Assembly (NCBI RefSeq): GCF_008630635.1
Contig: NZ_CP043869.1
Coordinates: 558,001 to 622,000, forward strand
Length of the DNA: 64,000 nt
Direction of reading: 5' to 3'
Source: Neptunomonas concharum
GTDB lineage: Bacteria > Pseudomonadota > Gammaproteobacteria > Pseudomonadales > Balneatricaceae
The position numbers and the translations under genes are program-made. Of the stretch, positions 1-64,000 are shown one piece after another (positions within the stretch are counted from its first letter, which is position 1; each line of letters starts with the position of its first letter). Under the pieces are notes generated by a model. That model was not told the DNA's origin. It made no database searches and saw only the letters and a program-made list of their open reading frames with translations.

Positions 1-499
1 GTACAACACAGAATGTACAGTATTTGCTGCAGCCTTCCATAACGGATACAAAAGCTTCTGCCCCTTCTACTTTGGGGGCGGGCAAAGCGTCAAACTTTTC
101 GATCTCAGGAAAGCTGATATCGACAACGCCTTTTTGTCCCTGATGAGTGAGGTCAATCATTTCGGGCAGGCGGTGCAAGGTTTGTGGACCGAAGATCATA
201 TCTACATAAGGCGCGCGAGTGAGAATATTCTCCCCCTCCTGGCTGGCTACGCAGCCGCCAACACCAATCACAAGGTCTGGTCGACTTTCTTTTAGTTTGC
301 GCCAACGTCCCAGTTGATGAAAAACTTTCTCTTGTGCTTTCTCTCTAATGGAACAGGTGTTTAACAGCAGTACGTCGGCATCGTCCGGATTGTCGGTTAA
401 TTCCAGTTCATGGCTTTCACCTAGCAGATCCGCCATACGGGAGGAATCGTACTCGTTCATCTGACAGCCATGAGTTTTAATAAACAGCTTTTTTGCCAT
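1..499 (-). CDS. miaB: tRNA-2-methylthio-N6-dimethylallyladenosine synthase MiaB (5' part)
   Basis: This is the N-terminal 166 residues of MiaB, the radical SAM enzyme that methylthiolates i6A37 in tRNAs reading UNN codons. The gene runs off the left edge of the window. The UPF0004 domain cysteines fall at residues 12, 49 and 83, and the radical SAM motif GCSKYCTFC places cysteines at 157, 161 and 164. These are the positions known for E. coli MiaB, so both iron-sulfur clusters can be expected. The start is the ATG at 499 ([12 protein letters not shown]). It is transcribed divergently from the DUF1820 gene across a 156 bp gap. The TRAM domain lies outside the window. Confidence 0.96.
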
Positions 500-655
500 T
501 ACACACCTTACGTTGGATCGTTCACAAAAAGACCGGTCATTATACTGGATGGGCTGCTCCATTAATAGCATCTTAAAGTGCTTGTAAATGGCGTAAATGC
601 CCCCATATAACGTGCAGATTTTGGTAATTCAACAGGTTAGAGAGTAATCAGCGCT

Positions 656-976
656 ATGGCCAAAGATGAGCGTATTTATCGTGTGATGTTTGTAAACCAA
701 GACAAAGTTTACGAAGTGTTTGTGAATCATGTTTTTCAGAGCGATATGTGGGGTTTTATCCAACTGGAAGGTTTTGTATTTGGTAGCAAATCTGATCTGT
801 TGGTTGATCCGAGCGAGGAGAAGTTAAAACAGCAGTTTGCTGAAGTAGAGCGAAGCTATATCCCAATGCAGGCCATTATTCGTATTGATGAAGTGAAAAA
901 AGAGGGTGTGGCTAAAATTACAGAAGCCAAGGGAACGGTGACTGCCTTTCCAGTTATGCAGCCACCTTCGAAGTAA
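656..976 (+). CDS. DUF1820 family protein
   Basis: This is a 106-residue soluble protein without signal peptide or membrane segment. The segment YRVMFVNQDKVYEVFV followed by a WGFIQLEGFVFG core is typical of the DUF1820 family, which is common in gammaproteobacteria and has no known function. The tail (residues 85-106) is less ordered and ends near PVMQPPSK. The gene stands alone: miaB is divergent upstream and a lipoprotein gene converges with a gap of 6 bp. The family assignment is from recognition of the sequence; no role can be inferred from context. Confidence 0.8.
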   Translation: MAKDERIYRVMFVNQDKVYEVFVNHVFQSDMWGFIQLEGFVFGSKSDLLVDPSEEKLKQQFAEVERSYIPMQAIIRIDEVKKEGVAKITEAKGTVTAFPVMQPPSK

Positions 977-982
977 GGTCGT

Positions 983-1465
983 TTAATTAAAGCAGGACTC
1001 TGTATTTAGCTTCGTTAAACGGTCTCCAGATGCTTCTTCGATACTGCCATCGGCAAAGACAATCTCAACATGGTCGATGTCGATGCACTGCACGTTAGTG
1101 CCTTTCCAAGTGTTTTCCCAGTTGTGTCCGCTGCTATATTCGCCAGGTGGAATGGGGCCAGCTACACGCAGGTAGGCTCTATGGTCACGGCTTTTCCTGG
1201 GCTTGACGATTTTTCCGTTCTTATCGTAGGCGGTAGTACGGAACAAGATGTACTGATATGTGCTGGGAGAGATATTGATAAAGTTAATATTGGCTCCCAC
1301 TGGACCCCGTTTGTTTTTAAGTACAGGGCGGGCCAGTTCTAAGGAAATTAAAGGCGGGGGAACATAGACAGGCGCAGGTGGTGGGGTTTCAACGACTTTT
1401 TCCTGGCGACAGGCGCTTAGCCAAAGCGCGGCACCAATGAGAGCTGTGATTTTTAGAATGCGCAT
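983..1465 (-). CDS. Putative lipoprotein of unknown function
   Basis: A 160-residue protein with a short signal peptide ending in the lipobox LSAC (Cys19), so it is probably lipidated and anchored in the envelope. A proline-rich stretch (residues 28-38) separates the anchor from one compact domain with the pattern FINISPSTYQYI, AYDKNGKIV, GPIPPGEYSSG, WENTWKGTNVQCIDI and FADGS. That pattern suggests a small beta-sandwich seen in several uncharacterised secreted proteins. Two cysteines (in VQCIDI and the C-terminal ESCFN) could form a disulfide. It is monocistronic. No function is assigned. Confidence 0.7.
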   Translation of the reverse strand: MRILKITALIGAALWLSACRQEKVVETPPPAPVYVPPPLISLELARPVLKNKRGPVGANINFINISPSTYQYILFRTTAYDKNGKIVKPRKSRDHRAYLRVAGPIPPGEYSSGHNWENTWKGTNVQCIDIDHVEIVFADGSIEEASGDRLTKLNTESCFN

Positions 1466-1557
1466 GTTGAAATTCCGTACTAATCAAGTGTGAAAGTGTG
1501 ACCGGAGCTCAGGCTTCCGGTTCCCATTTATACCACAAAAACCTTAAGGTAAACTGA

Positions 1558-2565
1558 TTACGCAAGGTTGATCAATGTTTTGGAGGGGCGCCCTGGAATC
1601 TCCCGTGCCAGCCTAGGAACCAAATACCCGGGCAAGCAGGACTGCAGCTCTTTTACTAGCTGCTTAGCTTTTGTGTCGTTAATGTCAAAGTGCGCTGCGC
1701 CGATGACACGATCCAGAAGAAACAGGTAATAAGGCAGTACCCCATCCTCAAACAGCTTTTCGCTGAGCCTTTTTAAAATTTCTGCGTGATCATTAATCCC
1801 CCGGAGTAGGACAGCTTGGTTAAGCAGTGTGATACCCGCGATACGTAATCTTTGTAAGCTTTCGGAAACGTGGCGATCTATTTCGTTTGGATGGTTGATG
1901 TGTAAGACGATGACCGTACGAAGCCGGCTATCTTTCAGCATCTGGCATAAGGTTTGGGTAACTCGTTGTGGGATAACCACAGGTAAGCGTGTGTGGATTC
2001 TTAGGCGTTGAATATGAGGAATTGATTCCAAGTCAGCGATCATGCGTGCAAGCCGCTGATCGGTTGTGGCAAGGGGATCGCCTCCTGAGAAAATAACTTC
2101 GCTGATGCTTGTGTCAGCTTGAATATAGGCCAATGCTTGTTGCCATTGGGCCTTCCCTAACTGGTTATCTTCATAGGGGAAGTGTCGGCGAAAGCAGTAG
2201 CGGCAGTTGATAGCACAAGCCCCGCTAAGGATGAGTAACACGCGGCCCTTGTATTTATGAATGAGTCCGGGTGCCGGTTTGCTGTCCATCTCTTCAAGAG
2301 GATCTGAGGAGTAGCCATTGGCTGAAATCATCTCTGCCATTTGTGGTAGTACTTGCAAAAGTAACGGGTCGTGTGGATTGCCTTTTTCAATACGTGACAG
2401 ATAGGGTTGAGGCACACGCAGGGCAAAGGCATGTGTGGCTTCCAAACTTAAATCGACCTGCTCAGGGGAGAGTCCTACTTGGCTAAGTAGGTCGTCAACG
2501 CTGGATATCGCTCCTTTTAACAGGCTCTGCCAATCGTTTTCTGGGGTGGAAGCGATCAAATTCAT
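1558..2565 (-). CDS. epmB: EF-P beta-lysylation protein EpmB (lysine 2,3-aminomutase)
   Basis: EpmB is the radical SAM, PLP-dependent aminomutase that converts (S)-alpha-lysine to (R)-beta-lysine, the preferred substrate of EpmA for modifying elongation factor P. The protein has 335 residues. The radical SAM cluster motif is C117-x3-C121-x2-C124 (CAINCRYC), followed by IFSGGDPLAT, a SAM-binding GGDP motif. The C-terminal Lys329 in GRPSKTL is the likely PLP Schiff-base lysine. It is divergent from efp, whose product is the final target, and epmA lies just beyond efp, so all three parts of the pathway sit within 2.8 kb. Confidence 0.95.
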   Translation of the reverse strand: MNLIASTPENDWQSLLKGAISSVDDLLSQVGLSPEQVDLSLEATHAFALRVPQPYLSRIEKGNPHDPLLLQVLPQMAEMISANGYSSDPLEEMDSKPAPGLIHKYKGRVLLILSGACAINCRYCFRRHFPYEDNQLGKAQWQQALAYIQADTSISEVIFSGGDPLATTDQRLARMIADLESIPHIQRLRIHTRLPVVIPQRVTQTLCQMLKDSRLRTVIVLHINHPNEIDRHVSESLQRLRIAGITLLNQAVLLRGINDHAEILKRLSEKLFEDGVLPYYLFLLDRVIGAAHFDINDTKAKQLVKELQSCLPGYLVPRLAREIPGRPSKTLINLA

Positions 2566-2587
2566 AGGTGGCTCGTGTCGATTAATT

Positions 2588-2615
2588 TTGCTCGCATTCT
2601 CCTTTCAAGTAGAAT
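2588..2615 (+). promoter_or_regulatory. Predicted sigma-70 promoter of efp
   Basis: In the epmB-efp divergent spacer, TTGCTC at 2588-2593 and TAGAAT at 2610-2615 are separated by 16 bp and point towards efp, leaving an untranslated leader of roughly 50 nt. The assignment rests only on match to the -35 and -10 consensus. Confidence 0.45.
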
Positions 2616-2672
2616 ACGTGTCAATTTCGGGGATCGGCCCCATTTGCATTCACTTATTTATCAGAGAAAACT

Positions 2673-3236
2673 ATGGCAAGTTATTCCGCTAACCAGCTCA
2701 AAAATGGCCTGAAAGTGATGATCGACGGCGATCCATGTTCCATTCAGGATCTTGATTTCGTTAAGCCGGGTAAAGGTCAGGCCTTCACCCGCGCGAAAAT
2801 GAAGAACTTACTTACTGGTCGCGTGTGGGAGCGTACCTTTAAATCTAACGAATCTGTTGAAGGGGCAGATGTGGTTGATCGCGATATGGAGTATTTATAC
2901 TTCGATGGTGATATGTACAACTTCATGGTGCCTGTTACGTTTGAACAGTATGGTGTTGATGCCAAGGCGATGGGTGACTCCGCGAAGTGGATCAAGGAAA
3001 ACGAAGTTTGTTTGATCACGCTTTGGAACGATAATCCAATCGCTGTGCAGCCACCTAACTTCGTTGAGCTGGAAGTAACAGAAACGGACCCAGGTTTGAA
3101 AGGCGATACAGCACAGGGTGGTTCTAAACCAGCAACGTTGAGCACGGGCGCTGTTGTGCGTGTTCCTCTATTCATTGAACAAGGCGAAGTGCTGAAAATC
3201 GATACGCGTACTGGCGACTACGTTAGCCGCGCTTAG
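2673..3236 (+). CDS. efp: Elongation factor P
   Basis: EF-P binds ribosomes stalled at polyproline motifs and helps peptide bond formation. The 187-residue protein has the usual three beta-barrel domains (KOW-like N-terminal domain, OB domain, C-terminal OB domain). The tip loop reads PGKGQAF, with the modifiable lysine exactly at residue 34 as in E. coli, matching the presence of epmA and epmB next door. The start ATG follows the weak ribosome site AGAGAAAACT. A strong intrinsic terminator follows the gene, so it is probably transcribed largely separately from epmA. Confidence 0.98.
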
Positions 3237-3258
3237 TATTAGATATTTATTCGTGATA

Positions 3259-3281
3259 CGGCAGCCTCGGCTGCCGTTTTT
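3259..3281 (+). terminator. Intrinsic terminator after efp
   Basis: A 7 bp GC-rich stem, CGGCAGC (3259-3265) with GCTGCCG (3270-3276) and a CTCG loop, is followed directly by five T residues. It lies 22 bp after the efp stop and 25 bp before the epmA start. Confidence 0.85.
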
Positions 3282-3306
3282 GTCTCTTAGTAGTGAGTAA
3301 GATTGA

Positions 3307-4272
3307 ATGGAAAGTTGGCAGCCGACGGCAACGATGAATAACCTACGGCGTAGGGCTGAAATTCTCGCGCAAATTCGTCGCTATTTTAATGATCAGGCGG
3401 TGATGGAAGTTGATGCTGCGGTTTTATCTCACTGTGCCGTTAGTGATCCCTTTATCGACTCGTTAGAGGTGAATTTTCGCGGTCATCCTACAGCGGATAT
3501 TGAAACCTGCTACCTGCAAACTTCTCCAGAATACGCCATGAAGCGGCTTCTGGCCTCGGGCAGCGGTGATATCTATCAAATGGGTAAGGTGTTTCGTAAT
3601 GGAGAGGAGGGGCGACATCATAATCCTGAGTTCACCATGCTGGAATGGTATCGGTTAGGTTATGATGATGCTCAGTTGATGGATGATGTAGAGCAATTAG
3701 TACGCACTATTTTGACGATAGGTCCTATTCGGCGGGCTAGTTATCGAGAGATTTTCATCGAAAAGTTAAATCTTGATATTGATAAGGTTTCGACAGCGGA
3801 GCTTGCTAGGATTTTGCGTCAATATGTTGATGTCATGCTGGATGAGGATGACAGAGATACATGGCTCAATTTGCTGATGTCTCATGTTATAGAGCCTACC
3901 TTAAAAGATGAGCCTATTTTTATTACGGATTATCCAGCGAGCCAGTCTGCCTTAGCGCGATTAAAAATGTCTGAAACAGGTCAGCACGTTGCTGCGCGAT
4001 TTGAGCTGTTTGTGGGTGGCATGGAGTTAGCGAACGGTTATCACGAACTGACCGATGCTACAGAGCAAGCAAGGCGTTTGGAGGCTGATCAGCAGGTACG
4101 CTCAGCGTTAGCATTGCCTCAGCGGCCATTGGAAAAGCGTTTGGTTAGTGCGTTGCAGGCGGGCTTGCCTGATTGTGCAGGTGTTGCCTTAGGTGTTGAT
4201 CGACTGGTGATGCTGGCTCTAGAGGCGCAGCATATTGCCGAGGTAATTCCCTTTACCTTTCGACATGCTTAA
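3307..4272 (+). CDS. epmA: EF-P lysine aminoacylase EpmA
   Basis: EpmA (PoxA/GenX) is a paralogue of the class II lysyl-tRNA synthetase catalytic core. It activates beta-lysine and attaches it to Lys34 of EF-P instead of to a tRNA. The 321-residue length equals the catalytic core without the tRNA anticodon-binding domain. Class II motifs are visible: QTSPEYAMKRLL and MGKVFRNGEEGRHHNPEF (motif 2), then GVALGVDRLVMLAL (motif 3) near the C-terminus. It lies directly downstream of efp, its substrate gene. Confidence 0.96.
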   Translation: MESWQPTATMNNLRRRAEILAQIRRYFNDQAVMEVDAAVLSHCAVSDPFIDSLEVNFRGHPTADIETCYLQTSPEYAMKRLLASGSGDIYQMGKVFRNGEEGRHHNPEFTMLEWYRLGYDDAQLMDDVEQLVRTILTIGPIRRASYREIFIEKLNLDIDKVSTAELARILRQYVDVMLDEDDRDTWLNLLMSHVIEPTLKDEPIFITDYPASQSALARLKMSETGQHVAARFELFVGGMELANGYHELTDATEQARRLEADQQVRSALALPQRPLEKRLVSALQAGLPDCAGVALGVDRLVMLALEAQHIAEVIPFTFRHA

Positions 4273-4299
4273 ACCGTTGGCGCTTATGGGTAGAGCGTT

Positions 4300-5454
4300 T
4301 TAGGCAGGTAGGTGATTGATCAAAGCACTACGTATGCGTTTTACGGCTTCTTCCAACAAAGGTCTGGGGCAGCCAAAGTTAAGACGCATGAAATTAGCAT
4401 TGCCAAAATCCCTACCGGGGGACATTCCCACACCCGCTTGCTCAAAGAAGCGTGCGGGATTTTCCAGCTTTGCGGCTGATACATCGATCCAGGCTAAATA
4501 GGTGGCTTCAATTGGGTCGAGTTTTAATCCCGGTATTCGATTGATCTCCTCAACTAAATAATCTCGGTTGCCGCGCAGGTAGTCTAGCTGCTTTTGATTC
4601 CACTCATCCCCTGCTTCATAAGCGGCGATTGCGGCGGTATAGCCAAACAGATTAACGTCTGGAACAATGCCTTTGCGGACGTTAATAAACTGTTTTCTTA
4701 GTTGATCATTGGGGATGATTGCAAAAGAGCAGCCCAGCCCTGCAATGTTATAAGTTTTGCTTGGGGCCATGAGTGTGATTGTTCTTTGTGCGATGGTGTC
4801 ATTTAAACTGGCAAGAGGGATATGTCTTAAACCCGGTTCCAGAATCAGATCGCAGTGTATTTCGTCAGAGCAGGCAACTAGGTCGTGTTTTTCGATAATA
4901 TCAGCGAGCGCTTGTAACTCCTCTTCACGATAAACCGTTCCGCCGGGGTTATGTGGGTTACAGAACAGTAAGAGGCGGGTGTCGGGGGTGATGGCTGCTT
5001 CTAACTTGGCTAGATCAAGCCGTGTATGCCCATCGGTTTGAGTCATAGGCACTTGTGTTACTTGGCGTTTAGATAGATGTGGTGCAGAGACGAAAGGCGG
5101 GTAAATTGGCTGGGGTGACACCACACGGTCTCCCTCTTCGCCAACACTCCTGCATGCGAGGTTGAGGCCGCATACCAAACCGGGTAACCATACCAACCAA
5201 TCTCTTTGTATGTTCCACTGGTACAGTTCAGCCATGCGCTTGATGACAATATCATTTAATTCCGAGGGCGTATTTGTATAGCCAAACACGCCGTGGTCGA
5301 CCCGCTTGTGTAAGGCATCTATAACACCCGGTGGTGCCATAAAATCTGTATCGGCAACCCACATAGGTAGAATCTCGGTATCTCGATAGCGCTCCCATTT
5401 TTGGCTGGCGGTATCGCGTCGGTCGATAAATACATCAAAATTCGTTGGACTCAT
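4300..5454 (-). CDS. patB: PatB/MalY family C-S lyase (cystathionine beta-lyase type)
   Basis: This is a 384-residue PLP fold type I enzyme of the MalY/PatB family, which cleaves C-S bonds of cystathionine or cysteine conjugates to release a thiol, pyruvate and ammonia. The N-terminal signature ILPMWVADTDFMAPP, the Asp197 of SDEIHCDL that holds the pyridine nitrogen, and the Schiff-base Lys233 in APSKTYNIAG are present. The C-terminal RLNFGCPRPLLEEA holds the carboxylate-binding arginine. It is convergent with epmA and divergent from leuA. In other bacteria members repress maltose genes or act in methionine synthesis; substrate cannot be decided here. Confidence 0.85.
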   Translation of the reverse strand: MSPTNFDVFIDRRDTASQKWERYRDTEILPMWVADTDFMAPPGVIDALHKRVDHGVFGYTNTPSELNDIVIKRMAELYQWNIQRDWLVWLPGLVCGLNLACRSVGEEGDRVVSPQPIYPPFVSAPHLSKRQVTQVPMTQTDGHTRLDLAKLEAAITPDTRLLLFCNPHNPGGTVYREEELQALADIIEKHDLVACSDEIHCDLILEPGLRHIPLASLNDTIAQRTITLMAPSKTYNIAGLGCSFAIIPNDQLRKQFINVRKGIVPDVNLFGYTAAIAAYEAGDEWNQKQLDYLRGNRDYLVEEINRIPGLKLDPIEATYLAWIDVSAAKLENPARFFEQAGVGMSPGRDFGNANFMRLNFGCPRPLLEEAVKRIRSALINHLPA

Positions 5455-5592
5455 GGGCTTTTTCCTGCGCTAACAAAGCAAATTACCTTCATGCAAAGGT
5501 AAGTGAGATAGGTTACAAAGTGTAAGCTTCACGTTATAGTTTAACGATTATCAAATCAAATTCGTTTGCGACATCTTGAGTGACTGTCTTTA

Positions 5593-5612
5593 TGGTAATC
5601 ACCCCGTTACCA
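5593..5612. promoter_or_regulatory. 20-bp dyad upstream of leuA
   Basis: TGGTAA (5593-5598) and TTACCA (5607-5612) form a perfect 6 bp inverted repeat with 8 bp between arms, in the spacer between patB and leuA and 70 bp before the leuA start. It has the size of a dimeric repressor site. I know no regulator for it. Confidence 0.3.
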
Positions 5613-5681
5613 AATAGGTTAAAATCATTTCTATAGCAGTTACTGATATTTGCACAGTGTATATAGGTCGGAGCCATCCTC

Positions 5682-7223
5682 ATGAGTAAGAATAATCAAG
5701 TTATTATTTTCGATACCACTTTACGTGATGGGGAGCAAAGCCCCGGTGCCTCTATGACTCGGGATGAGAAGCTGCGGATTGCAAAACAGCTTGAAAAGAT
5801 GCGGGTTGATGTTATCGAGGCCGGCTTTGCCATTGCGTCGCCGGGGGATTTTGAGTCGGTTAAAGCGATTGCTGAGGCGGTCACTGAAAGCACCGTATGT
5901 TCATTATCTCGTGCACTGGATGCTGATATTGATCGAGCGGGCGAAGCGCTTAAAAACGCAGCTTCTGGGCGTATTCACACCTTTATAGCCACGTCACCTA
6001 TTCATATGAAATATAAGCTCCAAATGGAGCCGGATCAGGTTGTAGAGCAGGCAGTTTATGCGGTGAAACGTGCGCATAATCTGATTAGTGATGTGGAATT
6101 CTCCTTAGAAGATGCCAGCCGCTCTGACTTAGATTTTATGTGTCGTATCATCGAGAAAGTGATCGATGCCGGCGCACGTACTATTAATATCCCAGATACC
6201 GTGGGCTACGCTATCCCTGAAGAGTTCGGCTATACCATTGGTCAGCTGTTGCAGCGTATCCCTAATGCGGATAAAGCGATCTTCTCCGTGCACTGTCACA
6301 ATGATTTAGGTCTGGCAGTGGCGAACTCATTGGCTGCGGTCACTGCAGGTGCGCGACAGGTTGAGTGTACGATTAACGGTTTGGGTGAGCGCGCCGGTAA
6401 CGCTTCACTTGAAGAGATTGTGATGGCGATCCGTACGCGTAAAGATCGTTTGAATCTGGAAACCGGCATTGATACTACACAGATCGTACCTGCATCGCGT
6501 TTGGTCTCTAGTGTAACGGGCTTCCCTGTACAGCCTAACAAAGCAATCGTCGGTGCTAATGCCTTTGCCCATGAGTCAGGCATTCACCAAGATGGTGTGT
6601 TAAAGCATCGTGAAACCTACGAAATTATGACTGCCCAAGATGTCGGTTGGAATACCAACCGTATGGTCATGGGTAAGCATTCGGGGCGTAATGCCTTCCG
6701 CTCACGTTTAGTAGAGCTGGGTACGACATTTAAATCGGATCTTGAACTCAATAATGCCTTTGCTCGCTTTAAAGAGTTGGCGGATAAAAAGCATGAGATT
6801 TTCGATGAAGATTTGATTGCTTTAGTGTCTGACACGCAAGCGGCAGATGCTTATGAGAAATATAAACTGTCTTCTCTGAATGTGACTTCGCAAACCGGGG
6901 AAGTACCCGTGGCGCAGGTGTCTCTGGTAGTAGATGGCAACGAGCATAAAGCGCAATCTGAAGGTGGCGGGCCTGTGGATGCAGCGCTTAAAGCGATCGA
7001 GAAGATCGTTAACTCCGAATCCAGTCTTGAATTGTATTCGGTTAATGCGATTACAAGTGGTACAGATTCTCAGGGTGAGGTGACTGTTCGATTGGAGAAA
7101 GCGGGTCGTATTGTTAATGGTGTTGGAGCGGACACGGATATTATCATCGCATCAGCGAAGGCTTATGTTCATGCGCTTAATCTGATGGATGCGAATATTC
7201 AAAAGGCGCATCCGCAGGTTTAA
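5682..7223 (+). CDS. leuA: 2-isopropylmalate synthase
   Basis: LeuA condenses acetyl-CoA with 2-oxoisovalerate, the first committed step of leucine synthesis. The 513-residue length fits the long LeuA type. The HMGL-like TIM barrel begins [12 protein letters not shown] (Asp11, Arg15), with metal ligands His204 and His206 in HCHNDLG and Asn240 in GERAGN. The last 120 residues form the allosteric leucine-sensing LeuA dimer domain, so feedback inhibition is expected. The start ATG has CGGAG nine bases upstream. No leucine-rich leader peptide is seen upstream. The stop codon overlaps the start of holD (TAATG), so the two are translationally coupled. Confidence 0.97.
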
Positions 7224-8092
7224 TGGGCATGGATGTAGAGCGGCTTAAGCAAGAGCAGTTAAGGCATCAGTATCTAGAGGTCCTTGGGGTAACGAGTTGG
7301 TTGCCCCGTACTGCGCTGCCGGGTGCTCCAGCTCCGGCTGATTGGGTTGCTGAGTTTCTTTATGGTGATCTATCGGCTTTAGAGGGGGATGAAGATCACT
7401 TTGATGAGCCTCATTCGCTGGAGTCTCCAGTTGTTACGCCTAGAAAGCCGCTTACCTCTGCTCCTGTCTCTTCCAAAGACTTGCATCTTGATGAGCCGAA
7501 ACAGTCTCTCAGTAGTGCTGCTAAAACGGATGGGGCTTCGCGTCCTGCATCCCGAGAGAGTACAGCGCCGCTTCCGGCTGTGGATTTAGCAAAGCGAGAG
7601 GGTAAAGTTAAGCCGCCGCGATTTAAGTTGGTTTATTGGGTATTTGACAAGGTTATCGTTATCGATTCTTTGCCCCCACAAAGTCGGGGAAGCATAGGGC
7701 GCAAAGCTTACCAAACGTTATGTTGTAATATGCTTCGGGCGATGGGCTTGTCTGCCCAGTTGAGGCTTGAACCCTATACGCTTAACTGGCCGATGTTAGT
7801 GGGTGAGGGGTTGGACCAAGGCCCCGAAGAAGCTTCTAAAGCGGTTCGTCATAAGATAAGCAAGTTGCTCCGAGAGCATCAACCTGATCTGATTTTACTC
7901 TTAGGTGAAGCGTCCGCTCAGATGGTTATGAACCGCTCTGAAGCACTTGATGAATTGCGGGGCGTGGTGTTTAGCTATAGCAGCAAAATCAGTGCGATCT
8001 CTACCTTAAGTTTCACACAGATGATGCAGATACCCGAATGTAAAAAAGAGGTTTGGGCTGATCTACAAAAGGTTTTGCCGATAGATGTCTGA
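7223..8092 (+). CDS. holD: Divergent DNA polymerase III psi subunit (HolD)
   Basis: Psi bridges the clamp loader to chi and single-strand binding protein in the replicase. This 289-residue protein is far longer than E. coli psi (137). The N-terminus YLEVLGVTSWLPR (residues 17-29) matches E. coli QLGITQW, the clamp-loader-binding peptide. Residues 50-130 are an acidic, Ser/Pro-rich linker. A globular domain from 134 has LILLLGEASAQ (223-233), ELRG (244-247) and ends IPECKKEVWADLQKVL, like the psi ending around ALWQQI. Pseudomonad psi is known to be similarly large and cryptic. It overlaps rimI by 8 bp, as holD precedes rimI in E. coli. Hypothetical by plain similarity; moderately sure. Confidence 0.65.
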   Translation: MGMDVERLKQEQLRHQYLEVLGVTSWLPRTALPGAPAPADWVAEFLYGDLSALEGDEDHFDEPHSLESPVVTPRKPLTSAPVSSKDLHLDEPKQSLSSAAKTDGASRPASRESTAPLPAVDLAKREGKVKPPRFKLVYWVFDKVIVIDSLPPQSRGSIGRKAYQTLCCNMLRAMGLSAQLRLEPYTLNWPMLVGEGLDQGPEEASKAVRHKISKLLREHQPDLILLLGEASAQMVMNRSEALDELRGVVFSYSSKISAISTLSFTQMMQIPECKKEVWADLQKVLPIDV

Positions 8093-8537
8093 ATTACGCA
8101 GATTGACTGTGTCTGATGGTGATGCTCTTTTCAGTTTAGAAACGTTAAGTTTTCCGTCTGATGCATGGTCGCGCTCGCAATTGGAGCAACAACTCACGGA
8201 CGCACGGAGCACCAATTTAGGGGTATGTGTAGCTGGGAATTTGGCAGGTTTTGTACTCGCTAAGTCCCTTTTTGATGAATCAGAGTTGTATCAAATAGCT
8301 GTCTCGCCTGATCAACAAGGGCAGGGGATGGCACAGTTGCTTTTGAATGCTCTAGTTGCTGAGCTAAAAAGAGAGGGTATTGCGCGTGTGATGCTGGAAG
8401 TTCGGGCTTCCAACCTGCGGGCTATCGACCTTTATACACGTTTTGGCTTTACTGTTGATGGGCGGCGTAAAGACTACTACTGGATTGAGTGTGGAAGGGA
8501 AGATGCCTTATTACTCAGTTATCAGGTTAATCGATAA
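8085..8537 (+). CDS. rimI: Ribosomal protein S18 alanine N-acetyltransferase RimI
   Basis: RimI is a GNAT acetyltransferase that acetylates the N-terminal alanine of ribosomal protein bS18. The 150-residue protein carries the acetyl-CoA loop IAVSPDQQGQGMAQLLL (QxxGxG form) and the terminal motif VRASNLRAIDLYTRFGF, including the Asn and Tyr used in catalysis and cofactor placement. It overlaps the preceding psi-like gene by 8 bp, the arrangement known for holD-rimI in enterobacteria. Length and motifs are typical. Confidence 0.93.
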   Translation: MSELRRLTVSDGDALFSLETLSFPSDAWSRSQLEQQLTDARSTNLGVCVAGNLAGFVLAKSLFDESELYQIAVSPDQQGQGMAQLLLNALVAELKREGIARVMLEVRASNLRAIDLYTRFGFTVDGRRKDYYWIECGREDALLLSYQVNR

Positions 8538-8648
8538 CGTTAGTCGCTGCGTATAGGTTATAAGCCGCTATCGGAAATCCAGTGCGGCTACACTGGGCTT
8601 GAGTTAAAATGGGCCTATTCGCTAACTCAATCTGACTTCCCAATCACT

Positions 8649-9317
8649 ATGAGTATATCAGAAGGCTTATTAACCGGGCTTTGGTTATGGTGGCTACATG
8701 CTATTTATGGACTTGCGCTAGGCTATGCATTCTATCGAGCACCTTGGCGGACAGTTGTCAGTAATAAAGGGCTTCAGCATCTTTTCTTTGGAGCGACTGT
8801 ACTGTTAGCTTTAATGTGGAGTATGCGAGCGGGTATTTCTCCTGGCCTGAGCATTCACTTTTTGGGAATGACGACCTTGACCCTGATCCTTGGTTGGGAC
8901 TTGGCGGTATTGTCAGGTAGCTTGGTTTTACTGGCCATGACATTGATTGGTAAGGAGAGTTGGGATGGTCTATCGGCTAACGGACTATGCTTAGTGATCA
9001 TTCCGGCGCTGCTTTCCCATGTTATTCATCAGTGGGTGGAGCGACTTTTCGGGAAAAATTTCTTTATCTACCTTTTTCTGTGTGCCTTTCTTGGATCGGC
9101 TATCATTATTGCTATATCCGGTCTATCCATGAGTTTGTTGCTATGGTTTGACGGTGTCTATCCTTGGAATAAAATTGAGCACGAGTATGTGCGTTATCTG
9201 CCTTTGATTATGTTCCCAGAAGCCCTCATGAATGGCATTTTAATGACGGGGATTATGGTTTTTTACCCAGACTGGATTCGTACGTTTGATGCAAAAGCCT
9301 ATATAGATGAGCAATAG
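8649..9317 (+). CDS. CbiM-like (ECF-type) integral membrane protein
   Basis: A 222-residue, very hydrophobic protein with about six or seven membrane spans. The sequence SPGLSIHFLGMTTLTLILGWDLAVLSG resembles the core of CbiM/NikM substrate-capture proteins of energy-coupling factor metal transporters, and the LPLIMFPEALMNGILMTG segment near the end is also typical. The hallmark N-terminal Met-His metal-binding motif of true CbiM is not seen, and no CbiN, CbiQ or CbiO gene is nearby. It therefore belongs to the orphan branch of unknown function. It converges with regA. Confidence 0.7.
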   Translation: MSISEGLLTGLWLWWLHAIYGLALGYAFYRAPWRTVVSNKGLQHLFFGATVLLALMWSMRAGISPGLSIHFLGMTTLTLILGWDLAVLSGSLVLLAMTLIGKESWDGLSANGLCLVIIPALLSHVIHQWVERLFGKNFFIYLFLCAFLGSAIIIAISGLSMSLLLWFDGVYPWNKIEHEYVRYLPLIMFPEALMNGILMTGIMVFYPDWIRTFDAKAYIDEQ

Positions 9318-9325
9318 TCTCATCT
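9305..9325. repeat. Hairpin at convergent gene ends
   Basis: AGATGAG (9305-9311) and CTCATCT (9319-9325) form a 7 bp stem with a 7 nt loop, spanning the stop of the CbiM-like gene. There is no T-run, so it is at best an mRNA 3'-end-stabilising hairpin. Confidence 0.4.
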
Positions 9326-9335
9326 GGACTATCTA

Positions 9336-9875
9336 TTACTGCCTAACAGGATGCTTGGAGAGTTTTCTCTGTAAGGTTCTTCGGTGCATACCCAAAGCGC
9401 GGGCAGTGGCGGAAATATTGCCTTCATGCTCAGCCAATACTTTCTGTATATGTTCCCACTCCAGTCGATTGACTGACATAGGCTGTGGAGCTATCTCAAT
9501 ACTTTCATCCGGGGTCGTCTGCTCTAAAGCTTGCAATATATCGTCTGCATTAGCCGGTTTCGGGAGGTATTGGGTTGCCCCTAACTTTATCGCTTCCACG
9601 GCGGTGGAGATGCTGGCATAGCCAGTTAGTACAACAATTTTGATATCTGGATTGACAGCAGTGAGGGCGGGGATAACGGTCAGCCCTGAGGCACCTTCCA
9701 TCTTTAGATCCAATGAGGCGTAATCAGGTTGCCACTCTTGTAATAGATCAATGGCATTTTCTGCACTGCGTGCTACTTTAACGTCAAAGCCGCGACGGGT
9801 CATAGCGCGGGATAAGACGCGAGTGAAGGTTGCGTCATCATCAACAATTAAGAATGATTTTGCCGTTTCAGCCAT
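9336..9875 (-). CDS. regA: RegA/PrrA/RoxR family redox response regulator
   Basis: A 179-residue two-domain response regulator. The receiver domain has the acidic pocket VDDD (residues 11-14), phospho-acceptor Asp56 in SLDLKMEG, and Lys104 region LPKPAN. A Fis-type helix-turn-helix (ISATARALGMHRRTLQRKL, 154-172) ends the protein; these features define the RegA/PrrA/ActR family that controls respiration and redox genes. I chose the ATG at 9875 because CCAGGAG lies nine bases upstream; a longer reading to 9932 has no such site. It overlaps the regB end by 8 bp, so the pair is coupled. Confidence 0.9.
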   Translation of the reverse strand: MAETAKSFLIVDDDATFTRVLSRAMTRRGFDVKVARSAENAIDLLQEWQPDYASLDLKMEGASGLTVIPALTAVNPDIKIVVLTGYASISTAVEAIKLGATQYLPKPANADDILQALEQTTPDESIEIAPQPMSVNRLEWEHIQKVLAEHEGNISATARALGMHRRTLQRKLSKHPVRQ

Positions 9876-11115
9876 GTACAGATCTCCTGGAAAGGCGGAC
9901 TTCAGTGACGGTGCCCCGCTCTTGGGCAGCATAGAGTTTTACCTCGCCATCATGTCTGGCCAGTGTAGTTGAAGTTAAAAACAATCCAATCCCTAAACCT
10001 CTGCCTTTAGTCGTGATAAAAGGCTTGCCAAGCTCACTGGCTTTATCAATAGGTAGCCCTGGGCCGCTATCTTTGATCATTAACCAAATATCAGTTTCAT
10101 CCCAACTAAGGTCTATGTGTATATTGTGCGGGCAAGCATCTGCGGCATTATTCAGCAGGTTTAAAATCGCTTGGCGTAGGGCTGTATTGCTGCGAAGGTC
10201 GGGGGGGAGGTCATCTTGCACGGTTAAGTGGTAGGTGACCTCTGGGCGTGTGATTTTCCACTGTTCAAGTACTTCGCTCAGAAACTCGGTCACTAAGGAT
10301 GTTTTTTCACTATTGTGCTCTTCTGCAACGGATCGAGCCATAGTTTGTAGTTTATCTGCGCAGATTTCTACTTGCTGCTGCAAGATGGCAATATCCTCTT
10401 TTTGTTCTTCAGAAAGAGAAGGGTCCAGATCCATTTCATGTAATAACACACGCATCGTGCTTAAGGGAGTGCCTAATTCGTGAGCCGTACCGGCCGCCAT
10501 GGTGCCAAGAGCCAGAATTTGTTGATTGTGTACCTTTGCCTCTCGTGCCTCGATCAGTCTTTGCTGCTGGTGTTGGATAGTGCGGTTGATGCGGACAATG
10601 AAGTAAGTAATCACGATCACTGTCATGATGAAGTTTAGCCACATACCAACCATATGAATATCAAACAACGCGCTGAGCGAGTGCTGGTGACCTGTGTCTT
10701 TGATCACGGGAATGTAATACACCAGCAACGAGCCATAAATGGCTGTCACGGTAATGGCCATCATCCAAATATAACGGCTATCGAGGGTCATGACGGTAAT
10801 AATTAATGGGATTAGTAGCATGAAAATAAAGGGATTGGTGCCTCCTCCTGAATGGTAAAGAATAAAACCATAAACGATGGAGTCAGCCAGTAGTTGTGAA
10901 AAGAGTTCGGGTTGTGTGACCGGCCAAGGTGAATGCAGTCTGGCATAGGTCATTAAGTTGAGTAATCCTAATAAACCTAAAGCAGAGCCCAGAGCCCATG
11001 GGTCTAGATCTATATGCAGATATAAGAGCGCAAATACAACGGCACAACACTGGCCAAGCAGTATCACAAATCGAATATAAGTTAGTTGCAGTAACTGCTG
11101 ATGATTCCCCGACAC
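9868..11115 (-). CDS. regB: RegB/PrrB/RoxS family redox sensor histidine kinase
   Basis: A 415-residue membrane kinase. About six N-terminal membrane spans contain GGGTNPF (residues 90-96), the conserved ubiquinone-binding heptapeptide of RegB. The H-box is GTMAAGTAHELGTPLSTM with His212, and Cys252 lies exactly 40 residues later in VEICADKL, the spacing of the redox-active Cys265 from His225 in Rhodobacter RegB. The ATPase domain has LNNAADA, DSGPGLP and TKGRGLGIGLFLT. Start is GTG at 11115 after AGGGGG. It signals to the overlapping regA product. Confidence 0.92.
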   Translation of the reverse strand: MSGNHQQLLQLTYIRFVILLGQCCAVVFALLYLHIDLDPWALGSALGLLGLLNLMTYARLHSPWPVTQPELFSQLLADSIVYGFILYHSGGGTNPFIFMLLIPLIITVMTLDSRYIWMMAITVTAIYGSLLVYYIPVIKDTGHQHSLSALFDIHMVGMWLNFIMTVIVITYFIVRINRTIQHQQQRLIEAREAKVHNQQILALGTMAAGTAHELGTPLSTMRVLLHEMDLDPSLSEEQKEDIAILQQQVEICADKLQTMARSVAEEHNSEKTSLVTEFLSEVLEQWKITRPEVTYHLTVQDDLPPDLRSNTALRQAILNLLNNAADACPHNIHIDLSWDETDIWLMIKDSGPGLPIDKASELGKPFITTKGRGLGIGLFLTSTTLARHDGEVKLYAAQERGTVTEVRLSRRSVHG

Positions 11116-11220
11116 GAGAGCCCCCTCACATGGACAGTGAAGTATAACGGAAATTGGTTTGTTTGTGATTGAGGCAGATTGTCGCAGTGCTAAAGTTTCT
11201 GAGGCTAAGAATTATCTCCA

Positions 11221-11240
11221 TTCATTGTTTATCGAATGAA
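11221..11240. promoter_or_regulatory. Inverted repeat in the regB-prfC spacer
   Basis: TTCATT and AATGAA arms separated by 8 bp lie in the 229 bp divergent spacer, about 105 bp from each start codon. A possible operator; no regulator is proposed. Confidence 0.25.
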
Positions 11241-11344
11241 GATCAGCGAAAATAGCAATCATTAATACTTTTAACCCCACAAGCCGTTAATACTCCAAAG
11301 GGAATATTTTCGTTGAGTTTGTGTCTACTTCAGAAGATCTATTC

Positions 11345-12928
11345 ATGTCTAATGCTATTGCTACAGAGGTTGCTAAACGCCGCACCTTTGCCATTATCTC
11401 TCACCCTGATGCGGGTAAAACGACGATCACAGAGAAATTACTCTTGCTGGGTAATTTGATACAAAAAGCAGGGACGGTAAAGGGTAAAAAAAGCGATCGT
11501 CATGCAACATCTGATTGGATGACGATGGAGCAGGATCGTGGGATTTCAATTACTTCCTCTGTTATGCAGTTTCACTGGAATGAGCGTATTGTTAACTTGC
11601 TCGATACCCCAGGTCATGAGGACTTCTCCGAAGATACGTATCGTACCCTGACCGCGGTGGACTCAGCACTGATGGTAGTTGATGGAGCAAAAGGTGTTGA
11701 GGAACGTACCATTAAGTTAATGGATGTATGCCGACTGCGTGACACGCCTATTTTTTCCTTTGTGAATAAAATGGACCGAGATATTCGTGATCCCATTGAA
11801 TTATTTGATGAAATCGAAAATGTTCTGAAAATAGAAGCGGCCCCGATTAATTGGCCTATCGGTATGGGGCGTTTCTTCAAGGGTGTGTACAACCTTTACA
11901 CTGATACGATCCATGTTTTTAAGGCAGGGCAGAACGCTGTTGTACCTGAGGATATTCGTATTCAAGGGTTGGACTCAGACGAGGCGCGTGCTTTGTTGGG
12001 CGATGAGTATGGCGATTTTGTTGATGAAATAGAGTTGGTGCGGGGAGCTACCTACGAATTTGATGTGGAAGCATTTTTGGCAGGTAAGCAGACCCCGGTT
12101 TTCTTTGGCACGGCGCTGGCTAATTTTGGCGTGCGAGAAATGTTGGATGGTTTCACTGAATGGGCACCTTCACCTATCAGCCGAGAAACAATAACGCGTA
12201 CTGTGGAAGCTGATGAGGCTAAGTTTTCTGGTTTTATCTTTAAAATTCAAGCCAATATGGATCCAAAGCACCGAGATCGTATTGCCTTTATGCGCATCTG
12301 CTCTGGTCGTTATAGCCGGGGTATGAAAATGAAACATGCCCGTATCGGTAAAGACGTTAAAATTGCGGATGCGGTAACCTTTTTAGCGGGTGATCGTGAA
12401 AACGTAGAAGAGGCTTGGTCTGGCGATATAATTGGTTTACATAACCATGGCACGATTCAGATCGGTGATACGTTTACAGAAGGTGAAGATCTTAAGTTCA
12501 CCGGTATTCCCCACTTTGCACCGGAGATGTTTCGTCGTGTGCGCCCGAAAGATCCGCTGAAAATGAAACAGCTGCAAAAAGGCTTGCAGCAATTATCGGA
12601 AGAAGGGGCAGTACAGTTGTTCCAACCTCTGAAAAATAATGATCTGGTTTTAGGGGCGGTAGGCCAGTTACAGTTTGAAGTGGTTATGTTCCGACTCAAA
12701 GATGAGTATAAGGTTGATTGTATGTACGAGCCGATTTCCGTTCAAACGGCCCGTTGGATTGAGTGCGATGATAACCGTATGCTTGAGGATTTCCGTAAGA
12801 AAGGCTACGAAAACTTGTCGGTTGATGGCGGGAATCTACTCACCTACCTAGCGCCGACGCGCGTCAATCTTAGTTTGATGGAAGAACGTTGGCCTGACAT
12901 CCGCTTCCGCGCAACGCGGGAACATTAA
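11345..12928 (+). CDS. prfC: Peptide chain release factor 3
   Basis: RF3 is the translational GTPase that recycles RF1 and RF2 after stop-codon release. G-motifs are clear: [14 protein letters not shown] (G1), DRGISITSS (G2), [15 protein letters not shown] (G3) and FVNKMDRD (G4). The start at 11345 ([15 protein letters not shown]) gives 527 residues, the usual RF3 length; an in-frame GTG at 11321 would add eight unconserved residues. Neighbouring holD, rimI and a YjjV-type TatD gene recall the E. coli holD-rimI-yjjG-prfC-yjjV region. Confidence 0.96.
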
Positions 12929-12950
12929 TAACACTTAAGGAGTGATCGAG

Positions 12951-13736
12951 ATGGCGTATTTGCTGATTGATAGCCACTGCCATCTCGACTTTCCTGTTTT
13001 CGATGACTCGCGTGATCAGGTACTCAAACGTGCTCAGGCGGTAAATGTTGCCCATATTGTGGTTCCGGGTGTCGTAGCTCGGGACTTCCCTCGTGTCTTA
13101 GCTGTTCAGCGTGCTTATCCTGAGACTGTAAGTATTGCGCTGGGTTTACACCCTTGTTTTATGAAAGAGCACGCCCAGACAGATGTGGAGGTGCTAGCTG
13201 CTTATCTGGATACGACACCTGTGTGTGCATTAGGGGAGATCGGGCTGGACTTCTATGATAAGGAAGCTGATAAAAAAGCCCAGCTAGCGCTGTTAAAGGC
13301 ACAAATTAAGCTGGCTAAAGCCCATCAACTGCCGCTCATTTTACATGTTCGCAAAGCGCATGATGAGATGCTAAAAGTCCTACGTGAGATGCAGTTTTCA
13401 GAAGGTGGTATTGTGCATGCGTTTAGTGGCAGTGAGCAGCAAGCGCATCGCTATATTGATCGGGGGTTTTTAATCGGTGTGGGTGGTGCAATTACTTACT
13501 CGCGCGCGCAGCGCTTAAGGTCTGTGATCGCTAAGCTACCTTTGCAGGCGCTAGCGTTAGAAACGGATTCGCCCGATATGCCGTTAGATGGGTTTCAGGG
13601 TAGGCCAAATGAGCCGGCGCGTATGTCAGTGGTACTAGATACGCTATCCGCTTTGAGAGGGGAATCTAGAATCGTGTTAGGTACAGAGATAACGAAGAAT
13701 ACCCGCCAAAAGTTAAATCTTTCGACGGGTGTTTGA
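12951..13736 (+). CDS. yjjV: TatD family metal-dependent hydrolase (YjjV-like)
   Basis: A 261-residue TIM-barrel metallohydrolase of the TatD family, members of which show DNase activity. Metal-binding motifs are DSHCHLD near the start, GEIGLDFY, a LHVRKAHDE histidine, VHAFSG and the terminal ETDSPDM aspartate. The ATG at 12951 has AAGGAG eight bases upstream; an upstream GTG at 12942 falls inside that ribosome site and is rejected. It follows prfC by 22 bp, probably in the same transcript. Confidence 0.88.
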   Translation: MAYLLIDSHCHLDFPVFDDSRDQVLKRAQAVNVAHIVVPGVVARDFPRVLAVQRAYPETVSIALGLHPCFMKEHAQTDVEVLAAYLDTTPVCALGEIGLDFYDKEADKKAQLALLKAQIKLAKAHQLPLILHVRKAHDEMLKVLREMQFSEGGIVHAFSGSEQQAHRYIDRGFLIGVGGAITYSRAQRLRSVIAKLPLQALALETDSPDMPLDGFQGRPNEPARMSVVLDTLSALRGESRIVLGTEITKNTRQKLNLSTGV

Positions 13737-13738
13737 GA

Positions 13739-14140
13739 TTAGTCGTAAATATACTTATAGATACGTTTTAGTTCGCGCCATGTCGTATTTGTCGCATCAT
13801 TTTTGGGAATACGGTAGCGTGAGCCGGAGTTGTCAATTGGTGTGCCCTTATAGCTTCCATTCTCTGGGAAAACCAGCATCTGCATCAGGCTGCGAGGATA
13901 GTTTGGCCCCACAACTTGCTGATTATAAACGCTTTCAATGACGGGCAAGTCCCCATCTTGGCTGGCAATGATGCTAAAGCTGATGCAATCACCGCTATCG
14001 CCAATACACATATTGCCAGACTGCGCGTCGACCAAGTAATAGCTGGTATCCCTTTTCTCCGGTACTAGAGAGCTGGTGGAGATGCAGCCGCCTAACAATA
14101 AGGTAGTCACTATTACGGGTAGCAGTGTCCTTTTTTTCAT
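13739..14140 (-). CDS. Putative lipoprotein of unknown function
   Basis: A 133-residue protein with signal peptide and lipobox LLGGC (MKKRTLLPVIVTTLLLGGC). The mature part contains two cysteines in GNMCIGDSGDCISF that could pair, and a C-terminus with SGSRYRIPKN and TTWRELKRIYKY. The ATG at 14140 has GGAG nine bases upstream and starts the signal peptide correctly; the longer reading to 14185 would run into fabY. It is 19 bp downstream of fabY and likely cotranscribed. No family recognised. Confidence 0.7.
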   Translation of the reverse strand: MKKRTLLPVIVTTLLLGGCISTSSLVPEKRDTSYYLVDAQSGNMCIGDSGDCISFSIIASQDGDLPVIESVYNQQVVGPNYPRSLMQMLVFPENGSYKGTPIDNSGSRYRIPKNDATNTTWRELKRIYKYIYD

Positions 14141-14159
14141 AGCCGAAACTCCAATGCTT

Positions 14160-16085
14160 TTATTTGTCGAAAATCGAAAAATCATCGAAAGGGTTATCCA
14201 TTTCTAAACTAATACTATGGGAATAGCCAGGTAGTTTAATAGACGTTGATGATATCTCCAGATCATAACCTTCAAGCACATTATGATCGTACCGATAGAT
14301 GGGTTTAGCTTCCCCTCTGATGGCATGTTGGTCATAAGCCATTGCGGCTTCCAGAACGCCGCTACGTTTGTCTTGCCATGATGCCATCTTTTCTGAGCCG
14401 TGTTTGGACGCGAGTAGCTTGTGGGTGACATGGGGTGCAATAATGGGCGCACTAGCGTTATTACCGCCAAAGCCTTTAGAGTTCAGAATAACGCTATCCA
14501 TGCCTTCCGTACCCACTTCGATATGGGATTGAGAAAAGCGTAAATGACTTTGGTGTACATCACTGGCAATTTCAGATGTGGTAGCGATACCTGGGATATA
14601 GCCGTACTGCCATGTCCCTAACGATGTTGTCAGTTGGTCACCGCCAGCTGTGCCCTGTGAGTGCCCTAGGTAGCATTTGATGGCGGCAACAGGCCATGCG
14701 TCTATCTGAAATGCTGTCGCAATTTCATTAATAACATGGGACTCAGTAACGCGGTTCTGTGGTGTGCTGGTACCATGAGCTTGGACAAAGGAGCGCTTCC
14801 GCAAAGATTGCTCACCAAGCATGGTTTTCACCAAAGATGCAGCTTTACCTAAGGTGATGTAGTTACCGATACCCGGTGCTGAAATGGATTTTTTATGGCC
14901 GTCGGCATTTACGAAAACCTCAGGTACTGCGCCATAAATCTCGGCTCCCATCTCCAGAGCTAAATCGTCACTCATTAAAAGAATAAACTGGCTGGATTCG
15001 CCAATCGTGAAACCGCAGTTATTACCGAAAGGTCTGCAAGCCTTGCGATAGTCCTCATCAGACAGAGTCGTGATGTTGTCGAGGGCTAATAGATCTTTGT
15101 CTTCAGCTAGAGCGCCCATCGCCCTAAAACCTTCAATCACTTCTGGAGTAACCGGAGCATCGCTACCGCCCACCAGAACAACTTTACGCTTTCCTGAACG
15201 TATATCCTGCACACCACTGCGAAGGTTGTACAGAAAGGTTGCGCACGCACCTAGTGCACCGCCGGTAGTGCCCACATTGCCTAAAATATAAGCGTTGACG
15301 AAATCAGCAGGCATCTGTGCATAACCAAGAGGCATCTGCTTTGATGAAGTTCGTTTGCCTAACGCTGGATATTTGGTCAAACCACCAAAGCCAAAATCAT
15401 CTAACTGGCCAATGGAGTTACTCGCATAGACTGCTAACTGGTCTGGTGCGATATGGTTCATAATCTCTTCAAAAGGAATGCCGGATGCATTCAGGGCATC
15501 GGAAGCTGCAAAGATGGTCATTTGCAGATTTCTAGGGTGATTACGTGATTGGTAGAGTTTGCCGGGCTTAAATCCAGAAGGTAGCTGTCCTGCTGCTTTT
15601 ACTTGGGCTTTTTTACTGTCAGGAAAGATGACATCCAGATTGCCTTCTATCCGAATATTGACGGTTTGCCCTGCATTCTCTGTCAATGTCCAATTAGCGG
15701 GGATAACGGTGGGTAATTGCCGTTTTCTCAGACTAAATTCGAAATATTTACCTGCAGATTCGCTGATGGTTGCCGGCTTATTGAACATAACCTGTTCAGT
15801 ATCAAAGGTTTCAGGCTCAATTTTGCGGATTAAAGTTGAAGCAAGAAGCTGCTCTTTAATATTTTCCAGTAAATCTTCTACAGAGCAGGACTCACCCGCT
15901 TGTGTCATGTAAGTGCCATCTTTAAAGGATGCAAGCCCGGTTAACGTGGCAAGCCCCAGCAGCGTTTCTTGTTGGCTTTTCGCGTCTAATTTGTCCAGAA
16001 TGAGGCGTCGATAAGCGTGGTGAAAAGAACTACGGCCTGCCGGATTAATACCACCAAAACCCACAATAAGAGGTAAATGCGACAA
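14160..16085 (-). CDS. fabY: Beta-ketoacyl-ACP synthase FabY
   Basis: FabY is the large ketosynthase that in Pseudomonas aeruginosa (PA5174) starts fatty acid synthesis by condensing acetyl-CoA with malonyl-ACP, replacing FabH. The 641-residue length and N-terminal extension (MSHLPLIVGFGGINPAGR) match this family rather than FabB/FabF (about 410). The ketosynthase triad is Cys281 (GGALGACATF), His437 (VQAHGTSTP) and His475 (CYLGHSQGTAGG). The start is TTG at 16085 with GAGGAG six bases upstream; no better start is available. A large palindrome lies upstream at 16173-16205. Confidence 0.9.
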   Translation of the reverse strand: MSHLPLIVGFGGINPAGRSSFHHAYRRLILDKLDAKSQQETLLGLATLTGLASFKDGTYMTQAGESCSVEDLLENIKEQLLASTLIRKIEPETFDTEQVMFNKPATISESAGKYFEFSLRKRQLPTVIPANWTLTENAGQTVNIRIEGNLDVIFPDSKKAQVKAAGQLPSGFKPGKLYQSRNHPRNLQMTIFAASDALNASGIPFEEIMNHIAPDQLAVYASNSIGQLDDFGFGGLTKYPALGKRTSSKQMPLGYAQMPADFVNAYILGNVGTTGGALGACATFLYNLRSGVQDIRSGKRKVVLVGGSDAPVTPEVIEGFRAMGALAEDKDLLALDNITTLSDEDYRKACRPFGNNCGFTIGESSQFILLMSDDLALEMGAEIYGAVPEVFVNADGHKKSISAPGIGNYITLGKAASLVKTMLGEQSLRKRSFVQAHGTSTPQNRVTESHVINEIATAFQIDAWPVAAIKCYLGHSQGTAGGDQLTTSLGTWQYGYIPGIATTSEIASDVHQSHLRFSQSHIEVGTEGMDSVILNSKGFGGNNASAPIIAPHVTHKLLASKHGSEKMASWQDKRSGVLEAAMAYDQHAIRGEAKPIYRYDHNVLEGYDLEISSTSIKLPGYSHSISLEMDNPFDDFSIFDK

Positions 16086-16400
16086 AGATAACTCCTCGGC
16101 TGGAACGAACGACAGAAAGCGGATAAACCCCTATTCTAGCGACTGAGCCGACAGCTGACCAGATCTAATAGGGCGCTTTATGGGTAAAATTACCCATTAA
16201 AGTGCTAGGTATCCGAGCATAGGTAAAAGTGAGAAGAATTTAGCGCTATATCTTTTAAACTGCTCAATGGAGAAAATGATTCATATTGTTGTCAGACAGT
16301 CTACGTCATAATAAAAGCGATTGGATATAGGTGTGTCCTGAGTTGAAAAAGTATATCTGTCGGCTTTGGGTAACGTAAGATGAACAGTACGAGGATTACT
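16086..16400. other. 315-bp divergent spacer between fabY and an OmpA-type lipoprotein gene
   Basis: No ORF of credible coding character is seen here. The spacer holds the fabY ribosome site (GAGGAG), a 33 bp palindrome at 16173-16205, and an AT-rich part (about 16230-16370) that should carry the promoter of the rightward lipoprotein gene. An ATG at 16380 is in frame with that gene but precedes its signal peptide and ribosome site. Confidence 0.6.
16173..16205. promoter_or_regulatory. Long palindrome upstream of fabY (candidate operator)
   Basis: TGGGTAA and TTACCCA (16181-16196, two A between) form a perfect core. Outer arms GCGCTTTA and TAAAGTGC extend it to about 15 bp per arm with one bulged T and one G/A mismatch. 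No T-run follows on either strand, so a terminator is unlikely. It lies 88 bp upstream of the fabY start, a position suited to an operator. Confidence 0.5.
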
Positions 16401-17057
16401 ATGAAAAAGTTAACGATGGCTCTGCTTGCTACGGTCGTAATATCAGGGTGTACGACCATAGATCCTTACACCAGAGAACAAAAGACAAGCAATGCGACAA
16501 AAGGTGCGGGTATCGGTGCTGTAGCGGGGGCTGTATTGGGGTCTGCTGTATCGAGCAAGGGGAATAGAACGAGAGGGGCTGTGTTAGGTGCTGTGGTCGG
16601 TGGAGCGACAGGAGGTGGTATCGGCTATTATATGGATCAGCAAGAAGCGTTACTGCGCCAGGAATTAGAAGGTACGGGTGTCGCTGTTGAGCGTGTTGGT
16701 GATGATATTCGTTTGATTATGCCAGGGCATATTACCTTCCAAACGGACTCATATCAGATAGCTAATAATTTCTACCCTGTATTAGGCTCGGTGGCCAAGG
16801 TGCTAACAAAGTTTGATAAAACGGCTTTGAGCGTCGATGGTTTTACTGATAGCACAGGATCATTTGAATATAACCAGACTTTGTCTGAAAAACGAGCGGC
16901 CAGTGTTGCAAATACGTTAACTGCTAATGGCATCGCTGCGTTGAGAATCAGTACGCAAGGCTATGGAGAGCGTTATCCTGTTGCGGATAATGGGACAGCA
17001 GCGGGAAGAGCGTTAAATCGACGCGTCGAAATAAATATCAGAGGAACTCAGCAATAA
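16401..17057 (+). CDS. OmpA family lipoprotein with glycine-zipper domain
   Basis: A 218-residue outer membrane lipoprotein. The signal peptide ends in lipobox VISGC. Residues about 32-75 form a glycine-zipper segment (GAGIGAVAGAVLGSAV, GAVLGAVVGGATGGGIGYY), and the C-terminal half is an OmpA-like peptidoglycan-binding domain (SVDGFTDSTGSFEYN, LSEKRAASVANTL, GYGERYPVADN, NRRVEI). It resembles the YiaD/Pal-type proteins that tie the outer membrane to the wall. The ATG at 16401 has GAGGA six bases upstream, so it is preferred over 16380. Monocistronic; converges with the ZapB-like gene. Confidence 0.85.
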   Translation: MKKLTMALLATVVISGCTTIDPYTREQKTSNATKGAGIGAVAGAVLGSAVSSKGNRTRGAVLGAVVGGATGGGIGYYMDQQEALLRQELEGTGVAVERVGDDIRLIMPGHITFQTDSYQIANNFYPVLGSVAKVLTKFDKTALSVDGFTDSTGSFEYNQTLSEKRAASVANTLTANGIAALRISTQGYGERYPVADNGTAAGRALNRRVEINIRGTQQ

Positions 17058-17080
17058 AACTAAGTTCCACCTTTTTGAAG

Positions 17081-17269
17081 CTACTCTGCAGTGTCTAGGT
17101 CGTCAAATTTGCGCAATAGGCGCTGCAGGTTGGTTTCAAAACTTTGCTTTTCATCTTCAAGCTTTTGCTTTGCTTCTTTAAGCTCGGCAACTTCCATGCG
17201 AAGTAGCTCTACTTCTTCAATCATCCCTTCAATTTTGCTTTCTAACTGATTGAACAGTTCGGTTTGCAT
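17081..17269 (-). CDS. ZapB-like coiled-coil protein (TIGR02449 type)
   Basis: A 62-residue, highly charged protein that is coiled coil over nearly its whole length. FNQLESKIEGMIEEVELLRMEVAELK aligns with E. coli ZapB ([26 protein letters not shown]), and the end LQRLLRKFDDL with its LQALLGRMEEV. ZapB-type proteins stabilise the Z-ring through ZapA. The protein is shorter than E. coli ZapB (about 80), losing one or two heptads in the middle. The expected neighbour zapA is not in the window; flgT lies upstream. Confidence 0.75.
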   Translation of the reverse strand: MQTELFNQLESKIEGMIEEVELLRMEVAELKEAKQKLEDEKQSFETNLQRLLRKFDDLDTAE

Positions 17270-17334
17270 GTTGGATCCTTAATTATTTCACGTAAAGACG
17301 CTGATTATAGTGGCGATACGAGGTAAGTAAACTA

Positions 17335-18555
17335 TTACCAGAACATAACAATATCGTCTGGCTGAATATTCTGTTGCGAGGCAGAGCCGGATAGGGAGCC
17401 CCGCGCTGAAGTCGGTTGTACATCCTCGATCATGACGGATAGACGAGTATTAATAAGCTCGACGCTAGATTGACCTGTTGGATTGTAAAAGGTTCTTTTT
17501 CTTAGCACAGTGAGCTTATCACCTCGAGAAAGCCCGCTGCTTTTGCCTGCATTGATCCAGACCTGGTTATCGTCGGTTTGTGTAATTCGGGCAGAAAATG
17601 GCAGGCAGCGCAGGGAGTCGCCCAAATCGCTGCTTATATTGTTGATAAGAGCATTTAAGTTTTCCCCGTACTCGCTACGATTGAATGCAGGAGTAGCAAA
17701 CCTTGGTTGTTCCGTTGGAGAGAAAAGCCAGCGACCTTGTGTCTGATAGCTTTTCTGGTCGAGTAGGACGCCGCTAAAACCATCATGAATAAAGACGTCA
17801 ACAGCAAAGTTTCTTAGATGCTTTTTGCTTTTATAGTCCAAGCGATTATAGGTATCTTTTATCCAGTTTTGTTCGGATACTGTTGAAGGGTCAAGCATGC
17901 TCATATCACGAATAACCCCGGAAATTATATACTGTGTATCCAACTGCTGAGTATGTGCTAGCACGGTTGTCAATGTGCCATCATCAAGTTGCCGGGTTGT
18001 TGCCGAGTTTAAATTATCATGCAGCAGCAAGCGCCCTGCATTAAGTGCATATACCCCAGTTCTTTTATTAAGTTGGGAGGTAAGTTGGCCAGATAGGTCA
18101 GATTCAATATTACGCAGGTTTCCAAGGCTTGCATGTGCAGGTGTTTCTAGCGGAAATGCAGCGATTGCAACGGTTTTTCTGAAGCTGTTACCGCTGTTGC
18201 CATTAGGGCAAGCGGTCTCCACTTTAACGTCAGCTCGAATGCGCACGTGTAGGCGGTTGCCATATATCTGCTCATCAAGTATTTCAATGTTTGAAATATG
18301 GCTGAGGGTGGATATGCGTAAATTGTCTATCTCTAGAATGCCATCGTCGATCTGCTGAGTGCTGCTGATGTATGCGGCAGCCTGAAGGGATGCTTGCTGT
18401 TTTGCGTCATTTACAGCTTGTTCGCGTGCTATGTCTATATCATTGTTGTATATGTTAGCTTGCCCCACCGCTTCAATAGTCGTGGCATTTGATTGCCCTA
18501 AGGGTAGGAGGGAGAGTAGTAGTGTGAATAAATAACCTTGAAAATGTCTCAACAT
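17335..18555 (-). CDS. flgT: Flagellar H/T-ring protein FlgT
   Basis: FlgT builds the H-ring around the basal body of Na+-driven polar flagella and recruits MotX/MotY in Vibrio. The 406-residue protein has an N-terminal signal peptide (cleavage after QSNA). It then has the FlgT N-terminal domain (ARE..AVNDAKQQASLQAAAYISS), a middle domain with KTVAIAAFPLE and an ISGVIRDMS strand, and a C-terminal SH3-like domain (VWINAGKSSGLSRGDKLTVLR). It is divergent from flgOP, the usual partners. Confidence 0.88.
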   Translation of the reverse strand: MLRHFQGYLFTLLLSLLPLGQSNATTIEAVGQANIYNNDIDIAREQAVNDAKQQASLQAAAYISSTQQIDDGILEIDNLRISTLSHISNIEILDEQIYGNRLHVRIRADVKVETACPNGNSGNSFRKTVAIAAFPLETPAHASLGNLRNIESDLSGQLTSQLNKRTGVYALNAGRLLLHDNLNSATTRQLDDGTLTTVLAHTQQLDTQYIISGVIRDMSMLDPSTVSEQNWIKDTYNRLDYKSKKHLRNFAVDVFIHDGFSGVLLDQKSYQTQGRWLFSPTEQPRFATPAFNRSEYGENLNALINNISSDLGDSLRCLPFSARITQTDDNQVWINAGKSSGLSRGDKLTVLRKRTFYNPTGQSSVELINTRLSVMIEDVQPTSARGSLSGSASQQNIQPDDIVMFW

Positions 18556-18680
18556 GAGAGCAACCTGACCGATACAGAGAGAATAAGCGAAAAGGTATGC
18601 AATTTAGGTCTGAGTTGCAAATCATCTGGGCTTTTATTGAAGAGAGAAAGTCGTTTCTATCAAAGAAGAGTTAATTTCTT

Positions 18681-19373
18681 ATGTGGATAAAGTTGAGTAT
18701 TTTAGGTGTTGTGTTGGCGTTGTTGGCGGGGTGTTCTCATCAGCGACCCGTACCTGTGACCATTGAAAATATCTCACCTGATGCCCGAGCACGTTTAGTT
18801 ACGCAGTCCCGAGGTGAGGTGATTTCAAAGCCTATGTCATACGGGCAGATTGTTGGAGAGGTTCCTGCAGTTGATCCGGTGAGTGATGCCGTTGAACAAA
18901 TGGCAGAGCAGTTACTGAACGGTCTGCAACAAAATCGTGTTAAGCGCTTTCCTATCGCTGTGTTGCCTTTTAGTTCGCTGAGAAATAGCGTGCCAGATCC
19001 GTTGATCGGGGCGCGTTTGTCAGAAAGTTTTATTTTTCCCATGCAGCAGCGTGGTTACAATCTTGTTGATTACCGTGCTGTGAGTTTGGCGACGACAGAA
19101 AAACCGATGGTATCTCGCCAAAATATCTCTGCGTTGCGGCAACGATACAAAATCTACTTTGTATTGACCGGTACTTACGCTCATCATCCAGATGGTATTG
19201 TCATTAATGCCAGAGTATTGGATACGACCACGCGGCAGGTGCTTGCGTCCGCCCAGACGCATATTACCCATCAACGGTTAGAGGGGGCGTTGCCGGGTTA
19301 TGATCCTGTTAAAGCGCTAAGTAATGGGTATATTATCGAAAATGGTTCTGGACCTGTGGGGATGGATAGATGA
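18681..19373 (+). CDS. flgO: FlgO family outer membrane flagellar lipoprotein
   Basis: FlgO is an outer membrane lipoprotein needed for flagellar stability and motility in Vibrio. The 230-residue protein has a signal peptide with lipobox LLAGC (Cys18) and the FlgO domain: MAEQLLNGLQ, RFPIAVLPFSSLRN, RLSESFIFPMQQRGYNLVDYRAV, YFVLTGTYAHHPDGIVINARVLDT. The ATG at 18681 follows AAGAAGAGTTAAT. It overlaps flgP by 4 bp, so the two are coupled. No clear sigma-54 or sigma-28 promoter was found in the 125 bp spacer with flgT. Confidence 0.88.
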   Translation: MWIKLSILGVVLALLAGCSHQRPVPVTIENISPDARARLVTQSRGEVISKPMSYGQIVGEVPAVDPVSDAVEQMAEQLLNGLQQNRVKRFPIAVLPFSSLRNSVPDPLIGARLSESFIFPMQQRGYNLVDYRAVSLATTEKPMVSRQNISALRQRYKIYFVLTGTYAHHPDGIVINARVLDTTTRQVLASAQTHITHQRLEGALPGYDPVKALSNGYIIENGSGPVGMDR

Positions 19374-19819
19374 GATGGTTGTGCTTAAGTTTGGCGTTGG
19401 TGATCGTTTCGGGATGTGAAACGATTAAAGATACGGCGCATAGTTTAGTAGATGCCTTGCCTGACTCTTCTATACCTCAGGGCGAAGCATTGCCACCGCA
19501 GTGGGTGCAAGCTACCGGTTATGCACCTATTAGTTTGCAGTCGGGTGCGACGCGGCAGCAGAAAGTGGTTATGGCGATGCGTGCCTCAAAACTGCGGGCT
19601 TACCAAGAGTTGGCGGGTGTTGTGCATGGCCAATATATATTTGGAACCACGACAGTTCAGGACATGGTTGTAAAGGATGATTCATTTAAAGCAGCTGTGG
19701 CTGGGTTTGTGCGGGGTGCGAGGGTTATTAAGAGTTACCCGGTGCAGGATGATACCTATGCCACAACCTTAGAAGTCGATATAAATCAATTGCAGCGGGC
19801 TTGGGTAGAAGCCCACTGA
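19370..19819 (+). CDS. flgP: LPP20-family flagellar lipoprotein FlgP
   Basis: FlgP is an outer membrane lipoprotein of the flagellar outer-ring assembly. It is 149 residues, with signal peptide and lipobox IVSGC (Cys16). The LPP20-like domain follows the pattern VVMAMRASKLRAYQELAGVVHGQYI, then TVQDMV, FVRGARVIKSYPV and YATTLEVDINQLQ. It shares 4 bp with the flgO end (ATGA overlap). With flgO and the divergent flgT this forms a compact three-gene H/T-ring module away from other flagellar genes. Confidence 0.87.
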   Translation: MRWLCLSLALVIVSGCETIKDTAHSLVDALPDSSIPQGEALPPQWVQATGYAPISLQSGATRQQKVVMAMRASKLRAYQELAGVVHGQYIFGTTTVQDMVVKDDSFKAAVAGFVRGARVIKSYPVQDDTYATTLEVDINQLQRAWVEAH

Positions 19820-19830
19820 GGTAAGACGGT

Positions 19831-20130
19831 TTAGCCCTTATTAGCTTCGCTGTTAGCAAAAGCCGCTAGTTGTTCGGGCGTTGCTTCTTTTTGGTACTTC
19901 TCTTTCCATGAGGCATAAGGCTCGCCATAAATGATTTCGCGTGCAGCCTCATAGTCGATACTTTCTCCGCGCTCTTCTGCTGCTGCTTTGTACCATTTGG
20001 ACAAACAGTTGCGGCAGAATCCCGCTAAGTTCATTAGGTCAATATTTTGAGCGTCTTTACGTTTGTCTAAATGGGCAATGAGTTGTCTGAAAGCCGCAGC
20101 TTCTACTTCGGTTCTGGTTTTTGTGTCCAT
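19831..20130 (-). CDS. DUF1244 domain protein
   Basis: A 99-residue soluble protein of the DUF1244 family, function unknown, frequent near glnD in gammaproteobacteria. The family core is VEAAAFRQLIAHLDKR, IDLMNLAGFCRNCLSKWY and YEAAREIIYGEPYASWKEKYQ; the CRNC pair is the only conserved cysteine pair. The start at 20130 (MDTKTRT) is preferred since GAGAG lies upstream; the longer reading would overlap the end of glnD. Seventeen residues at the C-terminus are less conserved (TPEQLAAFANSEANKG). Confidence 0.82.
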   Translation of the reverse strand: MDTKTRTEVEAAAFRQLIAHLDKRKDAQNIDLMNLAGFCRNCLSKWYKAAAEERGESIDYEAAREIIYGEPYASWKEKYQKEATPEQLAAFANSEANKG

Positions 20131-20149
20131 AGTGCTCTCTTCTATTGTT

Positions 20150-22846
20150 CTATTCATCACGAATATGTTCATCTAATTCCCGGCAGACGCGGGTTTGCAG
20201 GGCTTCGCATAAAGCAGGGTCGCTTATAGGTAGACCGTCGGCATCAGTTAGAAAAAAGAAGTCTTCTACTCTTTCGCCGACGCTGGCTATCTTTGCCTTT
20301 CGGACGCAAATGTTAAGCTCAGCAAAAATTTGCCCTATTCTTGCCAATAAGCCAGGGCGGTCAGGTGAACGTACTTCCATAACGGTTAATTGCGTATTGG
20401 GGTCGTTGCTCAAGCTGACGGTTGTTGGCATGGCAAAGAGTTTCATCTGTCTGGGAACGCGACGATGGATAATATCTGGGTAATCATCGGGGTCATCCAG
20501 TTCTTCAATTAGGCGTTCTCGGATGCTGTTCAGATAGGTTGGGTTTTCAGACAATGGTTCATTATTTTCTGTTAGCACCGTATAGGTGTTCAGAGTGCGG
20601 CCATCATCCGTCACAATAATGCGAGCGTCTTGAATGTTAAGGTGTAGCTGATCAAGTGTAGCGACGGTTGCGGAAAACAGGTTGGGGAGGTCGTGACTAT
20701 AAATGAAGATTTCGGTAGCGCCTTCGTAGACTCGATAAGAGGTTTTTTGTATTAATACGAGGGGAAGTTCGTTGTGGGCGTGCTCTAAAATAGAGCGGGT
20801 GTGCCAGGCAATATTTTGAGCATCTTCCCGAAGAAAGTAGTCCTCCCCTAGCATGTTCCAAAACTCAAGTACTTCCTCTTCAGATATGCCGTGCCTTTTC
20901 AGTAAGAACATCGCTTCGCTTTGTTGCTGCTCAATACGATCCTCTTTGTGGACTGGGTTTTCCAGGCCGCGACGCAGGGCGCGTTTGGTTTCCATATATA
21001 GCTGGCGTAGTAGAGTGGCGCGCCAGCTATTCCATAGTGTGTGGTTAGTAGCATTAATATCAGCCACGGTAAGCACATAGAGGTAGTCAAGATGTATAAT
21101 GTCACGAACTTGCATTGCGAAGTTGTGGATGACCTCGGGATCGGAGATATCTTTTCGTTGGGCAGTCATCGACATAAGTAAGTGGTTACGTACCAGCCAC
21201 GCGATTAAATGTGAGTCCCACTTGCCAAGATGGTGTTGTTCGCAGAAATGCAGAACATCTTCGGCACCCAGCTCAGAGTGGTCCCCACCCCGGCCTTTTG
21301 CAATGTCATGATAGAGGCCTGCAATATACAGTAACTCAATTTTGGGTAATTGGTTAACAACGCGATGAGCGATGGGAAACTGTTCGCGGTGATCAGAATG
21401 GCGGAATTGTCGCATCTTCTGTATCACTTTCATGGTATGGGCATCGACGGTGTAGATGTGGAAAAGATCATGTTGCATCTGACCCACAATGCGGCCAAAT
21501 TCAGGCAGGTATCGTCCTAGAATGCCATAGCGGTTCATGCGCTTAAGTTCGGTAGACACCCCGTTGGGGGATCTCAATAGCTCCATGAATAAGCTGGTAT
21601 TGCGTAAGTCATGACGGAAGTCATCATCGATTAAGTGGCGATGATCTCGAATTAGGCGGATTGTGCTGGCGCGTACACCGAGTATTTCGTCGTGCTGGGC
21701 AAGCAGTACAAAGGCTTCAAGAATGGCGAACGGGTGATGCTCAAAAACTTTATCGTAAGTCGCTTCAAGATAGTTATTGTGGACTCTAAATCGTTTGTTG
21801 AGCGGTGTGGTTATTTGTTCGTCATCTATTTTTAGAATGGCTTCATCAAAATACTGTAATAGCATGTCGTTGAATTCAGCCATTGCCATAGCGACACGAT
21901 AATATTTGCTCATGAACTGCTCAACCGCCAATGCGCCTTGCTGGTCTTTATAACCAAAGAAGTCGGCAAGTGTACGTTGGTGATCAAATAAAAGTCGGTC
22001 CTCTCGGCGACGGCATAGCATGTGCAGTGCATAGCGAACAGTCCATAGATAGAGTTCGCCTTTATTTAGAATATCCAGCTCTGACTCGGTGACAAAGCCG
22101 TGATCTACAAGGTCGCGAATATAGGTGGCACCAAAGTGACGTTTTGCTACCCAGCCAATCGTTTGCAGATCCCGAAGGCCGCCTGGGGAGTTTTTCAAAT
22201 TGGGCTCTAGATTGTATTCGGTGTTATTGGTTTTCTCGTGACGATTTTTCTGCTCACGGAGTTTAGCTATGAAGAACTCTTTGTCTGTCCATGCGCCTTC
22301 TGAAGTGACTCGATCATACATGCGTTGGTGTAAAGACGGATCGCCCGTTAGTGGTCTGGACTCAATTAAATTGGTAGCGATCGTAATATCATCACGTGAT
22401 TCAGCATAACATTCTTCAATGCTGCGTACGCTGGAACCTATCTCAAGGGCAATGTCCCATAAAAGCGTCAGGAATTTGCTAATACTCTCTTCATAGGTTG
22501 CAGCGTCAATATCGTCGACCAATATTAGCAAGTCGATATCAGAGTGCGGGTGTAACTCTCCTCGGCCATAGCCACCGACGGCAATGAGAGAAATTTGATG
22601 CTCGGCGGGCCATTGAAATTGATTCCATGCTGAAATCAAGATTCGGTCAATGACAGCAGCACGGCCATAAATTAGCCGACGAATATCCTCTCCAGACTTA
22701 AAGCAGGCATCCATTTCGGCGCGAGCTTTTTTAATAGTGTCTTTGAATACACGAATGGGAGATTCTCCATCCTCCAGCCGCTTTTCAAAGGCAGCGGCAT
22801 CGAGAAAGGCATCGGTATCGGCCAGTTGCTGCAACGTTGTGCCCAT
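20150..22846 (-). CDS. glnD: Bifunctional PII uridylyltransferase/uridylyl-removing enzyme GlnD
   Basis: GlnD senses glutamine and uridylylates or deuridylylates PII proteins, setting nitrogen assimilation. The 898-residue protein has the nucleotidyltransferase motif GGYGRGELHPHSDIDLLIL (91-109), an HD hydrolase domain with LYHDIAKGRGGDHSELG (about 510), and two C-terminal ACT domains (VYEGATEIFIYSHDLPNLF and VRSPDRPGLLARIGQIFAE) that bind glutamine. The start ATG has GGAG nine bases upstream. It follows map by 18 bp in the same direction. Confidence 0.97.
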   Translation of the reverse strand: MGTTLQQLADTDAFLDAAAFEKRLEDGESPIRVFKDTIKKARAEMDACFKSGEDIRRLIYGRAAVIDRILISAWNQFQWPAEHQISLIAVGGYGRGELHPHSDIDLLILVDDIDAATYEESISKFLTLLWDIALEIGSSVRSIEECYAESRDDITIATNLIESRPLTGDPSLHQRMYDRVTSEGAWTDKEFFIAKLREQKNRHEKTNNTEYNLEPNLKNSPGGLRDLQTIGWVAKRHFGATYIRDLVDHGFVTESELDILNKGELYLWTVRYALHMLCRRREDRLLFDHQRTLADFFGYKDQQGALAVEQFMSKYYRVAMAMAEFNDMLLQYFDEAILKIDDEQITTPLNKRFRVHNNYLEATYDKVFEHHPFAILEAFVLLAQHDEILGVRASTIRLIRDHRHLIDDDFRHDLRNTSLFMELLRSPNGVSTELKRMNRYGILGRYLPEFGRIVGQMQHDLFHIYTVDAHTMKVIQKMRQFRHSDHREQFPIAHRVVNQLPKIELLYIAGLYHDIAKGRGGDHSELGAEDVLHFCEQHHLGKWDSHLIAWLVRNHLLMSMTAQRKDISDPEVIHNFAMQVRDIIHLDYLYVLTVADINATNHTLWNSWRATLLRQLYMETKRALRRGLENPVHKEDRIEQQQSEAMFLLKRHGISEEEVLEFWNMLGEDYFLREDAQNIAWHTRSILEHAHNELPLVLIQKTSYRVYEGATEIFIYSHDLPNLFSATVATLDQLHLNIQDARIIVTDDGRTLNTYTVLTENNEPLSENPTYLNSIRERLIEELDDPDDYPDIIHRRVPRQMKLFAMPTTVSLSNDPNTQLTVMEVRSPDRPGLLARIGQIFAELNICVRKAKIASVGERVEDFFFLTDADGLPISDPALCEALQTRVCRELDEHIRDE

Positions 22847-22864
22847 TTCTACTACTCCAGCGAA

Positions 22865-23635
22865 TTAAAAAGACTCTTCTGAGCGGCGAGTGAGGACTTC
22901 GTAGCCGGTATCTGTTACCAAAATAGTGTGTTCCCACTGAGCGGATAGTCGTCTGTCGGTCGTTTCTACGGTCCATCCATCCCGCTTAGAAAGTTTTACG
23001 TTACGCTTGCCAGCATTGATCATAGGTTCAATCGTAAAAATCATTCCGGCTTCGAGCTTAACGCCAGTGCCTGGGCGTCCATAGTGCAGTACCTGAGGAT
23101 CTTCATGGAATTCTTTACCGATACCATGACCGCAATATTCGCGAACAACAGAATAGTGATTGGATTCTGCGTGTTGCTGAATAACATGGCCGATGTCTCC
23201 TAGAAAAGTACCCGGTTTTACCAGTTCAATACCCTTGTATAAACACTCTAAGGTTACGTCGACTAACCGTCTGGCGTGAGGTTGCTCTTTACCTACAAAG
23301 AACATCTTGCTGGTGTCACCATGATAACCGTCCTTGATAACGGTAATGTCGACATTGATGATGTCGCCGTCTTTCAGTGGCTTGTCATTAGGGATTCCGT
23401 GGCAGACTACTTGATTGATCGAAGTGCAGATAGATTTGGGGAAGCCATGATAGTTGAGGGGAGCGGGAATCGCTTGCTGCTCATTAACAATGTAATCGTG
23501 GCAAATGTTGTTCAGTTCGTTGGTGGTTACCCCTACGCGAATGTGCGGCTCAATCATTTCTAATACTTCAGCGGCCAAACGGCCTGCCACACGCATTTTT
23601 TCTATCTCTTCAGGGGTTTTGATAATAACTGACAT
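22865..23635 (-). CDS. map: Type I methionine aminopeptidase
   Basis: Map removes the initiator methionine from nascent proteins. The 256-residue length and lack of an N-terminal extension mark type Ia. Dinuclear metal ligands are visible in DGDIINVDITVIKDGYHGDTS, in GHGIGKEFHEDPQVLHYG (substrate and metal histidines), in FTIEPMIN and in QWEHTILVT. It is divergent from rpsB, the arrangement common in gammaproteobacteria, and leads the glnD transcript. Confidence 0.97.
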   Translation of the reverse strand: MSVIIKTPEEIEKMRVAGRLAAEVLEMIEPHIRVGVTTNELNNICHDYIVNEQQAIPAPLNYHGFPKSICTSINQVVCHGIPNDKPLKDGDIINVDITVIKDGYHGDTSKMFFVGKEQPHARRLVDVTLECLYKGIELVKPGTFLGDIGHVIQQHAESNHYSVVREYCGHGIGKEFHEDPQVLHYGRPGTGVKLEAGMIFTIEPMINAGKRNVKLSKRDGWTVETTDRRLSAQWEHTILVTDTGYEVLTRRSEESF

Positions 23636-23743
23636 AGTATTCCTTGGTCTGGGTGCAAACCGATGTTAATTCAACAGAAGTTCTGTATATACAGTAATGG
23701 ATTTCGATTGTACCGAAATTTCCCCCTGTAGCGAAGTTCGACC

Positions 23744-23904
23744 TTCAAATCAGCTGCAGCTTGTGGTATAAAACGCGCTCCCGATCTGCACGTAAGTGCG
23801 ACGGAGATATTCTACACACATATCGACACAGTGTCCGGGTGCCGCTTAGCGGTTGGATGTTGGGATATGTGGAGGTAAAACCCAATCTACAGGAAATTGC
23901 TAAA
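23744..23904 (+). promoter_or_regulatory. rpsB promoter and long 5' leader
   Basis: TTCAAA (23744-23749) and TATAAA (23767-23772, preceded by TGTGG) are separated by 17 bp. A GC-rich stretch just after the -10 box (ACGCGCTCCC) is typical of stringently controlled ribosomal promoters. The leader of about 120 nt before the rpsB ATG is long. In E. coli such a leader binds ribosomal protein S2 for autoregulation; that this one does is inference. Confidence 0.55.
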
Positions 23905-24639
23905 ATGGCACAAGTTACAATGCGCGACCTGCTTAAAGCAGGCGTTCACTTCGGTCACCAAACTCGTTACTGGAACCCAAAAATGTCTCAGTACATTTTC
24001 GGTGCTCGTAACAAAATTCATATCATCAACCTGGAGCACACGCTACCTGCACTGAACGGTGCTTTGGATGTTGTTAAAGGCATGGCTCAGAACAAAAATA
24101 AAGTTTTGTTCGTAGGCACAAAGCGCGCTGCTAGCAAGATCATCAAAGAAGAAGCTCAGCGTGTAAGTATGCCATATGTTAACCATCGCTGGTTAGGCGG
24201 TATGCTGACAAACTACAAAACTATTCGTCAGTCTATTCGTCGTTTGCGTGAGCTTGAGTCTGCTGCTCAAGACGGTACGTTCGCTCAGTTGACTAAGAAA
24301 GAAGCGCTGATGCGTCAGCGTGAAATGGAAAAGTTAGAGCGCTCTATCGGTGGTATCAAGGAAATGGGCGGTCTTCCAGATGCGCTGTTTGTTGTTGATG
24401 TTGATCACGAGCGCATCGCGGTAAACGAAGCAAATAAGCTTGGTATTCCAGTTATCGGTATCGTTGATACAAACAGCAATCCAGATGGTATCGATTACGT
24501 TATCCCTGGTAACGATGATGCACTGCGTGCTATTCAGATCTACGTTAAATCCGTAGCTGATGCATGTGGAGAAGGTGCTGAAGTTGCTGGTGGCGACAAA
24601 AGTGAGTTTGTTGAAGTAGAAGAAGCAGCTGCAGAGTAA
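23905..24639 (+). CDS. rpsB: 30S ribosomal protein S2
   Basis: uS2 binds the 30S body-head junction and helps recruit S1. The start at 23905 ([25 protein letters not shown]) gives 244 residues, the usual length; an open frame continuing upstream to 23761 is leader sequence without conservation. Family landmarks are [32 protein letters not shown] and [21 protein letters not shown] lies ten bases before the ATG. It is followed by a terminator hairpin and then tsf. Confidence 0.98.
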
Positions 24640-24685
24640 TTTCTCTGTCAACTGAGAAGACTATTCTTCTGCAGGGTCATATTCA

Positions 24686-24709
24686 AGGGGAGCTGCGCTC
24701 CCCTTTTTT
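24686..24709 (+). terminator. Intrinsic terminator/attenuator between rpsB and tsf
   Basis: AGGGGAGC and GCTCCCCT arms around a short loop (24686-24704) are followed by six T. It lies 47 bp after rpsB and 40 bp before tsf. A similar partial terminator in E. coli lowers tsf transcription relative to rpsB. Confidence 0.85.
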
Positions 24710-24749
24710 AGATTTAGATTGAACGCGAAAGCATAAAGGGGTATTTGAA

Positions 24750-25613
24750 ATGGCGGGTGTATCAGCAAAGCTGGTTAAAGAACTACGCGACCGTACTGGC
24801 TTAGGTATGATGGAGTGCAAAAAAGCACTAGCTGAAGCGGGTGGCGATATTGAATTGGCAATCGAAGAGCTGCGTAAGTCTTCTGGCATGAAGGCAGCTA
24901 AGAAAGCAGGTCGTACGGCGGCTGATGGCGTTGTTGTTGTGCGTGTGGCTGATGATAATTCTTATGGTGTAATCGTTGAAGTTAACTCTGAAACTGATTT
25001 CGTAGCACGTGATGAAGGCTTCCTTGGTTTTGCAGGCAAGATCGCAGACGCGGCATTCACTGCTAAATCTGAAGATGTTGCAGCACTGATGGCTGGCGAT
25101 CTGGAATCTGCACGTGAAGCGCTGGTTCAGAAAATTGGTGAAAACATCAGTGTACGCCGAGTGTCTGTTGTTGAAGGCGAAAGCGTAGGTGCTTACGTTC
25201 ATAGCAATAACCGCATTGCTGTATTGGTTTCTGTATCAGGTGCGAATGCTGATGTCGCTAAAGATGTTGCTATGCATGTGGCTGCAGTTAACCCTCAGGT
25301 TATCTCTAAAGAAGATATGCCAGCAGAAGTAATTGCTAAAGAGAAAGAGATCATTCTTGCTCAGCCAGATATGGCCAGCAAACCTGCTGAAATCGCTGAA
25401 AAAATGGTCATGGGTCGTATCGCTAAGTTCTTGGCAGAAAATAGCTTGCTAGAACAGGCGTTTGTTAAAAACCCAGACCAAAAAGTGGGTGACATGGTTA
25501 AAGCAGCTGGCGGTTCAGTTGTGTCCTTCTCACGCTTGGAAGTTGGCGAAGGTATTGAAGTAGAGCACGTTGACTTTGCTGCAGAAGTTGCTGCTCAGCT
25601 TCAGAATAGCTAA
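24750..25613 (+). CDS. tsf: Elongation factor Ts
   Basis: EF-Ts is the guanine nucleotide exchange factor for EF-Tu. The 287-residue protein begins with the UBA-like domain [19 protein letters not shown]. It then has the [10 protein letters not shown] motif, whose Asp and Phe insert into EF-Tu, and the dimerisation and C-terminal modules. The ATG follows AAAGGGG. It lies in the classic rpsB-tsf-pyrH-frr order. Confidence 0.98.
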
Positions 25614-25627
25614 GCCTATTCGCTAAA

Positions 25628-25660
25628 AAATGTGTGTGCTGTGCTACAGTACACACATTT
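25628..25660. repeat. Strong long hairpin between tsf and pyrH
   Basis: AAATGTGTGT (25628-25637) pairs with ACACACATTT (25651-25660), extended inward by a G-T wobble and CTGT/ACAG around a three-base loop: about 15 pairs in all. Six A precede it, but no T-run follows on the plus strand, so on the mRNA it would act as a processing or stability element, or a weak attenuator. On the minus strand it would end in a U-run. Confidence 0.65.
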
Positions 25661-25698
25661 CTGACTCTCAAATAACTTTGCCTATGCGGAGACTTGCC

Positions 25699-26457
25699 AT
25701 GCCTGCCGTAAATTTCAAACACGCCCAATATAAACGAATTCTACTTAAACTCAGTGGTGAAGCGCTGATGGGAGAGGAGAATTTTGGAATAGACCCGAAA
25801 GTGCTGAATCGTATGGCGCTAGAAATTGGTCAACTCGTAGGTATCGGGGTGCAGGTGGGTATTGTTATTGGTGGTGGTAATTTGTTCCGTGGTGCTGCTT
25901 TAAGTGCAGCTGGGCTGGACCGTGTTACCGGCGACCATATGGGTATGTTGGCAACCGTTATGAATTCTTTGGCGTTACGAGATGCGCTCGAACGCTCGAA
26001 TATAGCAACACGTGTGATGTCTGCTATTCCTATGAGTGGTGTGGTTGACCACTATGACCGACGCAATGCGATGCGCTATCTTAGCCAGGGCGATGTGGTT
26101 ATATTCTCTGCTGGCACGGGTAATCCTTTCTTTACTACGGATTCTGCGGCTTGCCTGAGAGGTATCGAGATAGAGGCAGATGTGGTCTTGAAGGCGACAA
26201 AAGTTGATGGTGTTTTTACGGCTGATCCGATGAAAGACCCTTCTGCTAAGCGTTACTTGCATCTTTCCTATGATGAAGTATTGGATAAACAATTAGGTGT
26301 GATGGATTTGACGGCGATCTGCCTGACGAGGGATCACGATATGCCGGTTAGAGTTTTTAATATGAACCGACCAGGCGCTTTGGTTAATCTGCTAAGTGGG
26401 GGTGACGAAGGAACCCTGATTAGTGGTGAAGTAACAGGAGATGGTTATGCTGAATGA
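25699..26457 (+). CDS. pyrH: UMP kinase
   Basis: PyrH phosphorylates UMP to UDP and is a hexameric amino acid kinase-fold enzyme regulated by GTP and UTP. The start at 25699 ([23 protein letters not shown]) gives 252 residues and has GGAG seven bases upstream; reading further upstream runs into the tsf-pyrH hairpin. Motifs: [42 protein letters not shown] and [13 protein letters not shown]. It overlaps frr by 11 bp. Confidence 0.97.
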
Positions 26458-27004
26458 AATTATTCAAGATGCTGAAGTACGCATGAAAAAAAGTATTGAA
26501 GCGTTGATTGAACACTTTAAGAAGATTCGTACCGGGCGTGCTCATCCGAGTATCCTTGATTCCGTTCAGGTGATGTACTACGGATCGCCAGTTCCACTTC
26601 AGCAGGTTGCTAACATCTCTGTTGAAGATGCGCGTACGTTGATGATTTCTCCTTGGGAAAAACAGATTGTGCCCGATGTTGAGAAAGCCATTTATAAGTC
26701 TGATTTAGGTCTAAATCCTGCTACGAATGGTGGTGTTATTCGCGTACCTATGCCGCCGTTGACGGAAGAAACGCGTAAAGGCTACACGCGTCAGGCGCGC
26801 CTTGAAGCTGAGACAGCACGTGTATCAGTACGTAATATTCGTCGTGATGCTAACTCAGACTTGAAAGAACTGTTGAAAGCGAAAGATATTTCGGAAGATG
26901 AAGAACGTCGTGGCGAAGATTTGATTCAGAAGTTGACAGACAAGTATGTCGCTGAAGTGGATAGTTTGCTTGAGAAGAAAGAAGCCGACTTGATGGAAAT
27001 CTAA
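26447..27004 (+). CDS. frr: Ribosome recycling factor
   Basis: RRF splits post-termination ribosomes together with EF-G. The start at 26447 ([20 protein letters not shown]) gives the standard 185 residues with AGGAG six bases upstream; an ATG two codons earlier at 26441 abuts that site and is rejected. Motifs [24 protein letters not shown] and PPLTEETRK are conserved. It starts inside the end of pyrH. The next gene is uppS; dxr, which follows frr in E. coli, is not here. Confidence 0.97.
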
Positions 27005-27013
27005 TTCAGCAGC

Positions 27014-27037
27014 AGGAGGGCCAGTTAGTTCTGGCCT
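27014..27037 (+). promoter_or_regulatory. Distant AGGAGG site and hairpin before uppS
   Basis: AGGAGG (27014-27019) is a perfect Shine-Dalgarno sequence but lies 32 bp before the uppS ATG. A 6 bp hairpin, GGCCAG with CTGGCC (27019-27036), sits between them and partly covers the site. The bases directly before the ATG (TCTGATTCATTTT) contain no ribosome site. Confidence 0.35.
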
Positions 27038-27051
27038 GTCTGATTCATTTT

Positions 27052-27816
27052 ATGTCAGTACATGAAAAGCTAAATATTCCGCCTGAAAAGGTGTTGCCCA
27101 AGCATATAGCCATTATTATGGATGGAAATAATCGTTGGGCGAAAATGCGTAGACTACCTAGCTTAGCTGGCCATAAAGCTGGTGTTGATAGTGTGCGTAG
27201 TGTCATTGAGGGTTGCATGGAGTTTGGTGTTGAATCGCTAACTCTGTTTGCATTTAGTAGTGAAAACTGGAAGCGACCCGAATTAGAAGTGAAAGGCCTC
27301 ATGGAGCTGTTCATGCTGGCTTTGGATCGAGAAGCGAAGAAACTTCATAAGAATAATATTCGACTTAACGTCATTGGTGATAAAAGTCGTTTCAGTGCAA
27401 GCTTGCAGCAGAAAATAGCGAAAGTTGAAGCGCTAACGGCAGATAACACGCAGCTTAATCTAAATATCGCAGCAAACTATGGTGGTCAATGGGATATTCT
27501 GCAAGCTACCCAGCGTTTTGCAGAGGCTTGTGTGCAAGGTAAGCTTAAGCCTGAAGAACTCACGGAAACGCTATTTGATAGTTATATAACGCTTCATGAC
27601 CAAGCTAAACCTGATCTGTGCATTCGGACAGGTGGAGAGAGTCGAATCAGTAACTTCTTGATTTGGCAAATGGCGTATACAGAGTTTCACTTTGTTGACG
27701 ACTTTTGGCCTGACTTTAACAAGGCTTCGCTCGCAGAGGCTATTCGTGACTTTTGTACCCGTGAGCGTAGATTTGGTAAAACAAGTGAACAATTAGAGGC
27801 TGGGGTCGGTGCTTAA
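27052..27816 (+). CDS. uppS: Undecaprenyl diphosphate synthase
   Basis: UppS is the cis-prenyltransferase that makes the C55 lipid carrier for wall and LPS synthesis from farnesyl and isopentenyl diphosphates. The 254-residue protein has the catalytic Asp24 in IIMDGNNRWAK, then AGHKAGVDSVR, TLFAFSSENWKRP, and the RTGGESRISNFLIWQ motif with IPP-binding arginines and serine. Its use of IPP makes the absence of dxr, ispD and ispF nearby more striking. It overlaps cdsA by 8 bp. Confidence 0.97.
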   Translation: MSVHEKLNIPPEKVLPKHIAIIMDGNNRWAKMRRLPSLAGHKAGVDSVRSVIEGCMEFGVESLTLFAFSSENWKRPELEVKGLMELFMLALDREAKKLHKNNIRLNVIGDKSRFSASLQQKIAKVEALTADNTQLNLNIAANYGGQWDILQATQRFAEACVQGKLKPEELTETLFDSYITLHDQAKPDLCIRTGGESRISNFLIWQMAYTEFHFVDDFWPDFNKASLAEAIRDFCTRERRFGKTSEQLEAGVGA

Positions 27817-28621
27817 ACAAAGAATATTAACCGCTTCTATATTGGCACCGATTGTCTTGTGTGGTGTGTTTTTATTGCCTCTTGAGGCGTTCGCTGTTTT
27901 TATGGGAGTGGTAACACTACTGGGCGCTTGGGAATGGGGGCCGCTGTCAGGTATTCGTTCACCTGCGTTGCGTCTAGCTTATGTGATGGTGGTGTTTCTC
28001 TCTTTAATACTCTGCTGGGGTTTGTTTGGGGCTGGTATTGAACTCTATCTTCTTCTCCCTGCGTTGCTGTTGTGGTGTATTAGTTTTGTGTGGGTTCTAC
28101 GTTACCCGGCGGTAGGGGGGTGGTCTAGCTCGGTGGTCAGGTTGGCTATCGGCGTACTGGTTCTGGCTGCTGCATGGTTAAGCCTACTTAAGCTAAAATC
28201 CTTGGAATCAGGTAATGCATGGCTTTTGTTGGTTTTGCTTATCGTGTGGGCCGCTGATATTGGTGCCTACTTTTCCGGGAAGCGGTGGGGAAAGGTAAAG
28301 CTAGCACCGAATGTCAGCCCCGGTAAGACGCGAGAGGGTGTGTATGGTGGTTTAGTCGCTGTTGTGGTGACGGCTCTGATTTTTGCGCTATGGAATGAAC
28401 TGACAGGTGCAGCAATAGTCTATTTGGTTCTACTGAGTATTATTGTGGGCTTTGTTTCTGTTATGGGCGATCTGTTTGAAAGCTTATTGAAACGTTTTAC
28501 TGGCATTAAAGATAGTGGTTCGATTCTGCCAGGTCACGGAGGTGTGCTTGATCGCATCGATAGTATCTTGGCGGCAGCCCCGTTTTTCTGCCTAGGTCTC
28601 TACTTCTTACCAATAAATTGA
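27809..28621 (+). CDS. cdsA: Phosphatidate cytidylyltransferase
   Basis: CdsA makes CDP-diacylglycerol from CTP and phosphatidate, the branch point of phospholipid synthesis. The 270-residue, multi-span membrane protein ends with the family signature SVMGDLFESLLKRFTGIKDSG followed by LPGHGGVLDRIDS. The start is GTG at 27809, inside the uppS end, so it is translationally coupled. Only 7 bp separate it from rseP; in pseudomonads dxr sits in this gap. Confidence 0.96.
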   Translation: MLKQRILTASILAPIVLCGVFLLPLEAFAVFMGVVTLLGAWEWGPLSGIRSPALRLAYVMVVFLSLILCWGLFGAGIELYLLLPALLLWCISFVWVLRYPAVGGWSSSVVRLAIGVLVLAAAWLSLLKLKSLESGNAWLLLVLLIVWAADIGAYFSGKRWGKVKLAPNVSPGKTREGVYGGLVAVVVTALIFALWNELTGAAIVYLVLLSIIVGFVSVMGDLFESLLKRFTGIKDSGSILPGHGGVLDRIDSILAAAPFFCLGLYFLPIN

Positions 28622-28628
28622 CGGTCTA

Positions 28629-29984
28629 ATGGATATATTACAAACCATATTAGCGATGATTGTCACGTTAGGTATTCTCGTGACCATCCATGAATGGGGG
28701 CATTACTGGGTTGCTCGCAGGTGTGGTGTCAAGGTGCTACGCTTTTCAGTTGGTTTTGGTAAACCGCTCTGGATGCGTAAAGGAGCAGATGGTACAGAGT
28801 ATGTGGTGGCAGCTATTCCTCTTGGTGGGTTTGTGCGCATGCTGGACGAGCGAGAAGGGGAGGTTGCAGAGTCCGAAAAGTCAATGGCTTTTAATAATAA
28901 ACCCGTTTTGCAGCGTATCGCTATTGTAGCAGCAGGGCCGCTTGTTAACTTGTTATTTGCGGTTTTTGCCTATTGGTTGATGTTTGTGGTGGGTGTGTCT
29001 GCTATTGCTCCTGTTATTGGGGGACTGAAACCCGACTCGCCAGCAGCATTCAGTGCTTTACCTATCGGTTCGGAAATTGTCTCTATTAATGATTCTAAAG
29101 TTCAATCTTGGGAAGAGGTTAATCTTCAGTTAGCCGCTCATGTGGGAGAGACAGGTAATATACGAGTGGGTGTTAAACCGTCTGTGAGTGCTGAACCTCA
29201 GATCTACACAGTCAACCTGATTGATTGGAAAGTAGATCTTGAGGTGGAATCGCCTGTTTCGGCTATGGGATTGGTGCCATTCAGGCCTGAAGTTAAACCA
29301 GTCTTAGGTCAGGTTGTTGAAAAAAGTCCTGCAGATTTAGCAGGTTTGAAGGTTGGAGATCGTATCGTATCTATCGAAGGCACCCCTGTGTCGACTTGGG
29401 GTACCCTTGTTGAGTTGGTTCAGGATTCAGCGGATAGGTCGCTGTTGTTTGATATAGAACGTGATGGGCAACGCTTTACCTTTGAGGTGACGCCGCGTGC
29501 AGAGGCGGCCGCTGATGGGCAATCGATAGGTAAGATTGGCGCTGGTGTGCGCTTACCTGACTGGCCCGAGTCTATGCAACGGAGTATCCAGTACACACCT
29601 TTTGAAGCGATATCTGAAGCAATTAATAAAACACTTCATATGATAGCGCTGACATTAGATTCGATTTGGAAGATGATAGAAGGTGTTATCTCTGTAAAAA
29701 ACTTGAGTGGCCCGATAACCATTGCTAAAGTGGCTGGTGCCTCTGCGGCATCGGGGTTTGAGCCATTTATCAGCTTTCTTGCTTACCTTAGTATCAGTTT
29801 AGGTGTACTAAACCTTCTTCCTATTCCTGTTTTGGATGGAGGGCATTTGGTTTATTACACAATTGAATTGTTTCGCGGAAAGCCGGTTAGTGAAAGAATA
29901 CAGCTAGTAGGTTTTAAAATAGGGATGACATTATTATTGTCATTGATGACGCTGGCTATTGTTAATGATGTAATGCGTCTATAG
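28629..29984 (+). CDS. rseP: Site-2 protease RseP
   Basis: RseP is the inner membrane zinc metalloprotease that cleaves RseA to release sigma-E in envelope stress, and clears signal peptides. In its 451 residues the HEWGH zinc motif is at 21-25 in the first membrane span. Two periplasmic PDZ domains follow (about 115-200 and 205-290), and the third ligand motif NLLPIPVLDGGHL is in the C-terminal membrane region. It precedes bamA, itself a usual sigma-E target. Confidence 0.97.
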   Translation: MDILQTILAMIVTLGILVTIHEWGHYWVARRCGVKVLRFSVGFGKPLWMRKGADGTEYVVAAIPLGGFVRMLDEREGEVAESEKSMAFNNKPVLQRIAIVAAGPLVNLLFAVFAYWLMFVVGVSAIAPVIGGLKPDSPAAFSALPIGSEIVSINDSKVQSWEEVNLQLAAHVGETGNIRVGVKPSVSAEPQIYTVNLIDWKVDLEVESPVSAMGLVPFRPEVKPVLGQVVEKSPADLAGLKVGDRIVSIEGTPVSTWGTLVELVQDSADRSLLFDIERDGQRFTFEVTPRAEAAADGQSIGKIGAGVRLPDWPESMQRSIQYTPFEAISEAINKTLHMIALTLDSIWKMIEGVISVKNLSGPITIAKVAGASAASGFEPFISFLAYLSISLGVLNLLPIPVLDGGHLVYYTIELFRGKPVSERIQLVGFKIGMTLLLSLMTLAIVNDVMRL

Positions 29985-30004
29985 AGAGCAAGTGCTCTTT
30001 TTTT
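29985..30004 (+). terminator. Short terminator/attenuator between rseP and bamA
   Basis: AGAGC and GCTCT arms around an AAGT loop, starting right after the rseP stop, are followed by seven T. The bamA ribosome site (GGAAGAGG) begins a few bases later, so the hairpin may attenuate read-through and leave bamA partly dependent on its own promoter. Confidence 0.55.
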
Positions 30005-30017
30005 GGGAAGAGGTTTC

Positions 30018-32342
30018 ATGAAGAACAGATTTGGGCTTGTACTAGGGTGTGTATTGATGGCGGGTGTTGCGCAGGCATCATTTGTACCTTTTGCTGTAAA
30101 AGATATCCGTCTAGAAGGTGTTCAAAGTGTTGAGCCGGGTATTGTTTTTCGCAACTTCCCTATCGTTTCTGGCGATACCGTAAGCGAAGCTAGCCTTGCT
30201 ACTGCTACGAAACAGTTGTTCAAGTCGGGGTATTTTGAAGATATAGAACTTAAGCGCGAGGGCGACTACCTGATACTCAAGGTTAGAGAGCGTCCTGCTA
30301 TCAGTCGTATTAAACTGGATGGTAATAAAGTTCTTAAAGATGAAGATTTGCTATTGGGGCTTAAGCAGTCAGGCTTGCGAGAAGGCGATGTCTTTAAACG
30401 CTCTGCGCTTGATCAGATTCGGTTAGACCTATTGCGTTTATACGTTGGGCAGGGGCGTTATGGCGCGTCGATTAGCACGGAGGTTGAACCTTTGCCGGGC
30501 AACCGGGTAAGCCTGAATATTAATATTAAGGAGGGCAGTGTTGCTTCCATTCAGCATATTAATATTATCGGTAATACGGTTTTTGATGATGAAGATTTGA
30601 AAGATCTTTTCTCTTTAAAACTACCTAGTTTTTGGTCTTTCTATACCAAAGATGATCGCTATGCCCGTGAAAAGTTATCGGGAGATCTAGAGCGACTGCG
30701 TTCGTACTACATGGATCGTGGCTATGTTAAATTTGCTATTGACTCTACACAGGTATCGATAACTCCTGATAAAAAGAATGTCTTCATTACAGTCAATATC
30801 CATGAAGGTGAAAAATACACACTCAAGGATGTTAATCTTGCTGGTAATTTGGTGATCCCAGAAGAAGAGTTAGTAACGTCTATAGCCCTGGAGGCGGGGC
30901 AAACTTTCTCACGTAAAGCTATGACGAATGCTCAGGAAACGATTACGCGCGCTTTGGGTGATCAAGGATATATGTTTGCCAATGTAAGCCCCTTACCTGA
31001 GGTTAATGAAGAGGATAAAACGGTTTCTCTAAAGTTCTTTGTTGATCCTGGTAAGCAAACCTATGTTCGCCGTATCAATATTAAGGGAAATAGTCGTACG
31101 GCAGATGAAGTGGTTCGCCGCGAGATGCAGCAGATGGAAGCGGCAATCGCATCTACAGAAAGTATCGAAAAAACAAAACAAAAACTGCAGAAAACAGGTT
31201 ACTTTAAGTCTGTTAATATGGAAGCCTCGCCTGTACCGGGCACCGACGATCAGGTGGATCTAAACTATACGGTAGAGGAGCAGCAGTCAGGTCAATTTAC
31301 GGCAAGTTTAGGCTTTGCTCAAAGTGAAGGCTTTATTATAGATCTGGGTGTTCAGCAGGATAACTTCTTTGGTTCGGGCAAGAAGGTTGGCTTTAACATC
31401 GCTAAGAGTACGACTAAGCGAGAAGCAAGCTTCAATTATTTAGACCCTTATTACACGGTGGACGGTGTTAGCCGAGGCTTTGATATTTTCTACCGTGAAC
31501 GTGACTTTGAAGAAGATGATGTGAGTAGCTATTCTCTGGATGAGTATGGCGCAGGTATGACGTTTGGTTATCCGATTGATGATTATCAGCGCTTAAGTTT
31601 CTCACTAGGCATTGAAAATATTACTATTAACCCAAATTCTAGCAAGCCTGTTGAAGAGATACAGTCTTTCATTGATGAAGAGGGTAACTCCTTCTTGAAT
31701 CTTAAAGGCACGCTAGGTTGGACCAATAATCACTTGAATAGAGCTATCTTTCCTAGCGAAGGTTACTACCACAGCGCAAGCTTTGAGAGTGCAATCCCTG
31801 GCAGCGAATTGGGCTACTATCGTTTGCACTACAATACAAAGTGGTATCGACCTGTCGTTGAAGATAGTGGTTGGATTCTTGGCCTGAAAGGCCGATTGGG
31901 CTATGCACAAAGCTATGGTGGTCAAAGCTACCCATTCTTCAAAAACTTCTTTGCAGGCGGTATTAAAACAATCCGTGGCTTTGAAAATAACTCGTTAGGG
32001 CCCCGTGACTCTAATGGCGACCCATTTGGCGGGAACGTTATGGCCGTTGGCGGTGCTGAGTTGATTTTCCCAATGCCGCTGGTCGAAGATAAAAGTGGAT
32101 GGCGAACCTTACTGTTTGTGGATGGTGGTAACGTCTTTGCATCAGATTGTTTAGCTTCCAGCTCGGCTTCGTCGAACTGCCAAGAGGGAATTCAGTTCGA
32201 TGAATTTCGCTACTCGGCAGGCTTTGGGATGACATGGCTATCGCCTATGGGGCCTTTGTCATTCTCTATAGCTAAACCATTAAACTCTCAAAAGGGCGAT
32301 GAAGAACAGGTGTTTCAGTTCTCCCTTGGACAAAGCTTCTAG
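30018..32342 (+). CDS. bamA: Outer membrane protein assembly factor BamA
   Basis: BamA is the Omp85 barrel at the core of the BAM machine that inserts outer membrane proteins. The start at 30018 (MKNRFGLVLGC) has AAGAGG upstream and gives 774 residues with a signal peptide cleaved near AQASF. Five POTRA domains fill about residues 22-420 (for example IKDIRLEGVQSV and IQHINIIGNTVF), followed by the 16-strand barrel. The conserved loop 6 motif appears as IRGFENNSLGPRD, and the protein ends with the aromatic signature FQFSLGQSF. Confidence 0.97.
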   Translation: MKNRFGLVLGCVLMAGVAQASFVPFAVKDIRLEGVQSVEPGIVFRNFPIVSGDTVSEASLATATKQLFKSGYFEDIELKREGDYLILKVRERPAISRIKLDGNKVLKDEDLLLGLKQSGLREGDVFKRSALDQIRLDLLRLYVGQGRYGASISTEVEPLPGNRVSLNINIKEGSVASIQHINIIGNTVFDDEDLKDLFSLKLPSFWSFYTKDDRYAREKLSGDLERLRSYYMDRGYVKFAIDSTQVSITPDKKNVFITVNIHEGEKYTLKDVNLAGNLVIPEEELVTSIALEAGQTFSRKAMTNAQETITRALGDQGYMFANVSPLPEVNEEDKTVSLKFFVDPGKQTYVRRINIKGNSRTADEVVRREMQQMEAAIASTESIEKTKQKLQKTGYFKSVNMEASPVPGTDDQVDLNYTVEEQQSGQFTASLGFAQSEGFIIDLGVQQDNFFGSGKKVGFNIAKSTTKREASFNYLDPYYTVDGVSRGFDIFYRERDFEEDDVSSYSLDEYGAGMTFGYPIDDYQRLSFSLGIENITINPNSSKPVEEIQSFIDEEGNSFLNLKGTLGWTNNHLNRAIFPSEGYYHSASFESAIPGSELGYYRLHYNTKWYRPVVEDSGWILGLKGRLGYAQSYGGQSYPFFKNFFAGGIKTIRGFENNSLGPRDSNGDPFGGNVMAVGGAELIFPMPLVEDKSGWRTLLFVDGGNVFASDCLASSSASSNCQEGIQFDEFRYSAGFGMTWLSPMGPLSFSIAKPLNSQKGDEEQVFQFSLGQSF

Positions 32343-32356
32343 AAAAGGAATAGATA

Positions 32357-32854
32357 ATGAAGTTGCTGAAAGTTTTTTCTATCGCGTTGGTACTACTATC
32401 GTCTCCTTGGGCGTTGGCTGAGAAAATTGCGGTACTGGGTGTACAGGAGGCGCTGCTAGCCTCCAATGAAGCGAAAAGCTTTAAAGAAAGTTTAGATAAA
32501 GAGCTAAAAGCTGATGAAAAGCGCTTGGTTGAGTTGGAAAAGCAAGCCAAGACGCTGAGAGAGAAGGCTCAAAAAGAGGGAGCTAATATGTCTCAGGAAC
32601 AGCGTCAGCAGACCCGTTTGCAGTTTCAGAAAGCATTTGATGAATATCAACGTACAGGTCAAATGCTGCAGCAAAAGCGCATTGAAAAAGAGCAGGAATT
32701 TATCAGCAAAATGCGTCCTAAATTGGACGAAGTGATTCGAAAGTTGATCGAAAAAAATGGCTATGACATTGTTGTGGCAAAGCAAGCGACGGTGTTTACC
32801 GCTAAAGGCGTTGATATCACCAAAACGGTTGTTGAGATGTTAAACAAGCAGTAA
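32357..32854 (+). CDS. skp: Periplasmic chaperone Skp (OmpH family)
   Basis: Skp is a trimeric, jellyfish-shaped chaperone that carries unfolded outer membrane proteins to BAM. The 165-residue protein has a signal peptide cleaved after ALA (about residue 21), then EKIAVLGVQEALL as the first strand. A long charged coiled-coil region (about 45-130) forms the tentacles, and IVVAKQATVFTAKGVDIT makes the C-terminal body strand. It lies between bamA and lpxD; its stop shares a base with the lpxD start. Confidence 0.94.
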   Translation: MKLLKVFSIALVLLSSPWALAEKIAVLGVQEALLASNEAKSFKESLDKELKADEKRLVELEKQAKTLREKAQKEGANMSQEQRQQTRLQFQKAFDEYQRTGQMLQQKRIEKEQEFISKMRPKLDEVIRKLIEKNGYDIVVAKQATVFTAKGVDITKTVVEMLNKQ

Positions 32855-33903
32855 TGGAGCGCCGTGTTCAACAATTTACTTTGTCTGATGTCGCGGCGTT
32901 GGTAGAGGGGGAACTGCAGGGTAATCCTGACAAAGTTATCAACGCTCTCGCCACGCTAGAATCAGCCAAAGATTGCCAGCTTTCCTTTCTTTCGAATAGT
33001 CGTTATATTCATCAGCTGGCTACAACAAAGGCTACGGCTGTCCTAGTGAAGCGAGACTTCGCTGTGGACGCGCCGTGCGATTGTATCATCGTTGATGATC
33101 CCTATCTTGCTTATGCAAAGCTCTCATGTTGTTTTGACTGGCGCGAGCCTCTTACGGCAGGTGTAGCACCTTCGGCTACCGTCGATAAAACCGCGTATAT
33201 CCATCCTTCTGCTATTGTGTCTGACGGTGTTCGTATTGGCAAAAATACGCATGTAGCAGCGGGAGCTTATTTAGGTCCTAACTGTGTTGTCGCCAACGAC
33301 TGTTTGATCGGTGAGAATACGCGTCTTGAGGCCAGTGTTACTTTATATAGTAATGTGCAGTTAGGTGAACGAAATATAATTCATGCCGGAGCTGTTATCG
33401 GTGCTGATGGCTTCGGTTTTGCTCCATCTAAGCAAGGCTGGCAAAAAATTTGCCAGCTAGGTGGCGTGAGAATAGGTGATGATGTAGAGGTTGGTGCGGG
33501 GACGACCATTGATCGTGGCGCTTTGGATCATACCGTCATTGGCAATGGTGTGAAGCTCGATAACCTAATACAAATTGCCCATAATGTACAAATAGGCGAA
33601 GAAACTGCAATTGCAGGCTGTACGGCTGTTGCAGGAAGCACTAGAATTGGCCGCCGCTGTACGATCGCAGGACAAAGCGGCATAACAGGGCACTTATCCT
33701 TGGCAGATAATACCCATGTAACCGCGATGACTCTAGTGAGTAAGTCCATTTCCTCGCCTGGACAAACGGTTTCGTCAGGCACAGGACAAGAAGCTCATCG
33801 CCAATGGAAACGTAACGTGGTTCGTTTTCGGCAGTTAGATGAGATGGCTAAACGTATTCAAGCGCTTGAACATAAACTTGAACAATTTTCTACTGAAGGT
33901 TAA
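32854..33903 (+). CDS. lpxD: UDP-3-O-acylglucosamine N-acyltransferase LpxD
   Basis: LpxD adds the second, N-linked 3-hydroxyacyl chain in lipid A synthesis. The 349-residue protein has an N-terminal uridine-binding domain (FTLSDVAALVEGEL, LSFLSNSRYIHQL), a left-handed beta-helix built of hexapeptide repeats (about 105-300), and a C-terminal helix. The catalytic histidine region is IQIAHNVQIGEETAIAG, preceded by VIGADGFGFA. Its start (TAATG) overlaps the skp stop. Confidence 0.97.
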   Translation: MERRVQQFTLSDVAALVEGELQGNPDKVINALATLESAKDCQLSFLSNSRYIHQLATTKATAVLVKRDFAVDAPCDCIIVDDPYLAYAKLSCCFDWREPLTAGVAPSATVDKTAYIHPSAIVSDGVRIGKNTHVAAGAYLGPNCVVANDCLIGENTRLEASVTLYSNVQLGERNIIHAGAVIGADGFGFAPSKQGWQKICQLGGVRIGDDVEVGAGTTIDRGALDHTVIGNGVKLDNLIQIAHNVQIGEETAIAGCTAVAGSTRIGRRCTIAGQSGITGHLSLADNTHVTAMTLVSKSISSPGQTVSSGTGQEAHRQWKRNVVRFRQLDEMAKRIQALEHKLEQFSTEG

Positions 33904-33909
33904 GACATA

Positions 33910-34347
33910 ATGATGGATGTAAAGGAAATCAGGGAATATCTCCCGCATCGTTACCCGTTCCTGCTGGTTGATCGCGTTTTAGAGCTAAACCCAGGAGAAT
34001 CCATTGTTGCTATTAAAAATGTAACCGTCAATGAGCCTTTTTTTAACGGGCATTTTCCAGATCATCCAGTCATGCCTGGCGTATTAATCGTAGAAGCTAT
34101 GGCGCAAGCTGCTGGTATCCTTGGTTTTAAAACCATGGATAAAAAACCTCAAGATGGCTCTATCTACTATTTTGTGGGTGCTGACAAATTACGTTTTAAG
34201 CGTCCAGTGGTACCAGGTGATCAATTGAGATTAGAAGCCTCAGTTCAATCAGAAAAACGCGGTATTTGGAAATTTGATGTCAAAGCGACGGTCGATGGTG
34301 ATATGGTAAGCTCAGCTACTATTCTTTGTGCGGACCGGAAGGTATAA
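33910..34347 (+). CDS. fabZ: (3R)-hydroxymyristoyl-ACP dehydratase FabZ
   Basis: FabZ dehydrates 3-hydroxyacyl-ACP in fatty acid elongation and competes with LpxA/LpxD for 3-hydroxyacyl-ACP. The 145-residue hot-dog fold enzyme has its catalytic His48 in [10 protein letters not shown] and Glu62 in IVEAMAQ. The first Met at 33910 is followed by a second Met at 33913; either could start. It sits between lpxD and lpxA in the standard order. Confidence 0.97.
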
Positions 34348-34350
34348 GAA

Positions 34351-35121
34351 GTGATTGATGCGCGTGCTATTGTTGATGAAAGAGCCCAGATAGCCGATGG
34401 TGTGAGCATAGGTCCATGGAGCTATATTGGACCTGAGGTTGTGATTGGTGAAGGAACTCAAATCGCTTCACATGTTGTGATCAAAGGGCCAACAACGATA
34501 GGCTCGCACAATCAAATTTTCCAGTTCTCAAGTATTGGCGAAGATTGTCAGGATAAAAAATACGCTGGTGAACCAACGCGTTTAGAGATTGGAGATTACA
34601 ACGTATTCAGAGAGAGCTGTACGGTACATCGTGGTACTGTGCAGGATCAGTCTCTAACGCGTATTGGTAGCCACAATCTTTTTATGGTGAATGCCCATGT
34701 TGCGCATGATTGCATGGTAGGTGATCATATTATCTTGGCAAATAACGTAGCGCTGGCTGGCCATGTTCATGTGGGTGACTATGCGATATTGGGGGGCTTT
34801 ACTGCTGTCCATCAGTTTTGCCATATAGGCTCTCATGTTATGTGTGGTGCCGGGACGGTTTTGCTGAAAGATCTGCCTGATTATGTCATGGCTACCGGTA
34901 ACCCTGCGCAGCCCCATGGTATTAACGCAGAAGGACTGAAACGCCGTGGATTTTCCCCAGAAGTTATTAAGGCCTTGAAGCTGGCTTACAAAGTTATTTA
35001 CCGTAAAAAGCTGAAAGTAGAACAAGCACTATCTGAACTGAGCCTCATGGCTGAGTTAACTCCTGAAATACTTCCATTGATTGCTTCTCTTAAAGCCTCT
35101 ACTCGAGGGATTATCCGCTAG
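34351..35121 (+). CDS. lpxA: UDP-N-acetylglucosamine acyltransferase LpxA
   Basis: LpxA transfers a 3-hydroxyacyl chain to UDP-GlcNAc, the first step of lipid A synthesis. Its 256 residues form a left-handed beta-helix of hexapeptide repeats (1-190) and a helical C-terminal domain. The catalytic His119 lies in [11 protein letters not shown], and [18 protein letters not shown] is the conserved insertion loop. The start is GTG at 34351, three bases after the fabZ stop. Confidence 0.97.
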
Positions 35122-35129
35122 GAGGGTGT

Positions 35130-36284
35130 GTGGCCAAACTGCGGATTGCTATGATTGCCGGCGAATCGTCCGGTGATATCCTCGGCTCCGGACTGATTAA
35201 AGCATTAAAGAGACACTTCCCCGATGCGCAATTTGAAGGTATTGGCGGAGACCTTATGTGTGCAGAAGGGTTTAAGAGCTATGTCCCTATGGAAACCCTA
35301 TCGGTTATGGGGCTTGTTGAAGTTTTAGGGCGCCTACCTGAGCTATTAAAACTTCGTAAAAAACTGATTCAAGACTTCCTGAAGGCTCCGCCTGACATCT
35401 TTATTGGTATAGATGCTCCTGACTTTAATTTGCACATTGAGCGAAGCCTTAAAGCGGCGGATATTCTCACGGTGCATTATGTTAGCCCTTCAGTGTGGGC
35501 TTGGAAGCGAAAACGGATTTATACAATAAAGGAATCGGTAGACCTACTGTTAGCGCTATTTCCTTTTGAACCTGATTGTTATCAAGCGACTGGGCAACGG
35601 GTTGTTTTTGTCGGCCACCCCTTGGCTGATACTGTTTTGCAGGAGCAGTCAGCATTGACGCAAGTACGCTTGCAGGGCCGCACAGAAGGGAAGTATCCCG
35701 TTGTTGCTCTTTTACCGGGTAGTCGAAGTGCAGAAATTAAGTATTTAGCCAAGCCCTTTTTAGAGGCATCAAGGCTTCTGAAAAAACAATATCCGGATAT
35801 AGAGTTTATACTGCCAGCGGCAAATCAAAAACGCTATGACGTTCTGAAGAAGCTGATCGACCAAAAGTACGGGGATCTCGATATTCGTTTGACCTTGAAG
35901 CATTCCAGAGAAGCTTTAGCGATTGCTGATGTGGTTTTGATCGCTTCTGGCACGGCAACCTTAGAGGCGACATTACTTAAAAAGCCGATGGTCGTTGCCT
36001 ACAAAATGTCACCTCTAACTTACGCTATTTATTCAAGAATGCTTAAAACACCTTACGTTTCATTGCCCAACATACTAGCGGGTGAGGCATTGGTTCCTGA
36101 GATCCTACAAGGTGATGTGACGGCAACAAAGCTAGCGCAAGAGGTTGAACACATACTGGAAGACAAGGTTTATCAGCAAACGCTTACACTACGATTTGAA
36201 GACATATTCAACGAAGTGTGCAAAAACGCAGATGAATGTGCAGCAACTGCCGTAAAAGCATTATTGGATGAAAGGGTAAAATAA
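35130..36284 (+). CDS. lpxB: Lipid-A-disaccharide synthase LpxB
   Basis: LpxB joins UDP-2,3-diacylglucosamine and lipid X to make the lipid A disaccharide. The 384-residue GT19 glycosyltransferase carries [18 protein letters not shown] at the start, the [13 protein letters not shown] motif, [18 protein letters not shown] and [21 protein letters not shown] at the sugar-nucleotide site. The start is GTG at 35130 after AGGAGGG. One base separates its stop from the rnhB start. Confidence 0.96.
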
Positions 36285-36285
36285 G

Positions 36286-36894
36286 ATGCAATCGCTGGGC
36301 TTTGACTTTTCAGTAGCAAAAAGGGTTGCAGGTGTTGATGAGGTGGGGAGAGGGCCTTTAATTGGAAATGTGGTTGCGGCCGCCGTTATCCTTGATCCTA
36401 AAAAGCCAATTAATGGTCTGGCAGATTCCAAAAAACTCACAGAGAAAAAGCGTGAGGCGCTATACATTGAAATCAAAGAGAAGGCACTCTGTTGGGCTAT
36501 CGCTTCCGCAAGCCCTGATGAGATAGATCGTATTAACATACTTCACGCTACAATGTTGGCGATGCAAAGGGCAGTGTTGGCGCTGGATATTCCGCCTGAG
36601 TATGTCATGGTTGATGGTAACCGCTGTCCTGAATTACCTTATCCAGCGGAAGCGGTGGTGAAAGGCGACTCGAAAATTCCTGAAATTAGTGCGGCCTCGA
36701 TTTTAGCTAAAGTGGAGCGAGATCGGGAGATGCTGGAACTGCACGAAGTGCATCCGGAATATGGGTTTGATCGCCACAAAGGCTACCCTACGCCAGCGCA
36801 TTTGGCCGCCTTGAAAAAGTATGGTGTATTAACGGGCTATCGACGCTCATTTAGGCCTGTTGCAACACTTCTTGGCATATCGAAACTCTCTTAA
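36286..36894 (+). CDS. rnhB: Ribonuclease HII
   Basis: RNase HII nicks DNA at embedded ribonucleotides and RNA-DNA hybrids. In the 202-residue protein the DExGRG motif reads VDEVGRGPL (Asp18, Glu19) and further acidic residues lie in VMVDGNR and [12 protein letters not shown]. The C-terminal part [13 protein letters not shown] is family typical. It lies between lpxB and dnaE as in enterobacteria and pseudomonads. Confidence 0.96.
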
Positions 36895-36906
36895 CTAGGT
36901 AACTAG

Positions 36907-39900
36907 ATGTCTGACGTAAACTTTGTCCATCTCAGGGTACATACTGAATTTTCTTTAGTTGATGGCTTGACTCGAATTAAAGGGTTAGTAGCGGCAGCAA
37001 AAGAAGCTGGTATGCCGGCGGTAGGGATAACAGATCAGGTTAATTTATTTGGCTTGGTGAAGTTCTATAAAGCCGCTACGGGTGCAGGTATTAAGCCTAT
37101 TTGCGGTGCAGACCTGTTAGTACTGAATGAGTCAGATAATGAAGGCACTCCTTTTCGTTTAACCTTGCTGGTGCAAAATGCCCGAGGCTACCGAAACTTG
37201 ATGGAGCTGATCTCCCGTGCATACGCCGAAGGCCAGAATTACCTCGTTGACAAAGCTTTAGTGAAAAAGTCTTGGGTGGCTGAAAAGTCTGAAGGCTTGA
37301 TTGCGCTATCGGGAGCGAAAGAGGGCGAAATCGGCAAAGCAATGGTGTCAGGCAATGGAATGGCTGATGCGCTTCTGGCGGAATGGATGGCGGTGTTTCC
37401 TGAGCGATTCTATTTAGAGGTTCAGCGAACAGGACGTCAAGGTGAAGACAAGATTATTAGTGAAAGTGTGCGCCTAGGCCTCTCCTTGGGGTGTCCCTTG
37501 GTTGCAACAAACGAGGTTATGTTTCTTGCAGAAGATGATTTTGATGCCCATGAGGCTCGGGTTTGTATCAACCAAGGGCGTACTTTGGATGACCCTCGCC
37601 GCCCCAAGGATTACTCGCCTCAACAGTATTTTAGAACGCCTCAAGAGATGGTTGAGCTGTTTGCTGATATCCCAAGTGCTGTCGAAAATACCCTAGAGAT
37701 TGCTAAGCGCTGTAACATTGAACTAGATTTGGGAACCTACTACCTACCCAAGTACCCTATCCCTGAAGGGATGACGATGGATGAGTACTTTTGCAAGGTA
37801 TCTGAAGACGGCCTTGAAGAACGTCTGCGGATTTTGCTGGATAAAAACGATCCAGATTATGCAGAGAAACGAAAACCTTATGATGAGCGTCTCAAATTTG
37901 AGTTAGATATCATTACTCAAATGGGCTTTCCTGGTTACTTTTTGATCGTTATGGACTTTATCCAATGGGCCAAAGATAACGGCATCCCGGTGGGACCAGG
38001 TCGTGGCTCGGGCGCAGGCTCATTAGTCGCTTATGCGCAAAAAATTACAGATCTTGACCCACTGGAATACGACCTTCTATTTGAACGATTCCTAAACCCT
38101 GAACGTGTTTCTATGCCCGATTTTGATATCGATTTCTGTATGGATAATCGTGATCAGGTAATTGATTATGTTGCTCGGACATACGGACGTGACGCTGTTT
38201 CCCAGATTATTACCTTTGGAACGATGGCAGCGAAAGCGGTGGTGCGTGATGTTGCACGTGTGCAAGGGAAGGCGTTTGGGTTGGCGGATAAGCTTTCTAA
38301 GCTGATCCCATTTGAAATAGGTATAACCCTGAGCAAGGCGATGGAGCAAGAGCCTGCTTTAAGCGACTTCGTGGAAAGTAGCGAAGAAGCTCAGGAAATC
38401 ATGGAGATGGCATATAAGCTGGAAGGGGTCACCCGCAACGTCGGCAAGCATGCCGGTGGTGTCGTGATAGCGCCGACAAAACTAACCGACTTCTCGGCCA
38501 CCTATTGTGATGAGGAAGGTCAAGGGTTGGTTACTCAGTTTGACAAGGGAGATGTTGAGGAAGCTGGCCTTGTTAAGTTCGACTTCTTGGGATTGCGTAC
38601 TCTGACAATCATTGATTGGGCCTTAAAGACGATCAATGATATTCGTGCAAAGAAAGGTGAAGAGCCGTTAGATATCACCTTAATTAATTTGGAAGACCCG
38701 TCCACGTTTGAGCTTTTACAGTCAGCTGAAACGACAGCGGTGTTCCAGTTAGAGTCCAGCGGTATGAAGGATCTGGTTCGGCGCCTTCTCCCCTCTCGTT
38801 TTGAAGATATTGTGGCATTGGTGGCGCTCTTTCGCCCTGGTCCGTTGCAGTCAGGCATGGTGGATGACTTTATCAACCGAAAGCACGGGCGTGCGGAAAT
38901 GGCATGGCCTCATCCCGATTATCAGTTAGATAGCCTTCAGCCTGTATTGGAGCCAACCTACGGAATCATCCTCTACCAAGAGCAAGTAATGCAAATTGCT
39001 CAGGTGATGGCGGGTTACACGCTGGGTGGTGCTGATATGCTGCGTCGAGCGATGGGTAAGAAGAAACCGGAAGAGATGGAGAAACAGCGCTCTATCTTCC
39101 TTGAAGGGTGCGGGAATAACGGCATCGATAAAGATCTGGCGGGGAATATCTTTGATCTGGTAGAAAAGTTTGCCGGTTATGGCTTTAACAAATCCCACTC
39201 GGCTGCATACGCACTGGTGTCATACCAAACCGCTTGGCTGAAACGACACTACCCAGCGCCATTTATGGCGGCGGTCATGTCATCTGATATGCAAAATACC
39301 GATAAAGTTGTGATCTTTATCGAAGAGTGCCGCAAGATGAAGTTGCCGCCAGCATTGCCAGATGTCTGTAGCGGTGAATATATGTTCACCGTCAATGAGG
39401 CCGGTGAAATTGTTTATGGTTTGGGTGCAATCAAAGGGGTAGGGGAAGGACCGATTGAAGCCATTGTTGCTGCACGCCAAGATGGCAAAGGGGATTTCAA
39501 AGATCTGTTCGATTTTTGTGAGCGAGTAGGCGCTAAAAATCTAAATAAACGCGTACTTGAAGCACTAGTTCGTTCAGGTGCGTTGGATAAATTGGGTGCC
39601 GATAGAGCGGTACTTTGGCAGGCAATAGGCGACGCTCTGCAGGCGGCTGGGCAAAGTGCGCGCAATCAGGATGCGGGAATTTTCGACCTGTTTGGCGAAG
39701 TGGAAGCTGAGGCACCCAGAGATCCTTACGAGGAGTATCAAGGTGTGCGGCGGTGGACTGACAAGGAGCGACTGCGTGGAGAAAAGGATACGCTGGGTCT
39801 TTATTTGACGGGCCACCCTATAGATGAATATGAAAAAGAGCTTAGCCGCTTTATATCGAAAAAAATTGTTGATCTGCAGCCCGGGCGAGGTAAACAGCAG

Positions 39901-40401
39901 AAGATAGCGGGCTTAATTGTTGATCAGCGTGTAAAAAAGACCAAGCGAGGCGATTCTCTGTGTTTTCTGACCTTAGATGATCGAAGCGCGAGAATTGATG
40001 TGACGGTCTATGGTGAACTCTATGAACAAACGCGTGAATGGGCAGTAAAAGATACGATTGTCATCATGGAGGGCGAAATTACCCAAGATGACTATTCAGG
40101 TGGTCTCAAGGTTCGTTGTAATAAGCTATCAAGTATACCCATGGCTCGACAGCAGTTTGCCCGTTGTGTGCATGTCTGTGGCGGTGAAAAGTACCTATCA
40201 GGGAGAGGGTTGCAGGCGTTTACTAAAACGATAGAAGCTTATCGTTCTCCTCAAGGTCTATGTGTGGAGCTGGAATATCAGCGAAGTGATGCCGGTGGAG
40301 TCATTCAATTGGGCGAGGAGTGGAAGCTCGAAGCGACTGATGAGTTATTAATCACCTTAAAAGAACACTTTGGTGACGATTGCGTCTCTTTAGCGTACTG
40401 A
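36907..40401 (+). CDS. dnaE: DNA polymerase III alpha subunit
   Basis: DnaE is the replicative polymerase. The 1164-residue protein has an N-terminal PHP domain (HLRVHTEFSLVDG), the palm with catalytic aspartates in PDFDIDFCMDNRDQ (Asp405, Asp407), the fingers region with GKHAGGVVIAP and FDFLGLRTL, a helix-hairpin-helix part and an OB fold near the C-terminus (IAGLIVDQRVKKTKRG). Length fits type I DnaE. With the holD candidate the window holds two replicase subunits. Confidence 0.97.
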   Translation: MSDVNFVHLRVHTEFSLVDGLTRIKGLVAAAKEAGMPAVGITDQVNLFGLVKFYKAATGAGIKPICGADLLVLNESDNEGTPFRLTLLVQNARGYRNLMELISRAYAEGQNYLVDKALVKKSWVAEKSEGLIALSGAKEGEIGKAMVSGNGMADALLAEWMAVFPERFYLEVQRTGRQGEDKIISESVRLGLSLGCPLVATNEVMFLAEDDFDAHEARVCINQGRTLDDPRRPKDYSPQQYFRTPQEMVELFADIPSAVENTLEIAKRCNIELDLGTYYLPKYPIPEGMTMDEYFCKVSEDGLEERLRILLDKNDPDYAEKRKPYDERLKFELDIITQMGFPGYFLIVMDFIQWAKDNGIPVGPGRGSGAGSLVAYAQKITDLDPLEYDLLFERFLNPERVSMPDFDIDFCMDNRDQVIDYVARTYGRDAVSQIITFGTMAAKAVVRDVARVQGKAFGLADKLSKLIPFEIGITLSKAMEQEPALSDFVESSEEAQEIMEMAYKLEGVTRNVGKHAGGVVIAPTKLTDFSATYCDEEGQGLVTQFDKGDVEEAGLVKFDFLGLRTLTIIDWALKTINDIRAKKGEEPLDITLINLEDPSTFELLQSAETTAVFQLESSGMKDLVRRLLPSRFEDIVALVALFRPGPLQSGMVDDFINRKHGRAEMAWPHPDYQLDSLQPVLEPTYGIILYQEQVMQIAQVMAGYTLGGADMLRRAMGKKKPEEMEKQRSIFLEGCGNNGIDKDLAGNIFDLVEKFAGYGFNKSHSAAYALVSYQTAWLKRHYPAPFMAAVMSSDMQNTDKVVIFIEECRKMKLPPALPDVCSGEYMFTVNEAGEIVYGLGAIKGVGEGPIEAIVAARQDGKGDFKDLFDFCERVGAKNLNKRVLEALVRSGALDKLGADRAVLWQAIGDALQAAGQSARNQDAGIFDLFGEVEAEAPRDPYEEYQGVRRWTDKERLRGEKDTLGLYLTGHPIDEYEKELSRFISKKIVDLQPGRGKQQKIAGLIVDQRVKKTKRGDSLCFLTLDDRSARIDVTVYGELYEQTREWAVKDTIVIMEGEITQDDYSGGLKVRCNKLSSIPMARQQFARCVHVCGGEKYLSGRGLQAFTKTIEAYRSPQGLCVELEYQRSDAGGVIQLGEEWKLEATDELLITLKEHFGDDCVSLAY

Positions 40402-40484
40402 ACAGGGTGGTTATCCTGACGGGGTGACGGTAAAATCACCGGTTTGAATATCTAAACGATCACTGGTAAGGCGGAAAGAATCGA

Positions 40485-41447
40485 ATGAATCCGAACTATC
40501 TGGATTTTGAGCAGCCAATAGCTGAACTCGAAGCCAAAATTGAAGAGCTGAGACTGGTTGGTGATGATACAGAAATCAATATTGCTGACGAGTTAAGTAA
40601 GTTGCTTGAGAAAAGCCGCAGTTTGACCGCGTCTATTTTTACGAATCTTACTGCCTGGCAGATTTCCCAGTTATCACGTCATCCACAGCGTCCATACACC
40701 TTGGATTACATTGCCCTGATGTTCGAAGAGTTTGAAGAGCTTCACGGCGATCGTCATTTTTCTGATGATGCGGCGATTGTTGGTGGTGTTGCACGTTTGG
40801 ACGGGCGCCCGATCATGGTTATCGGTCACCAGAAAGGCCGAGAGGTCAAAGAGAAAGTCCGTCGCAACTTCGGCATGCCAAGACCCGAAGGCTATCGCAA
40901 GGCGTTACGCTTGATGGAAATGGCAGAACGTTTCAGCATGCCAGTCTTAACATTTATTGATACACCGGGAGCTTATCCGGGCATTGATGCTGAAGAGCGT
41001 GGTCAAAGTGAGGCGATTGCATTTAATTTGGCAAAAATGTCTCAACTTAAAACCCCTATTATCTCTACTGTTGTCGGTGAGGGTGGCTCTGGTGGTGCTT
41101 TAGCGATAGGTGTGTGCGATGAGCTGATGATGCTTCAGTACTCCACGTACTCGGTTATCTCACCAGAAGGCTGTGCATCGATTCTTTGGAAAAGTGCTGA
41201 GCGTGCTTCGGATGCGGCCAAAGCGATGGGGATCACATCTGAACGCTTGCACGAGTTGGGGTTAGTGGACAAGGTTGTGCCAGAACCCTTAGGTGGTGCT
41301 CATCGCGATCCTGCCAAACTGTGCGCTGACCTCAAACAACAGCTTATTCAGACGCTTGATAAACTAGATGCCCTGTCTACTGATGAGCTGCTGGAGCGTC
41401 GCTACAAGCGTCTTATGTCCTACGGACTTACTTCCGCTTCCGCGTAA
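40485..41447 (+). CDS. accA: Acetyl-CoA carboxylase carboxyltransferase subunit alpha
   Basis: AccA forms, with AccD, the carboxyltransferase that makes malonyl-CoA, the substrate of FabY and other ketosynthases. The 320-residue crotonase-fold protein begins [19 protein letters not shown], with [23 protein letters not shown] and the oxyanion glycines in [15 protein letters not shown]. An 83 bp gap separates it from dnaE; tilS follows after two bases. Confidence 0.97.
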
Positions 41448-41449
41448 GT

Positions 41450-42736
41450 ATGAAGCCTTCGTTGGCTGCTGATACATTCTCAGCGATCTGTGAACAGTAC
41501 TCACCTGATCGCTGGGTATTAGCGGTCAGTGGAGGCATCGATTCTATGGTGTTGCTGCACCTTGCGGCGTTGACGTTAGATCACCAAACCCTTCATGTTT
41601 TGCATATCAATCATCATTTGCAGCCTGATGCAGATGAATGGTCGCTATTTTGTCAGCAGCAAGCCGATAGTTTGTCCATCCCCTTTACCAAGATTGATGT
41701 TTACCCAAAAGATGGTAGTGAGGCTGCGGCAAGAGAAACTCGTTACCATGCATTTGAAGCATTTTTGCAACCCGGTGATCTATTGCTTCAGGGGCATCAT
41801 GGAGATGACCAAGCCGAAACCATGTTGTTTCGTTTAGTGAGAGGGACAGGGCCACGGGGCTTGGCAGGTATTCCTCAGTATCGGGTTTTAGGTAAAGCGG
41901 CACTGCTTCGACCGTTATTGGAAGTACCAAAACCGATGATTAAACAATGGGCGATTGAGCATTCCCTGTCGTGGGTTGAAGACCCAAGTAATCATAAAGT
42001 GGATTACGATCGGAATTTTCTACGCCTACATATCTTTCCGCTGCTAAACAAGCGGTGGCCTTTGGTTACATCTACGCTAATTGCTAGCCAGCGGTTAATA
42101 AAATCTGAACAGGCTTTACTAGATGAGTTATTGGATGAGCAGTTGGAATCTATACTGTCAGGTAATAGCTTTAACATTGGGCGATTAGCAGGCCATAACA
42201 GCTTCAGGCGACAGGCCTTGCTGCGACGTTGGATCTTTCGCAAGACACAGCAGTTATTGGGGAGCAATCAGCTTGCTCAAATAGAGCACGATTTTTTTCA
42301 AAGTGCTGAGGATCGTTTGCCGGAGCTGGTGATAGGGGCGTTTATTTTAAGGCGTTATCGCGGTTCTCTTTATTTGAATGTCAGTACGCAGTCTGAAGGC
42401 TCCTATGAGCCTTTGCTTCTAGGATTAGGGCAGCACTTATGGAGTGAGGGCCAGCTGACCGTGAAGCTTAGCGAAGGTGGCGGCTTGAAAACGCTAGAGG
42501 GAATTAGCTGTGTGCATAGAAAGGAGGGTATGTCGTGCCAGCCTGTGGGACGGCAACGCAAGTCACTCAAAAAGCTTTTTCAAGAGAGTGGTGTTCCACC
42601 GTGGATGAGGGCGAAATGGCCGATTTTAGTCCATGAAAATGAAGTGGTTGCAATCCCCGGTATTTGTGTTTGCGAGGGTTGGCAGTCCCAAGCGCAAGAT
42701 AAGCCCAGTTTTACCGTAATATGGGAACCTTTCTGA
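41450..42736 (+). CDS. tilS: tRNA(Ile)-lysidine synthetase
   Basis: TilS converts C34 of the tRNA-Ile CAU anticodon to lysidine so that it reads AUA. The 428-residue protein has the N-type ATP pyrophosphatase loop SGGIDS (27-32), the GHHGDDQAETMLFRLVRG motif, a linker domain that binds tRNA and the C-terminal TilS domain (VGRQRKSLKKLFQESGVPPW). It is two bases downstream of accA, likely one transcript. Confidence 0.95.
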   Translation: MKPSLAADTFSAICEQYSPDRWVLAVSGGIDSMVLLHLAALTLDHQTLHVLHINHHLQPDADEWSLFCQQQADSLSIPFTKIDVYPKDGSEAAARETRYHAFEAFLQPGDLLLQGHHGDDQAETMLFRLVRGTGPRGLAGIPQYRVLGKAALLRPLLEVPKPMIKQWAIEHSLSWVEDPSNHKVDYDRNFLRLHIFPLLNKRWPLVTSTLIASQRLIKSEQALLDELLDEQLESILSGNSFNIGRLAGHNSFRRQALLRRWIFRKTQQLLGSNQLAQIEHDFFQSAEDRLPELVIGAFILRRYRGSLYLNVSTQSEGSYEPLLLGLGQHLWSEGQLTVKLSEGGGLKTLEGISCVHRKEGMSCQPVGRQRKSLKKLFQESGVPPWMRAKWPILVHENEVVAIPGICVCEGWQSQAQDKPSFTVIWEPF

Positions 42737-42785
42737 TTGTCGTAAGGCCGTCTCTTTGCTATCCTGTAGCCCCATCTTTATTTAG

Positions 42786-44456
<1,671 letters not shown>

Positions 44457-44484
44457 CGTTTTTACCAAGACTATATTGTTTTAG

Positions 44485-45798
<1,314 letters not shown>

Positions 45799-45817
45799 TT
45801 AAGCCAAGACCTGTTAG

Positions 45818-45842
45818 AAAAGGGGGCTGAGGCCCCCTTTTT
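45818..45842 (+). terminator. Intrinsic terminator after eno
   Basis: A hairpin of AAAAGGGGGC with GCCCCCTTTT around a TGAG loop ends in five T. It lies 19 bp after the eno stop and 12 bp before ftsB, so it probably limits eno read-through into ftsB. Confidence 0.85.
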
Positions 45843-45854
45843 AGACTCTGAGGT

Positions 45855-46160
45855 ATGCTATTCGTGTTTCGCTGGTTTCTATTCGTGCTGATTATCATTT
45901 TTCTAGGTTTGCAGTACCGCTTATGGTTTGGCGAAGCTAACCTACTATTAGTCCGGCAGCTAGAAAACCAAATAGCAGATCAACAGAGTGAGAATGAACG
46001 TTTGCAAACACGTAATAGACAGCTCGAAGCAGAAGTGATGGATTTAAAAAAAGGTTTATCGGCCATTGAGGAGCGTGCTCGAAGCGACCAAGGGATGATT
46101 AGGCAAGGAGAAACGTTCTATCAATTGGTTGAGCCATCCCCGGTTCGAAAGGAAAAATAA
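45855..46160 (+). CDS. ftsB: Cell division protein FtsB
   Basis: FtsB forms the FtsQLB complex that activates septal wall synthesis. The 101-residue bitopic protein has a single N-terminal membrane span (residues 2-20), the conserved LQYRLWFGEANLL junction, and a coiled coil (about 30-70). It ends with the EERARSDQGMIRQGETFYQLV region matching E. coli [21 protein letters not shown]. GAGG lies only one base before the ATG, so the GTG at 45864 is a possible alternative start. Three bases separate it from truD; ispD and ispF are absent from this position. Confidence 0.93.
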   Translation: MLFVFRWFLFVLIIIFLGLQYRLWFGEANLLLVRQLENQIADQQSENERLQTRNRQLEAEVMDLKKGLSAIEERARSDQGMIRQGETFYQLVEPSPVRKEK

Positions 46161-46163
46161 AGC

Positions 46164-47207
46164 ATGAATCTGCCTACTGATTATCAGTTTCTTTATGGCA
46201 AGCCTGTGAGCCGCGCCATTATTAGGCATACTCCGGAAGATTTTCGAGTATCAGAAATACCCTCATTCTTACCGGAAGGTGAAGGTGAGCATGTATTTCT
46301 CCTGATACGTAAAACGGGTGAAAATACAGACTGGGTTGCTAGGCAGCTGGCTGGCTTTTGCCAAATACCTGTTAATGATGTGGGATATGCGGGTAAAAAA
46401 GATCGTCACGCCGTTACCGAGCAATGGTTTAGTGTGAAGTTACCTATTAACAGGCAGATGACATGGTCTTTATTTGGCGGTGAAACCATTCAGGTTTTAA
46501 AAGCAGAGCGGCATCTTCGAAAACTAAGACTGGGCTCTCTATTAGGAAATCGCTTTTCATTACGTCTGCGCAATGTCACAGATGAGCAGTCCTTTATAGA
46601 GCGTATTGATATGATTAAGTCAGGTGTTCCTAATTACTTTGGGGAGCAGCGTTTTGGGTTCGATGGCGGGAATCTCGCGAAAGGTGTCGCATTATTAAAA
46701 GGCGAGTTTAAAGAGCGTCAACGTCATAAAAAAGGTTTGTATATTTCGGCGGTACGCTCTTGGTTATTTAACCATTGTGTTTCTGAGCGAATTCGACAAA
46801 ATTTATGGAATACTATTTTGCCGGGAGATGCGATGGTGCTCTCCGGTAGTAAAAGCCACTTTGTCGCTGAGGCGCTAGATGAAGTGTTGCCTGAGCGTTT
46901 AGCTAAAGGCGATGTGCATCTGAGCGCTCCCCTTTGGGGAAGAGGGCGCTTACAGAGTACAGATGAGGCAGCCGAGTGGGAGTCCAAAACGGTAGAACCG
47001 TGGGACGAAATCACAGAGCGTCTTGCATACGTCGGGCTACAGCAAGAGCGTAGATCGATGCGACTGATACCTGACGGGTTGCAGGCTGAAAAAGAAGCGG
47101 ATGGCACTTGGCTATTGAACTTTTCATTACCTGCTGGCGCATTTGCTACCAGTGTACTTAGAGAGCTATGTGATTTTTCTCAGGAAGGGCCGGAACCGCA
47201 GCCATGA
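46164..47207 (+). CDS. truD: tRNA pseudouridine(13) synthase TruD
   Basis: TruD makes pseudouridine 13 in tRNA-Glu. In the 347-residue protein the catalytic Asp80 is in [16 protein letters not shown], the same position as in E. coli, and [11 protein letters not shown] is the second signature. It overlaps surE by 4 bp. Its direct contact with ftsB marks the missing ispDF genes. Confidence 0.95.
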
Positions 47208-47956
47208 ATAATATTTTGATATCAAATGATGATGGAGTGTTTGCGCCGGGCTTGGCTGCGTTAGCTAATGCTCTATCTGAGGTGGCATCGATTCAAGTTG
47301 TTGCCCCAGATAGAAACCGTAGTGGAGCAAGTAATGCGCTTACTCTTGATAGGCCTGTCGATGCTCATCGTCATGATAATGGCTTTGTAAGCTTGTCTGG
47401 GACACCAACGGATTGTGTTCATATGGGAGTGTCGGGTCTTTTTGGTGCGGTGCCGGATATTGTGGTCTCTGGTATTAATGCGGGTGCCAACCTAGGCGAT
47501 GATGTTATCTATTCAGGCACAGTGGCCGCAGCGATGGAGGGCCGCTCATTAGGGTTGCCGCCGATTGCTGTCTCTTTAGCGGGGCATTACCCTAAGCACT
47601 ACGAAACAGCGGCTGCAATTGCGAAAACGATCGTTGAAAATGTAAGCTCTTTAGGGCTGCCAGCAAGGTCTGTTCTGAATGTTAATGTGCCAGATCTACC
47701 TCTTAGTGACATTCAAGGTATTCATATTACTCGGCTAGGCCATCGTGCAGCAGCAGGCAAACCAGAAAGTTCAAAAGATCCGCGGGGTAAGGTTCGGTAT
47801 TGGGTAGCGGGTGCTGGGGATGCTTTGGATAATGCCCCGGGTACGGACTTTTATGCGGTTGAGCATGGGTTTGTTTCGATCACTCCCCTGCATATTGATA
47901 TGACATTTTACCCAGGGATGGAACGATTAGGAGACTGGTTGGAGGGTTTGCTTTGA
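47204..47956 (+). CDS. surE: 5'/3'-nucleotidase SurE
   Basis: SurE is a survival-related nucleotidase that also trims short polyphosphate. The 250-residue protein starts with the metal-binding pair Asp9-Asp10 in [11 protein letters not shown], then [29 protein letters not shown] and [24 protein letters not shown]. It overlaps truD and pcm by 4 bp each, giving a coupled truD-surE-pcm string. Confidence 0.97.
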
Positions 47957-48618
47957 GTAGTGTTCAGCTGCAAGGGATAGGTATGACCTCGCGGCGTACA
48001 AGGGAACGTCTGGTTACACGCTTGCGTGAGCAAGGTATAAAAAGCCTGCCCGTATTGGATGTTATATTAGGTACGCCGCGTCACCTCTTTATTGATGAGG
48101 CGCTAGCGCACAGAGCGTATGAAGACACGGCTTTACCCATTGGCTTCAATCAGACGATTTCCCAGCCCTATATTGTTGCTAGAATGACGGAGCTTTTGCT
48201 TTCTGAGGGTGTGGTGAAGTCAGTACTTGAAGTAGGTACAGGGTCAGGGTATCAAACAGCAGTTTTGGCCCAGTTGATCGATAAAGTCTATTCCGTTGAG
48301 CGTATTAAGCCCTTGCAGTTAAAAGCAAAGGAACGATTTCGCGTTATGGGGCTGAGAAATATTTATCTACAGCACTCTGACGGCGGTATGGGGTGGCCAT
48401 CTATGGCACCTTTTGATGCCATCATTGTTACCGCAGCACCTGAATCCATTCCTGAAGAGCTTCTAGAGCAGCTAGCAATAGGTGGGCGACTGGTGATTCC
48501 TGTGGGGCAAAACCAGCAAGAGCTTAAATTAGTGGTTAAAAAATCTGATAAAGAGTTTGAAACTCGAATAATTGAGCGCGTAAAGTTTGTACCGCTGCTT
48601 TCGGGAACGGTACGTTAA
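47953..48618 (+). CDS. pcm: Protein-L-isoaspartate O-methyltransferase
   Basis: Pcm methylates isoaspartyl residues in ageing proteins, the first repair step, and is typically found with surE and rpoS. The methyltransferase motif I is [16 protein letters not shown], preceded by the substrate motif [27 protein letters not shown] at 47953, overlapping the surE stop with GGAGGG six bases upstream, gives 221 residues; the ATG at 47983 ([10 protein letters not shown]) matches pseudomonad starts and has AAGGG upstream. Both are plausible. Confidence 0.92.
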
Positions 48619-48628
48619 GGAGAAACAT

Positions 48629-49567
48629 TTGAATCAGAAGCGCTCGCCTAAAGAATATATATTACTGGCCTTGAAAGGCATGATGATGGGTGCTGCGGAT
48701 GCAGTCCCTGGGGTATCTGGCGGTACGATTGCTTTTATTACCGGGATATATGAAGAATTGATTGGGAGTATTCGTCGTTTTGATCTTGAGGCACTGAAAT
48801 TACTCTTGAGTAAAGGAATAGGTGCTTTTTGGCAGCATGTGAACGGTAATTTTTTGGTGACGCTTATTGGTGGAATAGTGATTAGTCTTGCCAGCTTTGC
48901 CCACATTGTCCTGTTTTTACTTGATCATTATCCGGTTCTTCTGTGGTCTTTCTTTTTCGGTTTAATATTGGCCTCGACATGGGTAATCGGGCGGCATATT
49001 CCACGTTGGGACCTTTCTATGATCATGATGTTTTCTGTGGGAGCATTAAGTGCTTACTTGGTCACATCCATGTCACCAACGCCAATAGAGGCAACCCCTG
49101 TGTTTTATTTCGTATCAGGTGCGATTGCTATTTGTGCGATGATCTTGCCTGGTATTTCTGGCTCGTTTATCTTACTGCTGTTGGGTATGTATACCCCCGT
49201 TTTACAAGCTGTTAAAACGTTTGATGTGATCTCACTGGGTCTGTTTCTGAGTGGCTGTGCTATTGGTATTCTCAGTTTTTCACGAGTGCTGACATGGTTG
49301 TTTCAGCATTGTCGGTTAGTAACGTTATCTTTGTTATCAGGTTTTTTATTGGGATCCTTGAATAAGGTCTGGCCTTGGAAGTACACCACATCCTATACCA
49401 TTGATCGACATGGTGAACAGGTGCCGTTGGTTCAAAGCAATGTTTCACCTTTTAGCTATGAGGCACTGACAGGACAAGAATCTTATGCACTATTTGCTCT
49501 ATGCTTGTTAATAGTAGGAGCGGTGATAGTGTTACTAATGGAAAGAGGACAAACACCTGTTAGGTAA
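48629..49567 (+). CDS. DUF368 membrane protein, likely undecaprenyl-phosphate carrier (PopT type)
   Basis: DUF368 proteins were recently linked to recycling of undecaprenyl phosphate across the inner membrane. This 312-residue, multi-span protein has the twin family repeats: GMMMGAADAVPGVSGGTIAFITGIYEEL near the start and AICAMILPGISGSFILLLLGMY in the middle. The start is TTG at 48629 with AAGGAG six bases upstream; the longer frame from 48587 runs inside pcm. It is 10 bp after pcm and 3 bp before nlpD. Pseudomonas and E. coli have no gene here. It pairs functionally with uppS upstream. Confidence 0.85.
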   Translation: MNQKRSPKEYILLALKGMMMGAADAVPGVSGGTIAFITGIYEELIGSIRRFDLEALKLLLSKGIGAFWQHVNGNFLVTLIGGIVISLASFAHIVLFLLDHYPVLLWSFFFGLILASTWVIGRHIPRWDLSMIMMFSVGALSAYLVTSMSPTPIEATPVFYFVSGAIAICAMILPGISGSFILLLLGMYTPVLQAVKTFDVISLGLFLSGCAIGILSFSRVLTWLFQHCRLVTLSLLSGFLLGSLNKVWPWKYTTSYTIDRHGEQVPLVQSNVSPFSYEALTGQESYALFALCLLIVGAVIVLLMERGQTPVR

Positions 49568-49570
49568 ATT

Positions 49571-50530
49571 GTGATCAAATCTTTTAAAGCGTTTTTTCAA
49601 ATTTTGTCATCAGTTTGGCTGATATTTATGTTATTGATCATACAGGGGTGTGCGTCAGGGTACGCCCCTGTGACAGATCAGTCGATTCAGCTGGAGCAAC
49701 AGGTAGAGATTGTTCGAGGTGACAGAGGCAATAAAAGAGAAAAGGCTGGAGATTCACCTGCAGAATATGTCGTTGTAAGGGGAGATACGCTTTATTCAAT
49801 CGCATGGCGGTATGGCTTAGATTACCGCGATATTGCTAAAAGAAATCGCATTGGTAGTGCTGATCATATCTATGTCGGGCAGCGTTTGAAATTGACCCAA
49901 GCGCCAGTTCAGTCGGTGGTTGCAGAGCTGCCTGAAATGAAAAACGAGCTAACCAATTATTATGAGGAAGCACCTCGCAAAGCAAAGCCAATAGCCAACC
50001 CTGCTCCTACAGCTAAGACCCCGGTTAAAACTTCGCCAACCACTATACCTAAAGCTACTGTCAAGCCTAACCAGACTAAACCCGCGAAAGTCGTTGTTTC
50101 TCCGTCTGTTCCAGAGAAAGTTAAAAAGCCTGACACCTCTGGTACACCGAAAAGCCAGGCACTTGTTTGGAAATGGCCAGCAAATGGCAGTGTAATAACA
50201 CGTTTTAAACCTCGTGACGAAATGAACAAAGGCATTAACATAGCTGGCCGAAAAGGAGATCCGGTTTATGCAGCAGCAGCTGGTAAGGTTGTTTATGCGG
50301 GAAGTGGTCTGCTGGGTTATGGAAATTTGATTATTATCAATCACAACCAAGAATACCTAAGTGCATATGCGCACAATAGTCGCATTTTGGTGACAGAAAG
50401 TGATAATGTTAATGTTGGAGAGAAAATTGCCGAAATAGGTAGTAGTGGGGCAACGCGAACAATGTTGCACTTTGAAATACGCAAGGATGGTAAGCCTGTA
50501 AACCCGCTACAGTATCTGCCAAGACGGTAG
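49571..50530 (+). CDS. nlpD: Murein hydrolase activator NlpD
   Basis: NlpD activates amidase AmiC at the division septum. The 319-residue protein begins at GTG 49571 with a signal peptide and lipobox IIQGC. A LysM domain follows (YVVVRGDTLYSIAWRYGLDY), then a Pro/Lys/Thr-rich linker (about 115-195) and a LytM/M23 domain. The zinc ligands are missing: NKGINIAGRKGDP has Asn where active M23 enzymes have His, so it should be an activator without catalysis, as known for NlpD. It precedes rpoS, whose main promoter lies inside nlpD in E. coli. Confidence 0.93.
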   Translation: MIKSFKAFFQILSSVWLIFMLLIIQGCASGYAPVTDQSIQLEQQVEIVRGDRGNKREKAGDSPAEYVVVRGDTLYSIAWRYGLDYRDIAKRNRIGSADHIYVGQRLKLTQAPVQSVVAELPEMKNELTNYYEEAPRKAKPIANPAPTAKTPVKTSPTTIPKATVKPNQTKPAKVVVSPSVPEKVKKPDTSGTPKSQALVWKWPANGSVITRFKPRDEMNKGINIAGRKGDPVYAAAAGKVVYAGSGLLGYGNLIIINHNQEYLSAYAHNSRILVTESDNVNVGEKIAEIGSSGATRTMLHFEIRKDGKPVNPLQYLPRR

Positions 50531-50570
50531 GCTATTAAAATTATAATTTATTCGAAAGGTACAGACGGTG

Positions 50571-51566
50571 ATGACAAGTCTCGACAGCAAAGATCTAGAA
50601 AATGATGAAGTGTTGCTCGATTCCGAGGATGATTTTGATTTCGATTCGGAAGCCGATTCAGATGATGAGCAGCCTGAGTTTTTAAATAGTGGTCGAGGGA
50701 GGGGGAGTTTGGCGCATAAGGATTTGATGAATGCCAAGTCACTGGATGCGACACAACTGTATTTAAATGAGATTGGCTTCTCTCCGCTTCTTTCCGCTGA
50801 AGAAGAGGTTTATTTCTCGCGCCTAGCCCTTAAGGGTGATGAAAAAGCAAGAAAACGAATGATTGAGAGCAATCTCCGTTTGGTGGTTAAAATTTCTAGG
50901 CGTTACATCAATCGTGGTTTGACGCTCTTAGATCTGATCGAAGAGGGGAACCTTGGGCTGATTCGGGCGGTTGAAAAATTTGACCCAGAGAGAGGCTTTC
51001 GTTTTTCAACATACGCGACTTGGTGGATAAGACAAACGATTGAACGGGCTATCATGAATCAAACCCGTACTATTCGATTGCCTATCCATGTTGTAAAAGA
51101 GCTTAATGTTTACCTTCGCGCAGCTAGGGAGTTATCGCAGAAGTTGGATCATGAGCCCACTGCAGAAGAAATTGCAGAAGTGGTTTGTAAGCCCGTAGAG
51201 AGTGTCCAAAAGATGCTGGGCTTGAACGAGCGCGTTGCGTCTATCGATGTACCCATGGGGGACTCTGATAAGGCTGTTATTGAAACCATCGCTGATCGTG
51301 AGAATTCTGACCCTGAAATCTTGCTACAAAACTCGAATATTAGTGGCAACTTAGAAAAGTGGTTAGATATGTTGCCAGATAAACATGCTGAAGTGCTATC
51401 GCGTCGCTTTGGTTTGCGAAACTATGATATGAGTACCCTAGAAGAGGTGGGTAGTGAGATAGGGCTAACCCGTGAGCGTGTACGTCAAATTCAAGTAGAA
51501 GCGCTACGCAAATTGCGTGAGATAGTTGAAAAGAACGGCTTGTCTAGTGAAGACCTGCTCAAGTAG
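50571..51566 (+). CDS. rpoS: RNA polymerase sigma factor RpoS
   Basis: RpoS is the stationary-phase and general stress sigma factor. The 331-residue protein has a highly acidic N-terminus (residues 3-40), region 1.2 ([16 protein letters not shown]), region 2 ([39 protein letters not shown]), region 3 and the region 4 helix-turn-helix ([21 protein letters not shown]). ATG 50571 is preferred over a GTG one codon earlier. It follows nlpD as in most gammaproteobacteria. Confidence 0.96.
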
Positions 51567-51591
51567 TTGCGCAAGCCTTTACTGAGTATCT

Positions 51592-51915
51592 CTATTTAAT
51601 CAGGAGGGCAAGTTTATCGGGCTTGCCATCCCATGCTTGCGCATCAGGTAGCGGTTCTTTGCGCTCCTTAATGTTTGGCCACTGTTCTGACAGTTGAGCA
51701 TTAATCTCAATAAAGATCTGCTGTGTATCGGGAACCTCATCATCCAGATAAATCGCTTCGGCAGGGCATTCGGGTTCGCACAGTCCGCAGTCAATACATT
51801 CGTCGGGGTGTATGACGAGAAAATTTTCCCCCTCATAAAAGCAATCCACAGGGCAGACTTCCACGCAGTCTGTGTATTTGCAGCGGATGCAGTTTTGTGT
51901 CACGACATAGGCCAT
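51592..51915 (-). CDS. fdxA: Seven-iron ferredoxin FdxA
   Basis: FdxA is a [3Fe-4S][4Fe-4S] ferredoxin of the Azotobacter FdI type. The 107-residue length matches. Cluster motifs are C-x2-C-x4-C-x3-CP near the N-terminus ([20 protein letters not shown]) and [16 protein letters not shown] lies eight bases before the ATG. It converges with rpoS and lies 21 bp downstream of mutS, the pseudomonad order rpoS-fdxA-mutS. Confidence 0.96.
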
Positions 51916-51936
51916 TTATTATCTCCTAACGGTTAA

Positions 51937-54504
51937 TTAGAGTTTAGCCTTTAACGAATATAGCAGCTCCAGCGCTTCCCGTGGGGTTAAGCTATCTGGA
52001 TCAATTTGCTTTAGGTTTTCGATAGCGGGATGTACTGCCGTGTTAAACATGTCATTCTGAACTGGTGGGGGTGGTGTATGCGCACCATTTGTTGAGACGG
52101 CATCCGACTCAAGTTGCACCAGTTTCTTCCTTGCTTGAGCAATAACATGGTTAGGTACACCTGCTAATTGGGCAACCTGTAAGCCATAACTTTGGCTAGC
52201 GGGGCCCTCCTGTACTTCATGCATAAATACAATGTTATCTTTATGTTCCAACGCTGTTAAATGCACATTAAAAACACCTGTTTGCTGGTCGGGTAACGCT
52301 GTGAGTTCGAAGTAGTGAGTCGCGAATAGGGTAAAGGCTTTAATCTCTCGGGCGAGGTATTCCGCTGCAGACCAAGCAAGAGATAAGCCGTCGAAGGTGC
52401 TGGTTCCTCTGCCTACTTCATCCATCAGAACAAGGCTGTTAACCGAAGCATTATGGAGAATATTTGCGGTTTCAGTCATCTCAACCATGAACGTTGAACG
52501 ACCGCCTGCAAGGTCATCGGAGGAACCCATACGAGTGAAAATTCTATCCAGAATGCCGATTTCAACATGATCAGCTGGAACGTAGCTGCCAGTATGTGCA
52601 AGCAAGGCGATGAGTGCTGCCTGACGCATAAATGTGGATTTACCTCCCATATTGGGACCGGTAATAATCAGCATTCTTCTATCGGGGTGCATGTCTAAAT
52701 GGTTGGCAACAAAAGGAGTGTCTAATACCGCTTCCACGACGGGGTGGCGGCCTCCTTGGATTGAGATGCCCGGTGACTCATTGAGTGTTGGTGCACAAAA
52801 GTTAAGCGTATCGGCCCGCTCTGCTAAGTTAGCCAGTGTATCCAGTTCAGCAATGGCCTGTGCAGCCTCTTGAAGAGGTGATATCTGTTTAGCAAGTAAA
52901 CTTATGATCTCTTCATATAATGCCTTTTCGCGCGCTAACGCACGGCTCTTAGCGCTTAGCGCTTTATCTTCAAACGTTTTTAATTCGGGTGTGATGAAGC
53001 GCTCTGCGTTCTTTAGGGTTTGGCGGCGGATATAATCGGCAGGCGCGGCGCTGGCTTGCCCTTTACTGATTTCAATGAAATAACCATGAACACGGTTATA
53101 ACCGACTTTTAATGTAGCAATACCGGTTCGCTCTCGTTCTTGTTGCTCCAACTTAATCAGGTAATCGCCTGCATTTTCACTGATATTACGCAACTCATCT
53201 AGCTCTGCATCATACCCCTCGGAAATGACACCGCCGTCACGGACGACTACAGGAGGGTTATTGATAATGGCTTTGTTAAGTAATTCTGATTCGGCGGGGA
53301 AGGTCCGAATTTTTTCTGCCAATAAGCTTAGATGGTGAGGGCGTTGTGAGCATGTGAGTAATGTATGCAAATCAGGTAGGCAGGCAAGTGCTTCTTTGAG
53401 ACGCTCTAAATCCCTTGGTCGTGCCGAGCCTAAGCCAACCCGAGATAGGATGCGCTCAATATCGCCAATCTGTTTGAGTACTTCAGAGATACCTTCGTAA
53501 CGATACCCTTCTTTTAACCAATGGATCGTGGTTTGTCGAGCAAGTAGCTGTTCTCTGTTGCGAAGCGGTTGGTTGAGCCAGCGTCTTAGCATTCGACTGC
53601 CCATTGGCGTGGCTGTTTTATCCATGACACTGGCCAGCGTGTTGTCCCGACCGCCAGCTAGGTTCTGATCTATCTCAAGGTTGCGTCGCGTGGAAGCGTC
53701 GAGGATAACTGTATCTGAACGCTGCTCTATCTGGAGGCGGCGAATATGCGGCAGCGCCGAGCGTTGGGTGTCTTTAGCATACTGGAGAAGGCATCCTGCA
53801 GCGCTGATAGCAGCTTTCATTTCAGCGCAGCCAAACCCTTGTAGATCTTGTGTATTAAATTGTTGGCAGAGTAGCCGCTCCGCGGTCTCGATTTCAAAAT
53901 GCCAAGGCGACTGAGCTCGGATGCCTTTCCTGTTTTGGAGAATAGCCGTAAGGCTGAGCTCATCATTGTAGAGAATTTCAGAGGGTTTTAGTCGTTCTAA
54001 TTCAGCGGTGAGACTCTCTTCGTCAGCTAGTTCCATTAGGCTAAAGCGTCCGGTACTTATGTCCATCAGTGAGATGCCGAATGTGCTGTTGTCTTGATGG
54101 ATAGCGAGTAAAATATTGTCTTGAGTCGCATCTAAAAACGCCTCATCACTTAGAGTGCCGGGAGTAACAATACGTGCTACTTTCCTTTCTAGTGGCCCTT
54201 TGCTGGTGGCGGGGTCGCCAAACTGTTCACAAATAACAACGGACTCACCCGCTCGCACTATTTTCGCTATATATCCTTCAGCGGCATGATAGGGCAAGCC
54301 CGCCATAGGAATAGGATTGCCACCTGATTTCCCTCTGGCTGTCAGCGATATATCCAGTAAAGCCGCTGCTTTTTTCGCATCATCATAAAAAAGCTCGTAG
54401 AAGTCGCCCATGCGATAAAACACGAGTTGATCAGGGTATTCCGCCTTGATCTTCAGGTATTGCTGCATCATAGGGGTGTGTTGGGGCTGTGTGGCTTTAT
54501 TCAT
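51937..54504 (-). CDS. mutS: DNA mismatch repair protein MutS
   Basis: MutS recognises mismatches and recruits MutL. The 855-residue protein has the mismatch-reading Phe35-x-Glu37 in [14 protein letters not shown], connector, lever and clamp domains, Walker A in [15 protein letters not shown], the ABC signature region [14 protein letters not shown] and Walker B in [20 protein letters not shown]. The C-terminus [15 protein letters not shown] is typical of full-length proteobacterial MutS. Confidence 0.98.
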
Positions 54505-54590
54505 GATTTCTTAGGCTAACTGAGGTTGTGTCTGCATCCAGACGGGCATCATAATCACGACATTCTACGGTAATTAGAGAGGTATGCGTA

Positions 54591-55088
54591 GTGAATGACG
54601 TGAACAGGGAATCTATCTTGACGTTGGCTAGCCAACTGGGGGAACTGCTTGAAGCCCGTGATCTGAAAATAACCACGGCTGAGTCATGTACCGGTGGAGG
54701 AATATCTGAGGCTATTACGGCTATTTCAGGGAGCTCCGCTTGGTTTGAATATGGCTTTGTTACCTACGCAAATTCAGCTAAGCAGGCACTTCTAGGGGTA
54801 ACAAGCAAATCCTTAGAGTCATATGGCGCTGTGAGCGAACAGGTTGTTGTGGAGATGGCGCAGGGGGCATTGGAAAAAAGCGGGGCAGATATTGCCATTG
54901 CGGTGAGTGGGGTAGCAGGGCCGGGTGGTGGCTCTGAAGAAAAGCCCGTTGGAACCGTCTGGCTGGCTTGGGCTCAGAGAGGTAAGGATGTATCAGCGTC
55001 TAGGTTTTTATTCCCAGGGGATAGACTTCAAGTGAGATCGCGAGCTGTGGCTGAGGGGATGCTAGGTGCCATTAGAAAACTTGCATGA
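54591..55088 (+). CDS. pncC: Nicotinamide-nucleotide amidohydrolase PncC (CinA C-terminal family)
   Basis: PncC deamidates nicotinamide mononucleotide in the pyridine nucleotide salvage cycle. The 165-residue protein is the stand-alone CinA C-terminal domain with TTAESCTGGGISEAIT (catalytic Ser region), EYGFVTYANSAKQALLGV and VSGVAGPGGGSEEKPVGTVW. The start is GTG at 54591 after AGAGAGG. It lies directly upstream of recA, as in many gammaproteobacteria, and is divergent from mutS. Confidence 0.92.
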   Translation: MNDVNRESILTLASQLGELLEARDLKITTAESCTGGGISEAITAISGSSAWFEYGFVTYANSAKQALLGVTSKSLESYGAVSEQVVVEMAQGALEKSGADIAIAVSGVAGPGGGSEEKPVGTVWLAWAQRGKDVSASRFLFPGDRLQVRSRAVAEGMLGAIRKLA

Positions 55089-55095
55089 TAAAGGC

Positions 55096-55124
55096 TTGCA
55101 TTTAAAAAACTATCTCGCAATAAT
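55096..55124 (+). promoter_or_regulatory. recA promoter
   Basis: TTGCAT (55096-55101) and AATAAT (55119-55124) are 17 bp apart, immediately before and touching the LexA box, as in E. coli recA. Confidence 0.6.
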
Positions 55125-55143
55125 ACTGTCCATCTATACAGTA
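55124..55143. promoter_or_regulatory. LexA (SOS) box of recA
   Basis: TACTGTCCATCTATACAGTA is a 20 bp site matching the gammaproteobacterial SOS box CTGT-N8-ACAG, with perfect palindromic TACTGT/ACAGTA ends. It lies 28 bp before the recA start and touches the -10 box, so bound LexA should block transcription until DNA damage. Confidence 0.93.
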
Positions 55144-55171
55144 TTATTGTCGTGATATACGAAAGGGTTGA

Positions 55172-56218
55172 ATGATGGACGATAACAGAAAAAAAGCACT
55201 AGATGCAGCACTGTCACAGATTGAGCGCCAATTTGGTAAAGGTGCGGTTATGCGTATGGGGGATCAGCCCCGTGAAGCCATTCCTTCTGTTTCCACCGGC
55301 TCACTGGGGTTGGATATCGCGCTAGGTATTGGTGGCCTTCCTTTTGGGCGTATTGTTGAAATTTATGGTCCTGAATCCTCTGGTAAAACAACACTGACGT
55401 TGCAAGCTATTGCAGAGGCGCAAAAGCTGGGTAAAACCTGTGCCTTCGTGGATGCTGAACATGCGTTAGATCCGAATTATGCTGAGAAACTTGGTGTTAA
55501 CGTAGATGATCTTTTGGTTTCTCAGCCTGATACGGGCGAACAAGCTTTAGAAATCACGGATATGCTGGTGCGCTCCAATGCGGTCGATGTCATTGTTGTT
55601 GACTCGGTTGCTGCGCTGACACCTAAGGCAGAGATTGAAGGTGATATGGGTGATTCTCATGTTGGTTTGCAAGCGCGCCTAATGTCGCAAGCGTTAAGAA
55701 AGCTAACCGGCAATGTTAAAAGCTCTAACTGCCTACTTATTTTTATTAACCAGATCCGTATGAAAATTGGCGTAATGTTTGGCTCTCCTGAGACAACAAC
55801 GGGCGGTAATGCATTGAAGTTTTATGCATCAGTGCGCTTAGATATCCGTCGTATTGGTTCTGTTAAACAAGGTGACGAGGTTACCGGGAATGAAACCCGA
55901 GTCAAAGTTGTAAAAAACAAAGTATCGCCTCCATTTAGACAAGCAGAGTTCCAGATTCTTTATGGTCAGGGAATTTACCGCATGGGTGAGATTATCGATT
56001 TGGGTGTACAGCAAGGGCTTGTGGATAAATCCGGTGCTTGGTATGCCTACAATGGTGATAAAATTGGTCAGGGTAAAGCTAACGCTGCAAAATATTTGGA
56101 AGAGCATCCTGAGTCTGCACAGGCGATAGAAACCGCTTTACGTGAGAAATTACTCAACCTGCCTAAAGTCGAGGCGGTAGAAAAAGATGCAGCTGAAGCG
56201 GGCGAGTTAGATTTCTAG
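55172..56218 (+). CDS. recA: Recombinase RecA
   Basis: RecA drives strand exchange and triggers LexA cleavage. The 348-residue protein has Walker A at 66-73 (GPESSGKTT), [12 protein letters not shown], Walker B in [11 protein letters not shown], the L1/L2 DNA loops around [18 protein letters not shown] and [21 protein letters not shown], and an acidic C-tail ([12 protein letters not shown]). Two Met codons in a row (55172, 55175) start it. Unlike most relatives, recX does not follow directly. Confidence 0.98.
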
Positions 56219-56325
56219 AGATTGTTTTCTCTTAAGCTGGGTGGGCTTTATAAACAGAGGGTTTTTCTGCGCATATAGCTCACTACTTTACATATTTATA
56301 GAGTTATCTCTTTTCTTTATTAGTT

Positions 56326-56360
56326 CTTTCTAATATATTTAGTTCTTCTAAATTAGAAAG
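56326..56360 (+). promoter_or_regulatory. Inverted repeat covering the ribosome site of the rhodanese gene
   Basis: CTTTCTAAT (56326-56334) and ATTAGAAAG (56352-56360) are perfect 9 bp arms with a 17 bp AT-rich loop. The right arm includes most of GAAAGG, the ribosome site nine bases before the ATG at 56371. It could be an operator or an RNA hairpin that hides the site. Confidence 0.5.
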
Positions 56361-56370
56361 GTCTAATTTT

Positions 56371-56964
56371 ATGTTTTTTAAATCTCCTTCTGTGTTGGCG
56401 ATGGCGCTTTGCTATACGCTGATCTCTCCTACAATTTATGCTGCTGAGAAGCCAGATAAAGTAACAGCCCAAACAACTTTGGGTTTGTATGTAACCGCGC
56501 AAGAGGCGTGGGAGTTGTTGAATAAAGATCCCGACGCGCTACTTGTTGATGTGCGAGATCCTATTGAAATCAAATTTACGGGATTTGCCTCTGGAACAGA
56601 CATTCATGTGCCTTGGATGGTGTCCGACCCGCAGCAGTGGGATGAAAAAAGATCCAGCTGGGCTATGAAAAAAAATCCGCACTTCGAGTCACAAATGATA
56701 TCGGCACTTGACAGTAAGAAGGCGAATCCAGAAACCGCTATCTTTGTAATGTGTCGTTCAGGTTCTACTCGAAGTGCCCCAGCCGTCAACCTATTAGCAG
56801 AAAAGGGTTATACCCGAGTCTGGACAATTGTAGATGGCTTTGAAGGTGGCAAGCTGCAGAGTGGTAACTCAAAAGGTGTGAGGGCAAAAGATGGTTGGCG
56901 GAACTCTGGGTTGCCTTGGGGTTACAAGGTGGATGCAGACATAGCGTGGAAAAATAGTTTCTAA
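56371..56964 (+). CDS. Periplasmic rhodanese-like sulfurtransferase
   Basis: A 197-residue secreted single-domain rhodanese. The signal peptide covers about residues 1-25 (cleavage near YAAEK). The rhodanese fold has LLVDVRDPIEIKFTG and the active-site loop CRSGSTRS with Cys128, a six-residue loop typical of thiosulfate-type sulfurtransferases; the end is DGFEGGKLQSGNS and WRNSGLPWGYK. It is 14 bp upstream of a secreted DsrE-family gene, so both likely act on sulfane sulfur in the periplasm. The pair interrupts recA-recX. Confidence 0.85.
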   Translation: MFFKSPSVLAMALCYTLISPTIYAAEKPDKVTAQTTLGLYVTAQEAWELLNKDPDALLVDVRDPIEIKFTGFASGTDIHVPWMVSDPQQWDEKRSSWAMKKNPHFESQMISALDSKKANPETAIFVMCRSGSTRSAPAVNLLAEKGYTRVWTIVDGFEGGKLQSGNSKGVRAKDGWRNSGLPWGYKVDADIAWKNSF

Positions 56965-56977
56965 AAGGAGTTAATGC

Positions 56978-57403
56978 ATGAAGATGATCAAAATCGCTCT
57001 ACTCGCTTTACTAACGAGCATATCTTTTCTGACGCAGGCCGAAGACGGTCAGAAAGCCCTGATTACCCTGACCAGTGAGCAGCAACAAACGCGAGGTATG
57101 GCAATGGTGCTAGCAAACTCCATGCAAACGCAAGGTGTTCAGGTGGATGTTCTTCTGTGCGATAGCGCAGGTGATATGGCACTACAAAATTACCAGTCGA
57201 TGCCCTTAAAACCGAAAAATGTTACTCCTGAGCAGTTAATGCAGAAACTGATTAAATCGGGAGCGAGTGTAAAGGTTTGCGCACTTTACCTACCTAATGC
57301 AGGGAAAAATAAGGATGCTCTTATTGAAGGGGTGTCTGTTGCTAAGCCGCCAGAGATGGCTAAAATGCTAATGGCTCCGAATACAAAAGTGTTTAATTTT
57401 TAG
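56978..57403 (+). CDS. Secreted DsrE/TusD-like family protein
   Basis: A 141-residue protein with a signal peptide (cleavage after residue 21, LTQA) and a DsrE-like fold: KALITLTSEQQQTRGMAMVLANSMQTQG, VDVLLCDSAGDMAL and a GASVKVCALYLPN strand. Cys61 and Cys101 are the candidate sulfur carriers. DsrE relatives move persulfide sulfur; a partnership with the upstream rhodanese is inferred from the 13 bp spacing. A terminator follows, closing the two-gene unit. Confidence 0.8.
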   Translation: MKMIKIALLALLTSISFLTQAEDGQKALITLTSEQQQTRGMAMVLANSMQTQGVQVDVLLCDSAGDMALQNYQSMPLKPKNVTPEQLMQKLIKSGASVKVCALYLPNAGKNKDALIEGVSVAKPPEMAKMLMAPNTKVFNF

Positions 57404-57428
57404 TAACAACGGAGTTTCTGTTGCCAAT

Positions 57429-57453
57429 AAAGGGACTTCTTAAGTCCCTTTTT
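57429..57453 (+). terminator. Intrinsic terminator between the dsrE-like gene and recX
   Basis: AAAGGGACTT (57429-57438) pairs perfectly with AAGTCCCTTT (57442-57451) around a CTT loop, and the run of T continues to 57453. It ends the rhodanese-dsrE transcript 26 bp after its stop and shows that reading recX from TTG 57421 is wrong. Confidence 0.92.
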
Positions 57454-57468
57454 AGTGGGATAAGCAAG

Positions 57469-57939
57469 ATGGAAGTATTAACGGAGATCAAGCAAGCAGT
57501 GATGGGGCTGTTATCACGACGTGAATACAGTCGGTGTGAGATAGAGCGTAAGTATCTTTCAAGATTTGATGCTAATGCTTTATCAGAGGTATTAGACCAA
57601 TGTGAAGAAATGGGATATCAAAGCGATCAACGATGTGCGGAATCACTTGTACGTAATAAAATCTCACAAGGCTACGGGCTACTAAAAATACTCCAGGAAG
57701 GCCGTAGAAAAGGTTTAGACGAGCTGTACATAAACGCTGCGCTGACTGAAGCTAACCCTGATTGGTTTGCAATTGCTACAGAGCTCTATCAAAGGAAGTT
57801 TGCTAAAGAGCCTGAGCAGCCGGACCGCAAGGCCTATGAAAAAAGAATGCGCTATATTACCAGCCGCGGATTTAGCTTTGATCAGGCGAAGGCTGCCCAT
57901 GAATATCATCTAGAAAGCATCAAAAACTACCCCAATTAA
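57469..57939 (+). CDS. recX: Recombination regulator RecX
   Basis: RecX binds inside the RecA filament groove and limits its extension. The 156-residue form starts at ATG 57469 (MEVLTEIKQAVMGLLSRREYS). The upstream TTG at 57421 would translate the terminator hairpin and adds unconserved residues. Three tandem three-helix repeats are visible (LLSRREYSRCEIERKY; CAESLVRNKISQGYGLLKI; RYITSRGFSFDQAKAA). The ribosome site is poor (AAGCAAG). With a terminator in front it must depend on read-through or its own promoter. Confidence 0.88.
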   Translation: MEVLTEIKQAVMGLLSRREYSRCEIERKYLSRFDANALSEVLDQCEEMGYQSDQRCAESLVRNKISQGYGLLKILQEGRRKGLDELYINAALTEANPDWFAIATELYQRKFAKEPEQPDRKAYEKRMRYITSRGFSFDQAKAAHEYHLESIKNYPN

Positions 57940-58101
57940 GACTATAGTCCATCGTAATAGTTATCCTCTCTAGCAGAAAAAATTCGAACAATTTTTAACC
58001 TCGATATATACTTGGGCGCTATTTTGCGTGTGATTGGCGTCTAACAAGCCAGTTAGGGCTAACAGAAGGCGTATAACCAGCCAGCGGAACGATTCATCCA
58101 T

Positions 58102-60702
58102 ATGAAATACATGACAAGTGCCGAAATTCGCCAGGCTTTCCTGGACTATTTTAATCAGCAAGGGCATGAAGTAGTTGCTTCAAGTTCTCTAATACCTGCT
58201 AATGATCCCACACTGCTTTTCACTAACGCCGGAATGGTGCAGTTCAAAGATGTATTTTTAGGTGACGATAAACGCCCTTATCAGCGTGCTACTTCTTCGC
58301 AGCGCTGCGTACGTGCAGGCGGTAAGCATAATGATTTAGAGAACGTTGGTTATACGGCAAGACACCATACTTTCTTTGAAATGTTAGGTAACTTTAGCTT
58401 TGGTGACTACTTCAAGGTTGATGCTATTCGTTTTGCTTGGACTTTCCTAACTGAAGTAATGGGGCTGCCAAAAGAGAAACTTTGGGTAACGGTGCATCAT
58501 ACAGACGATGAAGCAGAGCGTATCTGGAAAGAAGAAATAGGTGTCGACCCAGAGCGTTTCTCAAAACTGGATGAGGATAATTTTTGGGCAATGGGTGACA
58601 CGGGGCCGTGTGGGCCTTGTACTGAGATCTTCTTTGATCATGGTGAAGAGGTTTTTGGTGGCCCTCCAGGTAGCCCTGATGAAGACGGCGATCGTTATAT
58701 CGAGATCTGGAATGTCGTCTTTATGCAATATAACCGCTCGGCTGATGGTGAAATGACACCTTTACCGCGACCATCTGTAGATACAGGAATGGGATTGGAG
58801 CGTATTGCTGCTGTTATGCAAGGTGTGCACAGTAACTACGAAATCGATATGTTCCAGAACCTGCTTAAAGCAACAGCTGAAGCGGTAGGTACAGCTGATC
58901 TTGATAATAAGTCGCTACGAGTGATAGCTGATCATATTCGCTCATGTGCTTTTCTTATAGTCGATGGTGTTACACCTTCTAATGAAGGGCGAGGCTATGT
59001 GTTACGCCGTATCATGCGTCGTGCTATTCGCCATGGTAACAAGCTGGGGGCGAAAGGTGCATTTTTTAATACGTTGGTTTCTGCTTTAGTAAAAGAGATG
59101 GGCGGTGCTTATCCTGAGTTGGTTAAGCTTCAGGAACACGTCGAGCGAGTCATTCTAAAAGAGGAACAGCAATTCGCTAAAACACTGGATCACGGCATGA
59201 AATTATTGAGTGAGGCGATTGACGCTCTGCAAGGTAATATCATCAGCGGTGAAACGGTCTTTAAGCTCTATGATACGTATGGTTTCCCTGTCGATTTAAC
59301 GGCTGACGTAGCGCGAGAGCATCAGTTGGGAATTGATATGGAAGGTTTTGATGCTGAGATGGAACAGCAACGTCAGCGTGCACGTGCTTCAGGCAGTTTC
59401 TCTGTTGACTACAACGATAAACTGTCAATTGATGGTGAAACAGCGTTCACAGGGTACGACCACTGTGAAGAACAAGCTGATATCGTGGCACTGTTTAAAG
59501 AGGGTGAACCGGTAAAACAACTGAGTGCGGGTGAAAAGGGTATTGTTGTACTGAAGCACACGCCGTTTTATGGTGAGTCCGGCGGACAGGTTGGTGATAT
59601 CGGTACGCTAAGTAGCGATTTAGGCGTTTTTCAGGTTCTAGATTGCACAAAAGAAGCGCGAAATCATCTGCATCATGGTGAAGTTCAGCAAGGTGTTTTG
59701 ACTCTGGGTGGCCAAGTGGTGGCTCAAGTGGATAAAAGTGCACGCCAGGCGACCGCGTTAAACCACTCAGCGACTCACTTATTACATGCTGCTTTACGAA
59801 ACGTGCTGGGAGAACATGTACAGCAAAAAGGATCACTTGTGGATCCAGAGCGTCTACGTTTTGACTTTGCCCACTTTGAAGCGATGACCGACGACGAGCT
59901 AAGTGCGGTAGAGGTGTTGGTAAATGATCAGATTCGTGCAAATAGTGCAGTTGTCACCGAAGTCATGGCGATTGACGAAGCTCGCCAGAAAGGTGCAATG
60001 GCGCTATTTGGTGAAAAGTATGATGATGAGGTGCGTGTGCTCTCAATGGGAGAAGACTTCTCTGTTGAGTTATGTGGGGGAACCCATGCTACGCGAACCG
60101 GCGATATTGGCTTTCTAAAGATTATCTCAGAAAGTGGTATTGCGTCTGGTGTGCGCCGTATAGAAGCGGTGACTGGCCAGGGCGCGCAATCCTATACGTC
60201 TGAGATGGATCAGTCTTTAGGACAAATAGCAGCTTTGCTAAAAGGTTCTAAAGATACAGCGTTAGACAAGGTTAAGGCGTTATCGGACCGGGCTCGTCAA
60301 CTTGAAAAAGAACTTGAGCAGCTCAAATCAAAGCTAGCGACAGCACAAAGTGGTGACCTCGTTTCTCAGGCAAAAGAGATAAAAGGTATTAAGGTACTCA
60401 CAGCTATACTGCCTGGCATTGATCCCAAAGCGCTGCGAGATACGATTGATCAGTTAAAGAACAAATTAGGTTCGGCAGTTGTGGTGTTGGCTACAGAGAG
60501 TGATGGAAAAGTGTCTGTTGCTGCGGGTGTGACGAAAGACTTGGTTGCTAAGGTAAAAGCTGGTGATTTAGTCAAAGATTTAGCGGCACAACTGGGTGGT
60601 AAAGGGGGCGGGCGTCCTGATTTCGCTCAAGGAGGGGGCACTGATGCTCCCGCTTTACCAGCTGCGCTTGAGAGCGTAGAGGTCTTTGTAAATAATTTAT
60701 AG
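58102..60702 (+). CDS. alaS: Alanine-tRNA ligase
   Basis: AlaRS charges tRNA-Ala and edits Ser and Gly mischarging. The 866-residue protein has the class II catalytic domain ([29 protein letters not shown]), the editing domain with zinc motifs [11 protein letters not shown] and [13 protein letters not shown], a coiled coil (about 720-755) and the glycine-rich C-terminal domain [16 protein letters not shown]. The 162 bp leader has a small GTTAG/CTAAC palindrome at 58052-58063; E. coli AlaRS represses its own gene at an upstream palindrome, so this may be relevant. Order alaS-lysC-csrA is the pseudomonad one. Confidence 0.97.
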
Positions 60703-60747
60703 TTGGGGCAGGTCGCGCGTGAGCGGCCAATGGAGACAGAGAGAACA

Positions 60748-61983
60748 ATGGCTCTATTCGTACAAAAGTATGGCGGCACATCTGTAGGCTCTATTGAGCG
60801 TATAGAAGCAGTTGCTGATAAGTTAAAAACATTTAAGGATCAGGGACATGATCTCGTGGTAGCCGTATCAGCCATGAGCGGTGAAACCAATCGGTTGATA
60901 GGTCTGGCCCATGAGATTCAAAATAATCCAACTCCCAGAGAAATGGATGTTTTGGTCTCTACAGGAGAGCAGGTGACCATTGCACTTTTGTGCATGGCAT
61001 TAGAGAAGCGGGGAATACCCGCGCGCTCTTACACAGGAAGCCAGGTGAGAATCCTGACTGATAGTGCTCACATGAAGGCACGTATTCAGGACATTGATGT
61101 CGAAAAGATACAGTCAGATCTTGCACAAGGACGGATAGTGGTCGTGGCAGGTTTTCAGGGAGCTGATGCTGAAGGCAATATTACCACGCTAGGACGCGGC
61201 GGCTCAGACACGACCGGCGTTGCTCTGGCTGCTGCATTAAAAGCGGATGAGTGTCAGATCTACACGGATGTCGATGGCGTATATACAACAGACCCAAGGG
61301 TGGTTGAAGGTGCTCAGCGTCTTGAGAAGATTACCTTTGAAGAGATGCTGGAAATGGCTAGCCTAGGTTCCAAAATTCTGCAGATTCGCTCAGTTGAGTT
61401 TGCAGGTAAGTACAAGGTTCCATTACGTGTACTATCGAGCTTTGAAGATGGCCCAGGTACTCTGATTACTATAGAGGATGAAGAAGCAGTGGAAAAACCC
61501 GTTATTTCAGGAATCGCGTTTAATCGTGATGAGGCGAAACTTACTGTACTAGGTGTGCCGGATATACCAGGCGTAGCTTCAAAAATACTGGGGCCGATCA
61601 GTAAAGCGAATATTGAAGTTGATATGATCGTTCAGAACATCGCAGCTGATCAAACAACAGATTTTACCTTTACAGTCCACAGAAACGACTATACTAAAGC
61701 GGAAGAGGTTCTTCGAAGTGTAGCGGTTGATCTTGGAGCTCGTGAAGTAGTTGGCAACAATAAGATCGCAAAAGTATCTATTGTTGGTGTTGGAATGCGT
61801 TCACACGCAGGTGTAGCAAGCAAAATGTTTGATGCACTGGCGGGTGAAAATATTAATATTCAGATGATCTCTACCTCAGAAATTAAAGTTTCTGTGGTGA
61901 TTGCAGAGAAATATTTGGAATTAGCTGTACGTGCCCTTCATTCAGCATTTGATTTGGATAAAGTAGACACTGTCAGTGAATGA
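60748..61983 (+). CDS. lysC: Aspartate kinase
   Basis: LysC phosphorylates aspartate, the first step to lysine, threonine and methionine. The start at 60748 (MALFVQKYGGTSVGS) gives 411 residues, the usual pseudomonad length; the in-frame upstream part from 60703 is not conserved. The amino acid kinase domain (KYGGTSVGS, GRGGSDTTGVALA, YTDVDGVYTTDPR) is followed by two ACT domains (LGVPDIPGVASKIL and VGVGMRSHAGVASKMF) for feedback control by lysine or threonine. Confidence 0.97.
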   Translation: MALFVQKYGGTSVGSIERIEAVADKLKTFKDQGHDLVVAVSAMSGETNRLIGLAHEIQNNPTPREMDVLVSTGEQVTIALLCMALEKRGIPARSYTGSQVRILTDSAHMKARIQDIDVEKIQSDLAQGRIVVVAGFQGADAEGNITTLGRGGSDTTGVALAAALKADECQIYTDVDGVYTTDPRVVEGAQRLEKITFEEMLEMASLGSKILQIRSVEFAGKYKVPLRVLSSFEDGPGTLITIEDEEAVEKPVISGIAFNRDEAKLTVLGVPDIPGVASKILGPISKANIEVDMIVQNIAADQTTDFTFTVHRNDYTKAEEVLRSVAVDLGAREVVGNNKIAKVSIVGVGMRSHAGVASKMFDALAGENINIQMISTSEIKVSVVIAEKYLELAVRALHSAFDLDKVDTVSE

Positions 61984-61997
61984 CGACGGTCAGTATT

Positions 61998-62023
61998 TAG
62001 TCTATAGTATCGGCCGTAGACTA
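61998..62023. promoter_or_regulatory. Inverted repeat in the lysC-csrA spacer
   Basis: TAGTCTA (61998-62004) and TAGACTA (62017-62023) are perfect 7 bp arms with 12 bp between them, 86 bp before csrA. Candidate operator or lysC 3' hairpin; no T-run follows. Confidence 0.35.
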
Positions 62024-62045
62024 TATGGCTGTCACAGTGTAGTAG

Positions 62046-62065
62046 TCGGGTAGCACGCTACCCGA
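62046..62065 (+). promoter_or_regulatory. Hairpin in the csrA leader
   Basis: TCGGGTAG and CTACCCGA form an 8 bp stem with a CACG loop, 44 bp before csrA. No T-run follows, so it is probably an mRNA leader structure. Two GGA triplets lie further on at 62088-62090 and 62097-62099, the second in the ribosome site; GGA is the CsrA recognition core. Confidence 0.45.
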
Positions 62066-62108
62066 TAGGTAGTCGATAGTGTCTTAGGGAAGATTGGGAG
62101 ATCTAAAT

Positions 62109-62297
62109 ATGTTGATTTTAACACGCCGTGTTGGCGAGACGTTGATGGTTGGTGACGAAGTAACAGTTACCGTTTTGGGAGTAAAGGGCAATCAGGTTCG
62201 TATCGGTGTAAACGCTCCGAAGGATGTTTCTGTTCATCGTGAAGAGATATATCAGCGTATACAGCGTGAGAAAAGCGACGAAGAGTCTAAAGATTGA
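62109..62297 (+). CDS. csrA: Carbon storage regulator CsrA (RsmA)
   Basis: CsrA is a dimeric RNA-binding protein that represses or stabilises mRNAs by binding GGA in leaders. The start at 62109 ([18 protein letters not shown]) gives 62 residues with GGGAG eight bases upstream; an upstream GTG or ATG-like reading from 62094 runs through that site. Conserved [16 protein letters not shown] includes the RNA-contacting Arg in VHREE. It follows lysC, as rsmA does in pseudomonads, and two upstream GGA sites suggest self-repression. Confidence 0.97.
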
Positions 62298-62338
62298 TTT
62301 TTTTGAAAGTTTTTCTTTTCTTTTGAAAATCAGTCTAG

Positions 62339-62344
62339 TATAGT
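62339..62344 (+). promoter_or_regulatory. Putative -10 box of the tRNA cluster
   Basis: TATAGT followed by the GC-rich discriminator TCGCGCC lies 14 bp before tRNA-Ser. This is the pattern of stringently controlled stable RNA promoters. The -35 box is unclear in the T-rich DNA upstream. Confidence 0.4.
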
Positions 62345-62358
62345 TCGCGCCGTTGATT

Positions 62359-62448
62359 GGTGAGATGGCCGAGTGGCTGAAGGCGCGCCCCTGCTAAGGG
62401 CGTATAGGGGAAACTCTATCGAGGGTTCGAATCCCTCTCTCACCGCCA
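62359..62448 (+). tRNA. tRNA-Ser (anticodon GCT)
   Basis: A 90 nt class II tRNA with acceptor stem GGTGAGA/TCTCACC, discriminator G and encoded CCA. The anticodon loop CTGCTAA places GCT at 62393-62395, reading AGC/AGU. The long variable arm (TATAGGGGAAACTCTA region) is that of serine tRNA, and GGTTCGAATCC is the T arm. Confidence 0.97.
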
Positions 62449-62451
62449 TTT

Positions 62452-62528
62452 GCGCCCGTAGCTCAGCTGGATAGAGTACCTGGCTACGAACCAGGCGGTC
62501 GCACGTTCGAATCGTGCCGGGCGCACCA
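62452..62528 (+). tRNA. tRNA-Arg (anticodon ACG), copy 1
   Basis: A 77 nt tRNA with acceptor GCGCCCG/CGGGCGC, discriminator A and encoded CCA. Anticodon ACG is at 62486-62488; A34 would be changed to inosine by TadA so that it reads CGU, CGC and CGA. It starts three bases after tRNA-Ser, so both are surely cotranscribed. Confidence 0.97.
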
Positions 62529-62566
62529 TCAACAAGCAGTAAGGTAGTAATAAAAGTTAAAGTGCC

Positions 62567-62643
62567 GCGCCCGTAGCTCAGCTGGATAGAGTACCTGGCT
62601 ACGAACCAGGCGGTCGCACGTTCGAATCGTGCCGGGCGCACCA
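62567..62643 (+). tRNA. tRNA-Arg (anticodon ACG), copy 2
   Basis: Identical over 77 nt to copy 1, including discriminator A and CCA, after a 38 bp spacer. The tandem repeat of the same gene raises dosage for the CGN box. Confidence 0.97.
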
Positions 62644-62661
62644 TCTCTTTAACGGTTATTA

Positions 62662-62738
62662 GCGCCCGTAGCTCAGCTGGATAGAGTACCTGGCTACGAA
62701 CCAGGCGGTCGCACGTTCGAATCGTGCCGGGCGCGCCA
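62662..62738 (+). tRNA. tRNA-Arg (anticodon ACG), copy 3
   Basis: Identical to copies 1 and 2 except for the discriminator base, which is G (CGGGCGC-G-CCA) in place of A. Both A73 and G73 are accepted by bacterial arginyl-tRNA synthetases, so it should work. It follows an 18 bp spacer and precedes thiI by 61 bp. Confidence 0.96.
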
Positions 62739-62799
62739 CCTTACAAAAAGCATAAGTTATCAACTTTGCTTCCCTCACAATAAACTCAAAGTCCTCCTC

Positions 62800-64000
62800 A
62801 TGAAATTTATCGTTAAGCTGTTTCCTGAAATTACTATCAAAAGTCGTCCTGTTCGTCGCCGTTTTATCCAGCGACTACAAAACAATCTTCAAATTGTACT
62901 GAAAAGGATTAGTGACGATATCAAAGTCAGTGGCTTTTGGGATAAGGTCGAAGTGGTATTGCCGCAAGAGTCTTTGCAGTACCGTGATGAACTGTGTGAA
63001 ACGATGGCGCGAGTTCCGGGGATAGCGCACTTTATTGAAGTGGCTGAGTATCCGCTGGTTAGCTTTCAGGATGTCTTTGAAAAAACACTACCGCTTTATG
63101 CCTCTCGTCTGAAAGATAAAACGTTTAAAGTACGAGTAAAGCGAAAAGGTAAACACGATTTCACGTCCATCGATCTTGAGCGATATGTAGGAGGAGGGTT
63201 GCTAGAGCACTCTGATTCCGCTGGTGTTGACGTGCGAAAGCCTGATGAATATGTCGATATCGAAGTTGACCAAGATACGTTTTATGTTGTTGAGCGTTTA
63301 CATAAAGGCCAAGGAGGGTATCCGTTAGGCTCGCAAGAGGCGGTGCTCTCCCTTATTTCGGGTGGCTTTGATTCGGTGGTTGCTTCCTATATGACCATGC
63401 GCAGAGGCTCAAAAACACACTTCCTTTTCTTTAATCTGGGAGGAAAGGCGCATGAGATTGGTGTGAAACAAGTTGCGTTACATTTGTGGCAGCAGTATGG
63501 CGCTTCTGCTCGTGTGAAGTTTATTACAGTGCCTTTTGATGAGGTTGTTGGTGATATTTTGCAGAATGTTCATCACTCTCATATGGGGGTTGTTTTAAAG
63601 CGCCAGATGATGCGTGCTGCAGAAAAAGTGGCTGATTTAATGAAAATCGATGCCATCGTAACAGGTGAAAGTATTGCTCAGGTATCTAGCCAGACTATCC
63701 CGAACCTAACCTTGATTGATCAATCTACAAACAAGCTTGTTTTGCGCCCATTAATTACTATGGATAAGCAAGATATCGTTGATATCACAAAGAAATTAGG
63801 ATGTTTTGATATCGTCAAAACAATTCCGGAATATTGTGGTGTCATTTCCGATAAGCCGACGACACGTGCTCGTATCGAAAGGGTGTTAGAAGAAGAGCAG
63901 GGGCTTGATGACCATATACTCGATAATGTGATTGCCAAAGCTGAAGTATTGATCATCGATGAGATTGTAGAGAACTTAAACGTTCAGACTGAGATCGAAG
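62800..64000 (+). CDS. thiI: tRNA 4-thiouridine synthase ThiI (5' part)
   Basis: ThiI adds sulfur at U8 of tRNA and in many bacteria supplies sulfur for the thiazole of thiamine. The first 400 residues are visible and the frame is open at the right edge. They show an NFLD and THUMP domain (KVRVKRKGKHDFTSIDLERYVGG), then the PP-loop pyrophosphatase domain with SLISGGFDSVVASY and the conserved disulfide-forming Cys in IPEYCGVISDKPT. Whether the C-terminal rhodanese domain is present cannot be seen. The ATG at 62800 has no ribosome site; TCCTCC precedes it instead. Confidence 0.96.
   Translation, partial: MKFIVKLFPEITIKSRPVRRRFIQRLQNNLQIVLKRISDDIKVSGFWDKVEVVLPQESLQYRDELCETMARVPGIAHFIEVAEYPLVSFQDVFEKTLPLYASRLKDKTFKVRVKRKGKHDFTSIDLERYVGGGLLEHSDSAGVDVRKPDEYVDIEVDQDTFYVVERLHKGQGGYPLGSQEAVLSLISGGFDSVVASYMTMRRGSKTHFLFFNLGGKAHEIGVKQVALHLWQQYGASARVKFITVPFDEVVGDILQNVHHSHMGVVLKRQMMRAAEKVADLMKIDAIVTGESIAQVSSQTIPNLTLIDQSTNKLVLRPLITMDKQDIVDITKKLGCFDIVKTIPEYCGVISDKPTTRARIERVLEEEQGLDDHILDNVIAKAEVLIIDEIVENLNVQTEIE

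Follow-up and report, generated by a model that had tools for sequence, protein, structure and literature searches.

Bacteria that have the mevalonate (MEV) pathway and lack the MEP pathway made up 12.03% of the 4,249 species surveyed in PMC13001223, according to the accessible text of that paper. A mevalonate gene cluster is known from Paracoccus zeaxanthinifaciens, whose gene order is given in the accessible part of PMC6742980, citing Humbelin et al. 2002. For three species of Marinobacterium, the accessible part of PMC5291501 reports a cluster that shares conserved gene order and more than 50% identity with that of Candidatus Liberibacter, and suggests an ancient transfer. As far as their accessible texts go, two other papers on Marinobacterium (PMC8398569 and PMC10868613) deal with isoprenoid quinones only, PMC11559095 and PMC8560859 contain nothing on the family of Neptunomonas concharum, and the main text of PMC13001223 names no member of that family, though its species table may list some. 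Among the papers listed in the literature searches, none describes a family-wide loss of MEP genes.

The window analyzed in this study is a stretch of 64,000 nucleotides from the chromosome of N. concharum (Balneatricaceae), and it contains the places where several MEP genes would be expected. In E. coli, dxr sits between frr and uppS. In the window, frr (ribosome recycling factor, 26441..27004, + strand; PF01765 (RRF), E 2.4e-67) and uppS (undecaprenyl diphosphate synthase, 27052..27816, + strand; PF01255 (Prenyltransf), E 1.1e-81, and TIGR00055 above cut-off) are separated by an empty gap of 47 bp (27005..27051), and cdsA (cytidylyltransferase family, 27809..28621, + strand; PF01148 (CTP_transf_1), E 3.3e-60) and rseP (site-2 protease, 28629..29984, + strand; PF02163 (Peptidase_M50), E 3.9e-72, with NF008046 and TIGR00054 above cut-off) by 7 bp (28622..28628). 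The initial annotation had described both gaps as free of genes, which the coordinates bear out, and had reasoned that IPP must still be needed because uppS is retained; the two model matches confirm uppS, the product of which uses IPP.

The emptied place was identified by comparison with the loci of relatives. A sample of 194 genomes of the order gave an uppS match in 188, and the 30 best uppS loci were compared, 5 of them from the family (N. concharum included) and 25 from outside it. In all 25 outside loci dxr is found directly 3' of cdsA, whereas in all five loci of the family it is rseP that is found there; two further loci of the family (G103 and G131) also run from cdsA to rseP, which makes 7/7 with N. 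concharum included. One of the five dxr query loci in this reading gave no usable frame. The absence of dxr between cdsA and rseP (25/25 present outside the family, 0/5 inside) is not due to chance. Because dxr follows cdsA in the 25 outside loci and was found between frr and uppS in none of them, the place emptied in the lineage of N. concharum is the one between cdsA and rseP. The earlier claim that both canonical places are empty is correct, with this refinement as to which of them was emptied. Among the family loci, the uppS match of one genome (G156, L073) has one in-frame TGA.

The order of genes further along the window is eno-ftsB-truD-surE-pcm, with eno (enolase, 44503..45798, + strand; PF00113 and PF03952), ftsB (DivIC/septum formation initiator family, 45855..46160, + strand; PF04977, E 1.7e-25), truD (46164..47207, + strand; PF01142, E 5e-61) and surE (47204..47956, + strand; PF01975, E 2.5e-60). 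Only 3 bp (46161..46163) lie between ftsB and truD, so the initial annotation was right that ispD and ispF are missing from their locus. Outside the family, G048 and G006 have ispD and ispF in a ftsB-truD gap of 1.2-1.3 kb, and in another genome of the family (G037) that gap is 14 bp as judged by the ends of the matches. Six stretches from outside the family were taken for this comparison and two were informative (L212 and L218); L213 and L217 stop before truD, L215 had no match, and L214 has a ftsB-truD gap of 4.9 kb. Judged from these gene orders, the dxr and ispD-ispF blocks both look cleanly deleted. The gene after pcm (48587-49567) matches PF04018, the VCA0040-like undecaprenyl phosphate translocase family, and is another isoprenoid-carrier gene.

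The genome, a single contig of 3,561,992 bases (3.56 Mb) listed as 100% complete, was searched as a whole for the remaining MEP genes. No match was found in it to the models for dxr (PF02670), ispH (PF02401), ispG (PF04551) or ispF (PF02542), and the same models matched 10, 10, 9 and 9 of 14 control genomes, respectively. The archaeon Methanocaldococcus jannaschii was among the controls matched by the dxr and LYTB models, which shows that these models are not strictly specific and argues against a false absence rather than for one. The GHMP model PF00288 found three proteins only, all within the mevalonate locus described below, and thus there is no ispE. At ftsB-truD, its usual locus and the one checked, ispD is absent. 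The loss of the MEP pathway proposed in the initial annotation is supported by these results. The finding that it had named as a refutation, a complete MEP set elsewhere on the chromosome, can be dismissed for all the genes after dxs but one: five of these six were searched for throughout the genome, and ispD at its usual locus only. The gene for the first step is present: dxs encodes 582 aa (TIGR00204, 719 bits, over the cut-off) and lies directly after ispA, which is retained alongside uppS. The genome also has pdxJ.

The suggestion that IPP is supplied through mevalonate instead is supported by the finding of a six-gene operon in the order mvaA-idi2-mvaS-kinase-kinase-mvaD. All six genes are on the minus strand of one stretch (L005, C1:2504001-2522000) and overlap or are no more than 15 bp apart. 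They are mvaA (HMG-CoA reductase, HMGR; L005 14111-15145), idi2 (type 2 IPP isomerase, 13080-14111; TIGR02151, 355 bits, cut-off 281), mvaS (HMG-CoA synthase, 11892-13064; TIGR01835, 515 bits, cut-off 360), a first GHMP kinase (10849-11892; PF00288), a second GHMP kinase (9936-10871; PF00288, and over the NCBIfam cut-off for mevalonate kinase) and mvaD (diphosphomevalonate decarboxylase, 8948-9946; TIGR01240, 300 bits, cut-off 171), the last of which is under the cut-off of the phosphomevalonate decarboxylase model NF040704. The HMGR gene is the only one found in the genome, and its product is over the Pfam cut-off for PF00368 but at 290 bits falls far under the cut-off of 441.8 of the NCBIfam equivalog model. 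Of the mevalonate enzymes that the initial annotation had listed for a search, HMG-CoA synthase, HMG-CoA reductase and diphosphomevalonate decarboxylase were found, while the assignment of mevalonate kinase met with conflicting evidence.

By NCBIfam, only the second kinase of N. concharum passes the mevalonate kinase cut-off, and two second kinases from other families pass it as well (in those genomes the second kinases alone were scanned). A comparison of profiles with those of two Streptomyces clusters favours the opposite naming, since mevalonate kinase gives the higher score with the first kinase and phosphomevalonate kinase with the second. BLAST agrees with the assignment from the Streptomyces profiles for 8/8 first kinases and 7/9 second kinases, and so does the gene order printed for Paracoccus in the accessible part of PMC6742980. 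The lysine of the APGK motif is kept in the first kinase (8/8 sequences) and replaced by S or N in the second (9/9). By elimination, the two predicted GHMP kinases should be a mevalonate kinase and phosphomevalonate kinase pair, barring a phosphomevalonate kinase that is not a GHMP protein. An annotation that follows the model cut-offs may name the second kinase mevalonate kinase and conclude that phosphomevalonate kinase is lacking; a gap of this kind is reported for Legionella in the accessible text of PMC13001223.

To follow this exchange beyond N. concharum, 390 genomes of the order were sampled, 18 of them from the family, with MEP loss in relatives judged on dxr only. HMGR was found in 130 and dxr in 344 of the 390 genomes; 91 had both, 39 had HMGR without dxr and 7 had neither. 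HMGR by itself is a poor marker of MEP loss, as 91 of the 130 genomes that bear it keep dxr. A short type of HMGR, in which the Pfam match starts at profile position 31-41 of 368, was found in 22 genomes, namely all 18 of the family, one of family f6 (G225) and three of family f8 (G338, G356 and G373). All 22 lack dxr, compared with 24 of the 368 others, so that every sampled member of the family (18/18) combines a short HMGR with the absence of dxr. Of the seven dxr-lacking genomes without HMGR, five are 74-97% complete (G031 97%) and the other two are G247 and G339. The six-gene order was read in N. concharum, in 8/8 further family genomes taken and in the 4/4 outside genomes with the short HMGR; for the other 9 family genomes the evidence is the HMGR match only.

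Among the best 80 matching contigs of named genomes, a set that may omit the records of N. concharum itself, the closest were Neptunomonas antarctica, another Neptunomonas and N. japonica, and the others included Neptuniibacter, Amphritea, Marinobacterium, Nitrincola, Motiliproteus, Balneatrix and Pokkaliibacter. The full six-gene order is present in 68 of these 80, with the other 12 being partial or split hits. A full six-gene operon with an HMGR 78% identical was also seen in a record titled Lentisphaeria bacterium UBA2565 (L179), which is either a transfer or a wrongly binned contig. In Nitrincola sp. A-D6, two contigs of a single assembly (L135 and L136) each have a short-type HMGR, with 84% identity, which reflects either a duplicate operon or a mixed assembly.

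The observed presence, absence and order of genes almost certainly mean that an ancestor of the family acquired the six-gene mevalonate operon and then lost the MEP genes downstream of dxs; the horizontal acquisition, the enzyme activities and kinase roles, and the reason why dxs was kept are predictions drawn from those observations. The acquired operon would have brought HMG-CoA reductase, Idi2, HMG-CoA synthase, two GHMP kinases and diphosphomevalonate decarboxylase. IPP would then be made from acetoacetyl-CoA by way of HMG-CoA, mevalonate, phosphomevalonate and diphosphomevalonate, and Idi2 would supply DMAPP, so that IspA and UppS are fed as before. DXS was presumably retained because DXP is also a precursor of pyridoxal phosphate (through PdxJ) and of thiamine.

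Three other explanations were considered. The window by itself would be compatible with intact MEP genes that had simply moved, with dxr merely gone from its usual places. However, relocation was rejected on the genome-wide absences: in a genome listed as complete, dxr, ispF, ispG and ispH all went without a match, and every GHMP protein belongs to the mevalonate locus. Short of a replicon that the assembly lacks, we regard relocation as exceedingly improbable. A type II DXR (DXR-like, DRL), described for some bacteria in the accessible part of PMC3847144, would be missed by PF02670 and could in principle replace DXR in a pathway that is still running. This too has next to no probability and was set aside, since the losses extend to the later steps, with ispF, ispG and ispH absent and no GHMP protein left as a candidate for ispE. 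It might also be supposed that the operon is auxiliary or catabolic only and that IPP or polyprenols are imported, given that the operon functions are predictions and that some bacteria lack both pathways according to the accessible text of PMC13001223. Yet a single operon contains candidates for each of the six steps that lead from HMG-CoA to DMAPP, HMGR at least is kept in all 18 dxr-lacking genomes of the family, and uppS and ispA are retained, all of which make import very unlikely. Replacement of the MEP genes by the acquired operon is therefore the reading we prefer.

As to where the operon came from, an HMGR tree was made from 50 chosen loci, of which three without a hit were dropped, and it used 27 of the best 80 named contigs. 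The short HMGRs form a clade with support of 100/100. A long stem separates this clade from the longer HMGRs that represent the order in the tree, which are 35-39% identical to the short type. The HMGR of N. concharum groups with two Neptunomonas species (support 85/77), and two other contigs labelled Neptunomonas are placed elsewhere. A phylum sample of 398 genomes gave 21 HMGR matches, among which the only near ones outside the family were G572 (71%) and G414 (68%), which belong to the same class but to other families. Among the Streptomyces plasmid records, 18 matched, and 17 of these have an HMGR 63-69% identical. Taken together, these sequences point to a likely transfer between distant bacteria, in one direction or the other. 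Composition gave no sign of a recent transfer, as the G+C of the operon (0.469) is close to that of the window (0.463), and its arrival was thus probably not recent. The Streptomyces cluster (L203 and L204, on plasmids) looks mosaic, with an HMGR 67-68% identical and the other genes 26-48%, and the Streptomyces HMGR is nested near Balneatrix in the tree, where sampling is sparse.

We lean slightly towards the view that mevalonate took the place of the MEP pathway on several occasions within this one order, by way of three or more distinct gene modules. The first is the six-gene operon, present in all sampled genomes of the family (as read or by way of HMGR), in one genome of f6 and in three of f8 (two genera). 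The second was read in family f39 (G039, L066:6831-9119), where a single protein of 762 aa joins an HMG-CoA reductase to a GHMP kinase. Its gene adjoins those for a further GHMP protein and a diphosphomevalonate decarboxylase, and the genome lacks dxr. In f39, 14 genomes combine HMGR with the absence of dxr, and in each of them the open frame at the match is at least 752 aa long, with the domain scan covering G039 alone. The third, in genus g105 of family f16 (G209, L065), has two GHMP proteins and a decarboxylase together with an HMGR match and an HMG-CoA synthase that is 537 aa long. G209 and G288, the two g105 genomes sampled, are without dxr, while it is present in the other f16 genomes and likewise in other members of f6, f8 and f39. 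If this view is right, the order would be a natural series for the study of how an essential pathway is replaced.

IspG and IspH are iron-sulphur enzymes. The replacement proposed here predicts that isoprenoid synthesis is independent of both, that the organisms are insensitive to fosmidomycin, and that dxs is kept for vitamins alone. It would amount to a clean swap of an essential pathway throughout the sampled genomes of a marine gammaproteobacterial family, and the sites of deletion can be recognized by comparison with close relatives.

Systems of this kind are already known. In having MEV without MEP, N. concharum resembles the MEV-only bacteria in the accessible text of PMC13001223. The cluster of P. 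zeaxanthinifaciens, as described in the accessible literature, has the same six functions and the same order (mvaA-idi-HMGS-kinase-kinase-decarboxylase), but it belongs to an alphaproteobacterium; the comparison made here is with its published gene order. The Streptomyces cluster (L203 and L204) also has the same six functions and an HMGR 67-68% identical, but its order is mvk-mvaD-pmk-fni-HMGR-HMGS and its other five genes are 26-48% identical. As for the cluster shared by Marinobacterium and Liberibacter, Marinobacterium contigs are among the best 80 relatives found here; the accessible part of PMC5291501 does not deal with a loss of MEP genes, either for Marinobacterium or for the rest of the family. 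The point added by this study is the family-wide and apparently clean deletion of those genes.
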